NCBI GenBank assembly: GCA_016180435.1
Contig: JACPBG010000007.1
Location: 1-55,362, forward strand
Direction: 5' to 3'
Length of the DNA stretch: 55,362 nt
Source: Candidatus Sungiibacteriota bacterium
GTDB taxonomy: Bacteria; Patescibacteriota; Minisyncoccia; Sungbacterales; HO2-52-23
Shown: in pieces, positions 1-55,362 of the stretch
Position numbering within the stretch: the stretch's first letter is position 1
Layout: the number at the start of each line of letters is the position of its first letter
Program-made: the position numbers and the translations under genes
Notes under the pieces: generated by a model
Database searches by the model: none
Seen by the model: only the letters and a program-made list of their open reading frames with translations
What the model was told of the DNA's origin: nothing

Positions 1-112
1 AATTTCCACAGGAAGATTTTTTGTTTCTCAAATGGAAAATTTTTTCAGCTTTGGGCTGACTATTCTCTGGCTGGGAATATTTTTGGAGAAGTGATAGAGT
101 TTTCTTGCAATT

Positions 113-199
113 GGAGGAGTCGCATAGCGGCCTAGTGCACCATCTTGGAAAGATGGCATACCTTTACCGGTATCGTGGGTTCAAATCCCACCTCCTCCG
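113..199 (+). tRNA. tRNA-Ser(GGA)
   Basis: An 87-nt cloverleaf with a 7-bp acceptor stem (GGAGGAG paired with CTCCTCC), anticodon loop TTGGAAA giving anticodon GGA, a long class II variable arm and a T-loop TTCAAAT. The discriminator is G and CCA is not encoded. The long variable arm and anticodon identify a serine tRNA reading UCC/UCU. A long hairpin follows 30 nt downstream. Confidence 0.95.
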
Positions 200-229
200 C
201 ATTGACAACTTTTTATCGGCGCGACCAGA

Positions 230-363
230 GTAATCGATGAGGTAGCGCGACCCACAGGGTTACTGCCGATAATAGGTTAAACAAAATACCAGCGTAGTGG
301 CTGGTATTTTGTTTAACCTATTATCGGCAGTAACCCCGTGGGTCGCGCTACCTCATCAATTAC
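230..363. repeat. long inverted repeat, 64-bp arms
   Basis: Two 64-bp arms (230-293 and 300-363) differ at only two positions and are separated by a 6-nt loop, so the strand can fold into one very long hairpin. It lies just after tRNA-Ser(GGA) and encodes no convincing protein. It could be a recently formed snap-back duplication or a palindromic element. It lacks the U-tract and compact stem of a normal terminator. The rest of 364-525 holds only a small hairpin near 411-426 and no gene. Confidence 0.85.
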
Positions 364-525
364 TCCCTCCTACGCGCAAGGCTACGGACGGGCAAGCGGG
401 TCACGCCGACCTGCCTGCCGGCAGGCGGGTAAAATATGGTTCGAGCCGATTTGTTTTTCCGCTAGTTGCAGATCAGCCTTTAGTATAACAGGTGCTTTAG
501 CGATTTGCGTTTCCGCTTCGGTACA

Positions 526-565
526 GAAAACATTCTAACATTCTGCAGAATATTAGAATGTTTTC
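526..565. terminator. near-perfect 40-bp palindrome, probable bidirectional terminator
   Basis: Arms GAAAACATTCTAA (526-538) and TTAGAATGTTTTC (553-565) flank an inner palindrome centred on CTGCAG. Runs of A and T at both ends allow termination on either strand. It would end transcription of the minus-strand tRNA-Ser region and anything read from the left. Confidence 0.5.
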
Positions 566-684
566 TTGTTAATTTTTTTTAAATACGCCGCACGGGTGGC
601 GTATTCGCGAAGGCGCCCTGAAAACATCCTTACATACTCCAGTTTGTTGGTATGTCGTTTGCAGACTGAGCATTTCCTAACCGG

Positions 685-959
685 CGGTGGGTAGAGGATT
701 CGAACCTCTGTGGGATTTTTTAGACCCCGACGGTTTAGCAAACCGTTGCTTTGTTTTTGCCACAACTTGGCAAAAACCCCGGGCGCGTTTATAGGTACAA
801 AACGGAGGCGGCAGGATTTGAACCTGCGAGAGGATTGCTCCTCTAACTCCTTAGCACGGAGCCGCTTTCGGCCACTCAGCCACGCCTCCGTTTTATACCC
901 AATGTAATGTGCGCCCGCGAAACGATTGTCAATCATTTCGCCCACTCAACCAACCCACC
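685..959 (-). tRNA. tRNA-Ser(GCT) apparently interrupted in the D-loop by a 183-bp insert
   Basis: The 3' part (752-685, minus) has anticodon stem ACGGT/ACCGT, loop TTGCTAA (GCT), a 5-bp variable stem, T-arm AGAGG-TTCGAAT-CCTCT and acceptor strand ACCCACC plus G. The sequence just 5' of it does not supply an acceptor partner. A perfect partner, GGTGGGT, occurs at 959-953, followed by TG and a serine-type D-arm start like that of the intact gene. Joining 959-936 to 752-685 at the shared AAA gives a complete 92-nt tRNA-Ser with a well-formed D-arm. The removed segment 753-935 contains the intact tRNA-Ser(GCT) of 803-889. Whether the outer tRNA is spliced or dead cannot be told from sequence. 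Confidence 0.6.
803..889 (-). tRNA. tRNA-Ser(GCT), intact
   Basis: An 87-nt class II tRNA on the minus strand: acceptor GGAGGCG/CGCCTCC, D-arm, anticodon loop GTGCTAA (GCT), long variable arm and T-arm GCAGG-TTCAAAT-CCTGC. Discriminator is G; CCA is not encoded. It is nested in the insert that splits a second tRNA-Ser(GCT), and is itself flanked by complementary CGGGCGC (917-911) and GCGCCCG (786-780). Confidence 0.95.
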
Positions 960-1005
960 ATTTATACTTGATTCTAACATGAATATCGCGCTTTCTCAAG
1001 ACATT

Positions 1006-1021
1006 TGGTATAATAAAAGTA
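1006..1021 (+). promoter_or_regulatory. extended -10 box of pilC, leaderless start
   Basis: TATAAT at 1009-1014 is preceded by TGG (extended -10) and followed after 7 nt by the pilC ATG at 1022. Transcription would begin at about the A of the start codon, so the mRNA should be leaderless. No Shine-Dalgarno sequence is present. The same geometry recurs at six other genes in the window. Confidence 0.7.
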
Positions 1022-2263
1022 ATGCCTATTTATATCTATTCTGCAGCCAAACAAAACGGCGAAGTTGTTAAGGGGGACCGGGAGGCCGAAAATGAGAAAA
1101 CTCTGGCACAGGCCTTGAAATTGGAAAGTTTGTTTTTGCTCGAGGCCAAAGAAAAAAAGCCCTTTTCGCTGTCTTCGCTTAATGTTGCCATAAACCTGAA
1201 TGAGATAACATCTAAGTTCCTGCCAATCAGCCTGGTGGAGCGGATGTTTTTTGCCAGGAACCTCGCGGTCATGATTTCTGCCGGACTTTCTCTAACGCGC
1301 GCCATGGAGGCCCTGATACAGGAGTCGGCCAATCCGAAATTTCGCAGAATACTTTCGGATGTCAATAATTCCGTGATAAAAGGCACGCCCTTTGCCGATT
1401 CTTTGCGCATACACGAAAAAGTATTCGGAAATCTTTTTATAAATATGGTGGGGGCCGGAGAAGCATCCGGAAAATTAACATTGGTTCTTAAATTGCTTTC
1501 AAATCAAATGAAAAAGGACTATGACCTGCGCAAACGCGTAAGTGGCGCCATGATGTATCCGGCCGTTATTTTAATCGCCCTGATGGTTATCGGAACGCTT
1601 ATGATGATCTATGTGGTCCCGTCGCTCACCGCGGTTATTAAGGATCTGGGAGTGGAATTGCCGCTTTCCACCCGCATTATTATTTTTACCAGCGAACTTG
1701 CCGCTGATTATCTGTTATGGGTTTTGACTGCTTTTATACTTTTTGTTTTTCTTTTTTGGCGCGCCTTGAAAACCAAAATAGGAAAAAAGATTTTTGACCA
1801 TATAACTATACGGCTTCCGATTTTCGGGGAACTGATCATTAAATTCAATACGGCGCGTTTTTGCCGGACACTTGCCTACCTTATCACCTCGGGTGTTCCG
1901 ATTGTACGCTCGCTTGAAATTACCGGAAGCGTTCTCGGTAATTCGCTTTTCCAAAAAGCGGTCGGCGGGGCGGCCCTGGACATTCAAAAAGGCAAACAGC
2001 TTTCAGTGCTTCTTTCCGCATATCCAAGAATTTTTCATCCGATTGTCTTGCAAATGATGAGCGTCGGGGAAGAAACCGGAAAAACCTCGGACATGATGCT
2101 AAGATTAGCGCTTTTTTTTGAAGAGGATGTCACCAATACCACCAAGAACCTGTCTACCATAATTGAACCTATTCTGATGATAGTCATAGGTACTGCCGTA
2201 GGATTTTTTGCGGTTTCTATGCTGCAGCCGATATATTCATCACTTGGAAATGTAGGGGGGTAA
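1022..2263 (+). CDS. pilC: type IV pilus inner-membrane platform protein PilC
   Basis: A 413-aa integral membrane platform protein of type IV pilus/type II secretion machines, which couples the assembly ATPase to the growing pilin fibre. Two T2SF domains are visible (about residues 65-190 and 265-390), each starting with a conserved soluble helix bundle (SLVERMFFARNLAVMISAG and the later RFCRTLAYLITSGVP). Membrane segments lie near 168-190, 215-240 and at the C-terminus (385-408). Length is normal for the family. It is the first gene of the pilus locus and has a leaderless promoter. The ATPases PilB and PilT and the prepilin peptidase are not in the window. Confidence 0.95.
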   Translation: MPIYIYSAAKQNGEVVKGDREAENEKTLAQALKLESLFLLEAKEKKPFSLSSLNVAINLNEITSKFLPISLVERMFFARNLAVMISAGLSLTRAMEALIQESANPKFRRILSDVNNSVIKGTPFADSLRIHEKVFGNLFINMVGAGEASGKLTLVLKLLSNQMKKDYDLRKRVSGAMMYPAVILIALMVIGTLMMIYVVPSLTAVIKDLGVELPLSTRIIIFTSELAADYLLWVLTAFILFVFLFWRALKTKIGKKIFDHITIRLPIFGELIIKFNTARFCRTLAYLITSGVPIVRSLEITGSVLGNSLFQKAVGGAALDIQKGKQLSVLLSAYPRIFHPIVLQMMSVGEETGKTSDMMLRLALFFEEDVTNTTKNLSTIIEPILMIVIGTAVGFFAVSMLQPIYSSLGNVGG

Positions 2264-2361
2264 ATTTTTGCGCGGTTCCCTCGCCCCGCCTTTTCCGCTC
2301 ACAAAGGGAACCTCTCCTTCAGTTCGCGGAAAAAGGCGGGGTTCGACCATGCAAAAATTTT
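2262..2361. repeat. palindromic element between pilC and the first prepilin gene
   Basis: GCCCCGCCTTTTCCGC (2283-2298) is complementary, with one bulge, to 2326-2341, and AAATTTTTGC at the left edge is complementary to GCAAAAATTT at the right edge. The whole gap folds into a hairpin ending within a few nt of the downstream ATG. It may be a terminator or attenuator, but its length and layout resemble the other palindromic repeats of this genome. Confidence 0.6.
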
Positions 2362-2362
2362 T

Positions 2363-3235
2363 ATGATGGGCGTAAGTAAAAAATTAAATGAAGGTTTTAC
2401 GTTATTGGAAGTCCTTATTTCCATCTCTGTTTTAGCTTTGATCTCCGGGATGGCTTTGGTTTCTTTCGTGAATTCGCGAAACGTAAGGGAGGCGATAGTG
2501 TCCGGACAAGACATGATATCTGTTCTGCGCCTCGCTCAATCCAAATCAATCGGCGGGGAGGATAATTCCGCCTGGGGCGTGCATTTGGAACAGGGACAAG
2601 CCGTACTTTTTCGCGGAACCTCATATGCCGGCGCGACATTTACGCAGAATTTTTCCATTCCGGCGCGCCTGGAAATCGCCGATATTGCGCTGACCGGAGG
2701 CGGATCTGATGTAATTTTTAAAAGAATAACCGGGCGTACGGATCAAGCCGGAAGTTTTGCGGTAAGGGTGCGTACTGCCGCCTCCATTTCCTTTTCCGTA
2801 TCCATTGATAACTCGGGGAAAATATATCAAACCGGCGCGGCGCAAACACCCGCTGGCACGCGCATTGTAGATACGCGTCATCGCTCTTTCAGCCTCGGGT
2901 GGAGTTTGCAGGGATACACTAATATGATTCTTACTTTTTCTGATCCTCCGAATCCTGATATTGTGCAAACCATTCCCATGGCGCCCTACTTCAGCGGAGG
3001 GCAAACAAAATTTGACTGGTCGGGAAATTTTTACATAGGCGGACAAAATCAGGTTTTGCGCATACATACCACCGCGCTTGACGGCGCCAATACGATTCTT
3101 TCAATAGACCGCGACTGCCGTTACAATACTAAAAAGTTGAAAATCGCCTTTGACACTCGCGATGTCGCGACTTACGAAGCGAATTGTACAACGGTAACGG
3201 TGGGGGCGTATGGAGGAACTATGAGTGAGCCGTAA
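2363..3235 (+). CDS. prepilin-like protein (type IV pilus minor pilin)
   Basis: A 290-aa protein with a classic type IV prepilin N-terminus: an 11-residue leader ending in Gly, then FTLLEVLISISVLALISGM with Glu at mature position 5 and a long hydrophobic helix. The peptidase would cut after Gly11. The remainder is a beta-rich periplasmic/extracellular domain ending GAYGGTMSEP and containing two or three Cys, possibly a disulfide. The ATG at 2363 is followed by a second ATG at 2366; either could be used. It follows pilC after a palindromic gap. No close family assignment beyond prepilin is possible. Confidence 0.85.
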   Translation: MMGVSKKLNEGFTLLEVLISISVLALISGMALVSFVNSRNVREAIVSGQDMISVLRLAQSKSIGGEDNSAWGVHLEQGQAVLFRGTSYAGATFTQNFSIPARLEIADIALTGGGSDVIFKRITGRTDQAGSFAVRVRTAASISFSVSIDNSGKIYQTGAAQTPAGTRIVDTRHRSFSLGWSLQGYTNMILTFSDPPNPDIVQTIPMAPYFSGGQTKFDWSGNFYIGGQNQVLRIHTTALDGANTILSIDRDCRYNTKKLKIAFDTRDVATYEANCTTVTVGAYGGTMSEP

Positions 3236-3257
3236 AAGAGCGTGTGGTGTCTTCGGC

Positions 3258-3379
3258 GATATGATTTGGAAACACGACTCGGCGGCTCCGGCGGCCGCCT
3301 CGCTAAAGGTCGGGCGAAGTTTTCCGCGATTACGCGGAAACCAAGCAACTTCGCCCTCCCATTGTTTCCAAATCATATC
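3258..3379 (-). repeat. structured palindromic repeat, family A, copy 1
   Basis: Perfect 16-bp outer arms (3258-3273 and 3364-3379). Read on the minus strand, it holds the family's order of parts: ATGGGAGG, a variable stem (GGCGAAGTT), the invariant GCTTGG, an inner hairpin (TTTCCGCG/CGCGGAAA), the second half of the variable stem, CGACC, a GGCGGC/GCCGCC hairpin and GAGTCGT. Three other copies keep the invariant motifs while the stem sequences differ. It separates two co-directional prepilin genes. Confidence 0.85.
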
Positions 3380-3415
3380 ACCTCAACCACGCTATAGAAT
3401 AAACGTACATCCATA

Positions 3416-4432
3416 ATGAAAAAAGGAATAAATAAAAATGTAGGTTTTGGCCTGATTGAGGTTGTTATCGTCACTTCAATCATCATGGTTTCGCTTTTCG
3501 GATTTTTGCAAGCCGGGATTTCGGCCGTGCGGCTCCTGCGCGTTCAGAAAGAAAATCTGGAGCTTACTCTTCTTGCCGGAGAAGCGGCAGAAGCCATGCG
3601 GGCGATTCGGGACGAATCCTGGACAAATAATGTCGCGCCGCTTGCGGCCAGCACCCCATATTATCCCATACTTGAAAACGGCAAGTGGAAATTAGCTTCT
3701 TCGCCAAGCGGACTGATAAACGGCAAATATTCGCGCTACATATATATCAATGACGTATACCGCGATGCCCTGGATAAAATTGCCGCATCCGGAGGAACCC
3801 TGGACGCCAATACCAAAAAAATCACTGCTGTGGCAACGAGCACGTCCAAAACTGTAAGTATTGTTTCTTATATTACAAATTTCCGTGAATCATTATCGCC
3901 CACAGTTGAAACCAAAACGATATTTTTTGAAGGATCCACAACCGACGGTAATTTGGCGAATTTCCCGTCCAATGATGCCGGCGACGGCGATCCGGCGCAA
4001 ACTTTCACCACCGCAGGCGTAATTGAGGTCTCCAGTATAGAACTATACCTCCGCCGCACCACCATGAATCCTTCCGATATATATGCGGAATTACGCCCAA
4101 GTCCGACTGGATCAATACTGGGCGCCTCGCAAATTATTACGGGATCCACAATTTCCAGCACAACGTATTCTTGGGTATCATTCAGATTCCCTGATCCGAT
4201 TGCGCTTAGCGCCGCAACCCAATATTCCATCCGCTTACGAAGCATTCCGCCATCTACCGACGCCGGCTCCGGATCATTCGGAATAATCCGCTGGGGTTAT
4301 CTGCAAACCGCATCCAGTCCCTATGCCGGAGGAGATGCGCGCCGCTATGTCGGGCGGCTTTCCAATCCGGCAGATGCCGGACAACTTCTGGATCAATATG
4401 ATTATGGGTTTAGAGTGTATGATTTGCAGTAA
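3416..4432 (+). CDS. prepilin-like protein with C-terminal jelly-roll-like surface domain
   Basis: A 338-aa prepilin-like protein. The leader ends with Gly10 and the mature protein begins FGLIEVVIVTSIIMVSLF, with Glu5 in place. The middle resembles minor pilins (EAAEAMRAIRDESW). Residues about 185-338 form a domain (AQTFTT...IELYLRR...SYWVSFRFPDP-like pattern...GYDYGFRVYD) that is also recognisable in the 1,003-aa protein two genes downstream, where QSFQPTITDRTTKIQLYLKK and SWISFELLNTP occur. This layout resembles the so-called choice-of-anchor R domains. It is likely a surface-exposed pilus tip or adhesive subunit. Confidence 0.8.
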   Translation: MKKGINKNVGFGLIEVVIVTSIIMVSLFGFLQAGISAVRLLRVQKENLELTLLAGEAAEAMRAIRDESWTNNVAPLAASTPYYPILENGKWKLASSPSGLINGKYSRYIYINDVYRDALDKIAASGGTLDANTKKITAVATSTSKTVSIVSYITNFRESLSPTVETKTIFFEGSTTDGNLANFPSNDAGDGDPAQTFTTAGVIEVSSIELYLRRTTMNPSDIYAELRPSPTGSILGASQIITGSTISSTTYSWVSFRFPDPIALSAATQYSIRLRSIPPSTDAGSGSFGIIRWGYLQTASSPYAGGDARRYVGRLSNPADAGQLLDQYDYGFRVYDLQ

Positions 4433-4548
4433 TTTCCAATTTTCAATGCTCAATTTTCAATGAATTTTCAAATTTACGAATTTTCAATTGAAAATTGAAT
4501 CATTGAGCAATTGATTGAAAATTAGAAAATTGATAATTGAAAATTTAC
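4433..4548. repeat. AT-rich palindromic repeat running into the next gene
   Basis: The stretch is made of repeated CAATTTTCAAT and TTGAAAATTG units in both orientations, including TTTCAATTGAAA, with ATGCTCAATTT answered by TTGAGCAATTG. It begins at the stop of the preceding gene and continues to just before the codons for RGGFSLIE of the next one, so it supplies that gene's start and leader. Confidence 0.75.
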
Positions 4549-5057
4549 GGGGGGGATTTTCTCTAATTGAAATTACCGTCTATATCGCAATTCTCGGACT
4601 GGTTTCGGTACTCGCAATTGATTTTTTGATTCAAATCGTCAATACCTATCATCGCGCCCGGGCCGAACGCGAGGTAATTTCCAACGCCCGGCTGATTCTT
4701 GAAACAATTGAAAAAACGGTTGCGGATTCCCGCGAGGTTTACGGCCCCACGTCGCGTTTTAACCAAGACGCCGGCCAGCTTTCTCTGGTGACTCCGGCCA
4801 ATCCCGCACCGGAACACCCAACCGCCTTTGTGGATTTTTGGATAGATAACGGAAGAATGTGGATGCGCCAAGAAGGTGAATCATCCGTGGCGCTCTCGGC
4901 CGCATCGGTGAATATCGCCAAATTCCGGCTAGAGCGCATTATGCAGGGATTAGAAGTGGAAACCGTGAAAATTACGCTGGAAGTCGATTATGCGCGTCCA
5001 AAATTCGCGACATCAATTACTTTAAATTCTACGATGGCGATGAGAGGAAACTATTAA
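4515..5057 (+). CDS. prepilin-like protein; leader encoded by a repeat
   Basis: A 180-aa minor pilin-like protein. The leader ends RGG and the mature part starts FSLIEITVYIAILGLVSVLAI with Glu5, as required for prepilin peptidase. The only available upstream start is a TTG at 4515, and the leader codons (MKIRKLIIENL) are read from the AT-rich palindromic repeat. The original start was probably displaced by the repeat. The mature part keeps the PulG/GspH-like pattern, with a long amphipathic helix (EREVISNARLILETIEKTV) and a short beta domain. Confidence 0.8.
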   Translation: MKIRKLIIENLRGGFSLIEITVYIAILGLVSVLAIDFLIQIVNTYHRARAEREVISNARLILETIEKTVADSREVYGPTSRFNQDAGQLSLVTPANPAPEHPTAFVDFWIDNGRMWMRQEGESSVALSAASVNIAKFRLERIMQGLEVETVKITLEVDYARPKFATSITLNSTMAMRGNY

Positions 5058-5206
5058 GTTAAAATCCGAAGCACGAAATCCTAAATCCGAAACAAATCCC
5101 AATGACTAAAATCCAAAATATAAAACAAGAAGTGTTTAAAATTTGGGAATTTAGAATTTCTAATTTGTTTCGAATTTCGAGTTTAGAATTTAGAATTTCC
5201 GTCCTG
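5058..5206. repeat. repeat of AAATCCGAA / GAATTTAGAATTTC type overlapping a gene start
   Basis: Blocks such as AAATCCGAAGCACGAAATCC (near 5062) are answered by GGGAATTTAGAATTTC and GTTTCGAATTTCGAG (near 5145-5180), so the segment forms an imperfect hairpin. The second half is translated as the start of the following protein (residues about 15-34, including RISNLFRISSLEFRIS). A block of the same type occurs inside the coding region near 47,112-47,150. Confidence 0.7.
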
Positions 5207-8113
5207 CAGGACGGCTATGCTGCTTTAATCACCACGATTCTCGTCGTCACTATTTCTCTTACGGTGATAGGGGGCTTCACATTTTTTGCCGTGCGCGAGG
5301 TAAACATGAGCCAGCTTTTTGCGCGCTCCATTGAATCGCGCTATATATCCGAAGGCGGAATGGAAGACGCGATTTACCGCATAGTAGCCGGTAAACAAAT
5401 TACCAGCGGCGAAACATTAGCTGTAGGAAACGGAACAACCACAATTCTAATTACCGCATCCGGAACCCAGCGTTTTATCAGAACAGAGGGCGTTTGGCAA
5501 AATATCCAGCAAAATTTTGAAACACGAATTGATACCACGGTATCGGGAACCAATTTTCCTTACGGAGCGCAGGTAGGAGACGGAGGCCTTGAAATGATGA
5601 ATAATTCCCGGATTGAGGGGAGCGTCCATTCCAACGGAGATATAATCGGCGATGCCGGCGCAACTATAACCGGAGATGCATTCGTGGCCGTGGGACAGCA
5701 GCCGATGATAAACCAATCCTGGGAAACACAAAATACCGATCTTAATGTTGGCATGACAATCGGAAGCGCAACTGCCCTTGTAGATTCTACCGGAAATGTA
5801 GGCACATATACGTCGCTCGTGCTGGGTTCCGACGGATTTGCGCGCATAAGTTATGTGGATGAAACCAACGGCGATCTTAAATTTGTACGTTGTCTTGATG
5901 CTTTATGCAGCGCCAAAAATATCTCCGCCGTAGATACCGGAGGAGTTATTGGTGAGGTGACTTCTTTGACATTGGGATCGGATGGATTTGGCCGAATCAG
6001 TTATTATCACGACGGCAATGATGATTTGAAGTTTGCCCGTTGCCTGAATGCCGATTGTTCAAGCGCTGTTGTGACTCTGGTGGATGCCGCAAGCAATATG
6101 GGGGATTTCAGTTCTATAAAAATGGCAAGCGACGGATTTGCGCGAATCGCTTATTGGGACGACTCGAACGAAGACGTGGAATACGCCCGTTGTACCAACG
6201 CGGATTGCACTACCAAGATTTTAACCACCGTCGAATCCTCCGGAAATGTCGGAGAGTATATATCTCTTGCATTGGGATCGGATGATTTTGCGCGCATAAG
6301 TTACTATGCTGATTCCGGAGGAGATTTGAAATTTATACGCTGTACCAATGCCGACTGCACTACTAAAGTTATTACCGTGGTAGATTCTTCGGGCGATGTC
6401 GGCAAATATACGTCGCTCGTGCTGGGTTCCGACGGATTTGCGCGCATAAGTTACTATAACGAAACCAATGATGATTTAAAATTTGTGCGCTGTACCAATG
6501 CGGATTGCACTTCAAAAAATATCGCCACGGTTGATTCTTCGGGAACCACCGGACAATATACGTCGCTGGCATTAGGATCCGACGGATTTCCACGCATTAG
6601 TTATTATTACAGTTCAAGCGGAGATCTCCGGTATGCGCGCTGTACCGACGTCGATTGCACCGGGAAAATAATCACTACTGCGGACTCGGCGCCGACCGTG
6701 GGAAAATATTCTTCACTCGGCCTTGCTTCCGGCGACTTGGGACGCATAAGTTATTATGACAGCCCCAACGGCGATCTCCTGTTCGTTCAGTGCTTGGATG
6801 CCAATTGCACCGAATCCGATCCTTATATAGATGCCGCCCAAAGTTTCCAACCGACTATCACAGATCGCACAACCAAGATCCAACTTTATCTGAAAAAAAT
6901 CGGGAATCCCGCAAACGCCATGCTGTATCTTACACGCGACAGCTCCGGCTCTCCAAGTACAAATCCTTCGGACATATTGGCATCCACTACTATAAATACA
7001 GCTGTTATAGGGTCATCATATTCCTGGATAAGTTTCGAACTCCTAAATACCCCGAATTTAAGCGCAAATACGACCTATTGGATGGTAATAGATGCGTCGC
7101 TGGACAATTCAAACTATTTGGCGTGGGGGCGGGATTCTGCGGCAGGATATACCCGCGGCTCGCCTAAACGCACTGATAATTGGAGTACAGGCGGATGGAT
7201 AAATGTGAGTGGGGATCTTAATTTCCGCGTATTCATGGGAGGAGTTGACCGCCAAATACGTGATCTGATTATCGGCGGAAACGCCAATGCCCATATTATT
7301 GAAAATACGGACGTAAACGGCGACGTGAATGCCTATACGTTTGATAATGGAATTGTGGGCGGCGATATAAACGCCAACTCTATTTCAAATTGCACGGTAA
7401 ACGGAAATGCGTCTTTCAATGCCAAAACATCATGCACTGTTTTGGGCTCGCAGACAACTCCAACCACGCCGCCTACTGATCCGAGTTATCTGCCATTGCC
7501 CATCGCATCTTCAACCATCCAGGGATGGAAAAATGACGCGAGCACCGGCGGAACATGCGTACAGCCCGTTTGCCTTGCCAACGGCGATTATGCTCCCACC
7601 CAATGCGACGTGTCCCTCGGCCCCAAACGGATTACGGGGAATTTGATTTTAGACAAAAGCTGTTCTGGAGGACAAAAACTTACCCTGACCGGAACCCTTT
7701 GGGTGCAAGGATATGTTGATATTTCCAATAACGCCCGCGTGCAATTAAGCCCTTCTTACGGAGACACATCCGGGCTTATCGTAGCCGACGGAACAATTCA
7801 TTTAAGCAATAATGGTTCGTTTTCCGGATCCGGAAGTCCCGGAAGCTATATTATGTTTCTTACCAATGCCGCGGGCGGAGGCCACCACGGATCAGCAATT
7901 GATCTTCATAATAATGCGGCTGGAGCAATTTTTTATGCCGGAGAAGGAATGATATATCTCCATAATAATGTCCAGGTGAGCGAGCTTGTGGGGAAAAAGG
8001 TCCATTTGGAAAATAACGCGGTCTTACAGTATGAAATTGGTTTGCAAAACGTCAAGTTTTCGGCCGGACCATCCGGGGGCTATGATGTAAAATATTGGAA
8101 AGCAGTGGAGTAA
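5102..8113 (+). CDS. large PilX-like pilus-associated surface protein with seven propeller-type repeats
   Basis: A 1,003-aa protein. After a repeat-derived N-terminus it has GYAALITTILVVTISLTVIG, a membrane helix of the PilX kind, followed by SRYISEGGMEDAIYRI, the usual PilX-type motif. Residues about 220-575 hold seven consecutive ~50-residue repeats, each with GSDGFARISYY, a D/G-rich turn, DLKF.RC and a second Cys five residues later. Seven such repeats suggest a seven-bladed beta-propeller with one disulfide per blade. A jelly-roll-like domain follows (about 580-720), then a beta-helix-like tail rich in N, G and S, including LHNNAAGAIFYAGEG. It is probably an extracellular tip or adhesion protein of the pilus. 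The ATG at 5102 is uncertain because of the repeat. Confidence 0.75.
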   Translation: MTKIQNIKQEVFKIWEFRISNLFRISSLEFRISVLQDGYAALITTILVVTISLTVIGGFTFFAVREVNMSQLFARSIESRYISEGGMEDAIYRIVAGKQITSGETLAVGNGTTTILITASGTQRFIRTEGVWQNIQQNFETRIDTTVSGTNFPYGAQVGDGGLEMMNNSRIEGSVHSNGDIIGDAGATITGDAFVAVGQQPMINQSWETQNTDLNVGMTIGSATALVDSTGNVGTYTSLVLGSDGFARISYVDETNGDLKFVRCLDALCSAKNISAVDTGGVIGEVTSLTLGSDGFGRISYYHDGNDDLKFARCLNADCSSAVVTLVDAASNMGDFSSIKMASDGFARIAYWDDSNEDVEYARCTNADCTTKILTTVESSGNVGEYISLALGSDDFARISYYADSGGDLKFIRCTNADCTTKVITVVDSSGDVGKYTSLVLGSDGFARISYYNETNDDLKFVRCTNADCTSKNIATVDSSGTTGQYTSLALGSDGFPRISYYYSSSGDLRYARCTDVDCTGKIITTADSAPTVGKYSSLGLASGDLGRISYYDSPNGDLLFVQCLDANCTESDPYIDAAQSFQPTITDRTTKIQLYLKKIGNPANAMLYLTRDSSGSPSTNPSDILASTTINTAVIGSSYSWISFELLNTPNLSANTTYWMVIDASLDNSNYLAWGRDSAAGYTRGSPKRTDNWSTGGWINVSGDLNFRVFMGGVDRQIRDLIIGGNANAHIIENTDVNGDVNAYTFDNGIVGGDINANSISNCTVNGNASFNAKTSCTVLGSQTTPTTPPTDPSYLPLPIASSTIQGWKNDASTGGTCVQPVCLANGDYAPTQCDVSLGPKRITGNLILDKSCSGGQKLTLTGTLWVQGYVDISNNARVQLSPSYGDTSGLIVADGTIHLSNNGSFSGSGSPGSYIMFLTNAAGGGHHGSAIDLHNNAAGAIFYAGEGMIYLHNNVQVSELVGKKVHLENNAVLQYEIGLQNVKFSAGPSGGYDVKYWKAVE

Positions 8114-8210
8114 AATAAATTGACCCAATTATTCTAATTAACCTAATTGTTCTAAAACGCCTAAATCCTAGTCATTAGAAAGTTTCTGATTCGAATTTAA
8201 AGCTTTTTGG

Positions 8211-8226
8211 TGTTAAAATGAAATAT
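8211..8226 (+). promoter_or_regulatory. extended -10 box of pilM, leaderless start
   Basis: TG at 8211-8212 and TAAAAT at 8214-8219 precede the ATG at 8227 by 7 nt, the same geometry as at pilC. This favours the ATG at 8227 over the in-frame ATG at 8218, which overlaps the -10 box. Confidence 0.6.
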
Positions 8227-9336
8227 ATGCCGAGCCGCCTAAAAACAAAGGTATTTCAGTTCGTTAATCCATTTATCCGTCTTCCTACCATGGGGCTGGA
8301 TATTTCGGATCGCACCATAAAATACCTGCGGTTTTTACAAGTAAAGGATAAAATCAGATTTGACTTATTCGGAGAAATTGAAATTCCGGAAGGGATCATT
8401 ATAAACGGCGAGATACAAAAAGAAGCGGATTTGGTGAAAATTTTTAGCGGATGGCTTGCTCGAGAAGGACGGAAAACGCGTTCTTCTTTTATGGTCGTTT
8501 CACTTCCCGAAGAAAAGAGTTACGTGCGTCTTCTGCAGCTGCCCAAAATCAAGCGCGAAGACATACGAGGCGCCATACGCTGGGAAATCGAAGCAAATAT
8601 TCCGGTTCCGATAGACGAGTTGATATATGATTATGAAATTATTGAACAATCCGTAGCTTGGAATGAAGATCACATTGACGTGCTGGTCACGGCATTTCCC
8701 AAAAAAATAGTGGAATCGTACGTCAGGGTTTTAAAATCCGCCGGCATACGCATATCTGCCATGGAACTTGAATCCCAGGCAATCATCCGAGCTGTGCGGC
8801 GTAGACATGCGGATAATTTGGTACGAGCCGTGGCGGATGTTGGCAGAAACAAAATTGGCTTGACAATTATTTCGGCGGGCGCGATTGTTTTTACCACGAC
8901 TGTTGATCTCGGGGGAAACACATTTGACACAAACATATCCCGCGCGCTTGATATTTCACTAGAAGAAGCTGTAAAAATAAAAATGGAAATCGGACTTAAA
9001 AAAACGGCCTATGAAGGAAAAATCTGGGGGGCGCTGGCGCCGGCTTTATCTGTTTTCGCGGATCAAATCAGACGCGCATCCGAATATTACCAAGGATATG
9101 TTGAACACGCGCACAATGCGGAAATAAAAGTGGCCGAGGTAATCCTTACCGGCGGAAACGCCAACCTAGACGGACTGGAAATGCATCTCTCGAGCATACT
9201 GAAAATACCGGTGCGCCGAGGCAATCCGTTTGAGTCGTTTGGAGAAAAAATGATTCCTGCGATCCCCCCCATGCCTAAAAATAAATCGCTCGCCTATTCC
9301 ACCGCGATTGGATTGGCGCTACGGGGAATAATATAA
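8227..9336 (+). CDS. pilM: type IV pilus assembly protein PilM
   Basis: An actin/FtsA-like cytoplasmic ATPase-fold protein that binds the PilN N-terminus and links the inner-membrane alignment complex to the motor. Visible hallmarks are GLDISDRTIKYLRF (phosphate 1), RAVADVGRNKIGLTII (phosphate 2) and EVILTGGNANLDGL (adenosine motif), plus SAFPKKIVESY-like DVLVTAFPKKIVESYV. The call starts at 8227, giving 369 aa, because that ATG fits the -10 box. pilN and pilO follow on the same strand, matching the conserved pilMNO order. Confidence 0.92.
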   Translation: MPSRLKTKVFQFVNPFIRLPTMGLDISDRTIKYLRFLQVKDKIRFDLFGEIEIPEGIIINGEIQKEADLVKIFSGWLAREGRKTRSSFMVVSLPEEKSYVRLLQLPKIKREDIRGAIRWEIEANIPVPIDELIYDYEIIEQSVAWNEDHIDVLVTAFPKKIVESYVRVLKSAGIRISAMELESQAIIRAVRRRHADNLVRAVADVGRNKIGLTIISAGAIVFTTTVDLGGNTFDTNISRALDISLEEAVKIKMEIGLKKTAYEGKIWGALAPALSVFADQIRRASEYYQGYVEHAHNAEIKVAEVILTGGNANLDGLEMHLSSILKIPVRRGNPFESFGEKMIPAIPPMPKNKSLAYSTAIGLALRGII

Positions 9337-9346
9337 TTCCATCAAC

Positions 9347-9452
9347 GAATATCGAATCCCGCACGAATAATCGAATAAGCGAATTCATGGTGAGTAGCAT
9401 CGAACCATTCGTTTATTCGTAAATTCGAAATAAATTCGTTATTCGTTGATAA
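9347..9452. repeat. TTCG/CGAA-rich inverted repeat (family F, copy 1)
   Basis: CATCAACGAATATCGAAT at the left is complementary to ATTCGTTATTCGTTGAT at the right, with many internal CGAAT/ATTCG blocks between. A related element with the same ends lies at 42,271-42,352. It occupies the gap between pilM and pilN and ends just before the pilN ATG. Confidence 0.75.
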
Positions 9453-9457
9453 CAGAT

Positions 9458-10009
9458 ATGTTAACCATCAACCTACTGCCGTCCGCGGAAAAAGAAGGAG
9501 TGTGGCACGAAGAAACGCAGAGAATTATACGGTTTTTTACCACGGGAATTTTATCAGCCTGTGCGCTGGCCATAGTTTTGATTTTTCCGATATACTTTTC
9601 ATTGTTATTGGAAGAACGGGAATTAGAACGATCACTTAACGTCGAAGAGGCCGCATCCCGGAACCTGAACATTGATGCGGAATTGCAGAAAATACGTACG
9701 GCCGAAAACCGCATTAAATTGATCCGCGACTTTATTTCGACTCCCGCAACCGCATCAACTATGCTTGAAAAATTTTTTGAGAATACCGGATCCGGCATCA
9801 CGCTTATATCGCTTACGGTAAAAAAACAGGGGGATGTCGCCATTACCGGAATCGCAACAACCAGACGAAATCTTCTGCGCTTTGAGAAAACGCTCCGCGA
9901 CGCCAGTATGTTCCAGGATATTTCATTTCCGATATCCAATATTGTCCGCGAAACAAACATAAATTTCACCATGCAGGGCAAATTAAAACCGCCCTATACC
10001 CTCCGATGA
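9458..10009 (+). CDS. pilN: type IV pilus assembly protein PilN
   Basis: A bitopic inner-membrane protein of the pilus alignment complex. The N-terminal MLTINLLPSAEKEG is the PilM-binding motif (consensus INLLP), followed by one membrane helix (about residues 25-50) and a coiled-coil plus ferredoxin-like periplasmic domain (SGITLISLTVKKQGDVAITGIATTRRNL). The ATG at 9458 places INLLP at residues 4-8, as in other PilN; an upstream TTG at 9446 is less likely. 183 aa. Confidence 0.88.
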   Translation: MLTINLLPSAEKEGVWHEETQRIIRFFTTGILSACALAIVLIFPIYFSLLLEERELERSLNVEEAASRNLNIDAELQKIRTAENRIKLIRDFISTPATASTMLEKFFENTGSGITLISLTVKKQGDVAITGIATTRRNLLRFEKTLRDASMFQDISFPISNIVRETNINFTMQGKLKPPYTLR

Positions 10010-10025
10010 TATTTAAAACTTAAAT

Positions 10026-10097
10026 AGACCTACTGCGTAAAGATTAATCTACTGCAATTTCAGAATTTCGTGACGAAAATCTTTACGCAGTAGGTCT
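10026..10097. repeat. palindromic repeat, family D, copy 1
   Basis: Perfect 20-bp arms AGACCTACTGCGTAAAGATT (10026-10045) and its complement (10078-10097) around a 32-nt loop that contains GAATTTCGTGACGAAA. Copies at 12507-12578 and 22097-22340 share the ends; copy 2 has a paired change (GCGT/ACGC to GCAC/GTGC) that keeps the stem. It fills the pilN-pilO gap. Confidence 0.9.
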
Positions 10098-10115
10098 AAT
10101 CTAAAAAACCCTCGT

Positions 10116-10673
10116 ATGTCTTCCAAAAGATTTATCTCAATGGTCATACTTTATGCGTCAACTGCAATCGCGTCTGCTGTTTTATTCTGGTGGTTTTCCG
10201 GAACAATTGATAATTCCTTTATAAAACTTGGGTTAATCAGAGAGCGTATACAACAACTGGAAAAGGAGCGTGAGGCAGTACGCGAACTTGCCTCGCTCCT
10301 TAAATCTCGCGAATCAACTCTTACGCGCATTCAAAAATTTTTGGTGCGCCGGGATGAACCGCTAGAATTCATCGAGACCCTGGAAAACACTGCCAAAGCC
10401 ACAGGAAATGCCGTCGCGCTTGATTTTGACTCGGAAAAAAGCAAAAAAGGAGATGAACTTGTTTTCCGTGTTATTATAGACGGAACTCGCGTAGGAGTAT
10501 TTCGCTATATTCGGCTTTTAGAGCTTTTGCCCTACCATATAAGGATAGATGAGGTGGCGTATCAAAAGTTAAGCGGAGAATCAAGTGGAGGAGGCGTAGT
10601 TGCGGGCAGATCATCCAAAAAGACACTGCCCGAAGCGCGTATGATGATTTCTATATTCGTAAAGGCTTCTTAA
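10116..10673 (+). CDS. pilO: type IV pilus assembly protein PilO-like
   Basis: A 185-aa bitopic membrane protein: helix at about residues 8-30, a coiled coil (LGLIRERIQQLEKEREAVRELASLL) and a ferredoxin-like C-terminal domain (VFRVIIDGTRVGVFRYIRLLELLPYHIRIDEV). The topology and place after pilN match PilO, the PilN partner in the alignment complex. No Shine-Dalgarno site is seen and the upstream gap is a family D repeat. Confidence 0.82.
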   Translation: MSSKRFISMVILYASTAIASAVLFWWFSGTIDNSFIKLGLIRERIQQLEKEREAVRELASLLKSRESTLTRIQKFLVRRDEPLEFIETLENTAKATGNAVALDFDSEKSKKGDELVFRVIIDGTRVGVFRYIRLLELLPYHIRIDEVAYQKLSGESSGGGVVAGRSSKKTLPEARMMISIFVKAS

Positions 10674-10677
10674 GATC

Positions 10678-10965
10678 ATGCCTTTTTATTCGCTTAAAAA
10701 CATTTCAGCTCGGATTTCGCTAAAATCGTTTTTTGCGCGTACCAGCCGCGAGGATTTGATTTTTGGAGGAACGGTTCTTTTATTACTTTTGTTTTTAACG
10801 GTTTTTATATGGGGCGGATATGTTTTTTTCACTGTGCGCCGTCCCATAGAGCGGCAGCCGGCATTATCCATTAAAATCCCGCCACTCACTCCGGAGGATT
10901 TTGATGAGATGGCGAAATTATTGGATATCCGCGACCAAAAATTTAAAGATATTCTGGCGGAATAA
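10678..10965 (+). CDS. small bitopic membrane protein at the PilP position
   Basis: A 95-aa protein with one strong membrane helix (FGGTVLLLLLFLTVFIWGGYVFF, about 31-53), basic N-terminus and a short acidic C-terminal tail with PPLTPEDFDEMAKLLDIRDQKFKDILAE. It starts 4 nt after the pilO stop, so it is translationally linked. The position corresponds to pilP in other bacteria, but it has no lipobox and no PilP beta-domain. Function is unassigned; an accessory subunit of the alignment complex is a reasonable guess. Confidence 0.7.
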   Translation: MPFYSLKNISARISLKSFFARTSREDLIFGGTVLLLLLFLTVFIWGGYVFFTVRRPIERQPALSIKIPPLTPEDFDEMAKLLDIRDQKFKDILAE

Positions 10966-11008
10966 ATTATAGACCTTTTGCCCAATAAACGTTCATCATG
11001 TTTTTTTC

Positions 11009-11042
11009 AAAAAACCGCAGGCGTTTACCGGCGGTTATTTTT
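11009..11042. terminator. bidirectional terminator between convergent pilus gene sets
   Basis: AACCGC (11013-11018) pairs with GCGGTT (11031-11036); T-rich tracts follow on the + strand and A-rich tracts precede it. It sits between the + strand pilus genes and the minus-strand set that ends at 11035. Confidence 0.5.
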
Positions 11043-12501
11043 CTTCCCAAATAAGAGTTACATATTGATCGGATGTTAGCGGGAAACTTGGAGGAGGGCC
11101 ATAAAGCAAGCTCCCGTCATAGTTAAGATTTCGCGTCTGATATCCGGTGCCATCCGTGTAAGCAAATCCGTAGCGCTGATTAGTCGCAATCATGCCCCAA
11201 AGCGTTAAGGTCTGTCTTACATGGTTCGGGGAACATCGTTGCGAGCCGCCGCCGGGAGGACGATAGTAATGCCTTCCCACGCGTCCGTTTTGCGCAATAA
11301 GCGCGGCATCAATCCGTAGGTCGTTTTCGCTTACCAAGCCGACATTAACATTGCCTTGCGCAATAAGACCGAGAACGTCGGACCCGTTATAATTCGTATA
11401 GAGCAAATCGTTATTAACGATGATATTTTTTCGAAATGGAGGATTATCCGGCAAAAAAGCGGCAACGATAGTAAGGCGGCCTCCGTTAATTTGTCCGTCA
11501 ACAAAAATATCATCTTCAAGAAAGATAATGCCGTTTGCCGGAAACGGATAATTTCCAATGAGTTGTTGATTTTGTATGCTCCAAGTTTTCCAACCGGTTT
11601 GCCCGGCGATATTGGTACAGCCGGAAGGCGGATTTACCATATTCGTGACGCGATAAAGATCAAAAGTGTCGTTGGTTCTTAAAACAATATGATAGCCAAG
11701 CGCTCCCGCACTCGGCCGGTAAAACCCGTTTGTCTGAGCATCTGTTTTCATCTGGGCAAGATCCGCGGTGATTCCGGCAAAATCCACCGCCGGTACGGGA
11801 AATTGCCGCCCGATTTCAAAAACATCTGTTCTCGGGGGAAGAGGTGAAGGAGGCAGGGGGTCGGTTGGCGCAATATGGGTATGAACCCCAAACTCATTTC
11901 CTCCGCTATGGTCAGGGTCATCATAAGAAGCGACAGCGCTTGAAACCACATTGTGCGCAAGAGCATCAAAACGGATTCCTCCATTGGAATGAATCGGTCC
12001 AAATACCTCGGTCCCCGAACCAAATCTCATGGCGGCATTGGCTACAACCGCATATTTTGCAATTGAGGGTTTGGCAAACTGTGCGGTTATCTCGCGTTCA
12101 AGCGGCGTATTAATTATATTTCCAGTGGATTTTACCTTAACCAATGTGGATCCGAGCGGAGGCGGAGTAATATCAAGCGAAAATTGGCCGATGATATTTC
12201 CGTTTTTGTCGCGAAAATCATGAACATACGGGCCGGGGCCTCCGGTTCCATCTTGAAAATCTGTGGGCGCATGCGCCAGATGCCAGCGATAGTAATCAAT
12301 GCCCGCTTCCGCGGCCTGGAGCGCCTGTTCGCGGTTGAAGGTCTGGCGCGACGCTTTCATATTAAGCACCGCCCAACTTATAAATCCGCCCACGAAATAA
12401 ATCGCGATTGATCCGAAAACAATCGCCTGAATGAGTATCTGACCCCGCTTTGATTTCACAAATGTCTTTACTTTTATGATGATATGGTAAGTCTTTTTCA
12501 T
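11035..12501 (-). CDS. PilX-like pilus-associated protein
   Basis: A 488-aa protein with a basic N-terminus, RGQILIQAIVFGSIAIYFVGG membrane helix and the motif REQALQAAEAGIDYYRWHLAH, which is the PilX-type signature (AAEAGI). The rest is a beta-rich domain with VFGPIHSNGGIRFDA and an SENDLRIDAALIAQNGRVG segment, similar in style to the beta-helix tail of the 1,003-aa protein at 5102-8113. Likely a surface-exposed component of the pilus machine or an adhesin. Its upstream neighbour on the same strand is a minor pilin gene, separated by a family D repeat. Confidence 0.75.
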   Translation of the reverse strand: MKKTYHIIIKVKTFVKSKRGQILIQAIVFGSIAIYFVGGFISWAVLNMKASRQTFNREQALQAAEAGIDYYRWHLAHAPTDFQDGTGGPGPYVHDFRDKNGNIIGQFSLDITPPPLGSTLVKVKSTGNIINTPLEREITAQFAKPSIAKYAVVANAAMRFGSGTEVFGPIHSNGGIRFDALAHNVVSSAVASYDDPDHSGGNEFGVHTHIAPTDPLPPSPLPPRTDVFEIGRQFPVPAVDFAGITADLAQMKTDAQTNGFYRPSAGALGYHIVLRTNDTFDLYRVTNMVNPPSGCTNIAGQTGWKTWSIQNQQLIGNYPFPANGIIFLEDDIFVDGQINGGRLTIVAAFLPDNPPFRKNIIVNNDLLYTNYNGSDVLGLIAQGNVNVGLVSENDLRIDAALIAQNGRVGRHYYRPPGGGSQRCSPNHVRQTLTLWGMIATNQRYGFAYTDGTGYQTRNLNYDGSLLYGPPPSFPLTSDQYVTLIWEEK

Positions 12502-12506
12502 GGGAT

Positions 12507-12578
12507 AGACCTACTGCACAAAGATTAATCTACTGCAATTTAATAATTTCGTGACGAAAATCTTTGTGCAGTAGGTCT
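12507..12578. repeat. palindromic repeat, family D, copy 2
   Basis: Perfect 20-bp arms (12507-12526, 12559-12578). Against copy 1 the arms differ at two adjacent positions on each side in a compensatory way, so pairing is kept. It lies in the gap between two minus-strand pilus genes. Confidence 0.9.
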
Positions 12579-12581
12579 AAT

Positions 12582-13205
12582 TTATAAATTGTCTTTTAGG
12601 TTTCTTATTGAAACCTGAATTGTAAACGTCATGGGGCCGGGAGGCGTTTGCGGATCTTTATCAATCGCCACGGTAATTTTTACCAGCCGCACCGCGGCTA
12701 TGTCAATCGGCTCCGCGAGCGGCTGCGTAGTTCCGTCGTAATCGGTGTCATAGTAGCTGAAAATTGATGTGGTGGCATTTATCGCATCATGTACTATTTC
12801 GCTTATAATTTCATTGGCCGGATTGTAAGTGAGCGGCGCGCCGGATGGCTTAATAACTCCTTTTTTGAGGGTGGTACTGTCAAGAAAATATCTTACCCGT
12901 TCTTTGAATGAGTCATCATCTATATCACTATAAAATGTAAACGAGGAAGTCGCTGTTTGCACTAAGGCGTAGGCGCCTAAGCTGGAAGGAGATGCGGTGC
13001 GTATTTCAGCGCTCATGCTTTTTAGAGCGCGCCGCGCTTCGTCCTGCGCCGTTAAACTGCCCGAAATAATTCTATTCAGTGAAAAAACATCCTTTTGAAA
13101 AGAGTAAACGGCAATTCCCATAAGGGTAAGAATAAATATTCCGACCGAAATTTCTATTACAGAAAAACCTGATTTTAATTTTCGGCTATTTTGTAAAAAC
13201 TCCAT
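12582..13205 (-). CDS. prepilin-like protein (minor pilin)
   Basis: A 207-aa protein whose leader ends SG, followed by FSVIEISVGIFILTLMGIAVYSF with Glu5, the prepilin signature. The body has the minor-pilin helix (AQDEARRALKSMSAEIRTASPSSLGAY) and a beta domain with acidic loops (YSDIDDDSFKE). The ATG at 13205 directly abuts the end of a CCCGTTAGAAAT inverted repeat, with no room for a Shine-Dalgarno site. It is part of the minus-strand pilus set. Confidence 0.82.
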   Translation of the reverse strand: MEFLQNSRKLKSGFSVIEISVGIFILTLMGIAVYSFQKDVFSLNRIISGSLTAQDEARRALKSMSAEIRTASPSSLGAYALVQTATSSFTFYSDIDDDSFKERVRYFLDSTTLKKGVIKPSGAPLTYNPANEIISEIVHDAINATTSIFSYYDTDYDGTTQPLAEPIDIAAVRLVKITVAIDKDPQTPPGPMTFTIQVSIRNLKDNL

Positions 13206-13319
13206 CCCGTTAGAAATAGTCCCGTTAGAAATTCTCTAACAAGATTATTGTGATTTATAATTAGATCTTCTTTGTAACGTGAATAACATTGATTTTATTT
13301 TTTTATAATTTCTAACGGG
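13206..13319. repeat. MITE-like inverted repeat with CCCGTTAGAAAT ends (family E, copy 1)
   Basis: CCCGTTAGAAAT at 13206-13217 and its complement at 13308-13319; a second CCCGTTAGAAAT starts at 13221. The interior is AT-rich and non-coding. Related ends occur at 22158-22229, 29379-29476 and 38881-38980. Here the element sits directly in front of the start codon at 13205. Confidence 0.75.
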
Positions 13320-13332
13320 ATTCATAGCGATT

Positions 13333-15129
13333 TTAGGGAGATAAGATGACTTCGCGCTGTTGCCATGCTGAAGAAATGGCGACTGTATCGGTAAATGGTT
13401 GGAATCCTTGCTTGGAGACCGTCAATGTATAGGTACCGGTGCCGAGTCCGGTAAAAAATACTTGGCCCGGCGGCACACAGGAGGAAGTAAAAGTAAATGA
13501 AATATCGGAAATAGTGGGCGTCCAAGTCGTACTTGCGGTTTGTAAAAATGTTTTGTAGCGAAGATACCTGTTTCCGTTATGTAGAGGGTTAATATTCTGA
13601 TCTGTAAGAGTGTAGTAAGTGCTTGCGGTGCCATCCGGACCCAAAAAATTCCATGTGGTTTTGTTATTATTGGTGGCGACCTGAAATCTGACGCTATCTG
13701 ACCCGGTATCAGGCGGCTGATCTTGCGGCTGCCACAGGATTTGATGAAAATTGCCGGCTGATCCGGTATCAAAAGTGGAGGATATGAGATATCCTTGCGG
13801 CATATATTCAAGACCGAATTGTTTCCATAATTTTATCTCGCCTGCCGGATCTGCAATATCAATATTACCATCCGAATCAAAATACTTTGTCGCATCCAAA
13901 AAGTCACCTTGCCCGGATCCTCCGGACCAATCGGTCTGTCGGATAAAACCGCGGTTGGTGATAAGAGTCGTATCATAACCCGACCCCTCAAATCGCACTA
14001 TTGCGTCAGAGAGCGGCAACTGGGTTGATGCGTCTTTAACGGTGACAAGAACGCTTCTCGGATTTTTCGGCGCAACAATTAACTTAAAATCCTGATTAGC
14101 ATTGGGATTGAGCACAAGCGGCAGAAGAGGAATAGTACCCGTAAGGTCGTATGCAGCATTAATAAGATTAAAATTATAAGTATCCCATTCAAGGCCCGGT
14201 ATTGTTTTTCGGCCGGCGCCGTCAGTAATATGGATGGCGCTGTATTTCAGAATATCGGGACTTGTGCCGATGAGTTTGGAACCGGAGAGTGAAAAATCAA
14301 TTGACGGCACCGGAGCGCATATGTTTGTTACGCTTGAAACATCAAGAGTGCTTGTCCGGTCAATCGCAAAGCTAATCTGGGTAAGTTGCTGTAGGGTAAC
14401 TGTCGCATGGGGTTTGGTTGGATTAGGATTTCCCGGAGCGCCGATTTGATACGTTTGATCGGTAGAGTAGCCGGATTTTGAAACAATGATCTCATACGCT
14501 TCAACTCCGAGCGGCGCATCAACAATTTGTAGAAATCCATCATTATTGGTGGTGTCATCAATCACAATTGGCGGGACTGCTTGATTATTTTCAATATGCA
14601 CGTTAGCGCCTGCCACCGCCTGCCCTACGGCATCAAACGCGCGCACAAAGATAGATCCATTCGTAGAAGCGGACTCAAGAGCTCGCGGGCCTATGTGGGT
14701 AGTAAAAAAAAGAGGGCTGAAATTGCGGCAGGAGGGGCAGGAAATTTCTAATTCGGCAAGCCGGTAATCGGCCGGAGAAAGGTCATTGGGCGATCCGCCT
14801 ATAGTGCCATCAAAAGGATCATCAATATTGCGGATAGTTGTTTCTACAATAAACGTGGTGTTGTCACGGACAAGATTTTGTATATGAGGAACTTTTCCGT
14901 TGGGGATGCTACCCGCAACACCGACATCGTTATACGGCAAATTGCGGATAATTTCAAATTGTTCATTGGCCAGCGCCGTTGCGGTAATTTTAAGGCGGGA
15001 TGCGCGAACAGCATTCATGGTTGCGGCGTACGCCTGATAAACACTTACCGCAATTATCATAAATACAGCAACTCCCACGAGAGATTCAATAAGAGTAAAG
15101 CCCCTTTGTAAATACATGGAGAAGCGCAT
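13333..15129 (-). CDS. prepilin-like protein with large multi-domain extracellular region
   Basis: A 598-aa protein. The leader ends QRG, and the mature part begins FTLIESLVGVAVFMIIAVSVYQAYA. About residues 145-240 contain a carboxypeptidase-regulatory-like beta domain (VRAFDAVGQAVAGANVHIEN...GFLQIVDAPLGVEAYEIIVSKSGY), with similar Ig-like modules later and a final one (LGTGTYTLTVSKQGFQPFTD). This is a pilin fused to a stalk of Ig-like modules, suggesting an adhesive tip. The start at 15129 is chosen because TATAAT at 15142-15137 lies 7 nt upstream; the longer frame upstream reads through a tRNA fragment and is not credible. Confidence 0.78.
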   Translation of the reverse strand: MRFSMYLQRGFTLIESLVGVAVFMIIAVSVYQAYAATMNAVRASRLKITATALANEQFEIIRNLPYNDVGVAGSIPNGKVPHIQNLVRDNTTFIVETTIRNIDDPFDGTIGGSPNDLSPADYRLAELEISCPSCRNFSPLFFTTHIGPRALESASTNGSIFVRAFDAVGQAVAGANVHIENNQAVPPIVIDDTTNNDGFLQIVDAPLGVEAYEIIVSKSGYSTDQTYQIGAPGNPNPTKPHATVTLQQLTQISFAIDRTSTLDVSSVTNICAPVPSIDFSLSGSKLIGTSPDILKYSAIHITDGAGRKTIPGLEWDTYNFNLINAAYDLTGTIPLLPLVLNPNANQDFKLIVAPKNPRSVLVTVKDASTQLPLSDAIVRFEGSGYDTTLITNRGFIRQTDWSGGSGQGDFLDATKYFDSDGNIDIADPAGEIKLWKQFGLEYMPQGYLISSTFDTGSAGNFHQILWQPQDQPPDTGSDSVRFQVATNNNKTTWNFLGPDGTASTYYTLTDQNINPLHNGNRYLRYKTFLQTASTTWTPTISDISFTFTSSCVPPGQVFFTGLGTGTYTLTVSKQGFQPFTDTVAISSAWQQREVILSP

Positions 15130-15144
15130 CAATTTCATTATACA
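15130..15144 (-). promoter_or_regulatory. -10 box giving a leaderless start at 15129
   Basis: On the minus strand TATAAT (15142-15137), preceded by TGTG, lies 7 nt before the ATG at 15129. It matches the spacing at pilC and pilM. Confidence 0.6.
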
Positions 15145-15188
15145 CAATATGCATAATTCGTGCTTACGGCAAAAACTTATTCCGTATA

Positions 15189-15214
15189 TGCTTCGGCCCC
15201 ACCGGGATTTGAAC
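15189..15214 (-). other. tRNA 3'-end fragment (T-loop plus acceptor strand)
   Basis: Read on the minus strand: GTTCAAATCCCGG followed by TGGGGCC and G, which is a T-loop, T-stem 3' strand, acceptor 3' strand and discriminator. No matching 5' half (GGCCCCA) or T-stem 5' strand is found upstream. It starts 10 nt after the stop of an HTH/LAGLIDADG-like gene. Such tails are typical scars of integration into a tRNA gene. The parent tRNA is not tRNA-Glu at 17,600, which differs at several positions. Confidence 0.55.
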
Positions 15215-15224
15215 TTATAATTAT

Positions 15225-15908
15225 TCACATTCCATTATTATATAGGCCGTCAATATAACCTTTTATTTTGTGAAATAATATCCGTTTGTGTACTCGAATG
15301 CTTATTGTGCCATAAGGAAGACTACGTTTAGGACGTTTGAATTTACTCGCACGACTTACCTGTTTTATAATAAAAAATCTGTTTTCGGGCAACTTTGTTA
15401 TTTTTGACCAAAAGTGTCTAGCTGATTTTTGATTTATATGCGGATGTATCTGTATGCCAGCTTTTATTTTTTCTTCTGCTACATTTAAAACTTCTCTCAC
15501 AAAACGTATATATACAGCAATCAATCTTGGGTCGGAGTTTGTTAGTATGACTGCCGGAGAGTTATTGTTTTCACTTTTTGTACCCTCTCCCCAATAAAGC
15601 GCTACGCCAATGAGCAATAATTCGCGTGGAGATAAGACTCCAATTTCTTTTATTGCATCCATTCGGATTTTTTTATTTTCTTCTAGGATCGATTTTGTGC
15701 GATCCTGATTAAATTGCAATAAGCCGCGTTTTTGAGCAAGGGCCATATTGTGCGCCAGTCTTTTTCGAGTAGCAGGTGTTAACGTAAAATTTCTGAACCA
15801 ATAACTAAGCGTTCCCTTGGAAGGGATATTCAGTATTTTTCTGATCTCGTTATAACTTTTTCCCCGAAGCCTAAGTGTTATTGCTTGTCGTTTTTTAAAT
15901 CGTAGCAT
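15225..15908 (-). CDS. HTH protein with LAGLIDADG-like motif (homing endonuclease-like)
   Basis: A 227-aa basic protein. Residues about 1-50 form a helix-turn-helix (ITLRLRGKSYNEIRKILNIPSKGTLSYWF). Near residue 95, LLLIGVALYWGEGTKS resembles a LAGLIDADG-type helix. The C-terminal part is basic (SRASKFKRPKRS). Proteins of this HTH plus WGEG layout are frequent in Parcubacteria and I regard them as homing-endonuclease-like, but the nuclease activity is not demonstrated. The neighbouring tRNA tail supports a mobile origin. A TATAAC box lies very close upstream of the ATG. Confidence 0.55.
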   Translation of the reverse strand: MLRFKKRQAITLRLRGKSYNEIRKILNIPSKGTLSYWFRNFTLTPATRKRLAHNMALAQKRGLLQFNQDRTKSILEENKKIRMDAIKEIGVLSPRELLLIGVALYWGEGTKSENNNSPAVILTNSDPRLIAVYIRFVREVLNVAEEKIKAGIQIHPHINQKSARHFWSKITKLPENRFFIIKQVSRASKFKRPKRSLPYGTISIRVHKRILFHKIKGYIDGLYNNGM

Positions 15909-15943
15909 ATGTTATACCAATAAATTTAGTACAAGTATGGAAT

Positions 15944-16094
15944 TATACAACTCCGCTCGAACCTTTTTTGAACGGAACTGACCGCCTCCGCTTCGCTCCG
16001 GCGGAACGCTCGGGCGCGGCGGAATTCCCCCCACACCCCCCTTCCGCCGCGCCCTCGCGGGAAGCCAAAATTTTTTCGCCGCCAAATCTTATAA
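15944..16094. other. GC-rich non-coding stretch
   Basis: This stretch is much richer in GC than its AT-rich neighbours and contains several short hairpins (for example CCGCCTCCGC...GGCGG). Open frames across it look like composition artefacts. It may be a repeat or remnant; no function can be given. Confidence 0.4.
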
Positions 16095-16589
16095 TCATTC
16101 TGTTTTTCTCGCTCTGCGATGGACAACAAAAGCGGCAATGACAAATATCCAACCGAGAAAAATAGAACTGTCGTTTGAAATCTCGATACCGCCCGAAGCT
16201 AAACCGGCACCAGTTTTGTCGCCAAGTATCCAAATACTTACGCCAATAAGAAACAATACAATCGCTTTTGGTGTTGGTGCGGAAAAACTGCTGGTCTCCA
16301 ACCACGAAACACCAAGATAACCCACAGAAACTAAGCCGAGTATCATAAATGCCCAGTAACCAAAAGAGTCTTCGGGTAAATTATACGTCAGGTAAAAAGC
16401 TAAAAATGGCGTGCCGAGAACAATCAATAGTCATACCCAAATATTTTCTCCGCTGATTTTGTCTATAAAATTTTCTACACTGCCAATAATAGAAAATTTT
16501 TGTTCAGAAAGTTTAAGTACGACAAAATCGGCAACGTACAACACTATTCCGAGAATGATTGCGTAGATAAGAATCAGGGGTTTAAATAT
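16095..16589 (-). pseudogene. small polytopic membrane protein interrupted by an in-frame TGA
   Basis: One frame runs from about 16589 to 16095 and reads as a hydrophobic protein: LILIYAIILGIVLYVADFVV, then SIIGSVENFIDKISGENIWV, an in-frame TGA (16433-16431), then LLIVLGTPFLAFYLTY and three or four more membrane helices. No ATG lies upstream of the first part, which overlaps the end of the preceding gene. TGA is used as a normal stop elsewhere in the window, so this is most simply a decayed gene or two fragments. A short product could start at 16424 (ATT/ATC region) or a TTG just after the TGA. Function unknown. Confidence 0.55.
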
Positions 16590-16855
16590 TTACTTATAAA
16601 ATCAATAATTTGCAAAACTGCGACTACTCCGGCGAGTATGGAAAATACTAGCGTTGTCCTCTGTGCTTTATTGCTTGATTCCTTGAATCTGCGAAACATT
16701 TCCACGTTTGCCTGAATAGAAACCTTGTCATACCAATCATACAAATGTGCATTTGCAAGTATTTCGTCCGGCAATTTAGTAAAATCTGAATTCGGTGTAA
16801 GCTCGGTATTATATTTTTTCTTTAATTGTTCTTTAACTTGTTCTTTGGTCTCCAT
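16574..16855 (-). CDS. small protein with C-terminal membrane helix
   Basis: A 93-aa protein: a charged N-terminal half (METKEQVKEQLKKKYNTEL) and a C-terminal helix (LVFSILAGVVAVLQIIDFI). It begins 5 nt after the stop of the secreted coiled-coil protein upstream and overlaps the start of the broken membrane gene, so the three form a small operon. I do not recognise the family. Confidence 0.6.
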   Translation of the reverse strand: METKEQVKEQLKKKYNTELTPNSDFTKLPDEILANAHLYDWYDKVSIQANVEMFRRFKESSNKAQRTTLVFSILAGVVAVLQIIDFISKYLNP

Positions 16856-16860
16856 ATATT

Positions 16861-17403
16861 TTAGTATCCCCCTTCAAGTTTTTTAATTCTACTCTCCAGC
16901 GTACCCTGTATGATGAATCGAGAAGATGGACATTTTGTGCCAAGTACACTAAAAGAACTAAATATTTGGGCGCAGACATCATTGAGTTTCGTCTCTAAGT
17001 TTGTAAGCTTCGTCTCTAAGTTAGAATTATTGGTTGTAGCTCCGATATCCTTGCCAGACGAAATTGTTGTATTTACGTATTTCAAAAGTGCATTATGGTC
17101 GTTCACTAAATTGTTATGGGCTGTATATAGATTGTCCAAACTTGCCTTCAGTGTTACCACCTCAGCCCTTAAATCTTCAATCGTTTTCGCGTCGGAAGGT
17201 TGAGGGTTGTTTGCGGGAACAACTATATTTTGCGGCTCTGAAGCTGTATTGCTTGAAGTGGCATTTTGTGGTTGCTTCTGTTCTTCAATGCGTTGGTTTT
17301 TTGAAAACCACGACAGAGGATTCCACCACGCCGCGTAGGTTTGACTTGGCGCTACAAGCAAGGTGAGAGTGAAAATGAACACGATTAAAATAAATTTTTT
17401 CAT
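16861..17403 (-). CDS. secreted coiled-coil protein, unknown function
   Basis: A 180-aa protein with a clear signal peptide (MKKFILIVFIFTLTLLVAPSQTYA|AW), a Pro/Asn/Ser-rich linker, a coiled coil (about 85-150, LRAEVVTLKASLDNLYTAHNNL and LETKLTNLETKLNDV) and two Cys near the end. It is likely exported and anchored loosely or released. First gene of the three-gene accessory operon behind a decayed XRE regulator. Confidence 0.6.
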   Translation of the reverse strand: MKKFILIVFIFTLTLLVAPSQTYAAWWNPLSWFSKNQRIEEQKQPQNATSSNTASEPQNIVVPANNPQPSDAKTIEDLRAEVVTLKASLDNLYTAHNNLVNDHNALLKYVNTTISSGKDIGATTNNSNLETKLTNLETKLNDVCAQIFSSFSVLGTKCPSSRFIIQGTLESRIKKLEGGY

Positions 17404-17408
17404 ATTAT

Positions 17409-17598
17409 TTAACTTATTAATTCATTAACGCTAACCTCAGGGGCTTTGGCTATTTTCTTGAGCGTATCAAGCGTTGGATTCTGGTTTTTACCAGCTTCAA
17501 TTTTGATAATAGTATTATTGGTGACATCGGCCAATCTCGCCAACTTCTCCTGCGAAAGACCCTTTTCCCCCTTAGTTTTTTTAAGTTATTTGACGGTG
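17409..17598 (-). pseudogene. decayed XRE/Cro-type helix-turn-helix regulator
   Basis: The minus strand encodes TKGEKGLSQEKLARLADVTN followed by NTIIKIEAGKNQNPTLDTLK and a normal end, unmistakably the HTH_3 fold. The expected N-terminal turn NNLKKLR is present but in another frame: one G seems to be missing in a run of five G. There is no start codon before the adjacent tRNA-Glu 3' end. The gene is therefore truncated and frameshifted. Confidence 0.7.
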
Positions 17599-17599
17599 G

Positions 17600-17674
17600 T
17601 GACCCTAGCGGGATTCGAACCCGCGTTTTGTCCGTGAAAGGGACACGTCCTGGACCGGGCTAGACGATAGGGTC
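17600..17674 (-). tRNA. tRNA-Glu(TTC)
   Basis: A 75-nt cloverleaf on the minus strand with acceptor GACCCTA/TAGGGTC, anticodon loop containing TTC (CTTTCAC) and T-arm GCGGG-TTCGAAT-CCCGC. CCA is not encoded. The decayed XRE gene abuts its 3' end, hinting at past insertion at this site. Confidence 0.95.
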
Positions 17675-17746
17675 TTCTGTTTGTTAAAATCATACCAAAA
17701 AAATCGTGAAAAAGAAAACCGCTCCTGGCGTTTTCGGAACGGTATA

Positions 17747-18007
17747 TTATAAATCTCTATCGCCGAGTTCAAATTCAATGATGTGATCATGGTAGCGGAG
17801 TTCGTTTGGCTCTTTGCGTAAGCGTGGATTTTTTTGAAGTATTTTTGCGATAAGCACAGTTTGTATTCTATCCCAGTTGATATCCACCGCCTGCTGTTCA
17901 ATAACGGATATAAGCGCCGCCCGGCCGCTTGCCGTAAATGATTTGGTTTTATTTTCCAAGCGATTTGCAAGCTGTGTGGCGATTTGAATAATGCCTTTTT
18001 GCTTCAT
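17747..18007 (-). CDS. small conserved-looking protein, unknown function
   Basis: An 86-aa protein (MKQKGIIQIATQLANRLENK...DINWDRIQTVLIAKILQKNP...FELGDRDL). It is mostly helical, with no signal or membrane segment. AGAGG lies about 7 nt before the ATG, a plausible Shine-Dalgarno site. It is divergent from gatB across a 90-bp gap. I do not recognise a family. Confidence 0.55.
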   Translation of the reverse strand: MKQKGIIQIATQLANRLENKTKSFTASGRAALISVIEQQAVDINWDRIQTVLIAKILQKNPRLRKEPNELRYHDHIIEFELGDRDL

Positions 18008-18083
18008 CTATAACCTCTTTTAAAAAAGAACAACGGAACAATAGTATCATATCGTCGTTTCTTGGTCAAATCGGCATACTCAT

Positions 18084-18097
18084 GTTATATTGGTAAT
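18084..18097 (+). promoter_or_regulatory. -10 box giving a leaderless gatB start
   Basis: TATATT at 18086-18091, preceded by TG, lies 6 nt before the ATG at 18098. No Shine-Dalgarno sequence is present. Confidence 0.6.
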
Positions 18098-19669
18098 ATG
18101 GCTGTAAAATATGAATCAGTAATCGGTTTGGAAATCCACGCTGAATTAAATACTAAGACCAAAATGTTTTGCCAATGCTTGAATGATCCGAACGAGCGGC
18201 ATCCAAACATCAATATTTGCCCGATATGCATGGGACATCCCGGAACATTGCCCGTAATCAACCGCGATGCGGTTGAAAAAGTAATCATGACCGGACTTGC
18301 GCTTCACGGGGAAATTCCGGAATTTTCCCAATTTGACCGAAAGAATTATTTTTATCCGGATCTGCCGAAAGGATACCAGATTTCACAGTACAAATATCCG
18401 CTTGTAAACGGAGGTTATCTTGAAATTTTGATTTCTGGAAGTCGGACTTCCGATGGAAGTCCGACTTCGGAGATGAAACGAATTAGGATTACCCGAATCC
18501 ATCTTGAAGAAGATGCTGGAAGGCTTAGTCATGATAAAAGCGGAGGCGCATCGCTGGTTGATTTTAATCGTGCCGGAGTGCCTTTGATGGAGCTCGTAAC
18601 CGAACCGGATTTTCGTACGGCAGATGAGGTAAAAAAATTCGGCGAAGAGCTGCAAAAAATTGTGCGATATATAGGTGCGTCGGATGCTGATATGGAAAAA
18701 GGGCAGATGAGAATTGAAGTAAACATTTCGCTTCGCGAAATCGCTGACCAACGCGGAAATTCTCTGCGTGAGTCCGCGATGAAAATAAGTCCGCGTAATT
18801 CCGCGCTTGAATTAGGCACTAAAGTGGAGATTAAAAATATAAACTCTTTTAAATTCGCGGCCGATGCCGTGGAATATGAAACCAAACGCCAAAGTGAAAT
18901 TTTGGATGGCGGCGGAAAAATAGTGCAGGAAACGCGCGGATGGAATGAATCCCGAAATGAATCATTTTCCCAGCGCTCTAAGGAAGAAGCCCATGACTAC
19001 CGATATTTTCCCGAACCGGATCTGCCGCCGCTTAAAATTTCCCGCGACTGGGTGGATAAATTACAAGCCCGCATCCCGGAACTTCCGGCCGAAAAAATAG
19101 GGCGGTTTATCAAAGAATTCGGGATTGAACGCGATATTGCCGAGATTCTTTCACGTGAAAAAACTCTTGCCGATTATTATGAAGCGGTAATAAGCGAACT
19201 TAAAGAATATGACGAAGAAACGCCGGAAAAACCGGTGCGCAATCTGGAAAAACTGGCGGCATCCGTCATGACCGGAGATTTCTTGCGAATTTTACGAAAA
19301 CAAGCCGCAACGCCATCCGACCTTAACATAAATCCGGAAAATTTTGCCGAACTTACGCTTTATCTTGCCGAAGATAAAATTTCAAACCTCGCAGCCAAGC
19401 GTGTTTTGGAAGAGATGGTTCATTCGGGGAATGACCCCTCGGATATTATCAACCGCCTTAACCTGTGGCAGATAAGTGATACGGCTGATCTTGAAAATAT
19501 CGCCCGGCATATAATATCTGAAAATCCGAAGACAGTTGAAGATTATCGTGGCGGTAAAATGGCATCCGTACAATTTTTAATAGGGCAGGTTATGAAAGAA
19601 AGCCGCGGCAAGGCCAATCCTAAAATTGTGCAGGAAATTATTAAGAAATTACTTAATTCTCACAATTAG
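18098..19669 (+). CDS. gatB: Asp-tRNA(Asn)/Glu-tRNA(Gln) amidotransferase subunit B
   Basis: Subunit B of the GatCAB enzyme that converts Glu-tRNA(Gln) and Asp-tRNA(Asn) to the amidated forms in the cytoplasm. Signature blocks: VIGLEIHAELNTKTKMFCQC near the N-terminus, CPICMGHPGTLPVIN, HLEEDAGRLSHD, DFNRAGVPLMELVTEPD, EVKNINSF-like VEIKNINSFKFAADAVEYE, and the YqeY tail (residues about 370-520). The ATG at 18098 fits the -10 box (523 aa). At 18438-18468 a perfect 14-bp-arm palindrome is read in frame as GSRTSDGSPTSE within a loop before the HLEEDAG block, a probable in-frame insertion. gatA and gatC are not in the window. Confidence 0.95.
   Translation: MAVKYESVIGLEIHAELNTKTKMFCQCLNDPNERHPNINICPICMGHPGTLPVINRDAVEKVIMTGLALHGEIPEFSQFDRKNYFYPDLPKGYQISQYKYPLVNGGYLEILISGSRTSDGSPTSEMKRIRITRIHLEEDAGRLSHDKSGGASLVDFNRAGVPLMELVTEPDFRTADEVKKFGEELQKIVRYIGASDADMEKGQMRIEVNISLREIADQRGNSLRESAMKISPRNSALELGTKVEIKNINSFKFAADAVEYETKRQSEILDGGGKIVQETRGWNESRNESFSQRSKEEAHDYRYFPEPDLPPLKISRDWVDKLQARIPELPAEKIGRFIKEFGIERDIAEILSREKTLADYYEAVISELKEYDEETPEKPVRNLEKLAASVMTGDFLRILRKQAATPSDLNINPENFAELTLYLAEDKISNLAAKRVLEEMVHSGNDPSDIINRLNLWQISDTADLENIARHIISENPKTVEDYRGGKMASVQFLIGQVMKESRGKANPKIVQEIIKKLLNSHN
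18438..18468. repeat. palindrome inside the gatB coding region
   Basis: GAAGTCGGACTTCC (18438-18451) and GGAAGTCCGACTTC (18455-18468) with a 3-nt loop. It is read through in frame by gatB. Confidence 0.85.
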
Positions 19670-19761
19670 CTTCCACTAATTTCTATTAGTTTCAATGAAT
19701 TTCAGTTTTTAGGAATTCAATGTAAATTTTCCGCGCGAAGCTTGTAGAAATTAATTGTCGA

Positions 19762-21243
19762 ATGTATAGAATTCTGGAGATTTTCCCCGGACTCATTGCA
19801 TGGCTCACGATCATATTAATAATTTTGGGCTCGTGGCTGGCTCCTGCGGCTGCGGCGATTTTTATTATCGCTTTTGACATATATTGGCTTTTAAAAACAA
19901 TGTATCTTTCCCTGCATCTTCGCGCCACGTTCAAAAAAATGCGCGAAAACATGGCGGTTGATTGGATAAAAAAACTAAATAAACTTCAGAAAGAGTGGCG
20001 CGACATCCGGCACCTTATAATTCTCCCCATGTATAAAGAGCCATACGCCGTAGTCAAAGAAAGTGTAGAAGCCATTGCCGCATCGCGATACCCGAACGAT
20101 AAAATAATTTTGGTGATTGCAATCGAGGAGCGTGCCGGAAATGAGGCAAAAAACACGGCACGGCGCATTGAGACGGATTTCAAAAATACTTTTTTAGCCG
20201 TTTTGGTGACAATGCATCCCCAAGATCTGCCGAACGAAATTCCGGGCAAGGGATCCAACGAATCCTGGGCGGCCAAACGCGCGCAGGAATTTATTGATGC
20301 GCTTCCGTCCGGCAAAAATATACCGCACGAGAACATTATTGTTTCTGTTTTTGACGCAGATACCCAGGTGCCATCCGGTTATTTAGGAATTTTAACTTAT
20401 TCGTTTTTAACCGCATCACATCCGCAACGCTCAAGTTTCCAACCCATCCCGCTATTTACCAATAATATTTTTCAGGCGCCGGCGCTGGGACGCATAATTT
20501 CTTTCTCCTCCACCTTCTGGCACATGATGCAGCAATCCCGTCCGGAACAATTAACCACATTTTCTTCCCACTCCATGCCGTTTAAAGCCCTGGTTGAAAT
20601 AGGTTTTTGGCGGCGCGATATCGTATCCGAGGATTCCCAAATTTTTTGGCAATGCTTCCTGCACTATGACGGCGACTGGCGCGTGATCCCGCTTTTTTAT
20701 CCGGTGACCATGGATGCCAATGTCACCCCGACATTTTGGAAAACCATGAAAAATATCTATTTGCAGCAACGGCGCTGGGCCTGGGGGGTTGAAAACATCC
20801 CCTATGCGTTTTCCGGATTTTTGAAAAATCCGCGTATTCCGCCGGCGGCCAAACGATTTTGGACAATTAAAAAAATCGAGGCATTCTGGTCGTGGTCAAC
20901 CAACGCCATTTTAATTTTTGTGCTTGGTTGGTTGCCGGGTTTTATCGGCGGTTCCGCTTTCGGCACTTCTATGTTATCTTATAACCTGCCGAGGATTACG
21001 CGCCTTATCATGCTGCTTGCCATGTTGGGAATTGTGTCATCGGCCGTATTAAGCATTCTTTTACTGCCGCCCAAACCCGCTTGGTTCAGGCCGCGCCACT
21101 ATCTTTTGTATTTTTTTCAGTGGATCCTGATGCCCTTTACTTTCATAATTTTTGGCTCTATTCCGGCGCTGGAGGCGCAGACGCGTTTGTTGCTTGGCGG
21201 AAAATGGCGGCTTGGATTTTGGGCAACCCCAAAATATAGATGA
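19762..21243 (+). CDS. membrane-anchored family 2 glycosyltransferase
   Basis: A 493-aa processive-type glycosyltransferase. Two N-terminal membrane helices (about 8-45) precede a GT-A domain with RHLIILPMYKEP, VSVFDADTQVP (DxD-type metal site), DIVSEDSQIFWQCF (catalytic ED) and QQRRWAWGVENIPYA (QxxRW product-binding motif), followed by four C-terminal helices. The set D, DxD, ED, QRRW is typical of cellulose-synthase-like enzymes, but the polymer made cannot be inferred. It stands alone downstream of gatB, with no clear promoter; the 92-nt gap before it holds only AT-rich repeats. Confidence 0.85.
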   Translation: MYRILEIFPGLIAWLTIILIILGSWLAPAAAAIFIIAFDIYWLLKTMYLSLHLRATFKKMRENMAVDWIKKLNKLQKEWRDIRHLIILPMYKEPYAVVKESVEAIAASRYPNDKIILVIAIEERAGNEAKNTARRIETDFKNTFLAVLVTMHPQDLPNEIPGKGSNESWAAKRAQEFIDALPSGKNIPHENIIVSVFDADTQVPSGYLGILTYSFLTASHPQRSSFQPIPLFTNNIFQAPALGRIISFSSTFWHMMQQSRPEQLTTFSSHSMPFKALVEIGFWRRDIVSEDSQIFWQCFLHYDGDWRVIPLFYPVTMDANVTPTFWKTMKNIYLQQRRWAWGVENIPYAFSGFLKNPRIPPAAKRFWTIKKIEAFWSWSTNAILIFVLGWLPGFIGGSAFGTSMLSYNLPRITRLIMLLAMLGIVSSAVLSILLLPPKPAWFRPRHYLLYFFQWILMPFTFIIFGSIPALEAQTRLLLGGKWRLGFWATPKYR

Positions 21244-21251
21244 TTCACTAC

Positions 21252-21390
21252 CGCATTATTTATTCAAAAATTACGATATGGACAAATGGAGCCAAAAATG
21301 CGACAGGAAACCTCCGGCAAAGCCGGCTTCCTTTGCCGCATTTTTTCACCATTTGTAATCCATATCTCCATTAATTGAATAAATAATGCG
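21252..21390. repeat. structured palindromic repeat, family B, copy 1
   Basis: A 139-bp nested hairpin. Outer arms CGCATTATTTATTCAA (21252-21267) and complement (21375-21390); then GATATGG/CCATATC, ACAAATGG/CCATTTGT, AAAAATGCG/CGCATTTTT and inner CCGGC/GCCGG. Copies at 33044-33181 and 39220-39361 keep the layout while the outer stems change in a compensatory way. Confidence 0.9.
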
Positions 21391-21474
21391 ATAGTTCATT
21401 GAGGGGGGGAATTTCTTAAGGTATTCGCTTTGCGCCGCCGCTGAAGCTTTAGGCGACACGCGGTCGGCGAAAAT

Positions 21475-21487
21475 TATATATGTATAT
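21475..21487 (+). promoter_or_regulatory. -10 box giving a leaderless start of the DedA gene
   Basis: TATATA at 21475-21480 is 7 nt before the ATG at 21488; there is no Shine-Dalgarno site. Confidence 0.45.
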
Positions 21488-22111
21488 ATGATTGATATAT
21501 TCGCTTCTATTTTGTTCTCCATTGATTCGGTGTCGGCACTGTACGCAATTTTGATTGGAGTTTTGATCCTTTCGGGAATCTGCCTGCCGATTCCGGAAGA
21601 GGTAACTTTGATTCTCGGCGGCTATCTTGCCTATCTGGGCGTGGTGGATTTTTGGACGATTTTCTATGTGTTAACCATCGGCATTATTCTTGCCGATATT
21701 GCGGGTTATTGTTTGGGAAGATTCAGCGGGGATTGGATTTCACAAAACATTTTCAATAAATTTCCGGTAACAAAATTTCTTTTCGGCCGCGCCACCGGAT
21801 ATTTTGAACGATACGGAGAGGCCATGGTTTTATTTACGCGGCCGTTCTTGGGAATCCGGGTGGCCATACCCATCTTGGCGGGATATTCAAAAATGAACCC
21901 TATAAAGTTTTTCGTATTTGACGCCCTAGGAGCAATCCCATGGACTTTCGGTCTGGTATTTGCAAGTTATTATCTTGGTTCCGGGCTGGATTTTATCACC
22001 GAAGTGCGTGAAATCAAACATGCTATTTTTCTGGCCTTAGGAATTGCTGTTGCGATTTATGCCGCGATTCAGATTAATAAAGGTAAATTATCCATTAGAC
22101 CTACTGCGTAA
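21488..22111 (+). CDS. DedA/SNARE-associated family membrane protein
   Basis: A 207-aa polytopic inner-membrane protein of the DedA (VTT) family, proposed to move lipids or support membrane homeostasis. Recognisable parts: ICLPIPEEVTLILGGYLAY in the first reentrant region, GIILADIAGYCLGRFSGD, and FTRPFLGIRVAIPILAGYSKM, the conserved arginine region. The last four residues (RPTA) and the stop codon are read from the family D repeat that follows, so the C-terminus was altered by the repeat. A second DedA is encoded at 54,483. Confidence 0.9.
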   Translation: MIDIFASILFSIDSVSALYAILIGVLILSGICLPIPEEVTLILGGYLAYLGVVDFWTIFYVLTIGIILADIAGYCLGRFSGDWISQNIFNKFPVTKFLFGRATGYFERYGEAMVLFTRPFLGIRVAIPILAGYSKMNPIKFFVFDALGAIPWTFGLVFASYYLGSGLDFITEVREIKHAIFLALGIAVAIYAAIQINKGKLSIRPTA

Positions 22112-22340
22112 AGATTTTCGTCACGAAATTTCAGAATTTTGAGACAAAATCGCTGAACCCCGTTAGAAGTCTCAAAGCATGGGGAATATATAATTCGTGG
22201 GTTTGTATATCTAATCGGAGTAGACTTCTAACGGGGTGAACAAACTTCGCGGTTTATCTGTAAGATAAGCCAAAAAGTTTTGAAGCGATTTTGGCCGAAA
22301 TTCTGAAATTGCAGTAGATTAATCTTTACGCAGTAGGTCT
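22097..22340. repeat. large family D palindrome with a family E element nested at its tip
   Basis: Outer 20-bp arms are identical to family D copy 1 (22097-22116 and 22321-22340), and complementarity continues inward through AATTTCAGAATTT and CAAAATCGCT. The tip (22158-22229) is a second inverted repeat with CCCCGTTAGAAGTC/GACTTCTAACGGGG ends, flanked by TGAA on both sides. It begins inside the DedA gene and ends 10 nt before the next gene. Confidence 0.85.
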
Positions 22341-22350
22341 ATTATACCCG

Positions 22351-23349
22351 ATGAACAGCGCCATGACTGAAGAACACCGGTGGCCGCGAAAATCCGCCGG
22401 CCGCTACATAGTTGAAAAAGTCCCAATAATATCCGACTCACTGAAAATAAGTGAGGTATCGGCTTTACTTGTAGAACATATAAATCGGTTCGAATCCATT
22501 GACTATCTTTATCTGGTATCTCCGGAAAATAAACTTACCGGCGTAATTTCAATAAAAGAATTGTATCGGGTGCCGCCAGATGCGCTGATCGCTAAAATTC
22601 ACAGGAAATCTCCGCTGATTACTGTTCTTCCGACATCGGATCGCGAAGAAGTAACCGCGCTTGCGCTCCAGCACGGTTTAAAAGCGATCCCAGTGGTTAA
22701 CGAAAGCGGCATATTTCTTGGCGTAATTCCGCATGACGCCATCACCGCTATTATCAACCGCGAGCTTCGTGAAGATATTTTGCAGTTTGCCGGCATTCAC
22801 AAAAGACATGCGGAATTTGACAACATTCTTGATATCTCGCTTGGGGACGCGATAAAACACCGCCTGCCTTGGCTTTTGGCCGGACTAGGCGGAGGACTTT
22901 TAATTGCATCAATCATAAATTATTTTGAGTCGGCGCTTGAAAAAAATTTGATCCTTGCCGCCTTTATTCCGCTCGTAGTTTATATCGCCGATGCCGTCAG
23001 AACACAACTGGAAGCGTTTACCATCAGGGATTTAGCTGTTTTTCGCAAAATAGATTTTGTCAGATATTTCTTTAGGCAATTTTTCACAGTGGCGGCAATG
23101 GCCCTAATTCTTGGTGTCATACTTTCAGCGGTAAGTTATATTTTTTACGACAAGGGAGTGATAATAATCATCCTCGGAATGGCAATTATTGTTGCAACGC
23201 TGTCATCGCTTTTTTCCGGACTTCTGGTGCCATATATGTTCCGAAAATTTAAAATAGACCCGGCTAATGCCAGCGGACCTATCGGCACTATTATTCAGGA
23301 TATAATAAGCGTAACGGTTTATTTTACAATCGCATCTATTCTGATTTAA
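22351..23349 (+). CDS. CBS-domain MgtE-type divalent cation transporter
   Basis: A 332-aa protein. Residues about 20-140 are a pair of CBS domains (YLYLVSPENKLTGVISIKEL and AIPVVNESGIFLGVIPHDAI), the Mg2+/nucleotide sensor. From about 168 there are five membrane helices matching the MgtE transporter domain (RLPWLLAGLGGGLLIASIIN, FIPLVVYIADAVRTQLEAFTIR, SGLLVPYMFRKFKIDPANAS with the conserved DPA). The usual N-terminal superhelical domain is absent or much shortened. TATTAT at 22340-22345 at the edge of the repeat could serve as a -10 box for a leaderless start. Confidence 0.85.
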   Translation: MNSAMTEEHRWPRKSAGRYIVEKVPIISDSLKISEVSALLVEHINRFESIDYLYLVSPENKLTGVISIKELYRVPPDALIAKIHRKSPLITVLPTSDREEVTALALQHGLKAIPVVNESGIFLGVIPHDAITAIINRELREDILQFAGIHKRHAEFDNILDISLGDAIKHRLPWLLAGLGGGLLIASIINYFESALEKNLILAAFIPLVVYIADAVRTQLEAFTIRDLAVFRKIDFVRYFFRQFFTVAAMALILGVILSAVSYIFYDKGVIIIILGMAIIVATLSSLFSGLLVPYMFRKFKIDPANASGPIGTIIQDIISVTVYFTIASILI

Positions 23350-23356
23350 CCCCGGC

Positions 23357-23427
23357 GCGGGATTAGTACAGTGGCAGTACGCTTGCTTCCCAAGCAAGAG
23401 ACGCGAGTTCAATTCTCGTATCCCGCA
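23357..23427 (+). tRNA. tRNA-Gly(CCC)
   Basis: A 71-nt cloverleaf: acceptor GCGGGAT/ATCCCGC, D-arm GTAC/GTAC, anticodon stem CTTGC/GCAAG with loop TTCCCAA (CCC), T-arm GCGAG-TTCAATT-CTCGT. Discriminator A; CCA not encoded. It lies 8 nt after the transporter gene stop. A GIY-YIG gene follows. Confidence 0.95.
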
Positions 23428-23496
23428 AAATTTTACTTTGTAAAATTTTGCGAGGCTCGCTTCGCCCACAGGGCGAGCGGCCCGCACTCTATTTTT

Positions 23497-23736
23497 ATGT
23501 ATTTTGTTTACATTCTTTTAAGCTCAAAGGATGGGCGGACATATACTGGTTATACGAAAGATTTAAATAATCGTTTACAGAAACATAATAATGGCGAAGT
23601 AAAAGCGACAAAATATAGACGGCCACTAAAAATCCTACTATCAGAAAAATTTACAAACTCGCAAGAGGCCAAAAAACGGGAGTTGTGGTGGAAAAGTAGT
23701 TCTGGCAGAAAAAAGTTGAAAGAGTTTTTTAAATAA
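23497..23736 (+). CDS. GIY-YIG endonuclease-domain protein
   Basis: A 79-aa single-domain GIY-YIG protein: MYFVYILLSSKDGRTYTGYT carries the Tyr pair, LNNRLQKHNNG the Arg, and the family end EAKKRELWWKSSSGRKKLKEF the Glu region. These are related to the UvrC nuclease domain and homing endonucleases and are common as solo genes in CPR genomes. The start at 23497 is the only ATG just before the domain; longer upstream frames cross a hairpin region after the tRNA. Confidence 0.8.
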   Translation: MYFVYILLSSKDGRTYTGYTKDLNNRLQKHNNGEVKATKYRRPLKILLSEKFTNSQEAKKRELWWKSSSGRKKLKEFFK

Positions 23737-23742
23737 TCAACC

Positions 23743-23851
23743 GCCGTTTCTATTTCAGAAGATTTAGAGGTTCTAACATCGTTGTTTTCCCTGTATAGGG
23801 AAAAGGAAATTTTTATTGCTGGACAATGAAATCTTCTGAAAAGAAAACGGC
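23743..23851. repeat. inverted repeat, 23-bp arms
   Basis: Arms 23743-23765 and 23829-23851 (GCCGTTT...CAGAAGATTT and complement) with two mismatches and a 63-nt interior containing GAGGTTCTAAC. Non-coding and MITE-like in size. A further GGTTCTAAC follows at about 23871. Confidence 0.7.
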
Positions 23852-23887
23852 TTTTAAAGAGTTAGGCGGGGGTTCTAACCAAAAGAA

Positions 23888-23913
23888 AAAGCCGCAATGC
23901 AACTTGCGGCCTA
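23888..23913 (-). terminator. terminator of the minus-strand gene ending at 23923
   Basis: GCCGCAA/TTGCGGC hairpin read on the minus strand and followed by TTTTTCTTTT. Confidence 0.7.
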
Positions 23914-23922
23914 TAGTGATGA

Positions 23923-24180
23923 TTAAAATCGTCTGAAACCTTGTCCGAGAATTGGACCACTCGGGAGTGGTTCATAACGGTTGAAGCTGTCTTTTCCGAT
24001 CCAGATGTGGTTGTTAAAGTAAAAACCGTTCAATCCACATAGACGGATGATAAAATGCGCTGGGATGAACACTGGACTCAGTACGAGCACCACGATACCC
24101 AGAACAATGGTAGATACGATGGACACGACCTTCAAAACAGGATGATGGACGACCTTTCCAAAAAGTTTCCACTCGATCAT
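23923..24180 (-). CDS. small membrane protein with a strong Shine-Dalgarno site
   Basis: An 85-aa protein with one or two membrane helices (VVSIVSTIVLGIVVLVLSPVFIPAHFII, about 18-46) and a hydrophilic C-terminus ending RYEPLPSGPILGQGFRRF. AGGGGGAGG lies 4-5 nt before the ATG, unlike the leaderless genes of the window, and a terminator follows. It appears to be a stand-alone transcription unit. Family not recognised. Confidence 0.6.
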   Translation of the reverse strand: MIEWKLFGKVVHHPVLKVVSIVSTIVLGIVVLVLSPVFIPAHFIIRLCGLNGFYFNNHIWIGKDSFNRYEPLPSGPILGQGFRRF

Positions 24181-24361
24181 TTTTACCTCCCCCTAAAGAC
24201 CAAATTTGTGCTATTTGAATGGTAATATACATCAAATCTTTTTGCAAATATCCGCTTAATCGAGGTTCTAACGTCGTCTATAAAAGTGCAGGTTGACATA
24301 ACATATTTTTTAGCCAACTATATGGTTAGTCTTTGACAACTTACTTAAGGAGGCATGATAA

Positions 24362-25546
24362 ATGAGTCAATGGATTAACCGTGCGGTATTGCTCTCGTTT
24401 TGGCTGTTTTCTGCTTGGTACCTTTACATTGGCGGAATTCTGACCAAAAGCCTGAATTTCCCAGAAGCTCTATTGGCGATTACCATTGCAAATCTGACAT
24501 TTGTATTGATTTTTACCTTTTATGCCGGGACAAAAAAGCCAAAAGATCTTATGTTTCGTGAGGCGTTTGGGAATGGTGGGGCAAGATACTGCATTTCGCT
24601 TCTACCATCACTAACTCAAATTGGTTGGTATGCGATAGTGGTAGAAATTGGCGGTACCGCTTTAACATTGATGCTGGGGCTCGGAAAAACAAATCCGCTT
24701 TTTTATCTGATTATTTTCTGCTACGGTCTATTAACAATCTGGATTGCATTGGGCGGATTTCAAAGGATGGGAAAATTAAGCTATCTCTCTATTCCGGCTA
24801 TGTTGGGATTTTCTCTCTGGGGCGCTTATGCAATTTCCAGTCGGCTCGGATTTGGCGGATTGCTTAACTATCAACCGGTTTCTCAAGTAAGCTGGGGAGT
24901 GCTAGGCGGCATACAACTATTGGTTGCTTCTTTTATCTCGGCAGCTGTGACCATACCTGATTTTCTACACGATTTAGGAAGCAAAAAGAATGTTTTTCTG
25001 GCTTCTTTTTGGGGGTTGGTGCCAACCGCACTGTTGGTCGGCGGATTGGGTGCGGCTTTTGCGATTGTCGGTAAAAATTACGATGTTTTAGCGACATTGC
25101 AACTGATGAGCGGCCCGTTATTTGTTTATGCGCTTTTGAGTATAGATAACCTTTGTGGCGCGCAGGCTGTTTATCCGGTAGGCACCGGTCTTGCTAGCAT
25201 ACATGGAAAAGATGATGAAGAATCTCGAGAAGCAAGACGAAAATTCTGGACGATTGCTGGCGGATTAATCTCCATTGCGTTGGCGATGATCGGAATTGTT
25301 GGAAAACTTGAAGCGTGGCTTGTCGTACTCGGGACTATCTTTTCCCCGATTATCGGCATCGTACTAGCAAATCAATACTTCGTAGAAAAGGATTCCTCGG
25401 GCAAAAGTGTTCATTTTCCTGCAATCATCGCTTGGCTTTTTGGATGCGCAGTTTCTTTTGTGCCAATAGGAGTACCGATTCTTCAATCCCTTATCGCTTC
25501 GCTGGTATTATTCGTAGTAGTTAGTAATTTTAGGAATGGAAATTAG
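24362..25546 (+). CDS. NCS1-family nucleobase:cation symporter-like permease
   Basis: A 394-aa protein with about 12 membrane helices. The pattern SLLPSLTQIGWYAIVVEIGG, ALGGFQRMGKLSYLSIPAML and ISIALAMIGIVGKLEAWLVVLGTIFSPIIGIVLANQYF fits the cytosine permease (CodB-like) branch of NCS1 transporters. It would import a nucleobase, sensible for a CPR cell that scavenges nucleotides. AAGGAGG lies upstream of the ATG and TTGACA occurs at about 24292; a strong terminator follows, so it is a single-gene unit with canonical signals. Substrate cannot be read from sequence. Confidence 0.72.
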   Translation: MSQWINRAVLLSFWLFSAWYLYIGGILTKSLNFPEALLAITIANLTFVLIFTFYAGTKKPKDLMFREAFGNGGARYCISLLPSLTQIGWYAIVVEIGGTALTLMLGLGKTNPLFYLIIFCYGLLTIWIALGGFQRMGKLSYLSIPAMLGFSLWGAYAISSRLGFGGLLNYQPVSQVSWGVLGGIQLLVASFISAAVTIPDFLHDLGSKKNVFLASFWGLVPTALLVGGLGAAFAIVGKNYDVLATLQLMSGPLFVYALLSIDNLCGAQAVYPVGTGLASIHGKDDEESREARRKFWTIAGGLISIALAMIGIVGKLEAWLVVLGTIFSPIIGIVLANQYFVEKDSSGKSVHFPAIIAWLFGCAVSFVPIGVPILQSLIASLVLFVVVSNFRNGN

Positions 25547-25552
25547 CAACGA

Positions 25553-25579
25553 GGCCCGTTTTCAAAACGGGCCTTTTTA
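25553..25579 (+). terminator. intrinsic terminator of the NCS1 gene
   Basis: GGCCCGTTT (25553-25561) pairs with AAACGGGCC (25565-25573), followed by TTTTT. Between here and 25831 no gene is visible; the stretch has small GC hairpins and a GGAGGTTCCAAC motif at about 25702. Confidence 0.85.
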
Positions 25580-25831
25580 ACGCCCTGAGAGGGGTTCCCG
25601 CCTTTGGCGAGGCTCGCCCTTGGCGGCTGGTGCGTGGATAAAATCTTCTTTAGTCTGAGTTTATCGAAGACTGAAAAAGAATGGGGGGTTAATGATTTGG
25701 CGGAGGTTCCAACATTCCGCTCGTTCGCTCCCGGTCGCAATTAATGCGGACTATAACGAACATTAATTTGCTTTTATGACAGCTCTGCTCTTACAATAAA
25801 GGCAGGGTCTTTTACACAAGAATTGCATATT

Positions 25832-27835
25832 ATGCGAAATGTTCCGAAAATACCGGCACGCGCATACCGGCTGATGATCGCGACGCTGATCTTTCTGGGA
25901 ATAAGCGCCATATCGCACGCCCAAAATGATAATATGTCCAAAACCGGCCCGGAAGCCAGAATTGAAATGATTGAAAAGCAGATAATTTTTCTGAACAAGC
26001 GGCTGGACGCGCGTGACAGAGAAAACGGCCGACTGTGGCAAGTAACTCCGGAGGCCTACGAGGACTCCTCTGATCTGCAGGAAATTGCCTACGGCATAAT
26101 ACTGATATCCATCATAATTTCATTCTGGTATTTCCTGCACAATACAAATGGCGACGGCAAGAAAAAAGCAGTCAAAATCAGCGGATCAAACCCGACAGAC
26201 GAGATAAAAAATCAGGAAGACGAAAAGAAACAAAAAGACCGGAATGAAAACCCGTCCGATCCAACACCCAAACAAAATTATATCATCAGGGGATTTGCAA
26301 TCTTTTCCCTGGTAATGATCGTGGTAATGCTCGCAACCGCATCTTGGGCCGCCTTAATATCGTTTTTGGGAATACTCGGATACTTATCCCATGCATATAG
26401 CCGGGTACTCTGGCCGGCATTTTTATTCTTAAAGAATAAGCTTGACGCCGAACAGACAAAAGCCAGCATACCCAAAATAACATTTGCGGATGTCGGCGGA
26501 TTGAAAAACGTAGTGGAGGAAGTTAAAGACGTAGTTGATATCTTGAGCGATCCTAAAGAAGCGGAGCGCTGGAATATTGAACCGCCCAAAGGCATACTCT
26601 TGATCGGTCCGCCGGGCACGGGCAAAACGCTTCTGGCCAATGCCATAGCCGGCGAGGCAAAAATAAAAATTTTTACCTATGTAGGATCCGAATTCGGCAC
26701 CCAATTTGTCCGAAGCGGTAGCCGAGAAATAAAATCGGTTTTTCAAGAAGCACGCACCAGCGCCCCCTGCATCATTTTCATTGACGAAATAGAGGCCATA
26801 GGCGGCAGGCGCGGTTTTGATACTTCGCATGAATTTGATCACGCCACGGCCCAGCTTCTCCATGAAATAGACGGATTTCACCGCAACAAAGGGGTTATGC
26901 TTATCGCCGCCACGAATCGCGAAGGCATGCTGGATGAAGCGCTTCTCTCACGCATGGGAAAAAAAATTCTTGTTCCTCCGCCGGATGCCAAAGGACGCGA
27001 AGAAATACTAAAAATCCACACGCGCAAAAAAGAACTCTCGCCCGAAATTAATTTGGCTGAAATCGCACGCCGCATCCCGGGATTTTGCGGAAGAGAAATC
27101 GAAAATGTAACAAACGAAGCCTCGCTCTGCGCGCGGCGCCGGGAACAGAAACGTCTCGGTTTATTCAAAAAAATCTTTGAAGTCGCTACTAATATGCTAG
27201 AAAAGCAGAACTGTACCGTAATTTCCGCGGATTTTGACGAAGCAATTCTAAAAACTTTAGTGGGGCTTGAACGAACCATTGAAATGCTGGAAGAAGAACG
27301 AAGGATTGTCGCACACCACGAACTTGGACACGCAATTGTTGCCTCAACGCAGGGGTTCGAAATTCTGGATAGAGTGACTCTCATGCCGCGCAACTGGGCT
27401 CTGGGCCTTACCATGATATCCAGCGCCGAACGGCACCTCATGACCAAGTCCATGCTACTGGCGCGCATCACAACTCTACTTGGCGGAAGAACTGCCGAAG
27501 AAATATATTTAGGGAAGGACAACGTAACCACCGGGGCCAAAGATGATCTGGAGAAAGCCGGAGAAATAGCACGACAGATGATCTGCGAACTCGGCATGGG
27601 TGATTCACTTATCAACCATAGAATCGACACGCCGCAACTCAATCAAAGGCCTTTGAGCGAATACCGAGCATCCGAAATAGATAAGGAAATTGACGGAATT
27701 CTAAAGTCATGCCATGCACGTGCTGTAGAAATAGTTCGACACAACCGAGAGAAGATTGAACATCTTGTCGAAATCCTTCTGGAAAAATCTGTGCTTGAAG
27801 CTAATGAAATAACGGGATACTTAAAAAAGGAATAA
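25832..27835 (+). CDS. ftsH: FtsH-like membrane AAA+ zinc metalloprotease
   Basis: A 667-aa ATP-dependent membrane protease for quality control. An N-terminal signal-like helix (about 12-30), a helix near 85-102 and one near 155-180 precede the AAA module: GPPGTGKT (Walker A), CIIFIDEIEAIG (Walker B), then the second region of homology with arginine (EALLSRMGKKI). The protease has HHELGHA (HExxH, about 490) and TTGAKDDLEKA, whose Asp is the third zinc ligand. All catalytic residues are present. It has a longer and differently built N-terminal region than E. coli FtsH. An ATG at 25832 is chosen; an in-frame TTG at 25823 is possible. Confidence 0.92.
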   Translation: MRNVPKIPARAYRLMIATLIFLGISAISHAQNDNMSKTGPEARIEMIEKQIIFLNKRLDARDRENGRLWQVTPEAYEDSSDLQEIAYGIILISIIISFWYFLHNTNGDGKKKAVKISGSNPTDEIKNQEDEKKQKDRNENPSDPTPKQNYIIRGFAIFSLVMIVVMLATASWAALISFLGILGYLSHAYSRVLWPAFLFLKNKLDAEQTKASIPKITFADVGGLKNVVEEVKDVVDILSDPKEAERWNIEPPKGILLIGPPGTGKTLLANAIAGEAKIKIFTYVGSEFGTQFVRSGSREIKSVFQEARTSAPCIIFIDEIEAIGGRRGFDTSHEFDHATAQLLHEIDGFHRNKGVMLIAATNREGMLDEALLSRMGKKILVPPPDAKGREEILKIHTRKKELSPEINLAEIARRIPGFCGREIENVTNEASLCARRREQKRLGLFKKIFEVATNMLEKQNCTVISADFDEAILKTLVGLERTIEMLEEERRIVAHHELGHAIVASTQGFEILDRVTLMPRNWALGLTMISSAERHLMTKSMLLARITTLLGGRTAEEIYLGKDNVTTGAKDDLEKAGEIARQMICELGMGDSLINHRIDTPQLNQRPLSEYRASEIDKEIDGILKSCHARAVEIVRHNREKIEHLVEILLEKSVLEANEITGYLKKE

Positions 27836-27839
27836 AGTA

Positions 27840-27867
27840 AGCTCTCGCCATAAGCGGGAGTTTTTAA
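27840..27867 (+). terminator. intrinsic terminator after ftsH
   Basis: CTCTCGC/GCGGGAG stem (one G-U pair) with loop CATAA and a TTTTTA tract. Confidence 0.75.
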
Positions 27868-27901
27868 ATTGCGCTGCATTAAAATTACACAAGGTGCGTC
27901 G

Positions 27902-27913
27902 TATAATTCCCAT
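27902..27913 (+). promoter_or_regulatory. -10 box giving a leaderless start at 27914
   Basis: TATAAT at 27902-27907 is 6 nt before the ATG at 27914. Confidence 0.6.
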
Positions 27914-28192
27914 ATGGGACTTCCAACGCGGAAACACTACGAAGAATTCGTTGGAGAGAACGAATTCAATCAGATGTCGCAAAATCTGCAAAATTATGTC
28001 AGGGCGGTTTTCGGATTGGTCAAAATCTCGGAAAAAAGCGAGCAGGAGCTGTGGGAGAAATTGACGGCGGATTACGAAAAGAATGATGGGGACGCTTCGC
28101 TAGAGCGGTTTTCAGCAATTGGTTTTACAGACACGCAAAAATTTCCCGGCGAGAAATTTTTCTCAGGACTCGGCATTGCTCTTTCTGCCTAA
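27914..28192 (+). CDS. small chimeric protein; C-terminus read from a palindromic element
   Basis: A 92-aa protein with three parts. Residues 1-30 (MGLPTRKHYEEFVGENEFNQ...) look like an ordinary helical start. Residues about 31-52 (VFGLVKISEKSEQELWEKLT) are encoded by 69 nt (28003-28071) identical to 36679-36747, where a 44-aa protein carries the same segment. From about residue 62 on the frame runs into an inverted repeat, giving RFSAIGFTDTQKFPGEKFFS and an abnormal end. It is probably a gene cut short by the repeat. Function unknown. Confidence 0.5.
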   Translation: MGLPTRKHYEEFVGENEFNQMSQNLQNYVRAVFGLVKISEKSEQELWEKLTADYEKNDGDASLERFSAIGFTDTQKFPGEKFFSGLGIALSA

Positions 28193-28262
28193 AGCGGAAA
28201 TCCGTGCCCGCAATGCCTCGTCATGGTCTGTAAAATCAATTGTTGAAAACCGCGTATATGCT
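28100..28262. repeat. inverted repeat element truncating the upstream gene
   Basis: GCGGTTTTCAGCAATTGG and TTTTACAGAC at the left edge (about 28102-28131) are complementary, with few mismatches, to GTCTGTAAAATCAATTG and TTGAAAACCGC at the right edge (about 28225-28254). An inner AAAAATTTC/GAAATTTTT hairpin lies inside. It ends the reading frame begun at 27914. Confidence 0.7.
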
Positions 28263-28342
28263 CGCTTTAATTTTTTTTGTAATTTTCTTGGTGGAAAAAT
28301 TGGGTAATTTATGTAAACGCCTAAGGCGTTTTTGTTAAAAAC

Positions 28343-28688
28343 ATGGAGGGCAGTCTAAAAAATGAATCTACCAAAAAATGTAAAAAACGCGCGGCGGAGA
28401 TTATCCGGCGCTTGAAAAAATCATACCCTAATGCCAAAATCGCGCTCCGCTACTCCAATAACTGGGAGCTTCTGGTTGCTGTAATTTTGCGCGCAGTGTA
28501 CGGATAAAAAAGAGTGGTTTAAAACCACATATCTTTTGATTGGCCACGGCCGCGCGATTTGCATGGCCAAAAATCCAAAATGCAATTTATGCCCTCTCGC
28601 GAATATATGTCCATCGGCGTTTAAGTTCCCCCGTTTTAAAAATTTCAATAATCGATTTAAGCCTGACTCCAATCAGCTTATGAATTAA
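28343..28688 (+). pseudogene. nth: endonuclease III (nth) with central deletion
   Basis: The first fragment (28343-28507) reads KKRAAEIIRRLKKSYPNAK, then WELLVAVILRAVYG and a stop, matching the Nth N-terminus (normally ...VAVILSAQCTD). The second fragment, in another frame from about 28512, reads EWFKTTYLLIGHGRAICMAK and NPKCNLCPLANICPSAF, the C-terminal 4Fe-4S motif C-x6-C-x2-C-x5-C. The central part with the helix-hairpin-helix and the catalytic Lys and Asp is missing. This is a dead gene for a base-excision-repair glycosylase. The second stop codon lies inside a 46-bp palindrome. Confidence 0.88.
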
Positions 28689-28731
28689 TATGTCAATATG
28701 AATTGCTCGAGCAATTCATATTGACATATTA
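28686..28731. repeat. perfect 46-bp palindrome
   Basis: Both halves (28686-28708 and 28709-28731) are exact reverse complements with no loop, centred on CTCGAG. It overlaps the last codons of the nth pseudogene. Confidence 0.95.
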
Positions 28732-28742
28732 GTATCCAACCC

Positions 28743-28771
28743 TGGACAAAATTATCATTTTGAGGTATGAT
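28743..28771 (+). promoter_or_regulatory. sigma70-like promoter
   Basis: TGGACA (28743-28748) and TATGAT (28766-28771) are separated by 17 nt. Transcription would start near 28778, 40 nt before the next ATG, which has its own GGAG site. Confidence 0.65.
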
Positions 28772-28819
28772 GTAAAGAATAAAAAATGGGCCTTTCACAA
28801 ACAGATACGGAGAACAAAA

Positions 28820-29095
28820 ATGAAATTACATATTTTTGCCACACACTACAAAATGCCCTTGCCTCCCAATGGCAAATTAGTCCGGGTACGCTGTGGGGAG
28901 GAAATCCCCATGAATGATCCGGTAGACATCCCGGAGGATATCGATGGTGCACGTCCTGACGGCACATGCCCGAAATGTCTGAATATCGAAATTGCCGGAG
29001 AACGCCTTCCCCGATTTAGGAATTTATTGATAGCCGAATTTGAAAAAAGCGACCTTGCCGGAATCGAAATTTACTGGTCGCAATTGGGGGTTTAG
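28820..29095 (+). CDS. small protein with a CxxC zinc-ribbon-like motif
   Basis: A 91-aa protein. RVRCGEEIP and CPKCLN (C-x2-C) give three Cys and suggest a small metal-binding knuckle; ending EFEKSDLAGIEIYWSQLGV. GGAG precedes the ATG at 28820 by about 9 nt, and a sigma70-like promoter lies upstream. The same transcript probably continues through the structured segment 29151-29268 to the terminator at 29329. Family not recognised. Confidence 0.6.
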   Translation: MKLHIFATHYKMPLPPNGKLVRVRCGEEIPMNDPVDIPEDIDGARPDGTCPKCLNIEIAGERLPRFRNLLIAEFEKSDLAGIEIYWSQLGV

Positions 29096-29150
29096 GGGTG
29101 TGGATAAATACCACTTGTGTCATTAGTCGGACAGTAGGAAAATAGAAGTG

Positions 29151-29268
29151 ACGAGGAGGACGACACGATTATCGTGTCTGACCAATTCGAGCCGACTCCA
29201 AATCGGCTTCACGCTCTAAGGGGCGATTCCCTTAAACAAGTCGGACGACTTGTGCCGACCTCCTTCGT
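29151..29268 (+). ncRNA. candidate structured RNA, four hairpins in a closed multiloop
   Basis: A closing helix ACGAGGAGG (29151-29159) with CCTCCTTCGT (29259-29268) encloses four consecutive hairpins: GACACGA/TCGTGTC (29162-29178), GAGCCGA/TCGGCTT (29189-29209), TAAGGG/CCCTTA (29217-29234) and ACAAGTC/GACTTGT (29236-29253). No protein frame is credible. It matches none of RNase P, tmRNA, SRP or 6S that I know. It could be a stand-alone RNA or the 3' UTR of the zinc-ribbon gene. Confidence 0.5.
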
Positions 29269-29328
29269 TTGATTGTACTTTTTTGTTCGTTTACACAACC
29301 CATTAGGGTATTTCATCCTTCTTAAACC

Positions 29329-29362
29329 TTAGGCCTCCTTAACCGGACGGCCTAATTTTTTT
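29329..29362 (+). terminator. strong intrinsic terminator
   Basis: TTAGGCC (29329-29335) pairs with GGCCTAA (29349-29355), with inner CC/GG pairs, followed by seven T. Confidence 0.85.
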
Positions 29363-29373
29363 ACCCACTATTG

Positions 29374-29484
29374 ACCCCATTAAAAAGAAACAAATATAGT
29401 AATTTAACACGTACAAGGTTCTCTTGAATATAGAGATAATTTAATATAAATGAAAACATCTGTTTCTTTCTAACGGGGTTGACA
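29374..29484. repeat. MITE-like inverted repeat, family E, copy 3, with TTGAC on both sides
   Basis: CCCCATTAAAAAGAAACA near 29376 is largely complementary to TGTTTCTTTCTAACGGGG at 29461-29478. TTGAC occurs immediately outside each end (left near 29371-29375, right 29479-29483), like a 5-bp target duplication. The right-hand TTGAC is the start of the -35 box of the next promoter. Confidence 0.65.
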
Positions 29485-29506
29485 AAAAAACGGACTGCGC
29501 TATACT
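29479..29506 (+). promoter_or_regulatory. strong sigma70-like promoter
   Basis: TTGACA (29479-29484), 16-nt spacer, TATACT (29501-29506). The start point would be near 29513, followed by AGGAGG before the ATG at 29551. Confidence 0.8.
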
Positions 29507-29550
29507 TGCAAACAGTACATTATGTACTAAAAAACATGTAGGAGGATACG

Positions 29551-29964
29551 ATGAATCCAGTGTTAATGCTTGCTTTGTTGGTTCTCACGGTAGCGGTTAC
29601 AGCGTTTATTACCAAGGCAGTAACAAGGGTAAAGCCGGAGAAAAAGGTATTCGGCCTAGATCAACTGCGTGGCGCCAAAAGATATGGCGCCCAAACCCGA
29701 GAACAGGTACGACTAGTTCTAGCGGTGGTTTGCGGAGTTTGCGGCTACCACAACACCGTGGCCGAAGACGTCCAAAAATTAGTCCAGTTCCAGGAGCATG
29801 ACATACAACGGCGGGATGGCTTAATCGCGGAGGACGAGAACAAAATTAACGCACTTCGCGCTCGCATATACAATTTGAGTTTCATGAATAAACGAAGCAA
29901 GGAGGTTATCACCGAAGCGATGGACGATCTCCTGCTCGTTCAGGATTCAACCCAGGCGTGCTAA
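29551..29964 (+). CDS. small membrane-anchored protein, unknown function
   Basis: A 137-aa protein with an N-terminal membrane helix (VLMLALLVLTVAVTAFITKAV), a short CGVCGYHN motif near residue 70 (C-x2-C, possible metal site) and a helical C-terminal half (VQFQEHDIQRRDGLIAEDEN, then RARIYNLSFMNKRSKEVITE). It has near-ideal expression signals: consensus promoter, AGGAGG and a terminator, so it is likely highly expressed. Family not recognised. Confidence 0.65.
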   Translation: MNPVLMLALLVLTVAVTAFITKAVTRVKPEKKVFGLDQLRGAKRYGAQTREQVRLVLAVVCGVCGYHNTVAEDVQKLVQFQEHDIQRRDGLIAEDENKINALRARIYNLSFMNKRSKEVITEAMDDLLLVQDSTQAC

Positions 29965-29980
29965 AGCGCACAGAGTATAA

Positions 29981-30020
29981 CAGCGGATTGATTCACAAAA
30001 TCATCCGCTATTTTATTTAA
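29981..30020 (+). terminator. intrinsic terminator
   Basis: AGCGGATTGATT pairs with AATCATCCGCT and is followed by ATTTTATTT. Confidence 0.75.
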
Positions 30021-30037
30021 CAAGCTGCAAAAAGCTA

Positions 30038-30201
30038 CGGTCGAGTCCCGCCCTTAAGAAAAGAATCGGAAGGGCCGCTGATAATACGAGGTATGTGATG
30101 ACTCTAAAATTTGTTGCGGCCCGTACGCTTAGCGAGCCGATAAAGTTTCAAAGTCTAAAGGTTTAAACTCCGGCGAGCGTCTTTTCTTAAGGGCGAGACG
30201 A
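30038..30201. repeat. inverted repeat element downstream of clpB
   Basis: GCCCTTAAGAAAAGA (30050-30064) and its exact complement (30180-30194), with GAGTC/GAGAC-like extensions outside. The interior is GC-rich and contains CTTAGCGAGCC, similar to a motif in family A repeats. No coding potential. Confidence 0.7.
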
Positions 30202-30210
30202 GAAACCACA

Positions 30211-33027
<2,817 letters not shown>

Positions 33028-33043
33028 TTGATTGCTCGCCAAC

Positions 33044-33181
33044 CACTTTTTAATTCAAGAACTTCGGTTTGGACAAATGGAGCCGAAAATGCGGCGGGAG
33101 CCCTCCGGCAGAGCCGGCTTCCCTTGCCACATTTTCTCACCATTTGTTAACCAAACCTCCGTTAATTGAATTAAGAAAGTG
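33044..33181. repeat. structured palindromic repeat, family B, copy 2
   Basis: Nested hairpin with outer arms 33044-33058 and 33166-33181 (one bulge), then GGTTTGG/CCAAACC, ACAAATGG/CCATTTGT, a AAAATGCGGC-type stem and inner CCGGC/GCCGG. Only the outer stems differ from copies 1 and 3, and they do so in matching fashion. Confidence 0.9.
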
Positions 33182-33186
33182 ATTGG

Positions 33187-33525
33187 CTCGCTTGATGGGT
33201 TTTCTTATTGTATCCGCCTGCGGCGGTCTCACTAAGGAATCGGTCTTTCAATGTTTTTAAAAGCACATTTCCTCGCTTAATAGATTTCCTTATTGTTGGC
33301 GCTTCGCGCCTCTTGATTATTTCAAAAACGTATTAGGCTCGCTTGATGGTTTTCTTATTGTATCCGCCTGCGGCGGCTCCTGCGGCGGCCTGCAGGGTCG
33401 GGTGAGATACCCCGCTGATGCGGGAACCAAGCTATCTCACCCTCCCATTGTCTGAAATTACAATATACGAAACCGCAATCACTCACTTAATAGATTTTCT
33501 TTATGTAGGCCTGGCAGGCCTTTAT
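33187..33525. repeat. four-copy hairpin array (family C) enclosing a family A repeat
   Basis: A unit of about 40 bp, CTCGCTTGATGG, TTTTCTTATTGT and a terminal GC hairpin, occurs at about 33187, 33272, 33331 and 33480. The hairpin sequence changes between units (CCGCCTGCGGCGG, GGCGCTTCGCGCC, GGCCTGGCAGGCC) but always pairs. Partly decayed relatives occur near 34164 (inverted), 39031 and 48858. No gene lies in 33043-33705. Confidence 0.7.
33380..33470 (-). repeat. structured palindromic repeat, family A, copy 2
   Basis: Read on the minus strand: CAATGGGAGG, stem GGTGAGATA/TATCTCACC (33433-33441 with 33401-33409), invariant GCTTGG, hairpin CCCGC/GCGGG, CGACCC and CCGCAGGAGC. Confidence 0.85.
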
Positions 33526-33665
33526 AAATTATCTAAAAATTAATTTTGTGAATTGCAAATTATGCGAATATTCGCAATTTGCCAGATTGGCATAAAATTC
33601 GTAGATCGGCATCACTGCTTATCCACAATACACCCATTATACCAATAATTTTTTACAAATGCAAG

Positions 33666-33693
33666 AAAAAACGGCCTCCAAAGGAAGCCATTG
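33666..33693 (-). terminator. terminator of the gene ending at 33706
   Basis: On the minus strand GGCTTCC, loop TTT, GGAGGCC, then TTTTTT. Confidence 0.75.
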
Positions 33694-33705
33694 ATCACGC
33701 TATTT

Positions 33706-34068
33706 CTACGCCAACTCTTGCCGGGTAAGCCATACCTCATAGGTCGGGGGAATGGCTTTGTGGTCTGCCAAAAACTTGCGTACGAACTGAAAATACCGGT
33801 ACGCCGACGTCAAATTCTGGATTACCAAATCGTCTGGTATCATAAAGACCTTTTCCCGAGGTATTCCATAACACAAGGGCACCCATTCAACCAGTCCCAC
33901 ACTATTGCAAAAATTGTCCTTTGGTTTCAGCGTATACTTTAAGGAAAGTTTAACGCTATCGCCCCCATATGTAGTTGGTACCACGAGTTCCAACAACTGT
34001 TCTTGCTGGCCCGCACCGGTCTCCAAATGATACGGCTTCATAACATCATTACGTTTTTTTTCTTGCAT
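33706..34068 (-). CDS. unrecognised 120-aa protein
   Basis: The product (MQEKKRNDVMKPYHLETGAG...) contains LLELVVPTTYGGDSVKLSLKYTL, CNSVGLVEWVPLCYGIPREK and RYFQFVRKFLADHKAIPPTYEV. It is soluble, with no signal peptide. AGGGAAAGG lies about 8 nt before the ATG at 34068; the longer frame to 34119 lacks such a site. Own terminator. Family not recognised. Confidence 0.55.
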   Translation of the reverse strand: MQEKKRNDVMKPYHLETGAGQQEQLLELVVPTTYGGDSVKLSLKYTLKPKDNFCNSVGLVEWVPLCYGIPREKVFMIPDDLVIQNLTSAYRYFQFVRKFLADHKAIPPTYEVWLTRQELA

Positions 34069-34229
34069 GTCCAATACCTTTCCCTCTATAACTTTGAGAA
34101 CTGTATATATTCGTTGCATGTGCCCAAAATTTTGTCAAACCCAAATTAACAAACACACACCTTTAGGCGGATACAGTAAGAAAACCTAAAAGCGCGGGTG
34201 CGGCCGAGACATTTTGTTTCTCGCATCAA

Positions 34230-34258
34230 AAAATCCGCATGACGCGTCATGCGGAGCA
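34230..34258 (-). terminator. terminator of the aminotransferase gene
   Basis: CCGCATGAC/GTCATGCGG palindrome, followed on the minus strand by TTTTTTG. Confidence 0.75.
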
Positions 34259-34263
34259 TATTA

Positions 34264-35661
34264 TTACTTAGTGGAGTGCCGCGTATGAACCAGGGCGCTT
34301 TCCAACGCGTGGAGAAATTCGTCTATTTCTTTTTCAGTCACAACCAACGGGGGCATGAAGCGTATCGTGGGGTTAACATCCCGATTTCCCGCGCCAAGCG
34401 TCACAATGCCGTTTTCGAAAAGGAGCGCGAGTACCGCATCGCGCGTCTTCGGATCCGGCACGTCTCTGCCGTCACTAAATTTTTTACGAAACTCAAGGCC
34501 TCGATGAAGACCAATGCCTTTATGCTTGCAGTAACCGCCGACAGACAGATCTCCATCAGGAAATGACTTAACAAGCGCATAGTCAATCGCGCGCTCCAAA
34601 TAATTTCCCATGAGGCGTGCGCGCTCAACAAGATTTTCCCGCTCAATCGCACGAATCGTTGCAATTGCGGAAAGCACGGCGTGCGGGTTCCACTGGAATG
34701 TGCTTGAATCCCACCCCGGCTCAAATTTCTCCCAACCCGCCAGACGCGGATTTGCGCCGTCAAAAAACGCCGCACCGATCGGATCACCCGAACCCATTGA
34801 TTTTGAAATCGTCACAATATCGGGTACAACACCAAGATTTTGATACCCGAACCACATGCCGGTCCTGCCAAACCCGGTCTGCACATCATCACAAACAAGA
34901 AGCAGGCCCTTTTCTCGAAGGCACTTCAGCAATTCAATGGTGTAGTAGTGCGCAGGATTTATCCCGCCCTCGCCCTGCACTGCTTCATACATGACAAAAC
35001 CGTAATCGGATAGCGGCAAATAATTGAGAATCTGCAAATCGTAGTCAAACTCCTCATGCGTCTGCGGAAAAAGAAGATGGTGGGTTATGCTTGGGATAAA
35101 AAATCCCTCGCGCTGAACCGCTTTGGACATTGTGGCATCAAGCGCAGAACCCAACCGCCCATGGAATGCTCCATAAAACGCAATGCCGTAGGGCTTATGC
35201 GTCAATTTTTGCACGAACTTCACTGAGTCGCTGTTTGAATCCGCTCCGGAAAGACCCTTGATGAATTTTGTGGATGGACCAAAAGTGTGGCGCGAGAGCA
35301 TTTCCTCGAGCGCGCCATGCGAAATTTCAAGTGTTTCACCCTCGACTTTAATCTCGAATCGGAAATGGAAATCGGATGCGATCATCGTCCACACCGGAGC
35401 GGGCCTGTCATAAAGACAAATCTCTTCAAAAATCATCCGCATATATTCAAACCACGCGCGTACAAAAAACGGATGGTGATGCCCGATATTAGCAATGCCG
35501 ACCTGTGCGCAAAAATCAAGCCACCGCCTGTTAAATTGGTTAAAAAGTTCGCATCCTCGTGCATGGGTAAATATGGTACGGTCGGTTTTCAAAATAGTAT
35601 CCGGCATAGAAAAATGCCAATAGCGTTCCAAAAAACGCCTTTCATCAAATGGCTGTTCCAT
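34264..35661 (-). CDS. class III PLP-dependent aminotransferase
   Basis: About 465 aa. Fold type I, class III: FHGRLGSALDAT, QGEGGINPAHYY (PLP region), LLVCDDVQTGFGRTG (the Asp that contacts the PLP ring nitrogen) and DIVTISKSMGSGDPIGAA with the Schiff-base Lys. C-terminal MPPLVVTEKEIDEFLHALE is normal. Likely acts on an omega-amino group (ornithine, GABA or lysine type); substrate not resolvable. The ATG at 35661 is preferred because GGGAG lies 6 nt upstream. Such a gene is unexpected in a reduced CPR genome; with its SD site, terminator and repeat-rich borders it is probably acquired. Confidence 0.85.
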   Translation of the reverse strand: MEQPFDERRFLERYWHFSMPDTILKTDRTIFTHARGCELFNQFNRRWLDFCAQVGIANIGHHHPFFVRAWFEYMRMIFEEICLYDRPAPVWTMIASDFHFRFEIKVEGETLEISHGALEEMLSRHTFGPSTKFIKGLSGADSNSDSVKFVQKLTHKPYGIAFYGAFHGRLGSALDATMSKAVQREGFFIPSITHHLLFPQTHEEFDYDLQILNYLPLSDYGFVMYEAVQGEGGINPAHYYTIELLKCLREKGLLLVCDDVQTGFGRTGMWFGYQNLGVVPDIVTISKSMGSGDPIGAAFFDGANPRLAGWEKFEPGWDSSTFQWNPHAVLSAIATIRAIERENLVERARLMGNYLERAIDYALVKSFPDGDLSVGGYCKHKGIGLHRGLEFRKKFSDGRDVPDPKTRDAVLALLFENGIVTLGAGNRDVNPTIRFMPPLVVTEKEIDEFLHALESALVHTRHSTK

Positions 35662-35761
35662 AAAAAACTCCCAATCCCATGTGAAGGTACTATTATGACC
35701 TATTCGTACCATTTAGCTAAAAAAAAGCAACGGCCTGCGACCGTGCCAACTTATATATGCA

Positions 35762-36172
35762 TCATTCAAGTCCGCCGCCGGGGCATGCTTTACCATCTGC
35801 CGTAAATTTTTCAGCCGGCACTTGGTCTTTGCCCGATAGTTTTATGCCAAGGTCTTTGGCGAGATTTTCCAGTTCTTTTAGGGTGGCATCACACTCGTGG
35901 TTCACTTGTTCTTTTCTCTCAAAAAGTTTTCGTCGTTTTTCCCGTAGAACGTGTTTGTTTAAAGCCGTAATTTCGTCATAGATAATCTTTTCTAACTTTA
36001 GAACTGTTTGTAGCCTGACCTCTTCAAAAACAGGGCAGGGCATTACATCATTATACGGATTGACGTTCAATTCAGCCAGTTTTTGGGCGATAAATCCTGC
36101 GGCATCCTCGGCGATACCAGAAAGTTCCACTTCAGATTTAGACATATCTTTATTAAGCACATTGACTAACAT
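35762..36172 (-). CDS. unrecognised helical protein
   Basis: A 136-aa, mostly helical, charged protein (AEDAAGFIAQKLAELNVNPY, LKLEKIIYDEITALNKHVLR, ATLKELENLAKDLGIKL) ending KACPGGGLE. A promoter-like TTGACA, 16-nt spacer, TACCAT lies upstream on the minus strand, and GGTGA precedes the ATG. An internal ATG (MSKSEVELSG) is an alternative start. Family not recognised. Confidence 0.5.
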   Translation of the reverse strand: MLVNVLNKDMSKSEVELSGIAEDAAGFIAQKLAELNVNPYNDVMPCPVFEEVRLQTVLKLEKIIYDEITALNKHVLREKRRKLFERKEQVNHECDATLKELENLAKDLGIKLSGKDQVPAEKFTADGKACPGGGLE

Positions 36173-36399
36173 GACTTCACCATTTTCATAGATCTGTCAC
36201 TAATGGTAGCATCTCATCGTTAAGTGTCAAGATAATAAAAAACGCCGGAGGCGGTTACATAAATTTATCCCATTTTTCAATGAAATTACAAAAATTTTTT
36301 AGCGAGGTAGGACTCCAATTTTATCCAATTAAGGCAGGACATTTAAGGGCGAGGCGCTATGCATTTTTGCGAAATTTACGAAGGCGCAGCCGTTTTCCA

Positions 36400-36534
36400 A
36401 GCGAGGCATCATACGTTTCGAGGCAATGGGAGGGCAAACAGCTTGGTCTTCCGTGGAGTGGAAGTGTTTGCCCGACCCCGCAGGCTGCCGCAGGAGCAGC
36501 CGAGGACTTGCCGAGAAACGCATGGTGCCGAGCA
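36400..36534 (+). repeat. structured palindromic repeat, family A, copy 3
   Basis: CAATGGGAGG, stem GGGCAAACA (36432-36440)/TGTTTGCCC (36465-36473), invariant GCTTGG, hairpin CTTCC/GGAAG, CGACC, hairpin GGCTGC/GCAGCC around CGCAGGA. Outer arms near ACGTTTCGAGGCA and TTGCCGAGAAACG are complementary with mismatches. The region 36173-36623 has no gene; 36280-36400 carries partial repeats with GCGAGG boxes. Confidence 0.85.
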
Positions 36535-36623
36535 AGATTTTGTTCGCGCCGCAGTACTTGAGCAAAACGCATAATGTCGAGCAGAGATTTTGTCTCGAAC
36601 GCAGGTTTGAATTAAATCAACAG

Positions 36624-36758
36624 TTACCGAATCGTTCCCATCATGCGCTTCGTAATCTCCGACACCTTTTCTCTTTCCTCCGCCGTCAATTTCTCCCACA
36701 GCTCCTGCTCGCTTTTTTCCGAGATTTTGACCAATCCGAAAACCGCCGGAAGCGGCAT
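36624..36758 (-). CDS. 44-aa small protein, leaderless
   Basis: The peptide (MPLPAVFGLVKISEKSEQEL...EKVSEITKRMMGTIR) starts 6 nt after TATAAT (36770-36765), the leaderless pattern. 69 nt of its coding region are identical to 28003-28071. It looks like an intact small helical protein, whereas the copy at 27914 is chimeric. Function unknown. Confidence 0.55.
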   Translation of the reverse strand: MPLPAVFGLVKISEKSEQELWEKLTAEEREKVSEITKRMMGTIR

Positions 36759-36879
36759 ATATGAATTATAGTTTTTTTCCGTATTTCCGCAACTTTTTAT
36801 GTTTAACACCGAGTGTTGCACATAACAAACTCAAGCCTGCCGATTGACAGGCCCATGGCATAGACCTTCTGCAAAATGA

Positions 36880-37038
36880 TTATTCGGGGCTTTTGAAGCC
36901 GACGTAGGCCACCACTACCGTGGTGATAAGCGAAATCGCGAGCACCCATTCAGCCGCAACATCCGCGCGCCCGGCCACAATCATGGCAGTTGCGATCCAA
37001 ATGCCCAGAATAGATAAACTGACCCAAGGATATTTCAT
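36880..37038 (-). CDS. small two-helix membrane protein, paralogue 1
   Basis: A 52-aa protein (MKYPWVSLSILGIWIATAMI...VLAISLITTVVVAYVGF). Its paralogue, also 52 aa, lies at 38722-38880, and the pair flanks a UbiB-like kinase gene. Both start MKYPW and end GF[KR]S. The ATG directly follows GGG at the end of an inverted repeat. Function unknown; a membrane partner of the kinase is possible. Confidence 0.65.
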   Translation of the reverse strand: MKYPWVSLSILGIWIATAMIVAGRADVAAEWVLAISLITTVVVAYVGFKSPE

Positions 37039-37160
37039 CCCACACATAATTTATACATATATTTAGTATGCTCAATTTTTGCGCATACCACGAAATGTAT
37101 AAATTTATCATTAGCCCCACACACCATATGACACTAAAACGCAGTATAAATTATATGTGG
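37039..37160. repeat. inverted repeat abutting a start codon
   Basis: CCCACACATAATTTATAC (37039-37056) and GTATAAATTATATGTGGG (about 37143-37160) are complementary with one mismatch. The left end touches the ATG at 37038 and the right end lies 23 nt after the UbiB-like gene stop. Confidence 0.75.
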
Positions 37161-37183
37161 GATTAATTATGCGAATAATATTT

Positions 37184-38695
37184 TTATACAGCAGGCATAT
37201 AGGGCGACGAAGATTTTTTCATAAATCCGGCAATGGTTTTGGGACCCATTTCCAAAATTCGTTCAAGTAGGCGTCCCGCCTGTTCCAAATACCTCTCCTG
37301 TATGCGCCAGCGATTTTCCAACAATTTTTCCGAAGATAAAATAGCATTTTCCTTAACCGGAATAAACGCATCACCAATATTCCTCGCCAGGCCCGGATGT
37401 TCTTCAAAAAATTCTTTCATAACGGATGCCATATTGAACTCCGGATTTAAAACAAGGCAAACCACATCCACAATAATAAGCGCGCGGATATATGAAATAA
37501 TTTCTTTGGGCGCCACAAATCCGTATTTGCCGGCAATCATCAGTAAATTCAAAAACGGACGAGTTGAGCTTTTATCCCTTAAAGAAGCAGAGGCATCGGC
37601 TGAAGCCGCTTGCCACCTTTTATTTATTTTACTAAAACCTTTTTGCAAAAATCGAAACGCATATGCCTCGATCCGTTCCGGCGTAAGGCCCGGGGGAAGA
37701 CGCACGCCGGAAAGCTCCCCTTGAGGCACGCGGAATAAATCGCTTTCAGTAAACTCAATAAAGTATTTGGCAGCGCCCGCGCTATCCCCGTATGCCACAT
37801 CGCGCAAAAACGCCGCAAAGAGATGGGAGCGCGGCATAACTTCACCCATGATTCCAAAATCCACAAATCCGATCCGGCCGTCCTTTAGTACAAAAATATT
37901 CCCCGGGTGCGGATCGGCATGGAAAAATCCGTTCACAAAATACTGCCAAAGCATGATTTTGATAATCTGACTCGAAAGCGCGCGGCGCAAGGGTTCCGTA
38001 AGATTTCCTTCACGGATGCATGAATTCAAACTGCGTCCCTCCAAAAATTCTTCGGTAATAATTCGAGAGGTGGTATGCGTCCGTATAATTTCCGGGATGT
38101 ATATGCTGGGATTTGAGTTGCGTGAACGAAAATTCTCGGCATTTTTGGCTTCCTGCAAATAATCAAGTTCCCTCCTGGTCCAATGTTCCCACTCGGAAAC
38201 AATATCTCGTATAGAAATGGCTTTCAGGCGAAGTAGTGGACTTAATATAAAAGAAAACGCTTTTATGATCACAATATCGCATGCGGCCTTGAATGCCGCA
38301 TCCGGACGCTGAACTTTTACGGCTACCACGCGACCTCTCAAATCAGCCCTATGCACTTGTCCGAAAGAAGCCGCGGCCAACGGCATATAGGAAAAATTTT
38401 CAAAAATATCCTCGGGCGCTTTTCCAAACTCTTCCATAAACACGGTCCGCACCTCATCCGGCCGCAGGGGAGAGACGTGTTCAAAAAGATTGCTCAATTC
38501 CCTGCAATAACGCGCGGGTAAAAAGTCATAACGCATGGCCGCAATTTGCGCAAGCTTGATAATCCCTCCGCCCAGATCCTCCACTACACTCCGTAAGTAT
38601 ACCGGGCCGGAGGACGCATCAAAAATATGCGAAATACAGGTTCGCAAAATTTCCCAGATTCTTGCAAATAAATTTCCGATAGAAATTTTTGCCAT
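37184..38695 (-). CDS. ABC1/AarF/UbiB-family atypical kinase
   Basis: A 503-aa protein of the UbiB family. Hallmarks: KLAQIAAMRYDFLPARYCREL (KxGQ-like motif, here KLAQ), PLAAASFGQVHRA (Ala-rich nucleotide loop), VVAVKVQRP (Lys), ELDYLQEAKNAENF (Glu), NGFFHADPHPGNIFV (catalytic loop) and IGFVDFGIMG (DFG). No other quinone-synthesis gene is in the window, so the target is unclear. The C-terminus lacks the usual pair of strong helices. Flanked by two 52-aa membrane paralogues. Confidence 0.88.
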   Translation of the reverse strand: MAKISIGNLFARIWEILRTCISHIFDASSGPVYLRSVVEDLGGGIIKLAQIAAMRYDFLPARYCRELSNLFEHVSPLRPDEVRTVFMEEFGKAPEDIFENFSYMPLAAASFGQVHRADLRGRVVAVKVQRPDAAFKAACDIVIIKAFSFILSPLLRLKAISIRDIVSEWEHWTRRELDYLQEAKNAENFRSRNSNPSIYIPEIIRTHTTSRIITEEFLEGRSLNSCIREGNLTEPLRRALSSQIIKIMLWQYFVNGFFHADPHPGNIFVLKDGRIGFVDFGIMGEVMPRSHLFAAFLRDVAYGDSAGAAKYFIEFTESDLFRVPQGELSGVRLPPGLTPERIEAYAFRFLQKGFSKINKRWQAASADASASLRDKSSTRPFLNLLMIAGKYGFVAPKEIISYIRALIIVDVVCLVLNPEFNMASVMKEFFEEHPGLARNIGDAFIPVKENAILSSEKLLENRWRIQERYLEQAGRLLERILEMGPKTIAGFMKKSSSPYMPAV

Positions 38696-38721
38696 ATACT
38701 CTAATGCCTGACATGTATAGA

Positions 38722-38880
38722 TTACGTATTGCTCCTAAATCCGATCCAGGCAAGTATCGCAGTCGCAATGCATGCCAACACCAAAATAAAAAACGGATCG
38801 CTTTTTCCGCGCATAATAATGACCGATGCCGACCCGAACCAAACCGCTAAAATTGATAAACTAATCCAAGGATATTTCAT
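38722..38880 (-). CDS. small two-helix membrane protein, paralogue 2
   Basis: A 52-aa protein (MKYPWISLSILAVWFGSASV...FFILVLACIATAILAWIGF). The ATG at 38880 follows directly after GTAACGGG, the end of a family E inverted repeat; a longer frame upstream is read from that repeat and is not credible. See the paralogue at 36880. Confidence 0.65.
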   Translation of the reverse strand: MKYPWISLSILAVWFGSASVIIMRGKSDPFFILVLACIATAILAWIGFRSNT

Positions 38881-38980
38881 CCCGTTACATTTTTGAAATC
38901 CCGCGGTATTGCCACGGATTAACCGTAGCAAAATCCAGATAATTTCTAAGAGGTCTAATATCCTCCTGAAATGTAACGGG
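38881..38980. repeat. MITE-like inverted repeat, family E, copy 4, with 7-bp flanking duplication
   Basis: CCCGTTACATTT (38881-38892) and complement AAATGTAACGGG (38969-38980). ATTTCAT is present immediately outside both ends (38874-38880 and 38981-38987), the hallmark of target-site duplication. The left copy of ATTTCAT is the start codon region of the gene at 38722. Confidence 0.8.
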
Positions 38981-39044
38981 ATTTCATGATTATATTATAC
39001 ACTATTTTAATAAATAAGTCAAACAAAAACGCAGAATGCGCTAC

Positions 39045-39215
39045 ATTGAGAAAACTCCAACCTCCACATAAGGAAAAGGAAAGAGCGAGGTACTATGCGG
39101 ATCCGCGCAATGGTGGAGGTTAAATCTTTAATTCATGCGCGAGGTAATACGATTTCGAGACAATGGGAGAAGAAATTGGCCGTTGAAAACGGCTACCTTC
39201 AGCAAATCAAGAGCG
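39045..39215. repeat. non-coding repeat block including a truncated family A copy
   Basis: AACCTCCAC/GTGGAGGTT hairpin (about 39059-39122), then GCGAGGTAATACGATTTCGA and GACAATGGGAG (39137-39167), which matches the 5' part of family A, after which the sequence diverges. The whole 38981-39368 gap has no gene. Confidence 0.55.
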
Positions 39216-39219
39216 AAAT

Positions 39220-39361
39220 CAATCATTCTTTATTCAATTAACGGAGGTCTGGGAAATAAATGGTGAGAAAATGCGGCAAGGGAAGCCGGCTCTGCCGGAG
39301 GGCTCCCGCCGCATTTTCGGCTCCATTTATCCAGACCGGAGTTCTTGAATAAAAATGATTG
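39220..39361. repeat. structured palindromic repeat, family B, copy 3
   Basis: Outer arms 39220-39237 and 39345-39361; GGTCTGG/CCAGACC pair; ATAAATGG/CCATTTAT pair (another compensated change against ACAAATGG/CCATTTGT); inner CCGGC/GCCGG. Inverted relative to copies 1 and 2. Confidence 0.9.
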
Positions 39362-39368
39362 ATGAGCA

Positions 39369-40685
39369 TCACTTCCTTTCCTCCAACTTCACCTTCACCT
39401 CCATCTCTTTCCCCTCCCGAAAAACTTTCAATGTCACTTCATCCCCTACCTGATATTTCTGCACAAGACCGGCCAGTGCATGTTCCGGATCAATACGCTC
39501 TCCGTTTATTTCCAAAATTATATCTCCGGCTTTCAACCCGGCCTTATGCGCAGGGCCGCCCTCAACCACCGCCGGCTCTTTTTCTCCGGCAATCAAAAGC
39601 GCGCCGTAATCGCGGCCGAGTTTCTCTTGCTCCGCGCGCTCTTTGGTAATCAAAGCATAGCGTACTCCCAGAAACGGATATATTATTTTCCCGCTAACCC
39701 GCACGCTCTCAATGGCGCGCTTTACTTTATTTACCGGGATGGCAAACCCTATATTTTCGGCTCCGCGCGCAACCGCGGTGTTGATGCCGACCACCTCGCC
39801 CCTTAAAGTCAAAAGCGGTCCGCCGGAATTACCCGGATTAATCGCCGCGTCGGTTTGCATAAGTTCCTGCAATATCTCCGGACCATCAGCCCCGCCCTCG
39901 GCAACTATACTCCGCTGCAGGCCGGAAATTACGCCGACTGAAACCGTATTGCGAAACTCCCCCAGAGCGTTTCCGATGGCAATCACGGATTGTCCGGTCT
40001 TCACTCTGGATGAATCGCCGAAACGCAGCGCAGGATATCCGGCCCCATCGATCTTTAAAACCGCAAGGTCATGCAAAGGATCACGCGCCAGAATTTTGGC
40101 TGGTTTTTTCCGGCCGTCATTAAAAAGCACTGTATATTCGGCTTCCGTATCGGATACTACATGTTTATTGGTTACCACATGTCCCTCGGAAGAAACCAAA
40201 AAACCCGTGCCGGAAGAAACCTCCCTTTTTTCCGTGCCTTTTTGACGAAGCTGGGGGATTTGAAATCCGGAACCGTCATCTCCAAAAAATCTTTTAAAAA
40301 ATGGGTCATCGCCAAAAGGATCAATGAAAAGCCGCTCAATTACCGGAACATCCTTGGTCGCTACCACCGAAACCACCGCCGGAGAGGCCTCTTCCACGAT
40401 ATTTACCACAAGTTCATCCTGGCGCAGAATTGTTTCCTGTATTTCTTTGGGTTCTGACACCCTTTCCACAATCCGCTCCAAAATCCCGGGCTTATTGAAT
40501 ACAAGCGGACCTCCGCCTTCCTCTCCCAATCCGAACAACGGCCCGAAAACCCCCAAAGCCAAGACCGTTCCGATTATAGATACGATAAAGCTCAAGACCA
40601 CGGTAAATACCGCAACCTGCCTGGTAGTGGGTTGATTTTCGCTCAAATGCGATAAATTTTTATTTTTTTCGTCTTGTTCACCCAT
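39369..40685 (-). CDS. HtrA/DegP-type serine protease with PDZ domain
   Basis: About 438 aa from the ATG at 40685 (MGEQDEKNKN). One N-terminal membrane helix (VFTVVLSFIVSIIGTVLALGVF) anchors a trypsin-like protease facing outward, with VTNKHVVSD (His), DPLHDLAVLKI (Asp) and INPGNSGGPLL (Ser), all three present. A C-terminal PDZ domain (about 330-435) includes GGPAHKAGLKAGDIILEING. Expected role is degradation of misfolded exported proteins. Upstream extension to 40742 is unlikely. The gap to the next gene holds a 128-bp palindromic element. Confidence 0.92.
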   Translation of the reverse strand: MGEQDEKNKNLSHLSENQPTTRQVAVFTVVLSFIVSIIGTVLALGVFGPLFGLGEEGGGPLVFNKPGILERIVERVSEPKEIQETILRQDELVVNIVEEASPAVVSVVATKDVPVIERLFIDPFGDDPFFKRFFGDDGSGFQIPQLRQKGTEKREVSSGTGFLVSSEGHVVTNKHVVSDTEAEYTVLFNDGRKKPAKILARDPLHDLAVLKIDGAGYPALRFGDSSRVKTGQSVIAIGNALGEFRNTVSVGVISGLQRSIVAEGGADGPEILQELMQTDAAINPGNSGGPLLTLRGEVVGINTAVARGAENIGFAIPVNKVKRAIESVRVSGKIIYPFLGVRYALITKERAEQEKLGRDYGALLIAGEKEPAVVEGGPAHKAGLKAGDIILEINGERIDPEHALAGLVQKYQVGDEVTLKVFREGKEMEVKVKLEERK

Positions 40686-40748
40686 ATTTTTTGCGCGTTT
40701 ACATATAAATTTTACACAATAATTAAAAACAATACAAGACAATATTTA

Positions 40749-40876
40749 GTGAATAATGCATAAGTACGTTATTTTTCGAGCAAGCCGCAGCGGCGGCGCG
40801 TCGAGAAATTACCTTAATCCACAATGTACTTCTCGACAAGCTCGAAGAATAAAATTGGCTTAATCTCATTATTCAC
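40749..40876. repeat. inverted repeat between htrA-like and GDPD genes
   Basis: GTGAATAATG (40749-40758)/CATTATTCAC (40867-40876), TTATTTTTCGAGC/GCTCGAAGAATAA and GTCGAGAA/TTCTCGAC form a nested hairpin. It separates divergent genes. Confidence 0.7.
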
Positions 40877-40960
40877 CGAACTCAAGAGACGGTATGGTTG
40901 ATTTTTTTAATTAGGTGGTGTATTCTTTCCTTGGTATTTTAAAAAAATACGAAGCCGGAA

Positions 40961-41698
40961 ATGCTGAAATTCGGACACAGGGGCGCGCCGGGAAACCCGC
41001 GTTATGGAGAAAATACTTTAAAATCGTTTGAACTCGCGCTTACAAAAGGCGCCAACGCCTTAGAGCTTGATGTACGAAGAACCAAAGACGGCATTCCGGT
41101 CGTAATACATGATGAAACCATTGATCGTACCACAAATGGCAGCGGCAAAGTCGGAGATATCCTGTATCGCGATCTTAAATTATTTCAAACAGATAATGGC
41201 GAAACCATACCCACATTTGCCCGGGTATTGGCTCGTTTCGGTGAAAAATTCATCTTTATAAATGCCGAGGCCAAAGAGGCCGGCGTGGCACAAGAGATCG
41301 GAAGAATCACCCGCGCCTGGGGAGCGGAAAAAAACGTAATTGTTTCGGCGTTTGATGCGGACGATAACGACCCGGATTCAAGCTCATCTTGGAAAGATCT
41401 TACAAAAATGAAGAAGCTATATCCGAATGTTCCCATTGCGCTTTTGGCAACTACAAAAAAAATTAAATATCTTGGGTATGGAGAATTTATTGCAAGGGCA
41501 AAAGAGAGATACGCGCATGCGATTCATCCTCCATATGAATATGTTCTGGAGGAGCCGGACCTGGTGAACGTTGCCCATAGCGCCTGGGTAAGCGTAAACG
41601 TCTGGACAGTAAATTCATACTGGCACATTTGGCGGATGAAACGGCTCGGGGTTAACGGAATAATTTCCGATTTCCCAGAACGGCTTTGGTTGGTCTAG
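40961..41698 (+). CDS. glycerophosphodiester phosphodiesterase family protein
   Basis: A 245-aa TIM-barrel protein. FGHRGAPGNPRYGENTLKSF gives the catalytic HRG and the metal-binding Glu; ALELDVRRTKDGIPVVIHDE gives ELD and the second catalytic His; C-terminal SVNVWTVNSYWHIWRMKRLG is the family's WTVN motif. It would hydrolyse glycerophosphodiesters to alcohol and glycerol-3-phosphate. No signal peptide. Terminator follows directly. Confidence 0.9.
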   Translation: MLKFGHRGAPGNPRYGENTLKSFELALTKGANALELDVRRTKDGIPVVIHDETIDRTTNGSGKVGDILYRDLKLFQTDNGETIPTFARVLARFGEKFIFINAEAKEAGVAQEIGRITRAWGAEKNVIVSAFDADDNDPDSSSSWKDLTKMKKLYPNVPIALLATTKKIKYLGYGEFIARAKERYAHAIHPPYEYVLEEPDLVNVAHSAWVSVNVWTVNSYWHIWRMKRLGVNGIISDFPERLWLV

Positions 41699-41702
41699 AG
41701 AA

Positions 41703-41728
41703 AATCCCGCTTTTGCGGGATATTTTAA
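41703..41728 (+). terminator. intrinsic terminator after the GDPD gene
   Basis: ATCCCGC, loop TTTT, GCGGGAT, then ATTTTAA. It also covers the end of the convergent gene at 41725. Confidence 0.75.
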
Positions 41729-42030
41729 TGAATGGTTTTTGATTCGGCCATATTAAGATATGCATTCCTAACTTCGGACTCAAATTTTTTCTCTAAATAA
41801 TCCTCGCCATCTCCTATCTCCATGCTCCAGTCAATTTCCGGATCCAGATTATGATAAAAATGCAGTATCGGCGTTACATAAGAATCACCATTCTCGTAGA
41901 CCATCTCGACATCTTCAACCTCAACCCGCAGTTCTGGATCAAGGTCGCCAAGAAACGGCTCGATTACTTCTCGCGCCTTAAAATATCGGTCATCTTTAGA
42001 TAAATTTGTGATATGACCTTCAAAATCCAT
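41725..42030 (-). CDS. unrecognised acidic protein at the end of the Fe-S cluster
   Basis: A 101-aa acidic protein (MDFEGHITNLSKDDRYFKAR, DLDPELRVEVEDVEMVYENG, YHNLDPEIDWSMEIGDGEDY). The ATG at 42030 lies 11 nt after the nfu stop, so it is read from the same mRNA. The longer upstream frame overlaps nfu and is not credible. Family not recognised. Confidence 0.6.
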   Translation of the reverse strand: MDFEGHITNLSKDDRYFKAREVIEPFLGDLDPELRVEVEDVEMVYENGDSYVTPILHFYHNLDPEIDWSMEIGDGEDYLEKKFESEVRNAYLNMAESKTIH

Positions 42031-42041
42031 GTTAATATGGC

Positions 42042-42260
42042 CTAAATTGCTTCTACTCGCTCCACCTCGCTTACCTTTGATTTCAAAATTTCCTCCACTC
42101 CCGATTTCAATGTAATTTGTGAAAGCGGACAACCCACGCAAGTGCCAAGCATCCGAACATAAACAACGCCGTTTTCAAATTTAACAAATTCAATATCGCC
42201 CAAATGCTGGGCAAGCAACGGCCGGACTTCTTCTAATGTCTTTTTTATTTTTTCAACCAG
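42042..42260 (-). CDS. nfu: NifU-like C-terminal domain (Nfu) Fe-S carrier, no standard start codon
   Basis: The frame encodes VEKIKKTLEEVRPLLAQHLG, FENGVVYVRMLGTCVGCPLS and QITLKSGVEEILKSKVSEVE, the Nfu domain with its CxxC. It carries assembled Fe-S clusters to targets. Upstream in frame there is a TAA four codons before VEKI, and the only candidate start is CTG at 42260 where ATG would be expected (MVEKIKK). A family F palindrome begins right there. The gene may use CTG or may have lost its start. Confidence 0.75.
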   Translation of the reverse strand: MVEKIKKTLEEVRPLLAQHLGDIEFVKFENGVVYVRMLGTCVGCPLSQITLKSGVEEILKSKVSEVERVEAI

Positions 42261-42270
42261 ATTAAGTTAT

Positions 42271-42352
42271 CATCGAATAACGAATAGGTATGAATAATCG
42301 AATGAGCGAATTCGTTTATTCGTAAATTCGAGATAAATTCGTTATTCGTTGA
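42271..42352. repeat. TTCG/CGAA-rich inverted repeat (family F, copy 2)
   Basis: TCATCGAATAACGAAT at the left and ATTCGTTATTCGTTGATGA at the right are complementary, with inner TCGAATGAGCGAAT/ATTCG blocks. It shares its end sequence with the element at 9347-9452. It runs from the nfu start to the last codons of the protease gene. Confidence 0.8.
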
Positions 42353-42608
42353 TGAATAATATTTTCCCCAAAACAAATTCCTTCTCCACAGGACCAAAGT
42401 TGCGACTGGAACTTCCCCATGACACTAAACTTTCCATGTGATATTCGCTGTTGGAAATCTCAATAACCCGCTTTACAAAAATCTCTTGCGTATTTTGCGG
42501 GTTTTTAAACACCGCCCAATCCCCGCGCCGGATCGGTAACATATTGGTCGCCAAATATTGCCGCCCGGGAATCAAAACGGGCCACATGCTTTCGCCTTCA
42601 ATTTTCAC
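42342..42608 (-). CDS. sodX: S26-type peptidase, probable NiSOD maturation protease SodX
   Basis: An 88-aa peptidase of the signal peptidase I/LexA-like S26 fold without a membrane anchor. KIEGESMWPVLIPG contains the catalytic SMxP Ser; IFVKRVIEI contains the catalytic Lys; GPVEKEFVLGKILFI is the closing box. It lies right after a nickel SOD gene, the position of sodX, whose product removes the NiSOD leader to expose the His1 ligand. The GTG at 42608 is preferred; upstream codons come from a palindrome. Confidence 0.8.
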   Translation of the reverse strand: MKIEGESMWPVLIPGRQYLATNMLPIRRGDWAVFKNPQNTQEIFVKRVIEISNSEYHMESLVSWGSSSRNFGPVEKEFVLGKILFINE

Positions 42609-42628
42609 CGAAAAAATGGCGCGCCGGA

Positions 42629-42676
42629 TTGTGCCGAACTTAGTTCGGCACGAATACCGAACTAAGTTCGGCACAA
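42629..42676. repeat. 20-bp-arm palindrome between sodN and sodX
   Basis: TTGTGCCGAACTTAGTTCGG (42629-42648) and its exact complement (42657-42676). Each arm also contains an inner near-palindrome CCGAACTTAGTTCGG. It starts just downstream of the sodN stop. Confidence 0.9.
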
Positions 42677-42678
42677 AA

Positions 42679-43179
42679 TTAAAACAACGTATCAGTAATT
42701 TTTTTATATGCATCATATTTATCGGGCGAATTTTTAACTTCATAAAATATTTTCGCAATTTCATCCACGGCTTTTACCAGATCATTAGCGGCATCCAAAT
42801 TGATCTCCTGTTTATTTTTAGAGCAGAATTTCAGCGCCTTCCAAAACACATCGTGCAAATTCGGATATTTTTCCAAATGTTCGGATTTGAAAAAATCCGA
42901 CCAAAGAATTTGCAATTCTTTTTTACACAATTCGGCGTGATTTTCTTTCACCGCGACTCGGCGTCCCACGGAATTCAAATATGATTTTATAGCGAGTTCA
43001 TCCATCATATCCGGCGCTTTCAATTCATTTATCTGCATTACCATTCTTTGCGCGGTTTTGGCCGCGATTTTAGCGGGAGTAGGATCGTAAACTCCGCAGG
43101 GGATGTCACAGTGAGCATCCACAGAAATTGTGGGTATAAATTTTGTTAGATTTTTTTTCATAGATTCGTGATATTTCAT
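42679..43179 (-). CDS. sodN: nickel superoxide dismutase
   Basis: About 166 aa. After a 22-residue leader ending SVDA comes HCDIPCGVYDP, the nickel hook: His1, Cys2 and Cys6 bind Ni, with the HCxxPCGxY pattern of Streptomyces and cyanobacterial NiSOD. The remainder is the four-helix bundle (IAAKTAQRMVMQINELKAPD, NHAELCKKELQILWSDFF). Mature length is about 144 residues, longer than the usual 117. The enzyme removes superoxide, fitting its place among Fe-S assembly genes. ATG at 43179 (MKYHESMKKN) is preferred; 43161 is possible. Confidence 0.92.
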   Translation of the reverse strand: MKYHESMKKNLTKFIPTISVDAHCDIPCGVYDPTPAKIAAKTAQRMVMQINELKAPDMMDELAIKSYLNSVGRRVAVKENHAELCKKELQILWSDFFKSEHLEKYPNLHDVFWKALKFCSKNKQEINLDAANDLVKAVDEIAKIFYEVKNSPDKYDAYKKITDTLF

Positions 43180-43182
43180 GGT

Positions 43183-43283
43183 TATTTTACGAATTTTCAC
43201 GAATCAAAAATGGATTTTTACGAATCACAAATAATTCGTGATTCGTGCTGATTCGTCTAAAAATTCGTGTCCATTCGTTTTAT
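43183..43283. repeat. ATTCGTGATTCGT-type palindromic repeat (family I, copy 1)
   Basis: Alternating CGAATTTTCACGAATC and GATTCGTGCTGATTCGT blocks allow a hairpin. It shares ACGAATGGACACGAATTTTTA-like sequence (in inverse orientation) with the element at 44297-44400. It fills the ferredoxin-sodN gap and forms the end of the ferredoxin frame. Confidence 0.7.
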
Positions 43284-43594
43284 GGATATAACTGGTTTCC
43301 TTCCTCATCAAACACCAATATAGCCCGAGTGGGGCAGGACTTGGCGGCAAGCAAAATATTTTCATCATTATCCCCTTTTTCATTATATACCACGGCTTTG
43401 TTTTCGGAGTCCAGCTGGAAAACGCCCGGCGCCACCGCAATGCAGGATGCGGCACCAATGCATAAATTCCGATCCACGATAATTTTCCCGATTCTTAACG
43501 GCTTTTTTTGACCACGTCCGCTAACAGGGTCACCCTGAGCTTGTCGAAGGGTCCCATTATTATCTTTTTGATTTTCTGTTTGATCTTGACTCAT
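43280..43594 (-). CDS. single-cluster ferredoxin with repeat-derived N-terminus
   Basis: A 104-aa ferredoxin-like protein: IIVDRNLCIGAASCIAVAPG and SCPTRAILVFDEEGNQLYP. The Cys pattern C-x5-C ... C-P lacks the usual middle Cys (replaced by Ala), as in some [3Fe-4S] or atypical clusters. Residues about 13-24 (NG-TLRQAQGDPVS-GRG) are encoded by a GACCCT/AGGGTC-type repeat at about 43526-43553, read in frame. It sits between sufU and sodN in the Fe-S operon. Confidence 0.85.
   Translation of the reverse strand: MSQDQTENQKDNNGTLRQAQGDPVSGRGQKKPLRIGKIIVDRNLCIGAASCIAVAPGVFQLDSENKAVVYNEKGDNDENILLAAKSCPTRAILVFDEEGNQLYP
43526..43553. repeat. repeat inside the ferredoxin gene
   Basis: AGGGTCACCCTGAGCTTG followed by TCGAAGGGTCC; GGACCCTTCGACAAGCTCAG in reverse is a motif I recall as common in Parcubacteria genomes. 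Here it is translated in frame. Confidence 0.55.
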
Positions 43595-43643
43595 TTTAAT
43601 ATAAAATGTATGATATTTTTAGTTCCTAAAAAGCGGCGTCAAA

Positions 43644-43943
43644 ATGAGTTACACACATCAGAAATCCGTAGCCAAGGGCTTGATCTTCGAATCGCCCTTG
43701 GGAGATATTGTGGAAACAACGGGCGAAAGCGAACCATTTGACTACTGCAAAACATTATTCAAACACGGAGTCATAGTAATCCAAGGCGTATTCCGAAAAA
43801 AAGGCGATTGCTATCCTGCGGATCTTGATACATACCGTTTATGCGATACTGCCGCAAGATCCGCTCCACTTCTCATTCCAACGATAAAAATCGAAGAAAG
43901 ATCAATGCCCCTGCCCAGTGCAGCGGGCTATTATTTATTCTAA
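43644..43943 (+). CDS. unrecognised 99-aa protein
   Basis: The product (MSYTHQKSVAKGLIFESPLG...) includes PFDYCKTLFKHGVIVIQGVF and RKKGDCYPADLDTYRLCDTA, with three Cys. It is divergent from the ferredoxin gene, and converges on sufU, overlapping its stop by 4 nt. A TATGAT box lies 30 nt upstream. Alone on the + strand inside a minus-strand operon. Family not recognised. Confidence 0.45.
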   Translation: MSYTHQKSVAKGLIFESPLGDIVETTGESEPFDYCKTLFKHGVIVIQGVFRKKGDCYPADLDTYRLCDTAARSAPLLIPTIKIEERSMPLPSAAGYYLF

Positions 43944-44296
43944 ATCGCTTTGCGGATTGTATCAAGGAAAAGCATGGCGCATTTCAGGCGCGAAGGCGTG
44001 AGCGAAATTTGCAGAAGTTCCGAAACTTTTTCCGGAGAAATCGCCCATATTTCATCCCGCGTTTTACCTTTAATATATTCGGAGGTGAGTGATGCGGCCG
44101 CACGACTTACCACGCAGCTGTCCGATTCGAATGAAACGCCTGCTACAGTATCTCCGGCAAATTTCAACCTCACCGCCATGGAGTCGCCGCAAATCATGTT
44201 GGAACCCTTTATTTCAATATCAAAATCTTCCTGCAGGCCGTAATTTTGCGGATTTTTATGGTGAGACAGGATAAAATCGCGATAAATGGAATCCAT
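43940..44296 (-). CDS. sufU: Fe-S cluster scaffold SufU (IscU-like)
   Basis: About 118 aa. MDSIYRDFILSHHKNPQNYG is the family start; NMICGDSM, FESDSCVVSRAAASL and RLKCAMLFLDTI carry the three cluster/zinc Cys with the Asp next to the first. SufU takes persulfide sulfur from SufS or acts as scaffold. The ATG at 44296 lies just inside the edge of a family I repeat; a start at 44314 would be read from that repeat. Confidence 0.9.
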   Translation of the reverse strand: MDSIYRDFILSHHKNPQNYGLQEDFDIEIKGSNMICGDSMAVRLKFAGDTVAGVSFESDSCVVSRAAASLTSEYIKGKTRDEIWAISPEKVSELLQISLTPSRLKCAMLFLDTIRKAI

Positions 44297-44400
44297 GAAA
44301 AAACGAATGGACACGAATTTTTAACGAATCATCACGAATCGTGAATTATTCGTGATTCGCGGAAATTCGTCTTACGTTCGTGGAAATTCGTAAAATATGC
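44297..44400. repeat. ATTCGTGATTCG-type palindromic repeat (family I, copy 2)
   Basis: Alternating ACGAATGGACACGAAT and ATTCGTGATTCGCGG blocks, inverse copy of the element at 43183. It forms the sufS-sufU junction and encodes the last ~17 residues of SufS (RISTNVRRISANHE). Confidence 0.7.
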
Positions 44401-45608
44401 ATCGCTTTCTCAATTCCCCTTGCCAATCGGTCAACGTCTTCCGACTCGTTATAAATCCAAAATGATGCTCGGCAGGTTGCCGGAACTCCGAGCCATTGAT
44501 GAAGCGGCATAGCGCAATGATGCCCCACCCGGATGCATACGCCATCCTGATCAAGAATAGATGCCAGATCATGCGGATGTATGCCGTCAATCATAAAACT
44601 CACAACACCGGCGCGATGTGAAATAATTTTGGGGCCAAAAATTTTTATCCCGTTTATATCCTCCAGCACCGCCAAAGTTTTCTTAAGCAAAATTTCTTCG
44701 CTGTTACGAATTGTTTCAAATCCAATCCCTTCTATATATTTAACAGCCGCTCCCAGCCCCACGGCGCCCTCAATATTCGGGGTGCCTGCCTCAAATTTCC
44801 ACGGCAAATCATTCCACTCTGCCTTTTCTACAGTTACCTCGCGTATCATGGCCCCCCCCCGCAAAACCGGCGGCATTTTTTCAAGAAGTTCCGCACGGCC
44901 GAATAAAACCCCGATGCCTGTGGGCGCGCCAATTTTATATCCGGAAAACGCCAAAAAATCACACCCTATTTCCTGAACATCTATGGGCACGTGCGGAGCG
45001 GCTTGCGCCGCATCTACCACAAAAATAATTCCGTGCTCACGGAATAATTTCCCCAATTCTTTAACCGGATTTATGGCTCCGAGAACATTTGAAACACATG
45101 AGAATGCCGCGAGTTTGGTGCGCGGCGTGATCGCGCGTTCAATGGAAGAAATCTGCAGCTCGCCATTTTCATCAACATCAATAATATCCAGTAAAATTCC
45201 TTTTTCATTCCGCAACATAGTCCACGGCAAAAAATTGGAATGGTGTTCGGCGCGCGAAACCAGAATGCGGTCGCCTTCCCGTAAAAAATTCCTGCCGAAT
45301 GATGAAGCAATAAGATTTATCGCCTCCGTCGTATTTCGCGTGAATATTATTTCCTGCGCGGATCGCGCATTCAGAAATTTTCGCACAATTTCACGCGCAT
45401 TCTCGTATGCCTCGGTCGCTTCTTCGGACAACGCATATACGCCGCGATGCACGTTTGAACGAAAATTTTGTAAATGTTCCGCAACCGCATCAATTACACC
45501 CCGCGGAGAGTGCGCCATGGCTGCCGAGTCCAAATACACAAACGGCTTTTTGCTGCCGCGTTTTGCAAAAATCGGGAAATCTTTTTTATATTTATTATTT
45601 TTTGTCAT
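44346..45608 (-). CDS. sufS: cysteine desulfurase SufS
   Basis: About 420 aa, PLP fold type I, group II. VYLDSAAMAHSPRGVIDAV, NTTEAINLIASS, SRAEHHSNFLPW, DAAQAAPHVPIDV, FSGYKIGAPTGIGVL (Schiff-base Lys) and RVGHHCAMPLHQWLGV (catalytic Cys) are all present. It supplies sulfur for Fe-S clusters. ATG at 45608 overlaps the end of the upstream gene, indicating coupling. The C-terminal tail is read from a repeat and is not part of the family. Confidence 0.95.
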   Translation of the reverse strand: MTKNNKYKKDFPIFAKRGSKKPFVYLDSAAMAHSPRGVIDAVAEHLQNFRSNVHRGVYALSEEATEAYENAREIVRKFLNARSAQEIIFTRNTTEAINLIASSFGRNFLREGDRILVSRAEHHSNFLPWTMLRNEKGILLDIIDVDENGELQISSIERAITPRTKLAAFSCVSNVLGAINPVKELGKLFREHGIIFVVDAAQAAPHVPIDVQEIGCDFLAFSGYKIGAPTGIGVLFGRAELLEKMPPVLRGGAMIREVTVEKAEWNDLPWKFEAGTPNIEGAVGLGAAVKYIEGIGFETIRNSEEILLKKTLAVLEDINGIKIFGPKIISHRAGVVSFMIDGIHPHDLASILDQDGVCIRVGHHCAMPLHQWLGVPATCRASFWIYNESEDVDRLARGIEKAMHILRISTNVRRISANHE

Positions 45609-46047
45609 CAGAATTCTTTTTAAAAATAGAGACAATGCTTTTCATTTTTTGCCTGCGCCGTTCTTTACGCTCTGCACCAATTTCACCAAAAGCCCGCTGT
45701 TCCAATTCTTTTATCGCCCCGCTGTTTGTCATCAAATCTTTCAAAAGTTTATCTTTTTCCTCTACTCCAACAATCGCAAGAATCGCAAGCATTTTTTTAA
45801 AGCCCCGCACATATTTTAGCCGCTCTTTACTTGTGGAATTTCTTGCCTCATCAAACAACGCCTTCCCGAAATAATATGCGTGCTTTTTTAAATGTTCGGC
45901 AACTGTCCGAAAAGAATCGTGCGCCTCGGCAGGATATCCTAAATCCTCAACCACCTCCCAGGCGTTTTCAATGCCAATAAGCGCATTATCCGCAATCTCA
46001 CGACCGGATTTTTCCGATTTTTCAAATTTTGAATTTCCTTCTTTCAT
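45595..46047 (-). CDS. unrecognised helical protein inside the suf operon
   Basis: A 150-aa charged helical protein (EIADNALIGIENAWEVVEDL, VRGFKKMLAILAIVGVEEKD, LEQRAFGEIGAERKERRRQK). It overlaps sufD by 4 nt and sufS by 14 nt, so it is translated with them. The tight coupling suggests a role in Fe-S assembly in this lineage; no family is recognised. Confidence 0.65.
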   Translation of the reverse strand: MKEGNSKFEKSEKSGREIADNALIGIENAWEVVEDLGYPAEAHDSFRTVAEHLKKHAYYFGKALFDEARNSTSKERLKYVRGFKKMLAILAIVGVEEKDKLLKDLMTNSGAIKELEQRAFGEIGAERKERRRQKMKSIVSIFKKNSDDKK

Positions 46048-46670
46048 AACCGGTTGTGGATTAAACCACCTTCGCCTAAAGGCGAGGATGGTTTAATACA
46101 GGAAGGCGGAAAGACCCGATACGCATGCTCTCCGAAAAATCCCGCAAGAATCATATTTTGCGCGGACTCAAGTTCGAGACCGCGGCTTTGCAGATAAAAT
46201 AACTGATTTTCGTCAAGCCGTCCAAGGCTTGATCCGTGTGATGCTTTTACCTCGTTATTTTTTATTTCAAGATGCGGATGGATTTCCGCGCGCGCCTGCG
46301 GCGACATGAGGAGCGACTTAGCCGACAAATACGAATCAGCTCCTTTCGCATTTTCGCCAATTTTCAAAAGTCCTTTTAGCGTAAATTTTGCTTCATCAAA
46401 AAGCGCGGCTTTTACCATAATTCTTCCGTAGGTTTCGGGCGCTTCGTGAACCAGCACAATATTCATTGCGGTCTCATTTTTTTCTTTACCAAGATATACC
46501 AACATAATTTCTCCTTTTGATCTTCTTTCGGAAAGCAAAAATTTCAGATTTACCTCTCTTGGAACTTTATCCTGAAAAATCAAAAGCCAGTTAAGAGATT
46601 CTCCCGCCGCAATTTCTTCATGCCATATATCCGGCAAATCTTTGGAATAAATTATTTTGGGCTCTGGCAT
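46044..46670 (-). CDS. sufD: SufD-like Fe-S assembly protein, short form
   Basis: About 208 aa, half the length of standard SufD. The core beta-helix pattern and the C-terminal motif KNNEVKASHGSSLGRLDENQ and LFYLQSRGLELESAQNMILA identify the SufB/SufD family. It partners SufB in the SufBCD scaffold. ATG at 46670 is used; the upstream 17 codons come from a palindrome, and the last ~16 residues (IKPSSPLGEGGLIHNRL) come from another palindrome (46062-46096), so both ends border on repeats. Confidence 0.85.
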   Translation of the reverse strand: MPEPKIIYSKDLPDIWHEEIAAGESLNWLLIFQDKVPREVNLKFLLSERRSKGEIMLVYLGKEKNETAMNIVLVHEAPETYGRIMVKAALFDEAKFTLKGLLKIGENAKGADSYLSAKSLLMSPQARAEIHPHLEIKNNEVKASHGSSLGRLDENQLFYLQSRGLELESAQNMILAGFFGEHAYRVFPPSCIKPSSPLGEGGLIHNRL

Positions 46671-46678
46671 CACATTCT

Positions 46679-46722
46679 GAAATGTTGCATCTAACAAGCG
46701 ACCGCTTGTTAGATGCAACATT
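46679..46722. repeat. perfect palindrome upstream of sufD
   Basis: AAATGTTGCATCTAACAAGC is followed by its complement around a GACC centre, ending GCTTGTTAGATGCAACATTT. It lies 9 nt before the sufD ATG. Confidence 0.9.
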
Positions 46723-46920
46723 TATAACTTATCAATTCTATACTATCTCACTATTATGACACTGCTCGTCCCACACCAATTTCGTTTCGGCCATATCACA
46801 ATAATGGTACGTTCCGCGATGTCGCCTGCGGCTCCGTCAGGGGTTAATCGGGATACTTCTTTAAATTGGCGTGGGACTCCGCGTGCTTTCATTATACAAC
46901 TTCAGAATTGTAGCAACTTT

Positions 46921-47016
46921 CGTCCGCCTTCGCTAAAGCTTCGGCGAGACATCGTCCGCCTTCGCTAAAGCTTCGGCGAGACATCGTCCGCCTTCGCTAA
47001 AGCTTCGGCGAGACAT
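46921..47016. repeat. 32-bp tandem repeat, three exact copies
   Basis: The unit CGTCCGCCTTCGCTAAAGCT plus TCGGCGAGACAT is repeated at 46921, 46953 and 46985 without spacers. Each unit contains an inner hairpin (GCCTTCGC...GCTTCGGCG-like). The third copy encodes the last residues (DVSPKL) of the cysteine-rich protein. Confidence 0.95.
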
Positions 47017-48781
47017 CAATCTCCTGTCTCTCCGGAGCATAAGATGTTTCAAACTCATTGGGGCAGTGATTCTCGCCGTGAAAATGCGTCGCGGTATTTT
47101 CGTATACGGGTGTTTCGGATTTCGTGCTTCGGATTTCAGATTTCCTGCCAGCGCACTGGCAGGTGCGGTGCCAGAGGCGGAGGGGGTTTCTTTGCTTGAT
47201 TCTCTGATAATGACGGCAGTTGGGGCATAAACGGGGCAGGGGCAGGTTCATTTTACGGTAAAACTCCAGTTCGGGTTTGATGATCTTAAAGGCCTGGGTA
47301 CACTGCTCATTACACTTGGAAACTAAGTTTCCAAGTGGCCAATGGTCACATTGGATGATCTCTTTGAGAATAGAATCCTTGACATCCTTAATGTGATCAG
47401 GGATGTCTTCGGTTTTGAGGGTTATCTGATAGTTTCTGGGCTCCGGATCTTTCCAGGCATATCCCTGCTCCAGGGCTTGTTCCTTGGTTAAAGGGAAGTA
47501 TTCCTGGGCTATGGTTTCGTTATATGAGAAGGGAGAGAGTTCGGAAGGGAAGAATTCACCGTATTTGTATATTCTTCCTTTTTTATCTATATATGGCATA
47601 TCGTTCATGTGTTTGATGATCTTAGGGACCAGGGATTCGTATTCTTCTTTGGTGTATTGCTTATTGAGGATGCAGTAGGATTTTGAGCGGAGGCCGATGC
47701 AGGCGAATAAATTGTTGGAATTGTGGCAATCCTCCGACAAGATGACGTCATAACTATACCAAATTTTCACCCCGAAATACGATCTCCTTCCTATTGTGCT
47801 AACTTCCTCATAAAGCAATTCTGAATCCAATCCAGCACCAGTTAAATCCATACTGTCTTTCGCGGCATCAGATATATTGGCGCTATATCTGCAATTTTCC
47901 GCATCTCTGGTCACAAAAAAGCACCGATAACAATTTTTTGAATTACGTATATCATCCCCAATAACATTGATGGAATTTCTTATCATGGCAAACCGATGTG
48001 GGTATTTTAAAACATGATCATTAAATTTTTTCCTAAATCCAATAAAGTTTTTATAACTTCCCAGGTCTAAATCTTTAATCTTTTTTTGATATTCTTCTTT
48101 TGTATGCGGCTTATTAAAAATGTGATAATTTTTATTCCGTAAATTGGTGCAGCCAAAACAATTTGAACAATTCCTACAATCAAATAAAAAATAATCGTCT
48201 TGGGAATTTTCAGCATATCTACTAAAAAGGACTGCAAAGCATTTCGCACAATCCACCGTTTCATAACAAGATTCACTCCATAAAGTTGTTGTAATATCTA
48301 TTGAATCCTTAGAGTGAGCCGCTGCTTTTGCATAACTAACGTTCTCAAGATCATGGCTTCCAAAAACCAAATAAGAACTCTTTACATTAATGGCATAATT
48401 TAAATACTCACTACCAACCGTATTGGTATATGAAAGGCCGGGGCGCGGTACCCGTGCCATCAAGTTTTTAAATTGCTGAAAAAATGATTTTGAGAAATCA
48501 TAATCTGTGCCATAGTCCAGTGGCGACCATTTGTCAGACCACCAGCAGTCGTGACAGTAAATTAGAAAAGGCGATTTTTCGGGATATGCGGAGAATATAT
48601 TCTTGCCGCACATAACACATTTACTCTTATAAAGAGCTCTTTCATTTCTAAAATTCATCCTTCTCACCATCCGGCACTCCGGGCACCAAGTCGGCGGCGG
48701 GACATGAATGCGGTCATAAAATGAGAGATCCTCGGAAGTAATCTCAAAACTCTGTTTACAATTTTGGCATTGGCGTGTCAT
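46997..48781 (-). CDS. large cysteine-rich multi-zinc-ribbon protein
   Basis: A 594-aa cytoplasmic protein with at least eight CxxC-type knuckles: RQCQNCKQSFEI, PTWCPECRMVRR, KCVMCGKNIFS, YCHDCWW, DCRNCSNCFGCTN, RLCPNCRHYQR and CPNEFETSYAPE. Two internal repeats share NYHIFNKPHTKEEYQKK and SYCILNKQYTKEEYESL. I recognise the type as widespread in Patescibacteria, function unknown; annotations linking it to CoA transferases are not supported by sequence. The tail has a repeat-derived stretch (KSEIRSTKSET) and stops in a tandem repeat, so the native C-terminus seems lost. Its place between sufB and sufD is intriguing. Confidence 0.75.
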   Translation of the reverse strand: MTRQCQNCKQSFEITSEDLSFYDRIHVPPPTWCPECRMVRRMNFRNERALYKSKCVMCGKNIFSAYPEKSPFLIYCHDCWWSDKWSPLDYGTDYDFSKSFFQQFKNLMARVPRPGLSYTNTVGSEYLNYAINVKSSYLVFGSHDLENVSYAKAAAHSKDSIDITTTLWSESCYETVDCAKCFAVLFSRYAENSQDDYFLFDCRNCSNCFGCTNLRNKNYHIFNKPHTKEEYQKKIKDLDLGSYKNFIGFRKKFNDHVLKYPHRFAMIRNSINVIGDDIRNSKNCYRCFFVTRDAENCRYSANISDAAKDSMDLTGAGLDSELLYEEVSTIGRRSYFGVKIWYSYDVILSEDCHNSNNLFACIGLRSKSYCILNKQYTKEEYESLVPKIIKHMNDMPYIDKKGRIYKYGEFFPSELSPFSYNETIAQEYFPLTKEQALEQGYAWKDPEPRNYQITLKTEDIPDHIKDVKDSILKEIIQCDHWPLGNLVSKCNEQCTQAFKIIKPELEFYRKMNLPLPRLCPNCRHYQRIKQRNPLRLWHRTCQCAGRKSEIRSTKSETPVYENTATHFHGENHCPNEFETSYAPERQEIDVSPKL

Positions 48782-48931
48782 GTTTTTTCGCTCGCCCTCC
48801 CAAATTTTGCATTACAAAACTTGGGATTTTGGATTCTTTAGTCATTTTATTTAATAGCGCGAAGTGCTACATTAAGCAAACTTACATCACAACAACACAG
48901 ATGAGGGCTTATAAAGATTTTATGCGAGCGA

Positions 48932-49060
48932 GGTTATTTCAATTTCAGACAATGGGAGGACAAAATTGCTTGGTTTTCCGCCTAGGGCGGAAAAATTTTG
49001 TCCGACCCTTAGCGAGCGAGCCGCAGGAGCGAGCGAGTCGTGTCTGAAATTGGAATAACC
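48932..49060 (+). repeat. structured palindromic repeat, family A, copy 4
   Basis: Outer 20-bp arms (48932-48951, 49041-49060; one mismatch). Inside: CAATGGGAG, stem GGACAAAATT (48958-48967)/AATTTTGTCC (48994-49003), invariant GCTTGG, hairpin TTTTCCGCC/GGCGGAAAA, CGACCC, CCGCAGGAGC and GAGTCGTG. Lies between sufB and the cysteine-rich gene. Confidence 0.9.
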
Positions 49061-49080
49061 GAGTGAACAACCGCATAAAA

Positions 49081-50478
49081 TTATCCCACCGCCCCCTCCA
49101 TCTGCAACTCAATCAACCTATTCATCTCAACAGCATAGTCAATGGGAAGATACTTCATAAGCGGCTCAAAAAATCCGGTAACTATCAAGGAGGATGCTTC
49201 AATTTCCGAAAGTCCGCGGGATCGCAGATAAAATAATTCTTTTTCGCCAAGTTTGGACACCCGCGCCTCATGCTCCACCCGAACCTGCTCTTCGTCAATT
49301 TTTTGCGTAGGATAAGTGTCGGCGCGTGATTCCGGATCAAGGATCAGGGCATCGCATCGCACGGATAGCCGCGAGTTTTTGGCGCCGCGCACTACGCGCG
49401 ACATGCCGCGGTATGAAGTTTTACCTCCGCCAAACGATACGGATTTAGATATAACGTTAGAAATAGTATCCGGCGCTATATGAATCATTTTGGCTCCGGC
49501 ATCCTGACTTTGACCGGATCCGGCAAGCGCGATTGAAAGCGTATCGGCCCGCGCTCCGCGTCCTGCCAAAATTACCGACGGATATTTCATAGTAACTTTA
49601 GAACCCAGATTGCAATCAATCCATTCCACAAATGCGCCTTCCTCGGCACGCGCGCGCTTGGTAACCAAATTATAAACATTTTTTGACCAATTTTGAACCG
49701 TGATATAACGGACTCTTGAATGCGGATGCGCAATAATTTCAACCACTGCCGCATGCAAAGAATCAGTAGAGTATATGGGGGCAGTGCACCCCTCTAAATA
49801 TGTAAGCTCACTTCCTTCATCCGCGATTATCAAAGTCCGCTCAAATTGCCCGAAATTTTCCGAATTTATGCGAAAATAGGCCTGAAGCGGCATTTCAACT
49901 TTTACGTCCTTGGGCACATAAATAAATGACCCGCCGGACCATACCGCGGAATTTAGCGCCGCCAGTTTATTATCTCCGACCGGAATTACTGTTCCGAAAT
50001 ATTTTCGGAAAATTTCCGGATATTCGCGAAGAGCGGTGTCGGTGTCGCAAAAAATCACGCCTTTGCGCGCAAGATTGTCGCGGATCGCATGGTAAATCAC
50101 ATCCGAATCATACTGCGCCGCCGCACCCGCAAAAAATTTACGCTCCGCTTCCGGCACGCCGATTTTCTCAAACGTATTTTTAATTTCCACGGGAACATCG
50201 TCCCAGTTATTCGCTTTTTTATCCCAGGGCCGGATATAATAAATTATTTTTGATAAATCTATTCCCGAAAGATCCGCTCCCCAAGTTGGCATCGGCTTTG
50301 CTTCAAAAACTTTCAACGCATCCAGCCGAAAACGCCGCATCCACTCGGGCTCGTTTTTAATGCGGGACATTTCTTCAGCCGTTTCTCGTGATAAACCCGG
50401 GGTCGCCGCATATACGGATTTATGTTCATCCCGAAATCCGTAACGATATTCAACTGGTAATGGATTTTGCGATTTCAT
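49081..50478 (-). CDS. sufB: Fe-S cluster assembly protein SufB
   Basis: A 465-aa core of the SufBCD scaffold, where clusters are built. YRYGFRDEHKSVYAATPGLS, GSFIYVPKDVKVEMPLQAYF, YLEGCTAPIYSTDSLHAAVV, SVSFGGGKTSYRGMSRVV and RVEHEARVSKLGEKELFYLR are family blocks. Length is normal. sufC follows upstream on the same strand (transcribed before sufB), separated by a + strand single-gene unit. Confidence 0.96.
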   Translation of the reverse strand: MKSQNPLPVEYRYGFRDEHKSVYAATPGLSRETAEEMSRIKNEPEWMRRFRLDALKVFEAKPMPTWGADLSGIDLSKIIYYIRPWDKKANNWDDVPVEIKNTFEKIGVPEAERKFFAGAAAQYDSDVIYHAIRDNLARKGVIFCDTDTALREYPEIFRKYFGTVIPVGDNKLAALNSAVWSGGSFIYVPKDVKVEMPLQAYFRINSENFGQFERTLIIADEGSELTYLEGCTAPIYSTDSLHAAVVEIIAHPHSRVRYITVQNWSKNVYNLVTKRARAEEGAFVEWIDCNLGSKVTMKYPSVILAGRGARADTLSIALAGSGQSQDAGAKMIHIAPDTISNVISKSVSFGGGKTSYRGMSRVVRGAKNSRLSVRCDALILDPESRADTYPTQKIDEEQVRVEHEARVSKLGEKELFYLRSRGLSEIEASSLIVTGFFEPLMKYLPIDYAVEMNRLIELQMEGAVG

Positions 50479-50488
50479 ACTTATTGAT

Positions 50489-50526
50489 CCATGACACTTC
50501 TACACTTTTGATACTGTCACATAGGG
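50489..50526. repeat. cassette-flanking hairpin motif, copy 1
   Basis: CCATGACACTT...ACTTTTGATACTGTCAC. Five copies of this ~38-bp motif (50489, 50948, 51805, 52182, 52606) share CCRTGRYACTT, a TTATACTT-like centre and TGYC near the end, and border three single-gene units. Confidence 0.55.
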
Positions 50527-50667
50527 ATTTTTATTGTTTTAAGCCGTTTTTCAATTTTTGCATCTACTAAATTGGCTTGATTATCGAAACTGTCATGCGG
50601 ATAAAAAAATTGACAATTTATTCATTCTATGCTAATCTTTTTCCTGAAACTAGAAAGGAGATGCGCC

Positions 50668-50904
50668 ATGCGTTGTCATTATTGTCGATGGGGTCCCGGT
50701 AAACACAACCCCAACTGCCCCATGTCAGCGCCGAACGATTCCGAACGCCGTGCACAATGGAGCCGCGGTCAATCCGACGGACGCCACGGACAACCGTCGG
50801 CCTCCAATAATCCTGTCTACTCTCTGGGTTACAACCAAGGAGTGGTCGCCTTGGAGGAGGCCGAAAACGGCTTTGATCCGGTGCACGAAGGCAGGCAGTG
50901 GTAA
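50668..50904 (+). CDS. small Cys/His protein in a cassette-like unit
   Basis: A 78-aa hydrophilic protein (MRCHYCRWGPGKHNPNCPMS...) whose N-terminus has C-x2-C, H and C, a likely zinc knuckle; the rest is low in hydrophobics (SQGQSDGRHGQPS-like). AAAGGAG precedes the ATG, TTGACA lies at about 50609, and a terminator follows. It sits on the + strand between the minus-strand sufC and sufB, flanked by hairpin motifs at 50489 and 50948. Family not recognised. Confidence 0.6.
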   Translation: MRCHYCRWGPGKHNPNCPMSAPNDSERRAQWSRGQSDGRHGQPSASNNPVYSLGYNQGVVALEEAENGFDPVHEGRQW

Positions 50905-50916
50905 TCTCTCGTTTCG

Positions 50917-50943
50917 GTCAGGTCGTTGACCTGGCCTTTTTTA
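50917..50943 (+). terminator. terminator of the 50668 gene
   Basis: CAGGTC, loop GTT, GACCTG, then GCCTTTTTTATT. Confidence 0.8.
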
Positions 50944-50947
50944 TTCC

Positions 50948-50986
50948 TCATTGCCCGTGGTACTTTTTATACTTGTTTCCTATGCC
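50948..50986. repeat. cassette-flanking hairpin motif, copy 2
   Basis: CCGTGGTACTTTTTATACTT then GTTTCCTATGCCACGG: the ends CCGTGG/CCACGG pair. It overlaps the last codons and the stop of sufC. Confidence 0.6.
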
Positions 50987-51732
50987 ACGGAAGCGATTTC
51001 TGCCAAATTACTACTGCTAGAATATATGCCATATCCGCTTCTCTCAATAGATGCGACAATATCCGGACCGCCTGACACCGCAACCCGCCCCCCCATCAAC
51101 ACGTGAATTTTATGCGGGACAATCCGCGAAAATAACCGTGGAGCGTGACTGATCAAAAGCACCCCCGCCCCTTCAGCTGCAGCATTTTTTATGATATTGG
51201 CAACGGCCTGTAGCGAATCAACATCAAGTCCCGAATCAATCTCGTCAAAAATCGCGAATTTGGGACTTCGCGCCAAAAACTGCAAAATTTCCGATTTTTT
51301 CTTTTCCCCGCCTGAAAATCCTTCGTTCAAAAATCTTTGCAAAAAAGAATTCTGAAGACCGAGTCGAGAAATTAACGCCTCCTGATTAGTGATTTCTGCT
51401 TCTTGCTTCTCCGCCGCTATGGTTTTAAAAAATATATTCATTGAAACTCCACCGACTTCCGGCGGCTCCTGAAACGACAAAAAAAGTCCGGCTCGGGCGC
51501 GCTCCTCCGGCGGCAACAAAAGTAAATCCGTACCGCCAAGTAAAATTTTCCCGCCGGTGACTTTATATTCCGGATGCCCGGCAACCGCGTAGGCCAGCGA
51601 GCTTTTCCCGGAGCCATTCGGCCCCATCAGCGCATGAATTTCTCCAGCGCGTATCTCTAAATTCACGTCTTTTACGACTTCTTTATTTCCCACCGCAACC
51701 GTAAGATTTTTTATTATTAGCGAGTGTTCCAT
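50980..51732 (-). CDS. sufC: SufC ABC-type ATPase
   Basis: A 250-aa ABC ATPase that powers SufBCD. GPNGSGKSS (Walker A), FLSFQEPPEVGGV (Q-loop), FSGGEKKKSEI (signature), KFAIFDEIDSGLD (Walker B plus D-loop) and LISHAPRLF (H-loop) are all present. ATG at 51732 (MEHSLIIKNL) is preferred; 51753 is possible. The stop codon lies within a copy of the cassette hairpin motif. Confidence 0.96.
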   Translation of the reverse strand: MEHSLIIKNLTVAVGNKEVVKDVNLEIRAGEIHALMGPNGSGKSSLAYAVAGHPEYKVTGGKILLGGTDLLLLPPEERARAGLFLSFQEPPEVGGVSMNIFFKTIAAEKQEAEITNQEALISRLGLQNSFLQRFLNEGFSGGEKKKSEILQFLARSPKFAIFDEIDSGLDVDSLQAVANIIKNAAAEGAGVLLISHAPRLFSRIVPHKIHVLMGGRVAVSGGPDIVASIERSGYGIYSSSSNLAEIASVA

Positions 51733-51804
51733 AATATTTTTTATTTCTTCCACACAACATCCTTACATTCTCAAGTTTGTAAGTATGTTCCTGGCACGTA
51801 TTTC

Positions 51805-51842
51805 CCATGACACTTTTGTTACTTCAACGGTGTCCCTTGGAG
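51805..51842. repeat. cassette-flanking hairpin motif, copy 3
   Basis: CCATGACACTTTTGTTACTT then CAACGGTGTCCCTTGGAG, with GACAC/GTGTC pairing, followed after a few nt by a TTGACT -35 box. Confidence 0.6.
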
Positions 51843-51913
51843 GCTATTGACTTACATCGGCTATTTGCTATCCTAATCTCAGAACCTTGAACCTTTCGAT
51901 TCGGAGGAAACTG

Positions 51914-52132
51914 ATGAAGAAATACTTTGCTTGGGTCGCTTTTGTGTTTGGCGTAATCAATCTGTCTCGATTTATCGCCAAATTGATCGTTGATCCAAAA
52001 TCTTTGCCCCCGACGCTTTTTACAGTCCTGAACGGGCAGACAACTTTAGAAAATATCGTTGGCGTTCTCTTTTCATTCTTTCTATGGGGCCTCTTCAGTT
52101 TTTCCTTTTATCTCTGGTGGCGCTGGAAGTAA
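51914..52132 (+). CDS. small membrane protein in a cassette-like unit
   Basis: A 72-aa protein with two membrane helices (YFAWVAFVFGVINLSRFIAKL and IVGVLFSFFLWGLFSFSFYLW). TTGACT (51847-51852) and TATCCT form a promoter; GGAGGA precedes the ATG at 51914; a GAGCC/GGCTC terminator (52144-52168) follows. Flanked by hairpin motifs at 51805 and 52182. Family not recognised. Confidence 0.6.
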   Translation: MKKYFAWVAFVFGVINLSRFIAKLIVDPKSLPPTLFTVLNGQTTLENIVGVLFSFFLWGLFSFSFYLWWRWK

Positions 52133-52143
52133 CCTTCATTGTT

Positions 52144-52170
52144 CGAGCCGTTTCTATGGCTCTTTTCTTT
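52144..52170 (+). terminator. terminator of the 51914 gene
   Basis: GAGCC, loop GTTTCTAT, GGCTC, then TTTTCTTT. Confidence 0.7.
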
Positions 52171-52181
52171 GCCTCTACGAA

Positions 52182-52219
52182 CCGTGGCACTTCTTATACT
52201 TCAACGGTGTCCCGTGGAG
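52182..52219. repeat. cassette-flanking hairpin motif, copy 4
   Basis: CCGTGGCACTTCTTATACTT then CAACGGTGTCCCGTGGAG; 33 of its positions match copy 3, including the following CTATTGAC that starts the next promoter (TTGACA at 52224-52229). Confidence 0.65.
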
Positions 52220-52287
52220 ACTATTGACAATACCCGAAGAAATTTCTATATTAGGCACAGCACATTCCAATACTACGGAGGCACAAC

Positions 52288-52575
52288 ATGATGAAGACTT
52301 TTTCAAAGGGATCCGGGATACTCGTGGCTGTTATAACTTCTTTTATCCTCTTTATTGGCCTTGTAGCCTCAACCGATTTATATCTTTCAAAACTAACTGT
52401 TGATCTTCTATACTCCTGGGGCCTGATAACTGTTTGGGGACATTCAATCTTTGGCTTTATTCTCTTTCTTCTGCTAATCTTGCCGTCATACTTCTTTTGG
52501 CTTGGGGTCATCGTTGTTTCGTACTCTTTCGCATGCGAAAAGTTCAATATTCCTCTCAAGTATTCAATCCTCTAA
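52288..52575 (+). CDS. small membrane protein in a cassette-like unit
   Basis: A 95-aa protein with two or three membrane helices (ILVAVITSFILFIGLVASTDLY, HSIFGFILFLLLILPSYFFW, LGVIVVSYSFACEKF). TTGACA (52224) and TATATT upstream, GGAGG before ATGATG, terminator CCATGG/CCATGG with T-rich tail after. Flanked by motifs at 52182 and 52606. Not related in sequence to the 51914 product beyond hydrophobicity. Confidence 0.6.
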   Translation: MMKTFSKGSGILVAVITSFILFIGLVASTDLYLSKLTVDLLYSWGLITVWGHSIFGFILFLLLILPSYFFWLGVIVVSYSFACEKFNIPLKYSIL

Positions 52576-52591
52576 ACCAAATCTGATCCTT

Positions 52592-52620
52592 GCCATGGCT
52601 CTACACACCATGGCACCTTT
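52592..52620 (+). terminator. terminator of the 52288 gene
   Basis: TGCCATGG, loop CTCTACACA, CCATGGCA, then CCTTTTATATTT. It merges with hairpin motif copy 5. Confidence 0.7.
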
Positions 52621-52644
52621 TATATTTCTTACCTATGCCGCAGA
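52606..52644. repeat. cassette-flanking hairpin motif, copy 5
   Basis: CCATGGCACCTTTTATATTT then CTTACCTATGCCGCAGAAG. Very similar to copy 2, and like it covers the last codons and stop of the neighbouring minus-strand gene (here iscS). Confidence 0.6.
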
Positions 52645-53879
52645 AGATTCACCACTTCTGCAAGCGACTTTAATGTATAATCCAAGTCCTTTTTTGTTAT
52701 TGCGCGGCCGAATGAAAAACGTAAAGAACCAAGCGCGTATTCGCGGCTTCTTCCCAGCGCCAATATCACATGCGACGGCTCAATGGAAACCGAGGAACAT
52801 GCGGATCCGGTAGATATGGCAATTCCTTTTTCATCCAAATAAAGCACTGCCGCATCTCCTTCAACACCAGAAATTGAGATATTCACGTTATTCGGAAGAC
52901 GTTTTTCGGGATCGCCGTTTAATACCGCATCCGGAATCAATTTTAAAACCTCGCGGACAAAATAATCACGAAGTTTCTCAAGCCGAGCGCCCTCCTTTTC
53001 TTTCATTTCTTGCGCTATTTCCAGGGCCTTGGCAAATCCGACAATTCCGGCAACATTTTCGGTGCCGGAACGAAGATTCTGCTCCTGTCCTCCGCCATAA
53101 ATTATCGGCTCAAGTTTTACGCCAGATCGCACATATAACGCCCCGACCCCCTTGGGTCCGTAGATCTTGGATCCGTTCACGCTCATCAAATCTACGCCGA
53201 GTTTCTCAACATTCAAATCCGAATATCCGGCGGCTTGGCAAGCATCAACGTGAAAAACTGGAAGCATGAATAACGAATTATGAATTATGGGTTTTTCTTG
53301 TTTTCCTAATTCCTTATTCCTAATTCCTACTTCACGACGAAAATCTTTGATGATTTTAGAAATTTCCACAATCGGCTCAATCGTGCCGATTTCATTATTC
53401 GCATACATCACAGACACCAAAATCGTATCAGGACGCAAAGCGGCTTTTAATTTTTTAGGATCAACCCAACCATTTTTATCAACACCCAAATAAGTTATCT
53501 CAAGACCCTCTTTTTCAAGCACCTGTACCGAATTAAGAACCGCATGATGCTCAATTTTTGTTGTTATCAGATGTCCGTGCTCTATTCCAATGTTCTTAAG
53601 AACATTGGAATAGAAATGCGCCGTGCCCAAAATGGCGAGATTTATAGATTCGGTTCCGCTACCGGTAAATATAATTTCCGAGGAACGGCAATGAAAAACC
53701 CGCGCAACTGTTTTTCGCGCATCCTCCAACGCAACTTTGGCCGCACGCCCCAACGAGTGAATACTTGAAGGATTACCAAAATCATCCGTCAAATATGGCT
53801 CCATGGCTTTTTTTACCAAAGGATCAAGCGGGGTAGTGGCGGCATAATCCAAATAAATTTTCTTGACTTTTTGATTCAT
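52629..53879 (-). CDS. iscS: cysteine desulfurase IscS/NifS type
   Basis: A 416-aa group I cysteine desulfurase. IYLDYAATTPLDPLVKKAME, TESINLAILG, TTKIEHHAVLNS, FHVDACQAAGYSDLNV, SVNGSKIYGPKGVGALYV (Lys), QEQNLRSGTENVAGIVGFAK and STGSACSSVSIEPSHV (catalytic Cys) are present. Two in-frame insertions are apparent: FYSNVLKNIGIE from a 32-bp perfect palindrome (53582-53613), and RREVGIRNKELGKQEKP plus IIHNSLFMLP from an AT-rich repeat (about 53262-53340). Second desulfurase besides SufS; it stands near the Rrf2-type regulator gene. Confidence 0.95.
   Translation of the reverse strand: MNQKVKKIYLDYAATTPLDPLVKKAMEPYLTDDFGNPSSIHSLGRAAKVALEDARKTVARVFHCRSSEIIFTGSGTESINLAILGTAHFYSNVLKNIGIEHGHLITTKIEHHAVLNSVQVLEKEGLEITYLGVDKNGWVDPKKLKAALRPDTILVSVMYANNEIGTIEPIVEISKIIKDFRREVGIRNKELGKQEKPIIHNSLFMLPVFHVDACQAAGYSDLNVEKLGVDLMSVNGSKIYGPKGVGALYVRSGVKLEPIIYGGGQEQNLRSGTENVAGIVGFAKALEIAQEMKEKEGARLEKLRDYFVREVLKLIPDAVLNGDPEKRLPNNVNISISGVEGDAAVLYLDEKGIAISTGSACSSVSIEPSHVILALGRSREYALGSLRFSFGRAITKKDLDYTLKSLAEVVNLLRHR
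53262..53340. repeat. AT-rich repeat inside iscS
   Basis: CGAATTATGAATTATGGG and CCTAATTCCTTATTCCTAAT blocks, read in frame by iscS as about 26 residues absent from other IscS just before the FHVDACQ motif. Confidence 0.6.
53582..53613. repeat. perfect 32-bp palindrome inside iscS
   Basis: CTATTCCAATGTTCTT followed by its exact complement, no loop. Translated in frame as part of FYSNVLKNIGIE. Confidence 0.9.
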
Positions 53880-53917
53880 AATATTAAACTTGCTATAGAA
53901 CCATAAACGGATAAATT

Positions 53918-54112
53918 ATGACCGCTGGCCTTTTACTTTTTTTCGGATTTTTATCTGCATTATTTGCAGCAGTATACATCAAAGCTCATGTCTATCGAAG
54001 GATTAAACTGAGGATTGTCACAAATGATGATATATTACTTACTATCATCATCTTACTTACCCCGGTGGTTTTATTTCTCGGAGGCATTGCAGCTAAACTC
54101 GTATTAGGGTAA
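53918..54112 (+). CDS. small two-helix membrane protein
   Basis: A 64-aa protein (MTAGLLLFFGFLSALFAAVY...DDILLTIIILLTPVVLFLGG) with two membrane helices. Divergent from iscS and overlapping the 3' end of the Rrf2-type gene by 20 nt on the opposite strand. No Shine-Dalgarno site is visible. Existence as a gene is moderately supported by its clean membrane topology. Function unknown. Confidence 0.45.
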   Translation: MTAGLLLFFGFLSALFAAVYIKAHVYRRIKLRIVTNDDILLTIIILLTPVVLFLGGIAAKLVLG

Positions 54113-54404
54113 CCAACCCCTTTTTTATTTTCCTCATTACCGGACATATCTCATATGGCCGTTCAAAAAAATTGATAATATCCGCCACGGTTATTGCTTC
54201 TCCTTTTTTTGAAATCCGATATCCTCCTCCCCGGCCTTTTTGCGATTCAATCCATCCGGCGCGTTTCAATTCCTGCGCAACTTTTTCAAGGAAAGCCGGG
54301 GGCAGATTAAATTCACGCGCCACAGCTTTAACATCCGTGGGTTTATCTCCAGCATTTTTCAGCCGTTCTATCAAAATTATGGAATAATCAATCTTTTTCC
54401 TCAT
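54093..54404 (-). CDS. Rrf2-family transcriptional regulator (IscR/SufR-like)
   Basis: A 103-aa winged helix protein: YSIILIERLKNAGDKPTDVK, REFNLPPAFLEKVAQELKRA (recognition helix region) and GWIESQKGRGGGYRISKKG (wing) are typical Rrf2. The C-terminus is short and keeps only one Cys (YEICPV), so the three-Cys Fe-S site of IscR is missing; it may still bind a ligand through fewer Cys or act as an apo-repressor. Its place before iscS and the suf genes suggests it controls them. Confidence 0.88.
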   Translation of the reverse strand: MRKKIDYSIILIERLKNAGDKPTDVKAVAREFNLPPAFLEKVAQELKRAGWIESQKGRGGGYRISKKGEAITVADIINFFERPYEICPVMRKIKKGLVTLIRV

Positions 54405-54411
54405 AAAAATA

Positions 54412-54438
54412 AATCGGATATATGTAATCCGATTATAA
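54412..54438 (-). promoter_or_regulatory. inverted-repeat operator overlapping the Rrf2 gene promoter
   Basis: AATCGGAT (54412-54419) and ATCCGATT (54427-54434), 7-nt spacer, perfect 8-bp arms. On the minus strand TATAAT (54438-54433) overlaps one arm, so a bound dimer would block transcription. Probable autoregulation by the Rrf2 protein. Confidence 0.55.
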
Positions 54439-54463
54439 TTCTTTACAAAATATGGGTCAAATC

Positions 54464-54491
54464 CACTATAAGGGTTTCACCTCTATAGTGA
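54464..54491. repeat. inverted repeat at the end of the DedA gene
   Basis: CACTATA and TATAGTG arms around AGGGTTTCACCTC. It overlaps the stop of the DedA gene at 54483. It could be a terminator without a U-tract, or a second operator. Confidence 0.4.
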
Positions 54492-55124
54492 TTTTCTGCG
54501 GAAAACCCTTGAAAAAATGTAGTCACGGTACTCTTTTTCCTTGAAGATATGCCAAAGTGTGGGAAGAAGAGAAAGAATGATAATGGCAATTATAATCGGG
54601 AGCAAGTAACGATCAACATCCGGTATTACGCTCCCCAAAAAATATCCCAAAGCCGGCATGCCAATTGCCCATATAATCCCGCCAATGACATTATAGAAAA
54701 GAAACGAGGTGTAACGCATAACTCCGACTCCGGCCAGAATTGGCGCAAACGTACGAATAATCGGCAAAAATCTGGCTAAAATTATGGTTTTTCCGCCATA
54801 CGCCTCGTAAAATTTGCGCGCGTGCTCCAAATTATGTTTTCGGAAAATTAAAGAATCCTCGCGCGTAAAAATTTTAGGGCCGACACGCTTACCGAACGCA
54901 TATCCCACCGAATCCCCGATCACTGCCGCGAAGAAACATCCGGTAATCAAAATCCAGATATTAAAAAAATCCTGCGAAGCCAGAAATCCTGCGGTAAAAA
55001 GTAACGAATCGCCCGGAAGAAAAAACCCGAGCAAAAGCCCCGACTCGGCGAAAACAATTCCAAAAAGTCCCGCATAGCCCGCGGTTTTAAGAAGCGTTAT
55101 TAGATCAAAACCAAAAAATTCCAT
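54483..55124 (-). CDS. DedA family membrane protein
   Basis: A 213-aa protein. GLFGIVFAESGLLLGFFLPG, DSLLFTAGFLAS, FFAAVIGDSVGYAFGKRVGP and ARFLPIIRTFAPILAGVGVM are the DedA/VTT hallmarks (FAESGL, GD..Y..G, R.P..R...P..AG). Four or more membrane helices. Presumed role in membrane lipid scrambling or homeostasis. Its ATG overlaps the stop of a 26-aa peptide gene (TAATG), so it is translationally coupled. Confidence 0.93.
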   Translation of the reverse strand: MEFFGFDLITLLKTAGYAGLFGIVFAESGLLLGFFLPGDSLLFTAGFLASQDFFNIWILITGCFFAAVIGDSVGYAFGKRVGPKIFTREDSLIFRKHNLEHARKFYEAYGGKTIILARFLPIIRTFAPILAGVGVMRYTSFLFYNVIGGIIWAIGMPALGYFLGSVIPDVDRYLLPIIIAIIILSLLPTLWHIFKEKEYRDYIFSRVFRRKSL

Positions 55125-55204
55125 TATCTATACCGGATGCTTTCGAACTTTTTTCCGCTTTTTTTCCGGCGTTTTTTCAACGCGACTTTTTGTTTCTTAT
55201 TCAT
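55124..55204 (-). CDS. 26-aa highly basic peptide coupled to DedA
   Basis: MNKKQKVALKKRRKKSGKKF plus ESIRYR: 13 of 26 residues are Lys or Arg. Its TAA overlaps the DedA ATG by one base. It could be a real small protein (nucleic-acid or ribosome binding) or a leader that tunes DedA translation. The clean overlap argues that the frame is translated. Confidence 0.5.
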   Translation of the reverse strand: MNKKQKVALKKRRKKSGKKFESIRYR

Positions 55205-55263
55205 ATGTAGTGATGCCAATCCGATGCGAATTTAATGCTAATCTACAAATTGCAAATACTTAT

Positions 55264-55362
55264 TTATGGGTTAGTGGGAAAAATTTGGTTGGCAATTTGT
55301 TCCATTGCAACGTATAGTTTTTCTTTTGGCGACGATCGCACGAATCCATTGGTCAAGTGCCG
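55264..55362 (-). CDS. C-terminal end of a gene running off the window
   Basis: An open frame of 32 codons to a TAA (RHLTNGFVRSSPKEKLYVAM then EQIANQIFPTNP). Its composition looks like real coding sequence, but the piece is too short to name a family. Confidence 0.4.
   Translation of the reverse strand, partial: RHLTNGFVRSSPKEKLYVAMEQIANQIFPTNP

What the first reader, a model, noticed from the sequence alone, without database searches (positions are those of the whole stretch)
48932..49060. Family A: four copies of a ~120-130 bp nested structure with covarying stems and invariant loops
Copies at 3258-3379, 33380-33470, 36400-36534 and 48932-49060 all have the order ATGGGAGG - stem - GCTTGG - hairpin - stem' - CGACC - CGCAGGAGC-type hairpin - (GAGTCGTG). 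The stem sequences are different in every copy (GGCGAAGTT, GGTGAGATA, GGGCAAACA, GGACAAAATT) yet each pairs perfectly with its own partner, and outer arms are also copy-specific and complementary. This is strong internal covariation for a structured RNA or single-stranded DNA element, without any coding capacity. It may be a non-autonomous mobile element or an unrecognised RNA family. A truncated copy is at 39137-39167.
Basis: seen in the sequence. Interest (0 to 1): 0.85.

Follow-up and report, generated by a model that had tools for sequence, protein, structure and literature searches.

The report
Structure-conserved mobile palindrome family in Parcubacteria
A ~140-base non-coding element is scattered about 50 times through this Parcubacteria genome and occurs in many related bacteria; its helices change sequence freely but always stay paired around fixed loops, so its folded shape is what is preserved, and no known RNA or repeat family matched it in the searches made here.

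Summary
A covariance model finds the element in 10/13 genomes of the family and patchily across the class. Pairing is far above shuffled and slid controls: in 50 copies from other genomes, 48 of 49 pairs covary and 93.9% of cells pair (shuffled 57%). No Rfam match.

Anatomy: long helix P1; P2 with a tandem G.A/A.G mismatch and an invariant GCTTGG bulge; an exchangeable apical hairpin; P4 with a CGCNGGA loop. G.U over A.C and G.A over C.T biases show the ATGGGAGG strand is the one that folds.

Copies move or are copied: a 151-bp near-identical pair lies at unrelated sites, and 11 of 23 syntenic sites lack the element in the same-genus genome. Orthologous copies are 87-98% identical where flanking four-fold sites are about 50%, so some are constrained. 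The 3' end abuts a gene within 20 nt in 34/44 copies, usually a convergent stop codon.

Best reading: a REP-like, non-autonomous element recognised by fold, some copies later constrained. The mobilising enzyme was not found, and RNA function is not excluded.

The parts
48924..49067 (+). Full copy of family A (type 1), the finding
   Evidence: 142.5 bits, E 4.4e-32 with model R1
48932..48951 (+). P1 5' arm GGTTATTTCAATTTCAGACA, pairs with 49041-49060; tandem G.A (GCGA/GAGT) lies just outside it
   Evidence: sequence; DNA and RNA folds
48954..48967 (+). P2 5' side: GGGA (tandem G.A with GACC) then stem GGACAAAATT
48968..48973 (+). Invariant 5' bulge GCTTGG; in other copies the insertion site of element B
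48974..48993 (+). P3, exchangeable apical hairpin
48994..49007 (+). P2 3' side AATTTTGTCC plus GACC
49012..49037 (+). P4 hairpin GCGA-stem-CGCAGGA-stem-GAG
49041..49060 (+). P1 3' arm TGTCTGAAATTGGAATAACC
3248..3390 (-). Full copy, type 1; orthologous copy in same-genus genome G010 (C36:1952-2095), core 93.6% identical
   Evidence: 141.3 bits
36397..36536 (+). Full copy, type 2 (9-nt P2 stem, CCGCAGG...GAGGACTTG)
   Evidence: 93.8 bits
33347..33475 (-). Copy whose 3' outer arm is replaced by a hairpin plus TACAATAAGAAAA tail (chimeric or truncated)
   Evidence: 65.1 bits; poor fold of P1
28107..28252 (-).
   Evidence: 62.3 bits, sequence
39137..39170 (+). Solo 5' arm plus CAATGGGAG, no 3' half
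   Evidence: sequence
49081..50478 (-). SufB-like gene whose stop codon faces the 3' end of the copy at 48924-49067 (about 14 nt away)
   Evidence: PF01458 E 2.2e-80

Best explanation
Family A is a dispersed, non-coding, non-autonomous mobile element of about 130-150 bp. It is recognised through the fold of one strand (the ATGGGAGG strand) rather than through sequence: P1, then P2 with a tandem G.A and a GCTTGG bulge, an apical hairpin, and P4, meeting at a three-way junction with fixed loops. Shown: the family, its covariation, the folding strand, copying of a unit to a new locus, presence/absence between same-genus genomes, nesting of elements in elements, polar placement next to gene ends, and strong constraint on some orthologous copies. 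Inferred: that it moves as folded single-stranded DNA acted on in trans by an enzyme, in the manner of REP sequences and IS200/IS605 ends; and that after insertion some copies are kept because the fold serves the host (mRNA-end, transcription or DNA architecture). The trans-acting enzyme was not identified.
For: Covariation: 37 of 49 pairs with double changes in 20 own-genome copies, score 0.511 vs 0.190 shuffled and 0.09-0.14 slid; 48/49 pairs, 93.9% of cells paired, score 0.916 vs 0.213 in 50 copies from other genomes. Folding strand: in P1 as drawn G.U 67 vs A.C 19 with a Watson-Crick-only parser, the same excess in three copy sets plus G.A over C.T; the tandem G.A is itself kept while its flanking pairs covary (GG/CC, GC/GC, CTT/AAG). 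Movement: 95.4% identity over exactly 151 bp at two unrelated loci; 11 of 23 syntenic sites without the element in G010, one clean empty site at C7:26219-26358. Patchy across the class: 21 of 286 genomes at E<=1e-9. Nesting: an A inside another A's arms; element B in the CTTG bulge of 6 diverse A copies in G000 and 1 in G010, and in the CTTG loop of a solo palindrome, which argues that the bulge is exposed at DNA level. Polarity: the 3' end is within 20 nt of a gene in 34/44 copies, the 5' end in 4/44. Constraint: ortholog cores 87-98% identical vs four-fold sites 0.34-0.58 in most flanking genes (one gene 0.76).
Against: No Y1 (HUH) transposase in the readable own genome; RAYT genes in relatives carry other palindromes, and no A copy lay within about 1.5 kb of those examined. 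The folding strand lies mostly on the strand not expected to be single-stranded at the fork (28:10 by my reading of GC skew, confounded with gene orientation). No fixed target site or target duplication was established for A. Purifying selection on individual copies is not expected of a purely selfish repeat. Nothing here shows movement as ssDNA.
Confidence: 0.5

Rival explanations
1. A structured RNA: the ATGGGAGG strand is transcribed and acts as a small RNA or cis element bound by a conserved protein, and its gene has been multiplied.
For: Fixed loops, tandem G.A, bulge, three-way junction and strand-specific G.U excess are what an RNA would show; orthologous copies are constrained far beyond neutral sites.
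Against: In about 70-80% of copies this strand is antisense to the abutting gene. No sigma-70-like promoter excess in the 120 nt upstream (8.09 vs 8.14 on the other strand and 7.99 in random intergenic DNA). Some constrained copies have only 10-25 nt before the next gene. No consistent associated gene was seen. No Rfam match.
Confidence: 0.27
2. A 3' mRNA element: the complementary strand, in mRNA just after the stop codon, forms a barrier or RNase III site that sets mRNA ends or stability, as proposed for REP, ERIC and NEMIS repeats.
For: 3' ends of copies abut convergent stop codons within 20 nt in 27 (G000) and 17 (G010) copies; the complementary strand also folds very stably (-56 to -70 kcal/mol as RNA).
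Against: The mismatch pattern favours folding of the opposite strand; no T-run follows the hairpins, seen by inspection of flanks; 7 + 3 copies abut start codons of co-oriented genes instead.
Confidence: 0.15
3. A neutral by-product: template switching between palindrome arms keeps arms complementary without selection.
For: Long perfect palindromes are known to be corrected this way (own knowledge).
Against: Among the seven least diverged pairs of copies 6 differences are one-sided and 1 two-sided, the stepwise pattern of selection (few pairs). Mismatched tandem G.A and loops are conserved rather than corrected. Orthologous copies are constrained.
Confidence: 0.03
4. It is the end or attachment site of a known mobile system (integron attC, IS200/IS605 end, IS110 bridge RNA, TIGR array).
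For: Variable stems around fixed unpaired bases recall attC and REP logic (own knowledge and PMC8266576).
Against: No such genes found in the readable own genome; integron integrase was not searched for. No GTAG tag or attC R-box in the consensus. Copies are dispersed, not in arrays.
Confidence: 0.05

Closest known systems
REP / REPIN sequences mobilised by TnpA-REP (RAYT)
   Same: Dispersed extragenic palindromes, often next to stop codons, G.T pairing and compensatory stem variants described for GTAG REPs, nesting in palindromes (PMC3733652); strand-specific recognition through mismatches, bulge and loop (PMC8266576).
   Different: Family A is about 140 bp rather than 20-40, a three-way junction rather than one hairpin, lacks the GTAG/CGTC tag, has almost freely variable stems, and no RAYT is found in the readable own genome or seen bordered by A in relatives.
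Integron attC sites
   Same: Work by analogy: stem sequence variable, unpaired features conserved (own knowledge).
   Different: No R'/R'' boxes, not in arrays; no integrase was looked for.
ERIC / NEMIS (Correia) repeats
   Same: About 100-150 bp intergenic imperfect palindromes of unknown or borrowed mobility (own knowledge).
   Different: Those conserve sequence; here sequence of helices is not conserved but pairing is.
Element B of the same genome (131-bp TIR element)
   Same: Non-coding palindromic element in the same genomes, inserted inside A.
   Different: Conserved sequence, clear terminal repeats, 4-bp direct repeats.

Membership tests
REP/REPIN (RAYT-mobilised) | Terminal GTAG or CGTC tag at the foot of a 20-40 bp hairpin | tested here: not met
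   No such tag among conserved columns of 20 copies
REP/REPIN (RAYT-mobilised) | Cognate RAYT (Y1_Tnp) gene bordered by the repeat | tested here: not met
   0 in G000 (about 7% of genome withheld); no A within about 1.5 kb of ten RAYT/Y1 loci of relatives
REP/REPIN (RAYT-mobilised) | Many dispersed extragenic copies, near stop codons | tested here: met
   44 copies at 60 bits or more, 1 overlapping a called gene by more than 60 nt, 27 abutting a convergent stop
IS200/IS605 family | Y1 transposase with or without TnpB | tested here: not met
   (own genome)
MITE of a DDE element | Conserved terminal inverted repeats | tested here: not met
   Arms are copy-specific; only short GCGAG..CGAGC-type ends recur
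MITE of a DDE element | Constant-length target duplication | tested here: inconclusive
   One clean empty site and one near-identical pair, no clear duplication
Integron attC | R''/R' boxes (RYYYAAC...GTTRRRY) | tested here: not met
   Not in the consensus
IS110 bridge RNA | Adjacent IS110 transposase (PF02371) | tested here: not met
   0 of 13 family genomes
TIGR-Tas | Nop-domain protein and tandem array | tested here: not met
   PF01798 0 of 13; copies dispersed
Any Rfam 15 family | Match at gathering score | tested here: not met
   Window: tRNAs only; nine copy-bearing loci at E<=1: no family over its gathering score at the copies
Structured RNA | Transcription of the folded strand | not testable with these tools
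   No RNA-seq; no promoter excess

The most novel reading that the evidence does not exclude
A new kind of mobile or genetic element defined by a three-dimensional nucleic-acid fold alone, spread through Paceibacteria, moved by a still unknown enzyme that reads a three-way junction with tandem G.A mismatches and a GCTTGG bulge, and used as a docking site by other palindromic elements.
Probability: 0.3. Interest if true: 0.85.

Novelty: new variant of a known kind. Interest (0 to 1): 0.7.

Why it matters
Dispersed bacterial repeats are normally recognised by their sequence. Here nearly every helix position is free to change while pairing, loops and mismatches are fixed, so the selected feature is the fold. 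About 50 natural copies per genome, with orthologs and empty sites in a same-genus genome, make questions about structure-guided mobility or a new RNA class in a little-cultured radiation directly testable. It also shows how nested insertion of palindromes builds the complex intergenic hairpins of Parcubacteria.

Tried and rejected
Rfam scans: none over the copies. RAYT as mobiliser: absent in the readable own genome, present in relatives without bordering A copies. Reverse transcriptase as mobiliser: the only PF00078 hit lies between HsdM- and HsdS-like genes, so more likely a defence gene. Nop/TIGR, TnpB, IS110: none in the own genome. Viral carriage: no match to an exact pattern in viral contigs. 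Dedicated promoter: no excess. Hairpin-TACAATAAGAAAA as a constant upstream part: a strict regex found 16, only 5 before an A copy. Neutral arm correction: disfavoured by the single-to-double change pattern. Papers on Parcubacteria with palindromic repeats, MITEs or noncoding RNAs: nothing matching by title and abstract.

Full report
1. Observation. All four copies exist. The motif GGGAGGN2-20GCTTGG is found 5 times in the window against 0.05 expected, and 24 times in the genome against 0 for the backwards control. The genome (1.055 Mb, 11 contigs; contig C4 56001-128000 and contigs C2, C3 and C5 withheld) was read in stretches. A strict parser finds 39 candidates, 38 of them convincing. A covariance model built from 20 copies finds 60 matches up to E 0.1, 44 of them at 60 bits or more.

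2. Structure. P1 is a helix of about 20 bp. P2 begins GGGA and ends GACC, which leaves a tandem G.A/A.G mismatch, and has an invariant 5' bulge GCTTGG (or GCATGG, GCTCGG). P3 is an apical hairpin. P4 is closed by GCGA/GAG with a CGCNGGA loop. P1, P2 and P4 meet in a three-way junction. Two main subtypes differ in P2 length and in the P4 flank. In 20 own copies 37 of 49 pairs show changes on both sides. In 50 copies from other genomes 48 of 49 do, with 93.9% of cells paired against 57.1% shuffled and 37-51% slid (that alignment was fitted to the model, so the slid controls matter most). In distant copies the tandem G.A persists while the pairs around it change. At lowest divergence changes are one-sided and at higher divergence two-sided, as expected of stepwise compensation (only seven closest pairs).

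3. Which strand folds. On the ATGGGAGG strand P1 has 67 G.U and 19 A.C pairs with a parser that used only Watson-Crick pairs. The excess recurs in the own, same-genus and other-genus sets, with G.A over C.T. This strand is also predicted to be more stable in the three copies tested, as RNA and as DNA. Copies are related, so these counts are not independent events.

4. Distribution. Model hits occur in 10 of 13 genomes of the family, 15 of 23 of the order and 21 of 286 sampled from the class (stricter filters). An exact pattern hits only four MAG records among 84,980 species genomes, three titled Parcubacteria and one titled only 'bacterium', and no viral contig.

5. Movement. Copies C7:36758 and C7:174548 are 95.4% identical over 151 bp with unrelated flanks. 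Of 23 sites comparable with G010, 12 hold a copy in both and 11 do not. Some of the 12 are not the same copy: alignments show clear orthology for about five. One empty site is clean; others have been remodelled. Element A can be nested in A. Element B, a 131-bp terminal-repeat element with 4-bp direct repeats, sits in the CTTG bulge of 6 A copies of G000 and 1 of G010, and in the CTTG loop of a solo palindrome. The apical hairpin differs entirely between some orthologs whose core is 87-98% identical.

6. Constraint. Clear ortholog pairs keep 87-98% core identity (one further pair was mis-split by the script) while four-fold sites average 0.50 genome-wide and 0.34-0.58 in most genes flanking those loci, 0.76 in one. 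Some copies are therefore selected for, which a purely selfish element does not explain.

7. Placement. In G000 the 3' end lies within 20 nt of a gene in 34 of 44 copies, the 5' end in 4; 27 abut the stop codon of a convergent gene and 7 the start of a co-oriented gene. G010 and other genomes show the same tendency. Gene calls come from a simple hexamer caller written here. The folding strand is thus mostly antisense to its neighbour, no promoter excess is seen, and some constrained copies leave almost no room for a promoter. This weakens, but does not exclude, an RNA gene.

8. Mechanism. The best single account is a REP-like non-autonomous element recognised by fold. The literature on TnpA-REP shows that enzymes of this kind read bulges, mismatches and loops of folded ssDNA in a strand-specific way (PMC8266576), and GTAG REPs show compensatory stem variants, G.T pairs, closeness to stop codons and nesting in palindromes (PMC3733652). 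Family A fails the defining tag and RAYT tests, so it works like, but is not shown to be, a REP. The enzyme remains unknown.

9. Verdict. A genuine, apparently undescribed family; a new variant of the dispersed structured repeats. The family and its covariation are near certain; mobility is well supported; the ssDNA route and host function are inference.

Noticed in passing
G000 C1:61195, C1 rev 54187, C8 rev 4759, 176450 and 195071, C7:353612; G010 C28:8153: Element B, a 131-bp terminal-repeat element with 4-bp direct repeats (CTTG, TAAA, TTTA), inserts preferentially in the CTTG bulge of A copies and in the CTTG loop of a perfect palindrome: apparent targeting of DNA hairpin loops.
   Followed up: partly
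L122-L137, relatives of the window genome: RAYT-like Y1 genes of the family are each bordered by their own short, copy-specific perfect palindrome (for example TAGAGGTCGGACCTCTA, TACGAGACCTGGCCTCGTA).
   Followed up: partly
window 33200-33480 and upstream of many A copies in G000: Mosaic repeat of a GC-rich hairpin followed by TACAATAAGAAAA, often chained with 5' halves of family A.
   Followed up: partly
G000 C1:112293, C7:39333, 85319 and 100371: A further palindromic family with CCCCGTTAGAACGGGCGCTTCGCGACC ... GGCGTTCTAACGGGG, sharing AATGGGAG, CGACCC and TTTAGCGAG words with family A.
   Followed up: no
G000 C8:159194-160696 (L192): Reverse transcriptase gene between HsdM- and HsdS-like genes of a type I restriction locus; possibly a defence RT.
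   Followed up: no
apical hairpins of some A copies, e.g. G000 C1:120741-120954: GTAG-tagged hairpin GTAGTCCCTCGACAAACTCTGGAACTA nested in a CCGAGCACTCA...TGAGTGCTCGG hairpin: a REP-like element inside an element inside A.
   Followed up: no
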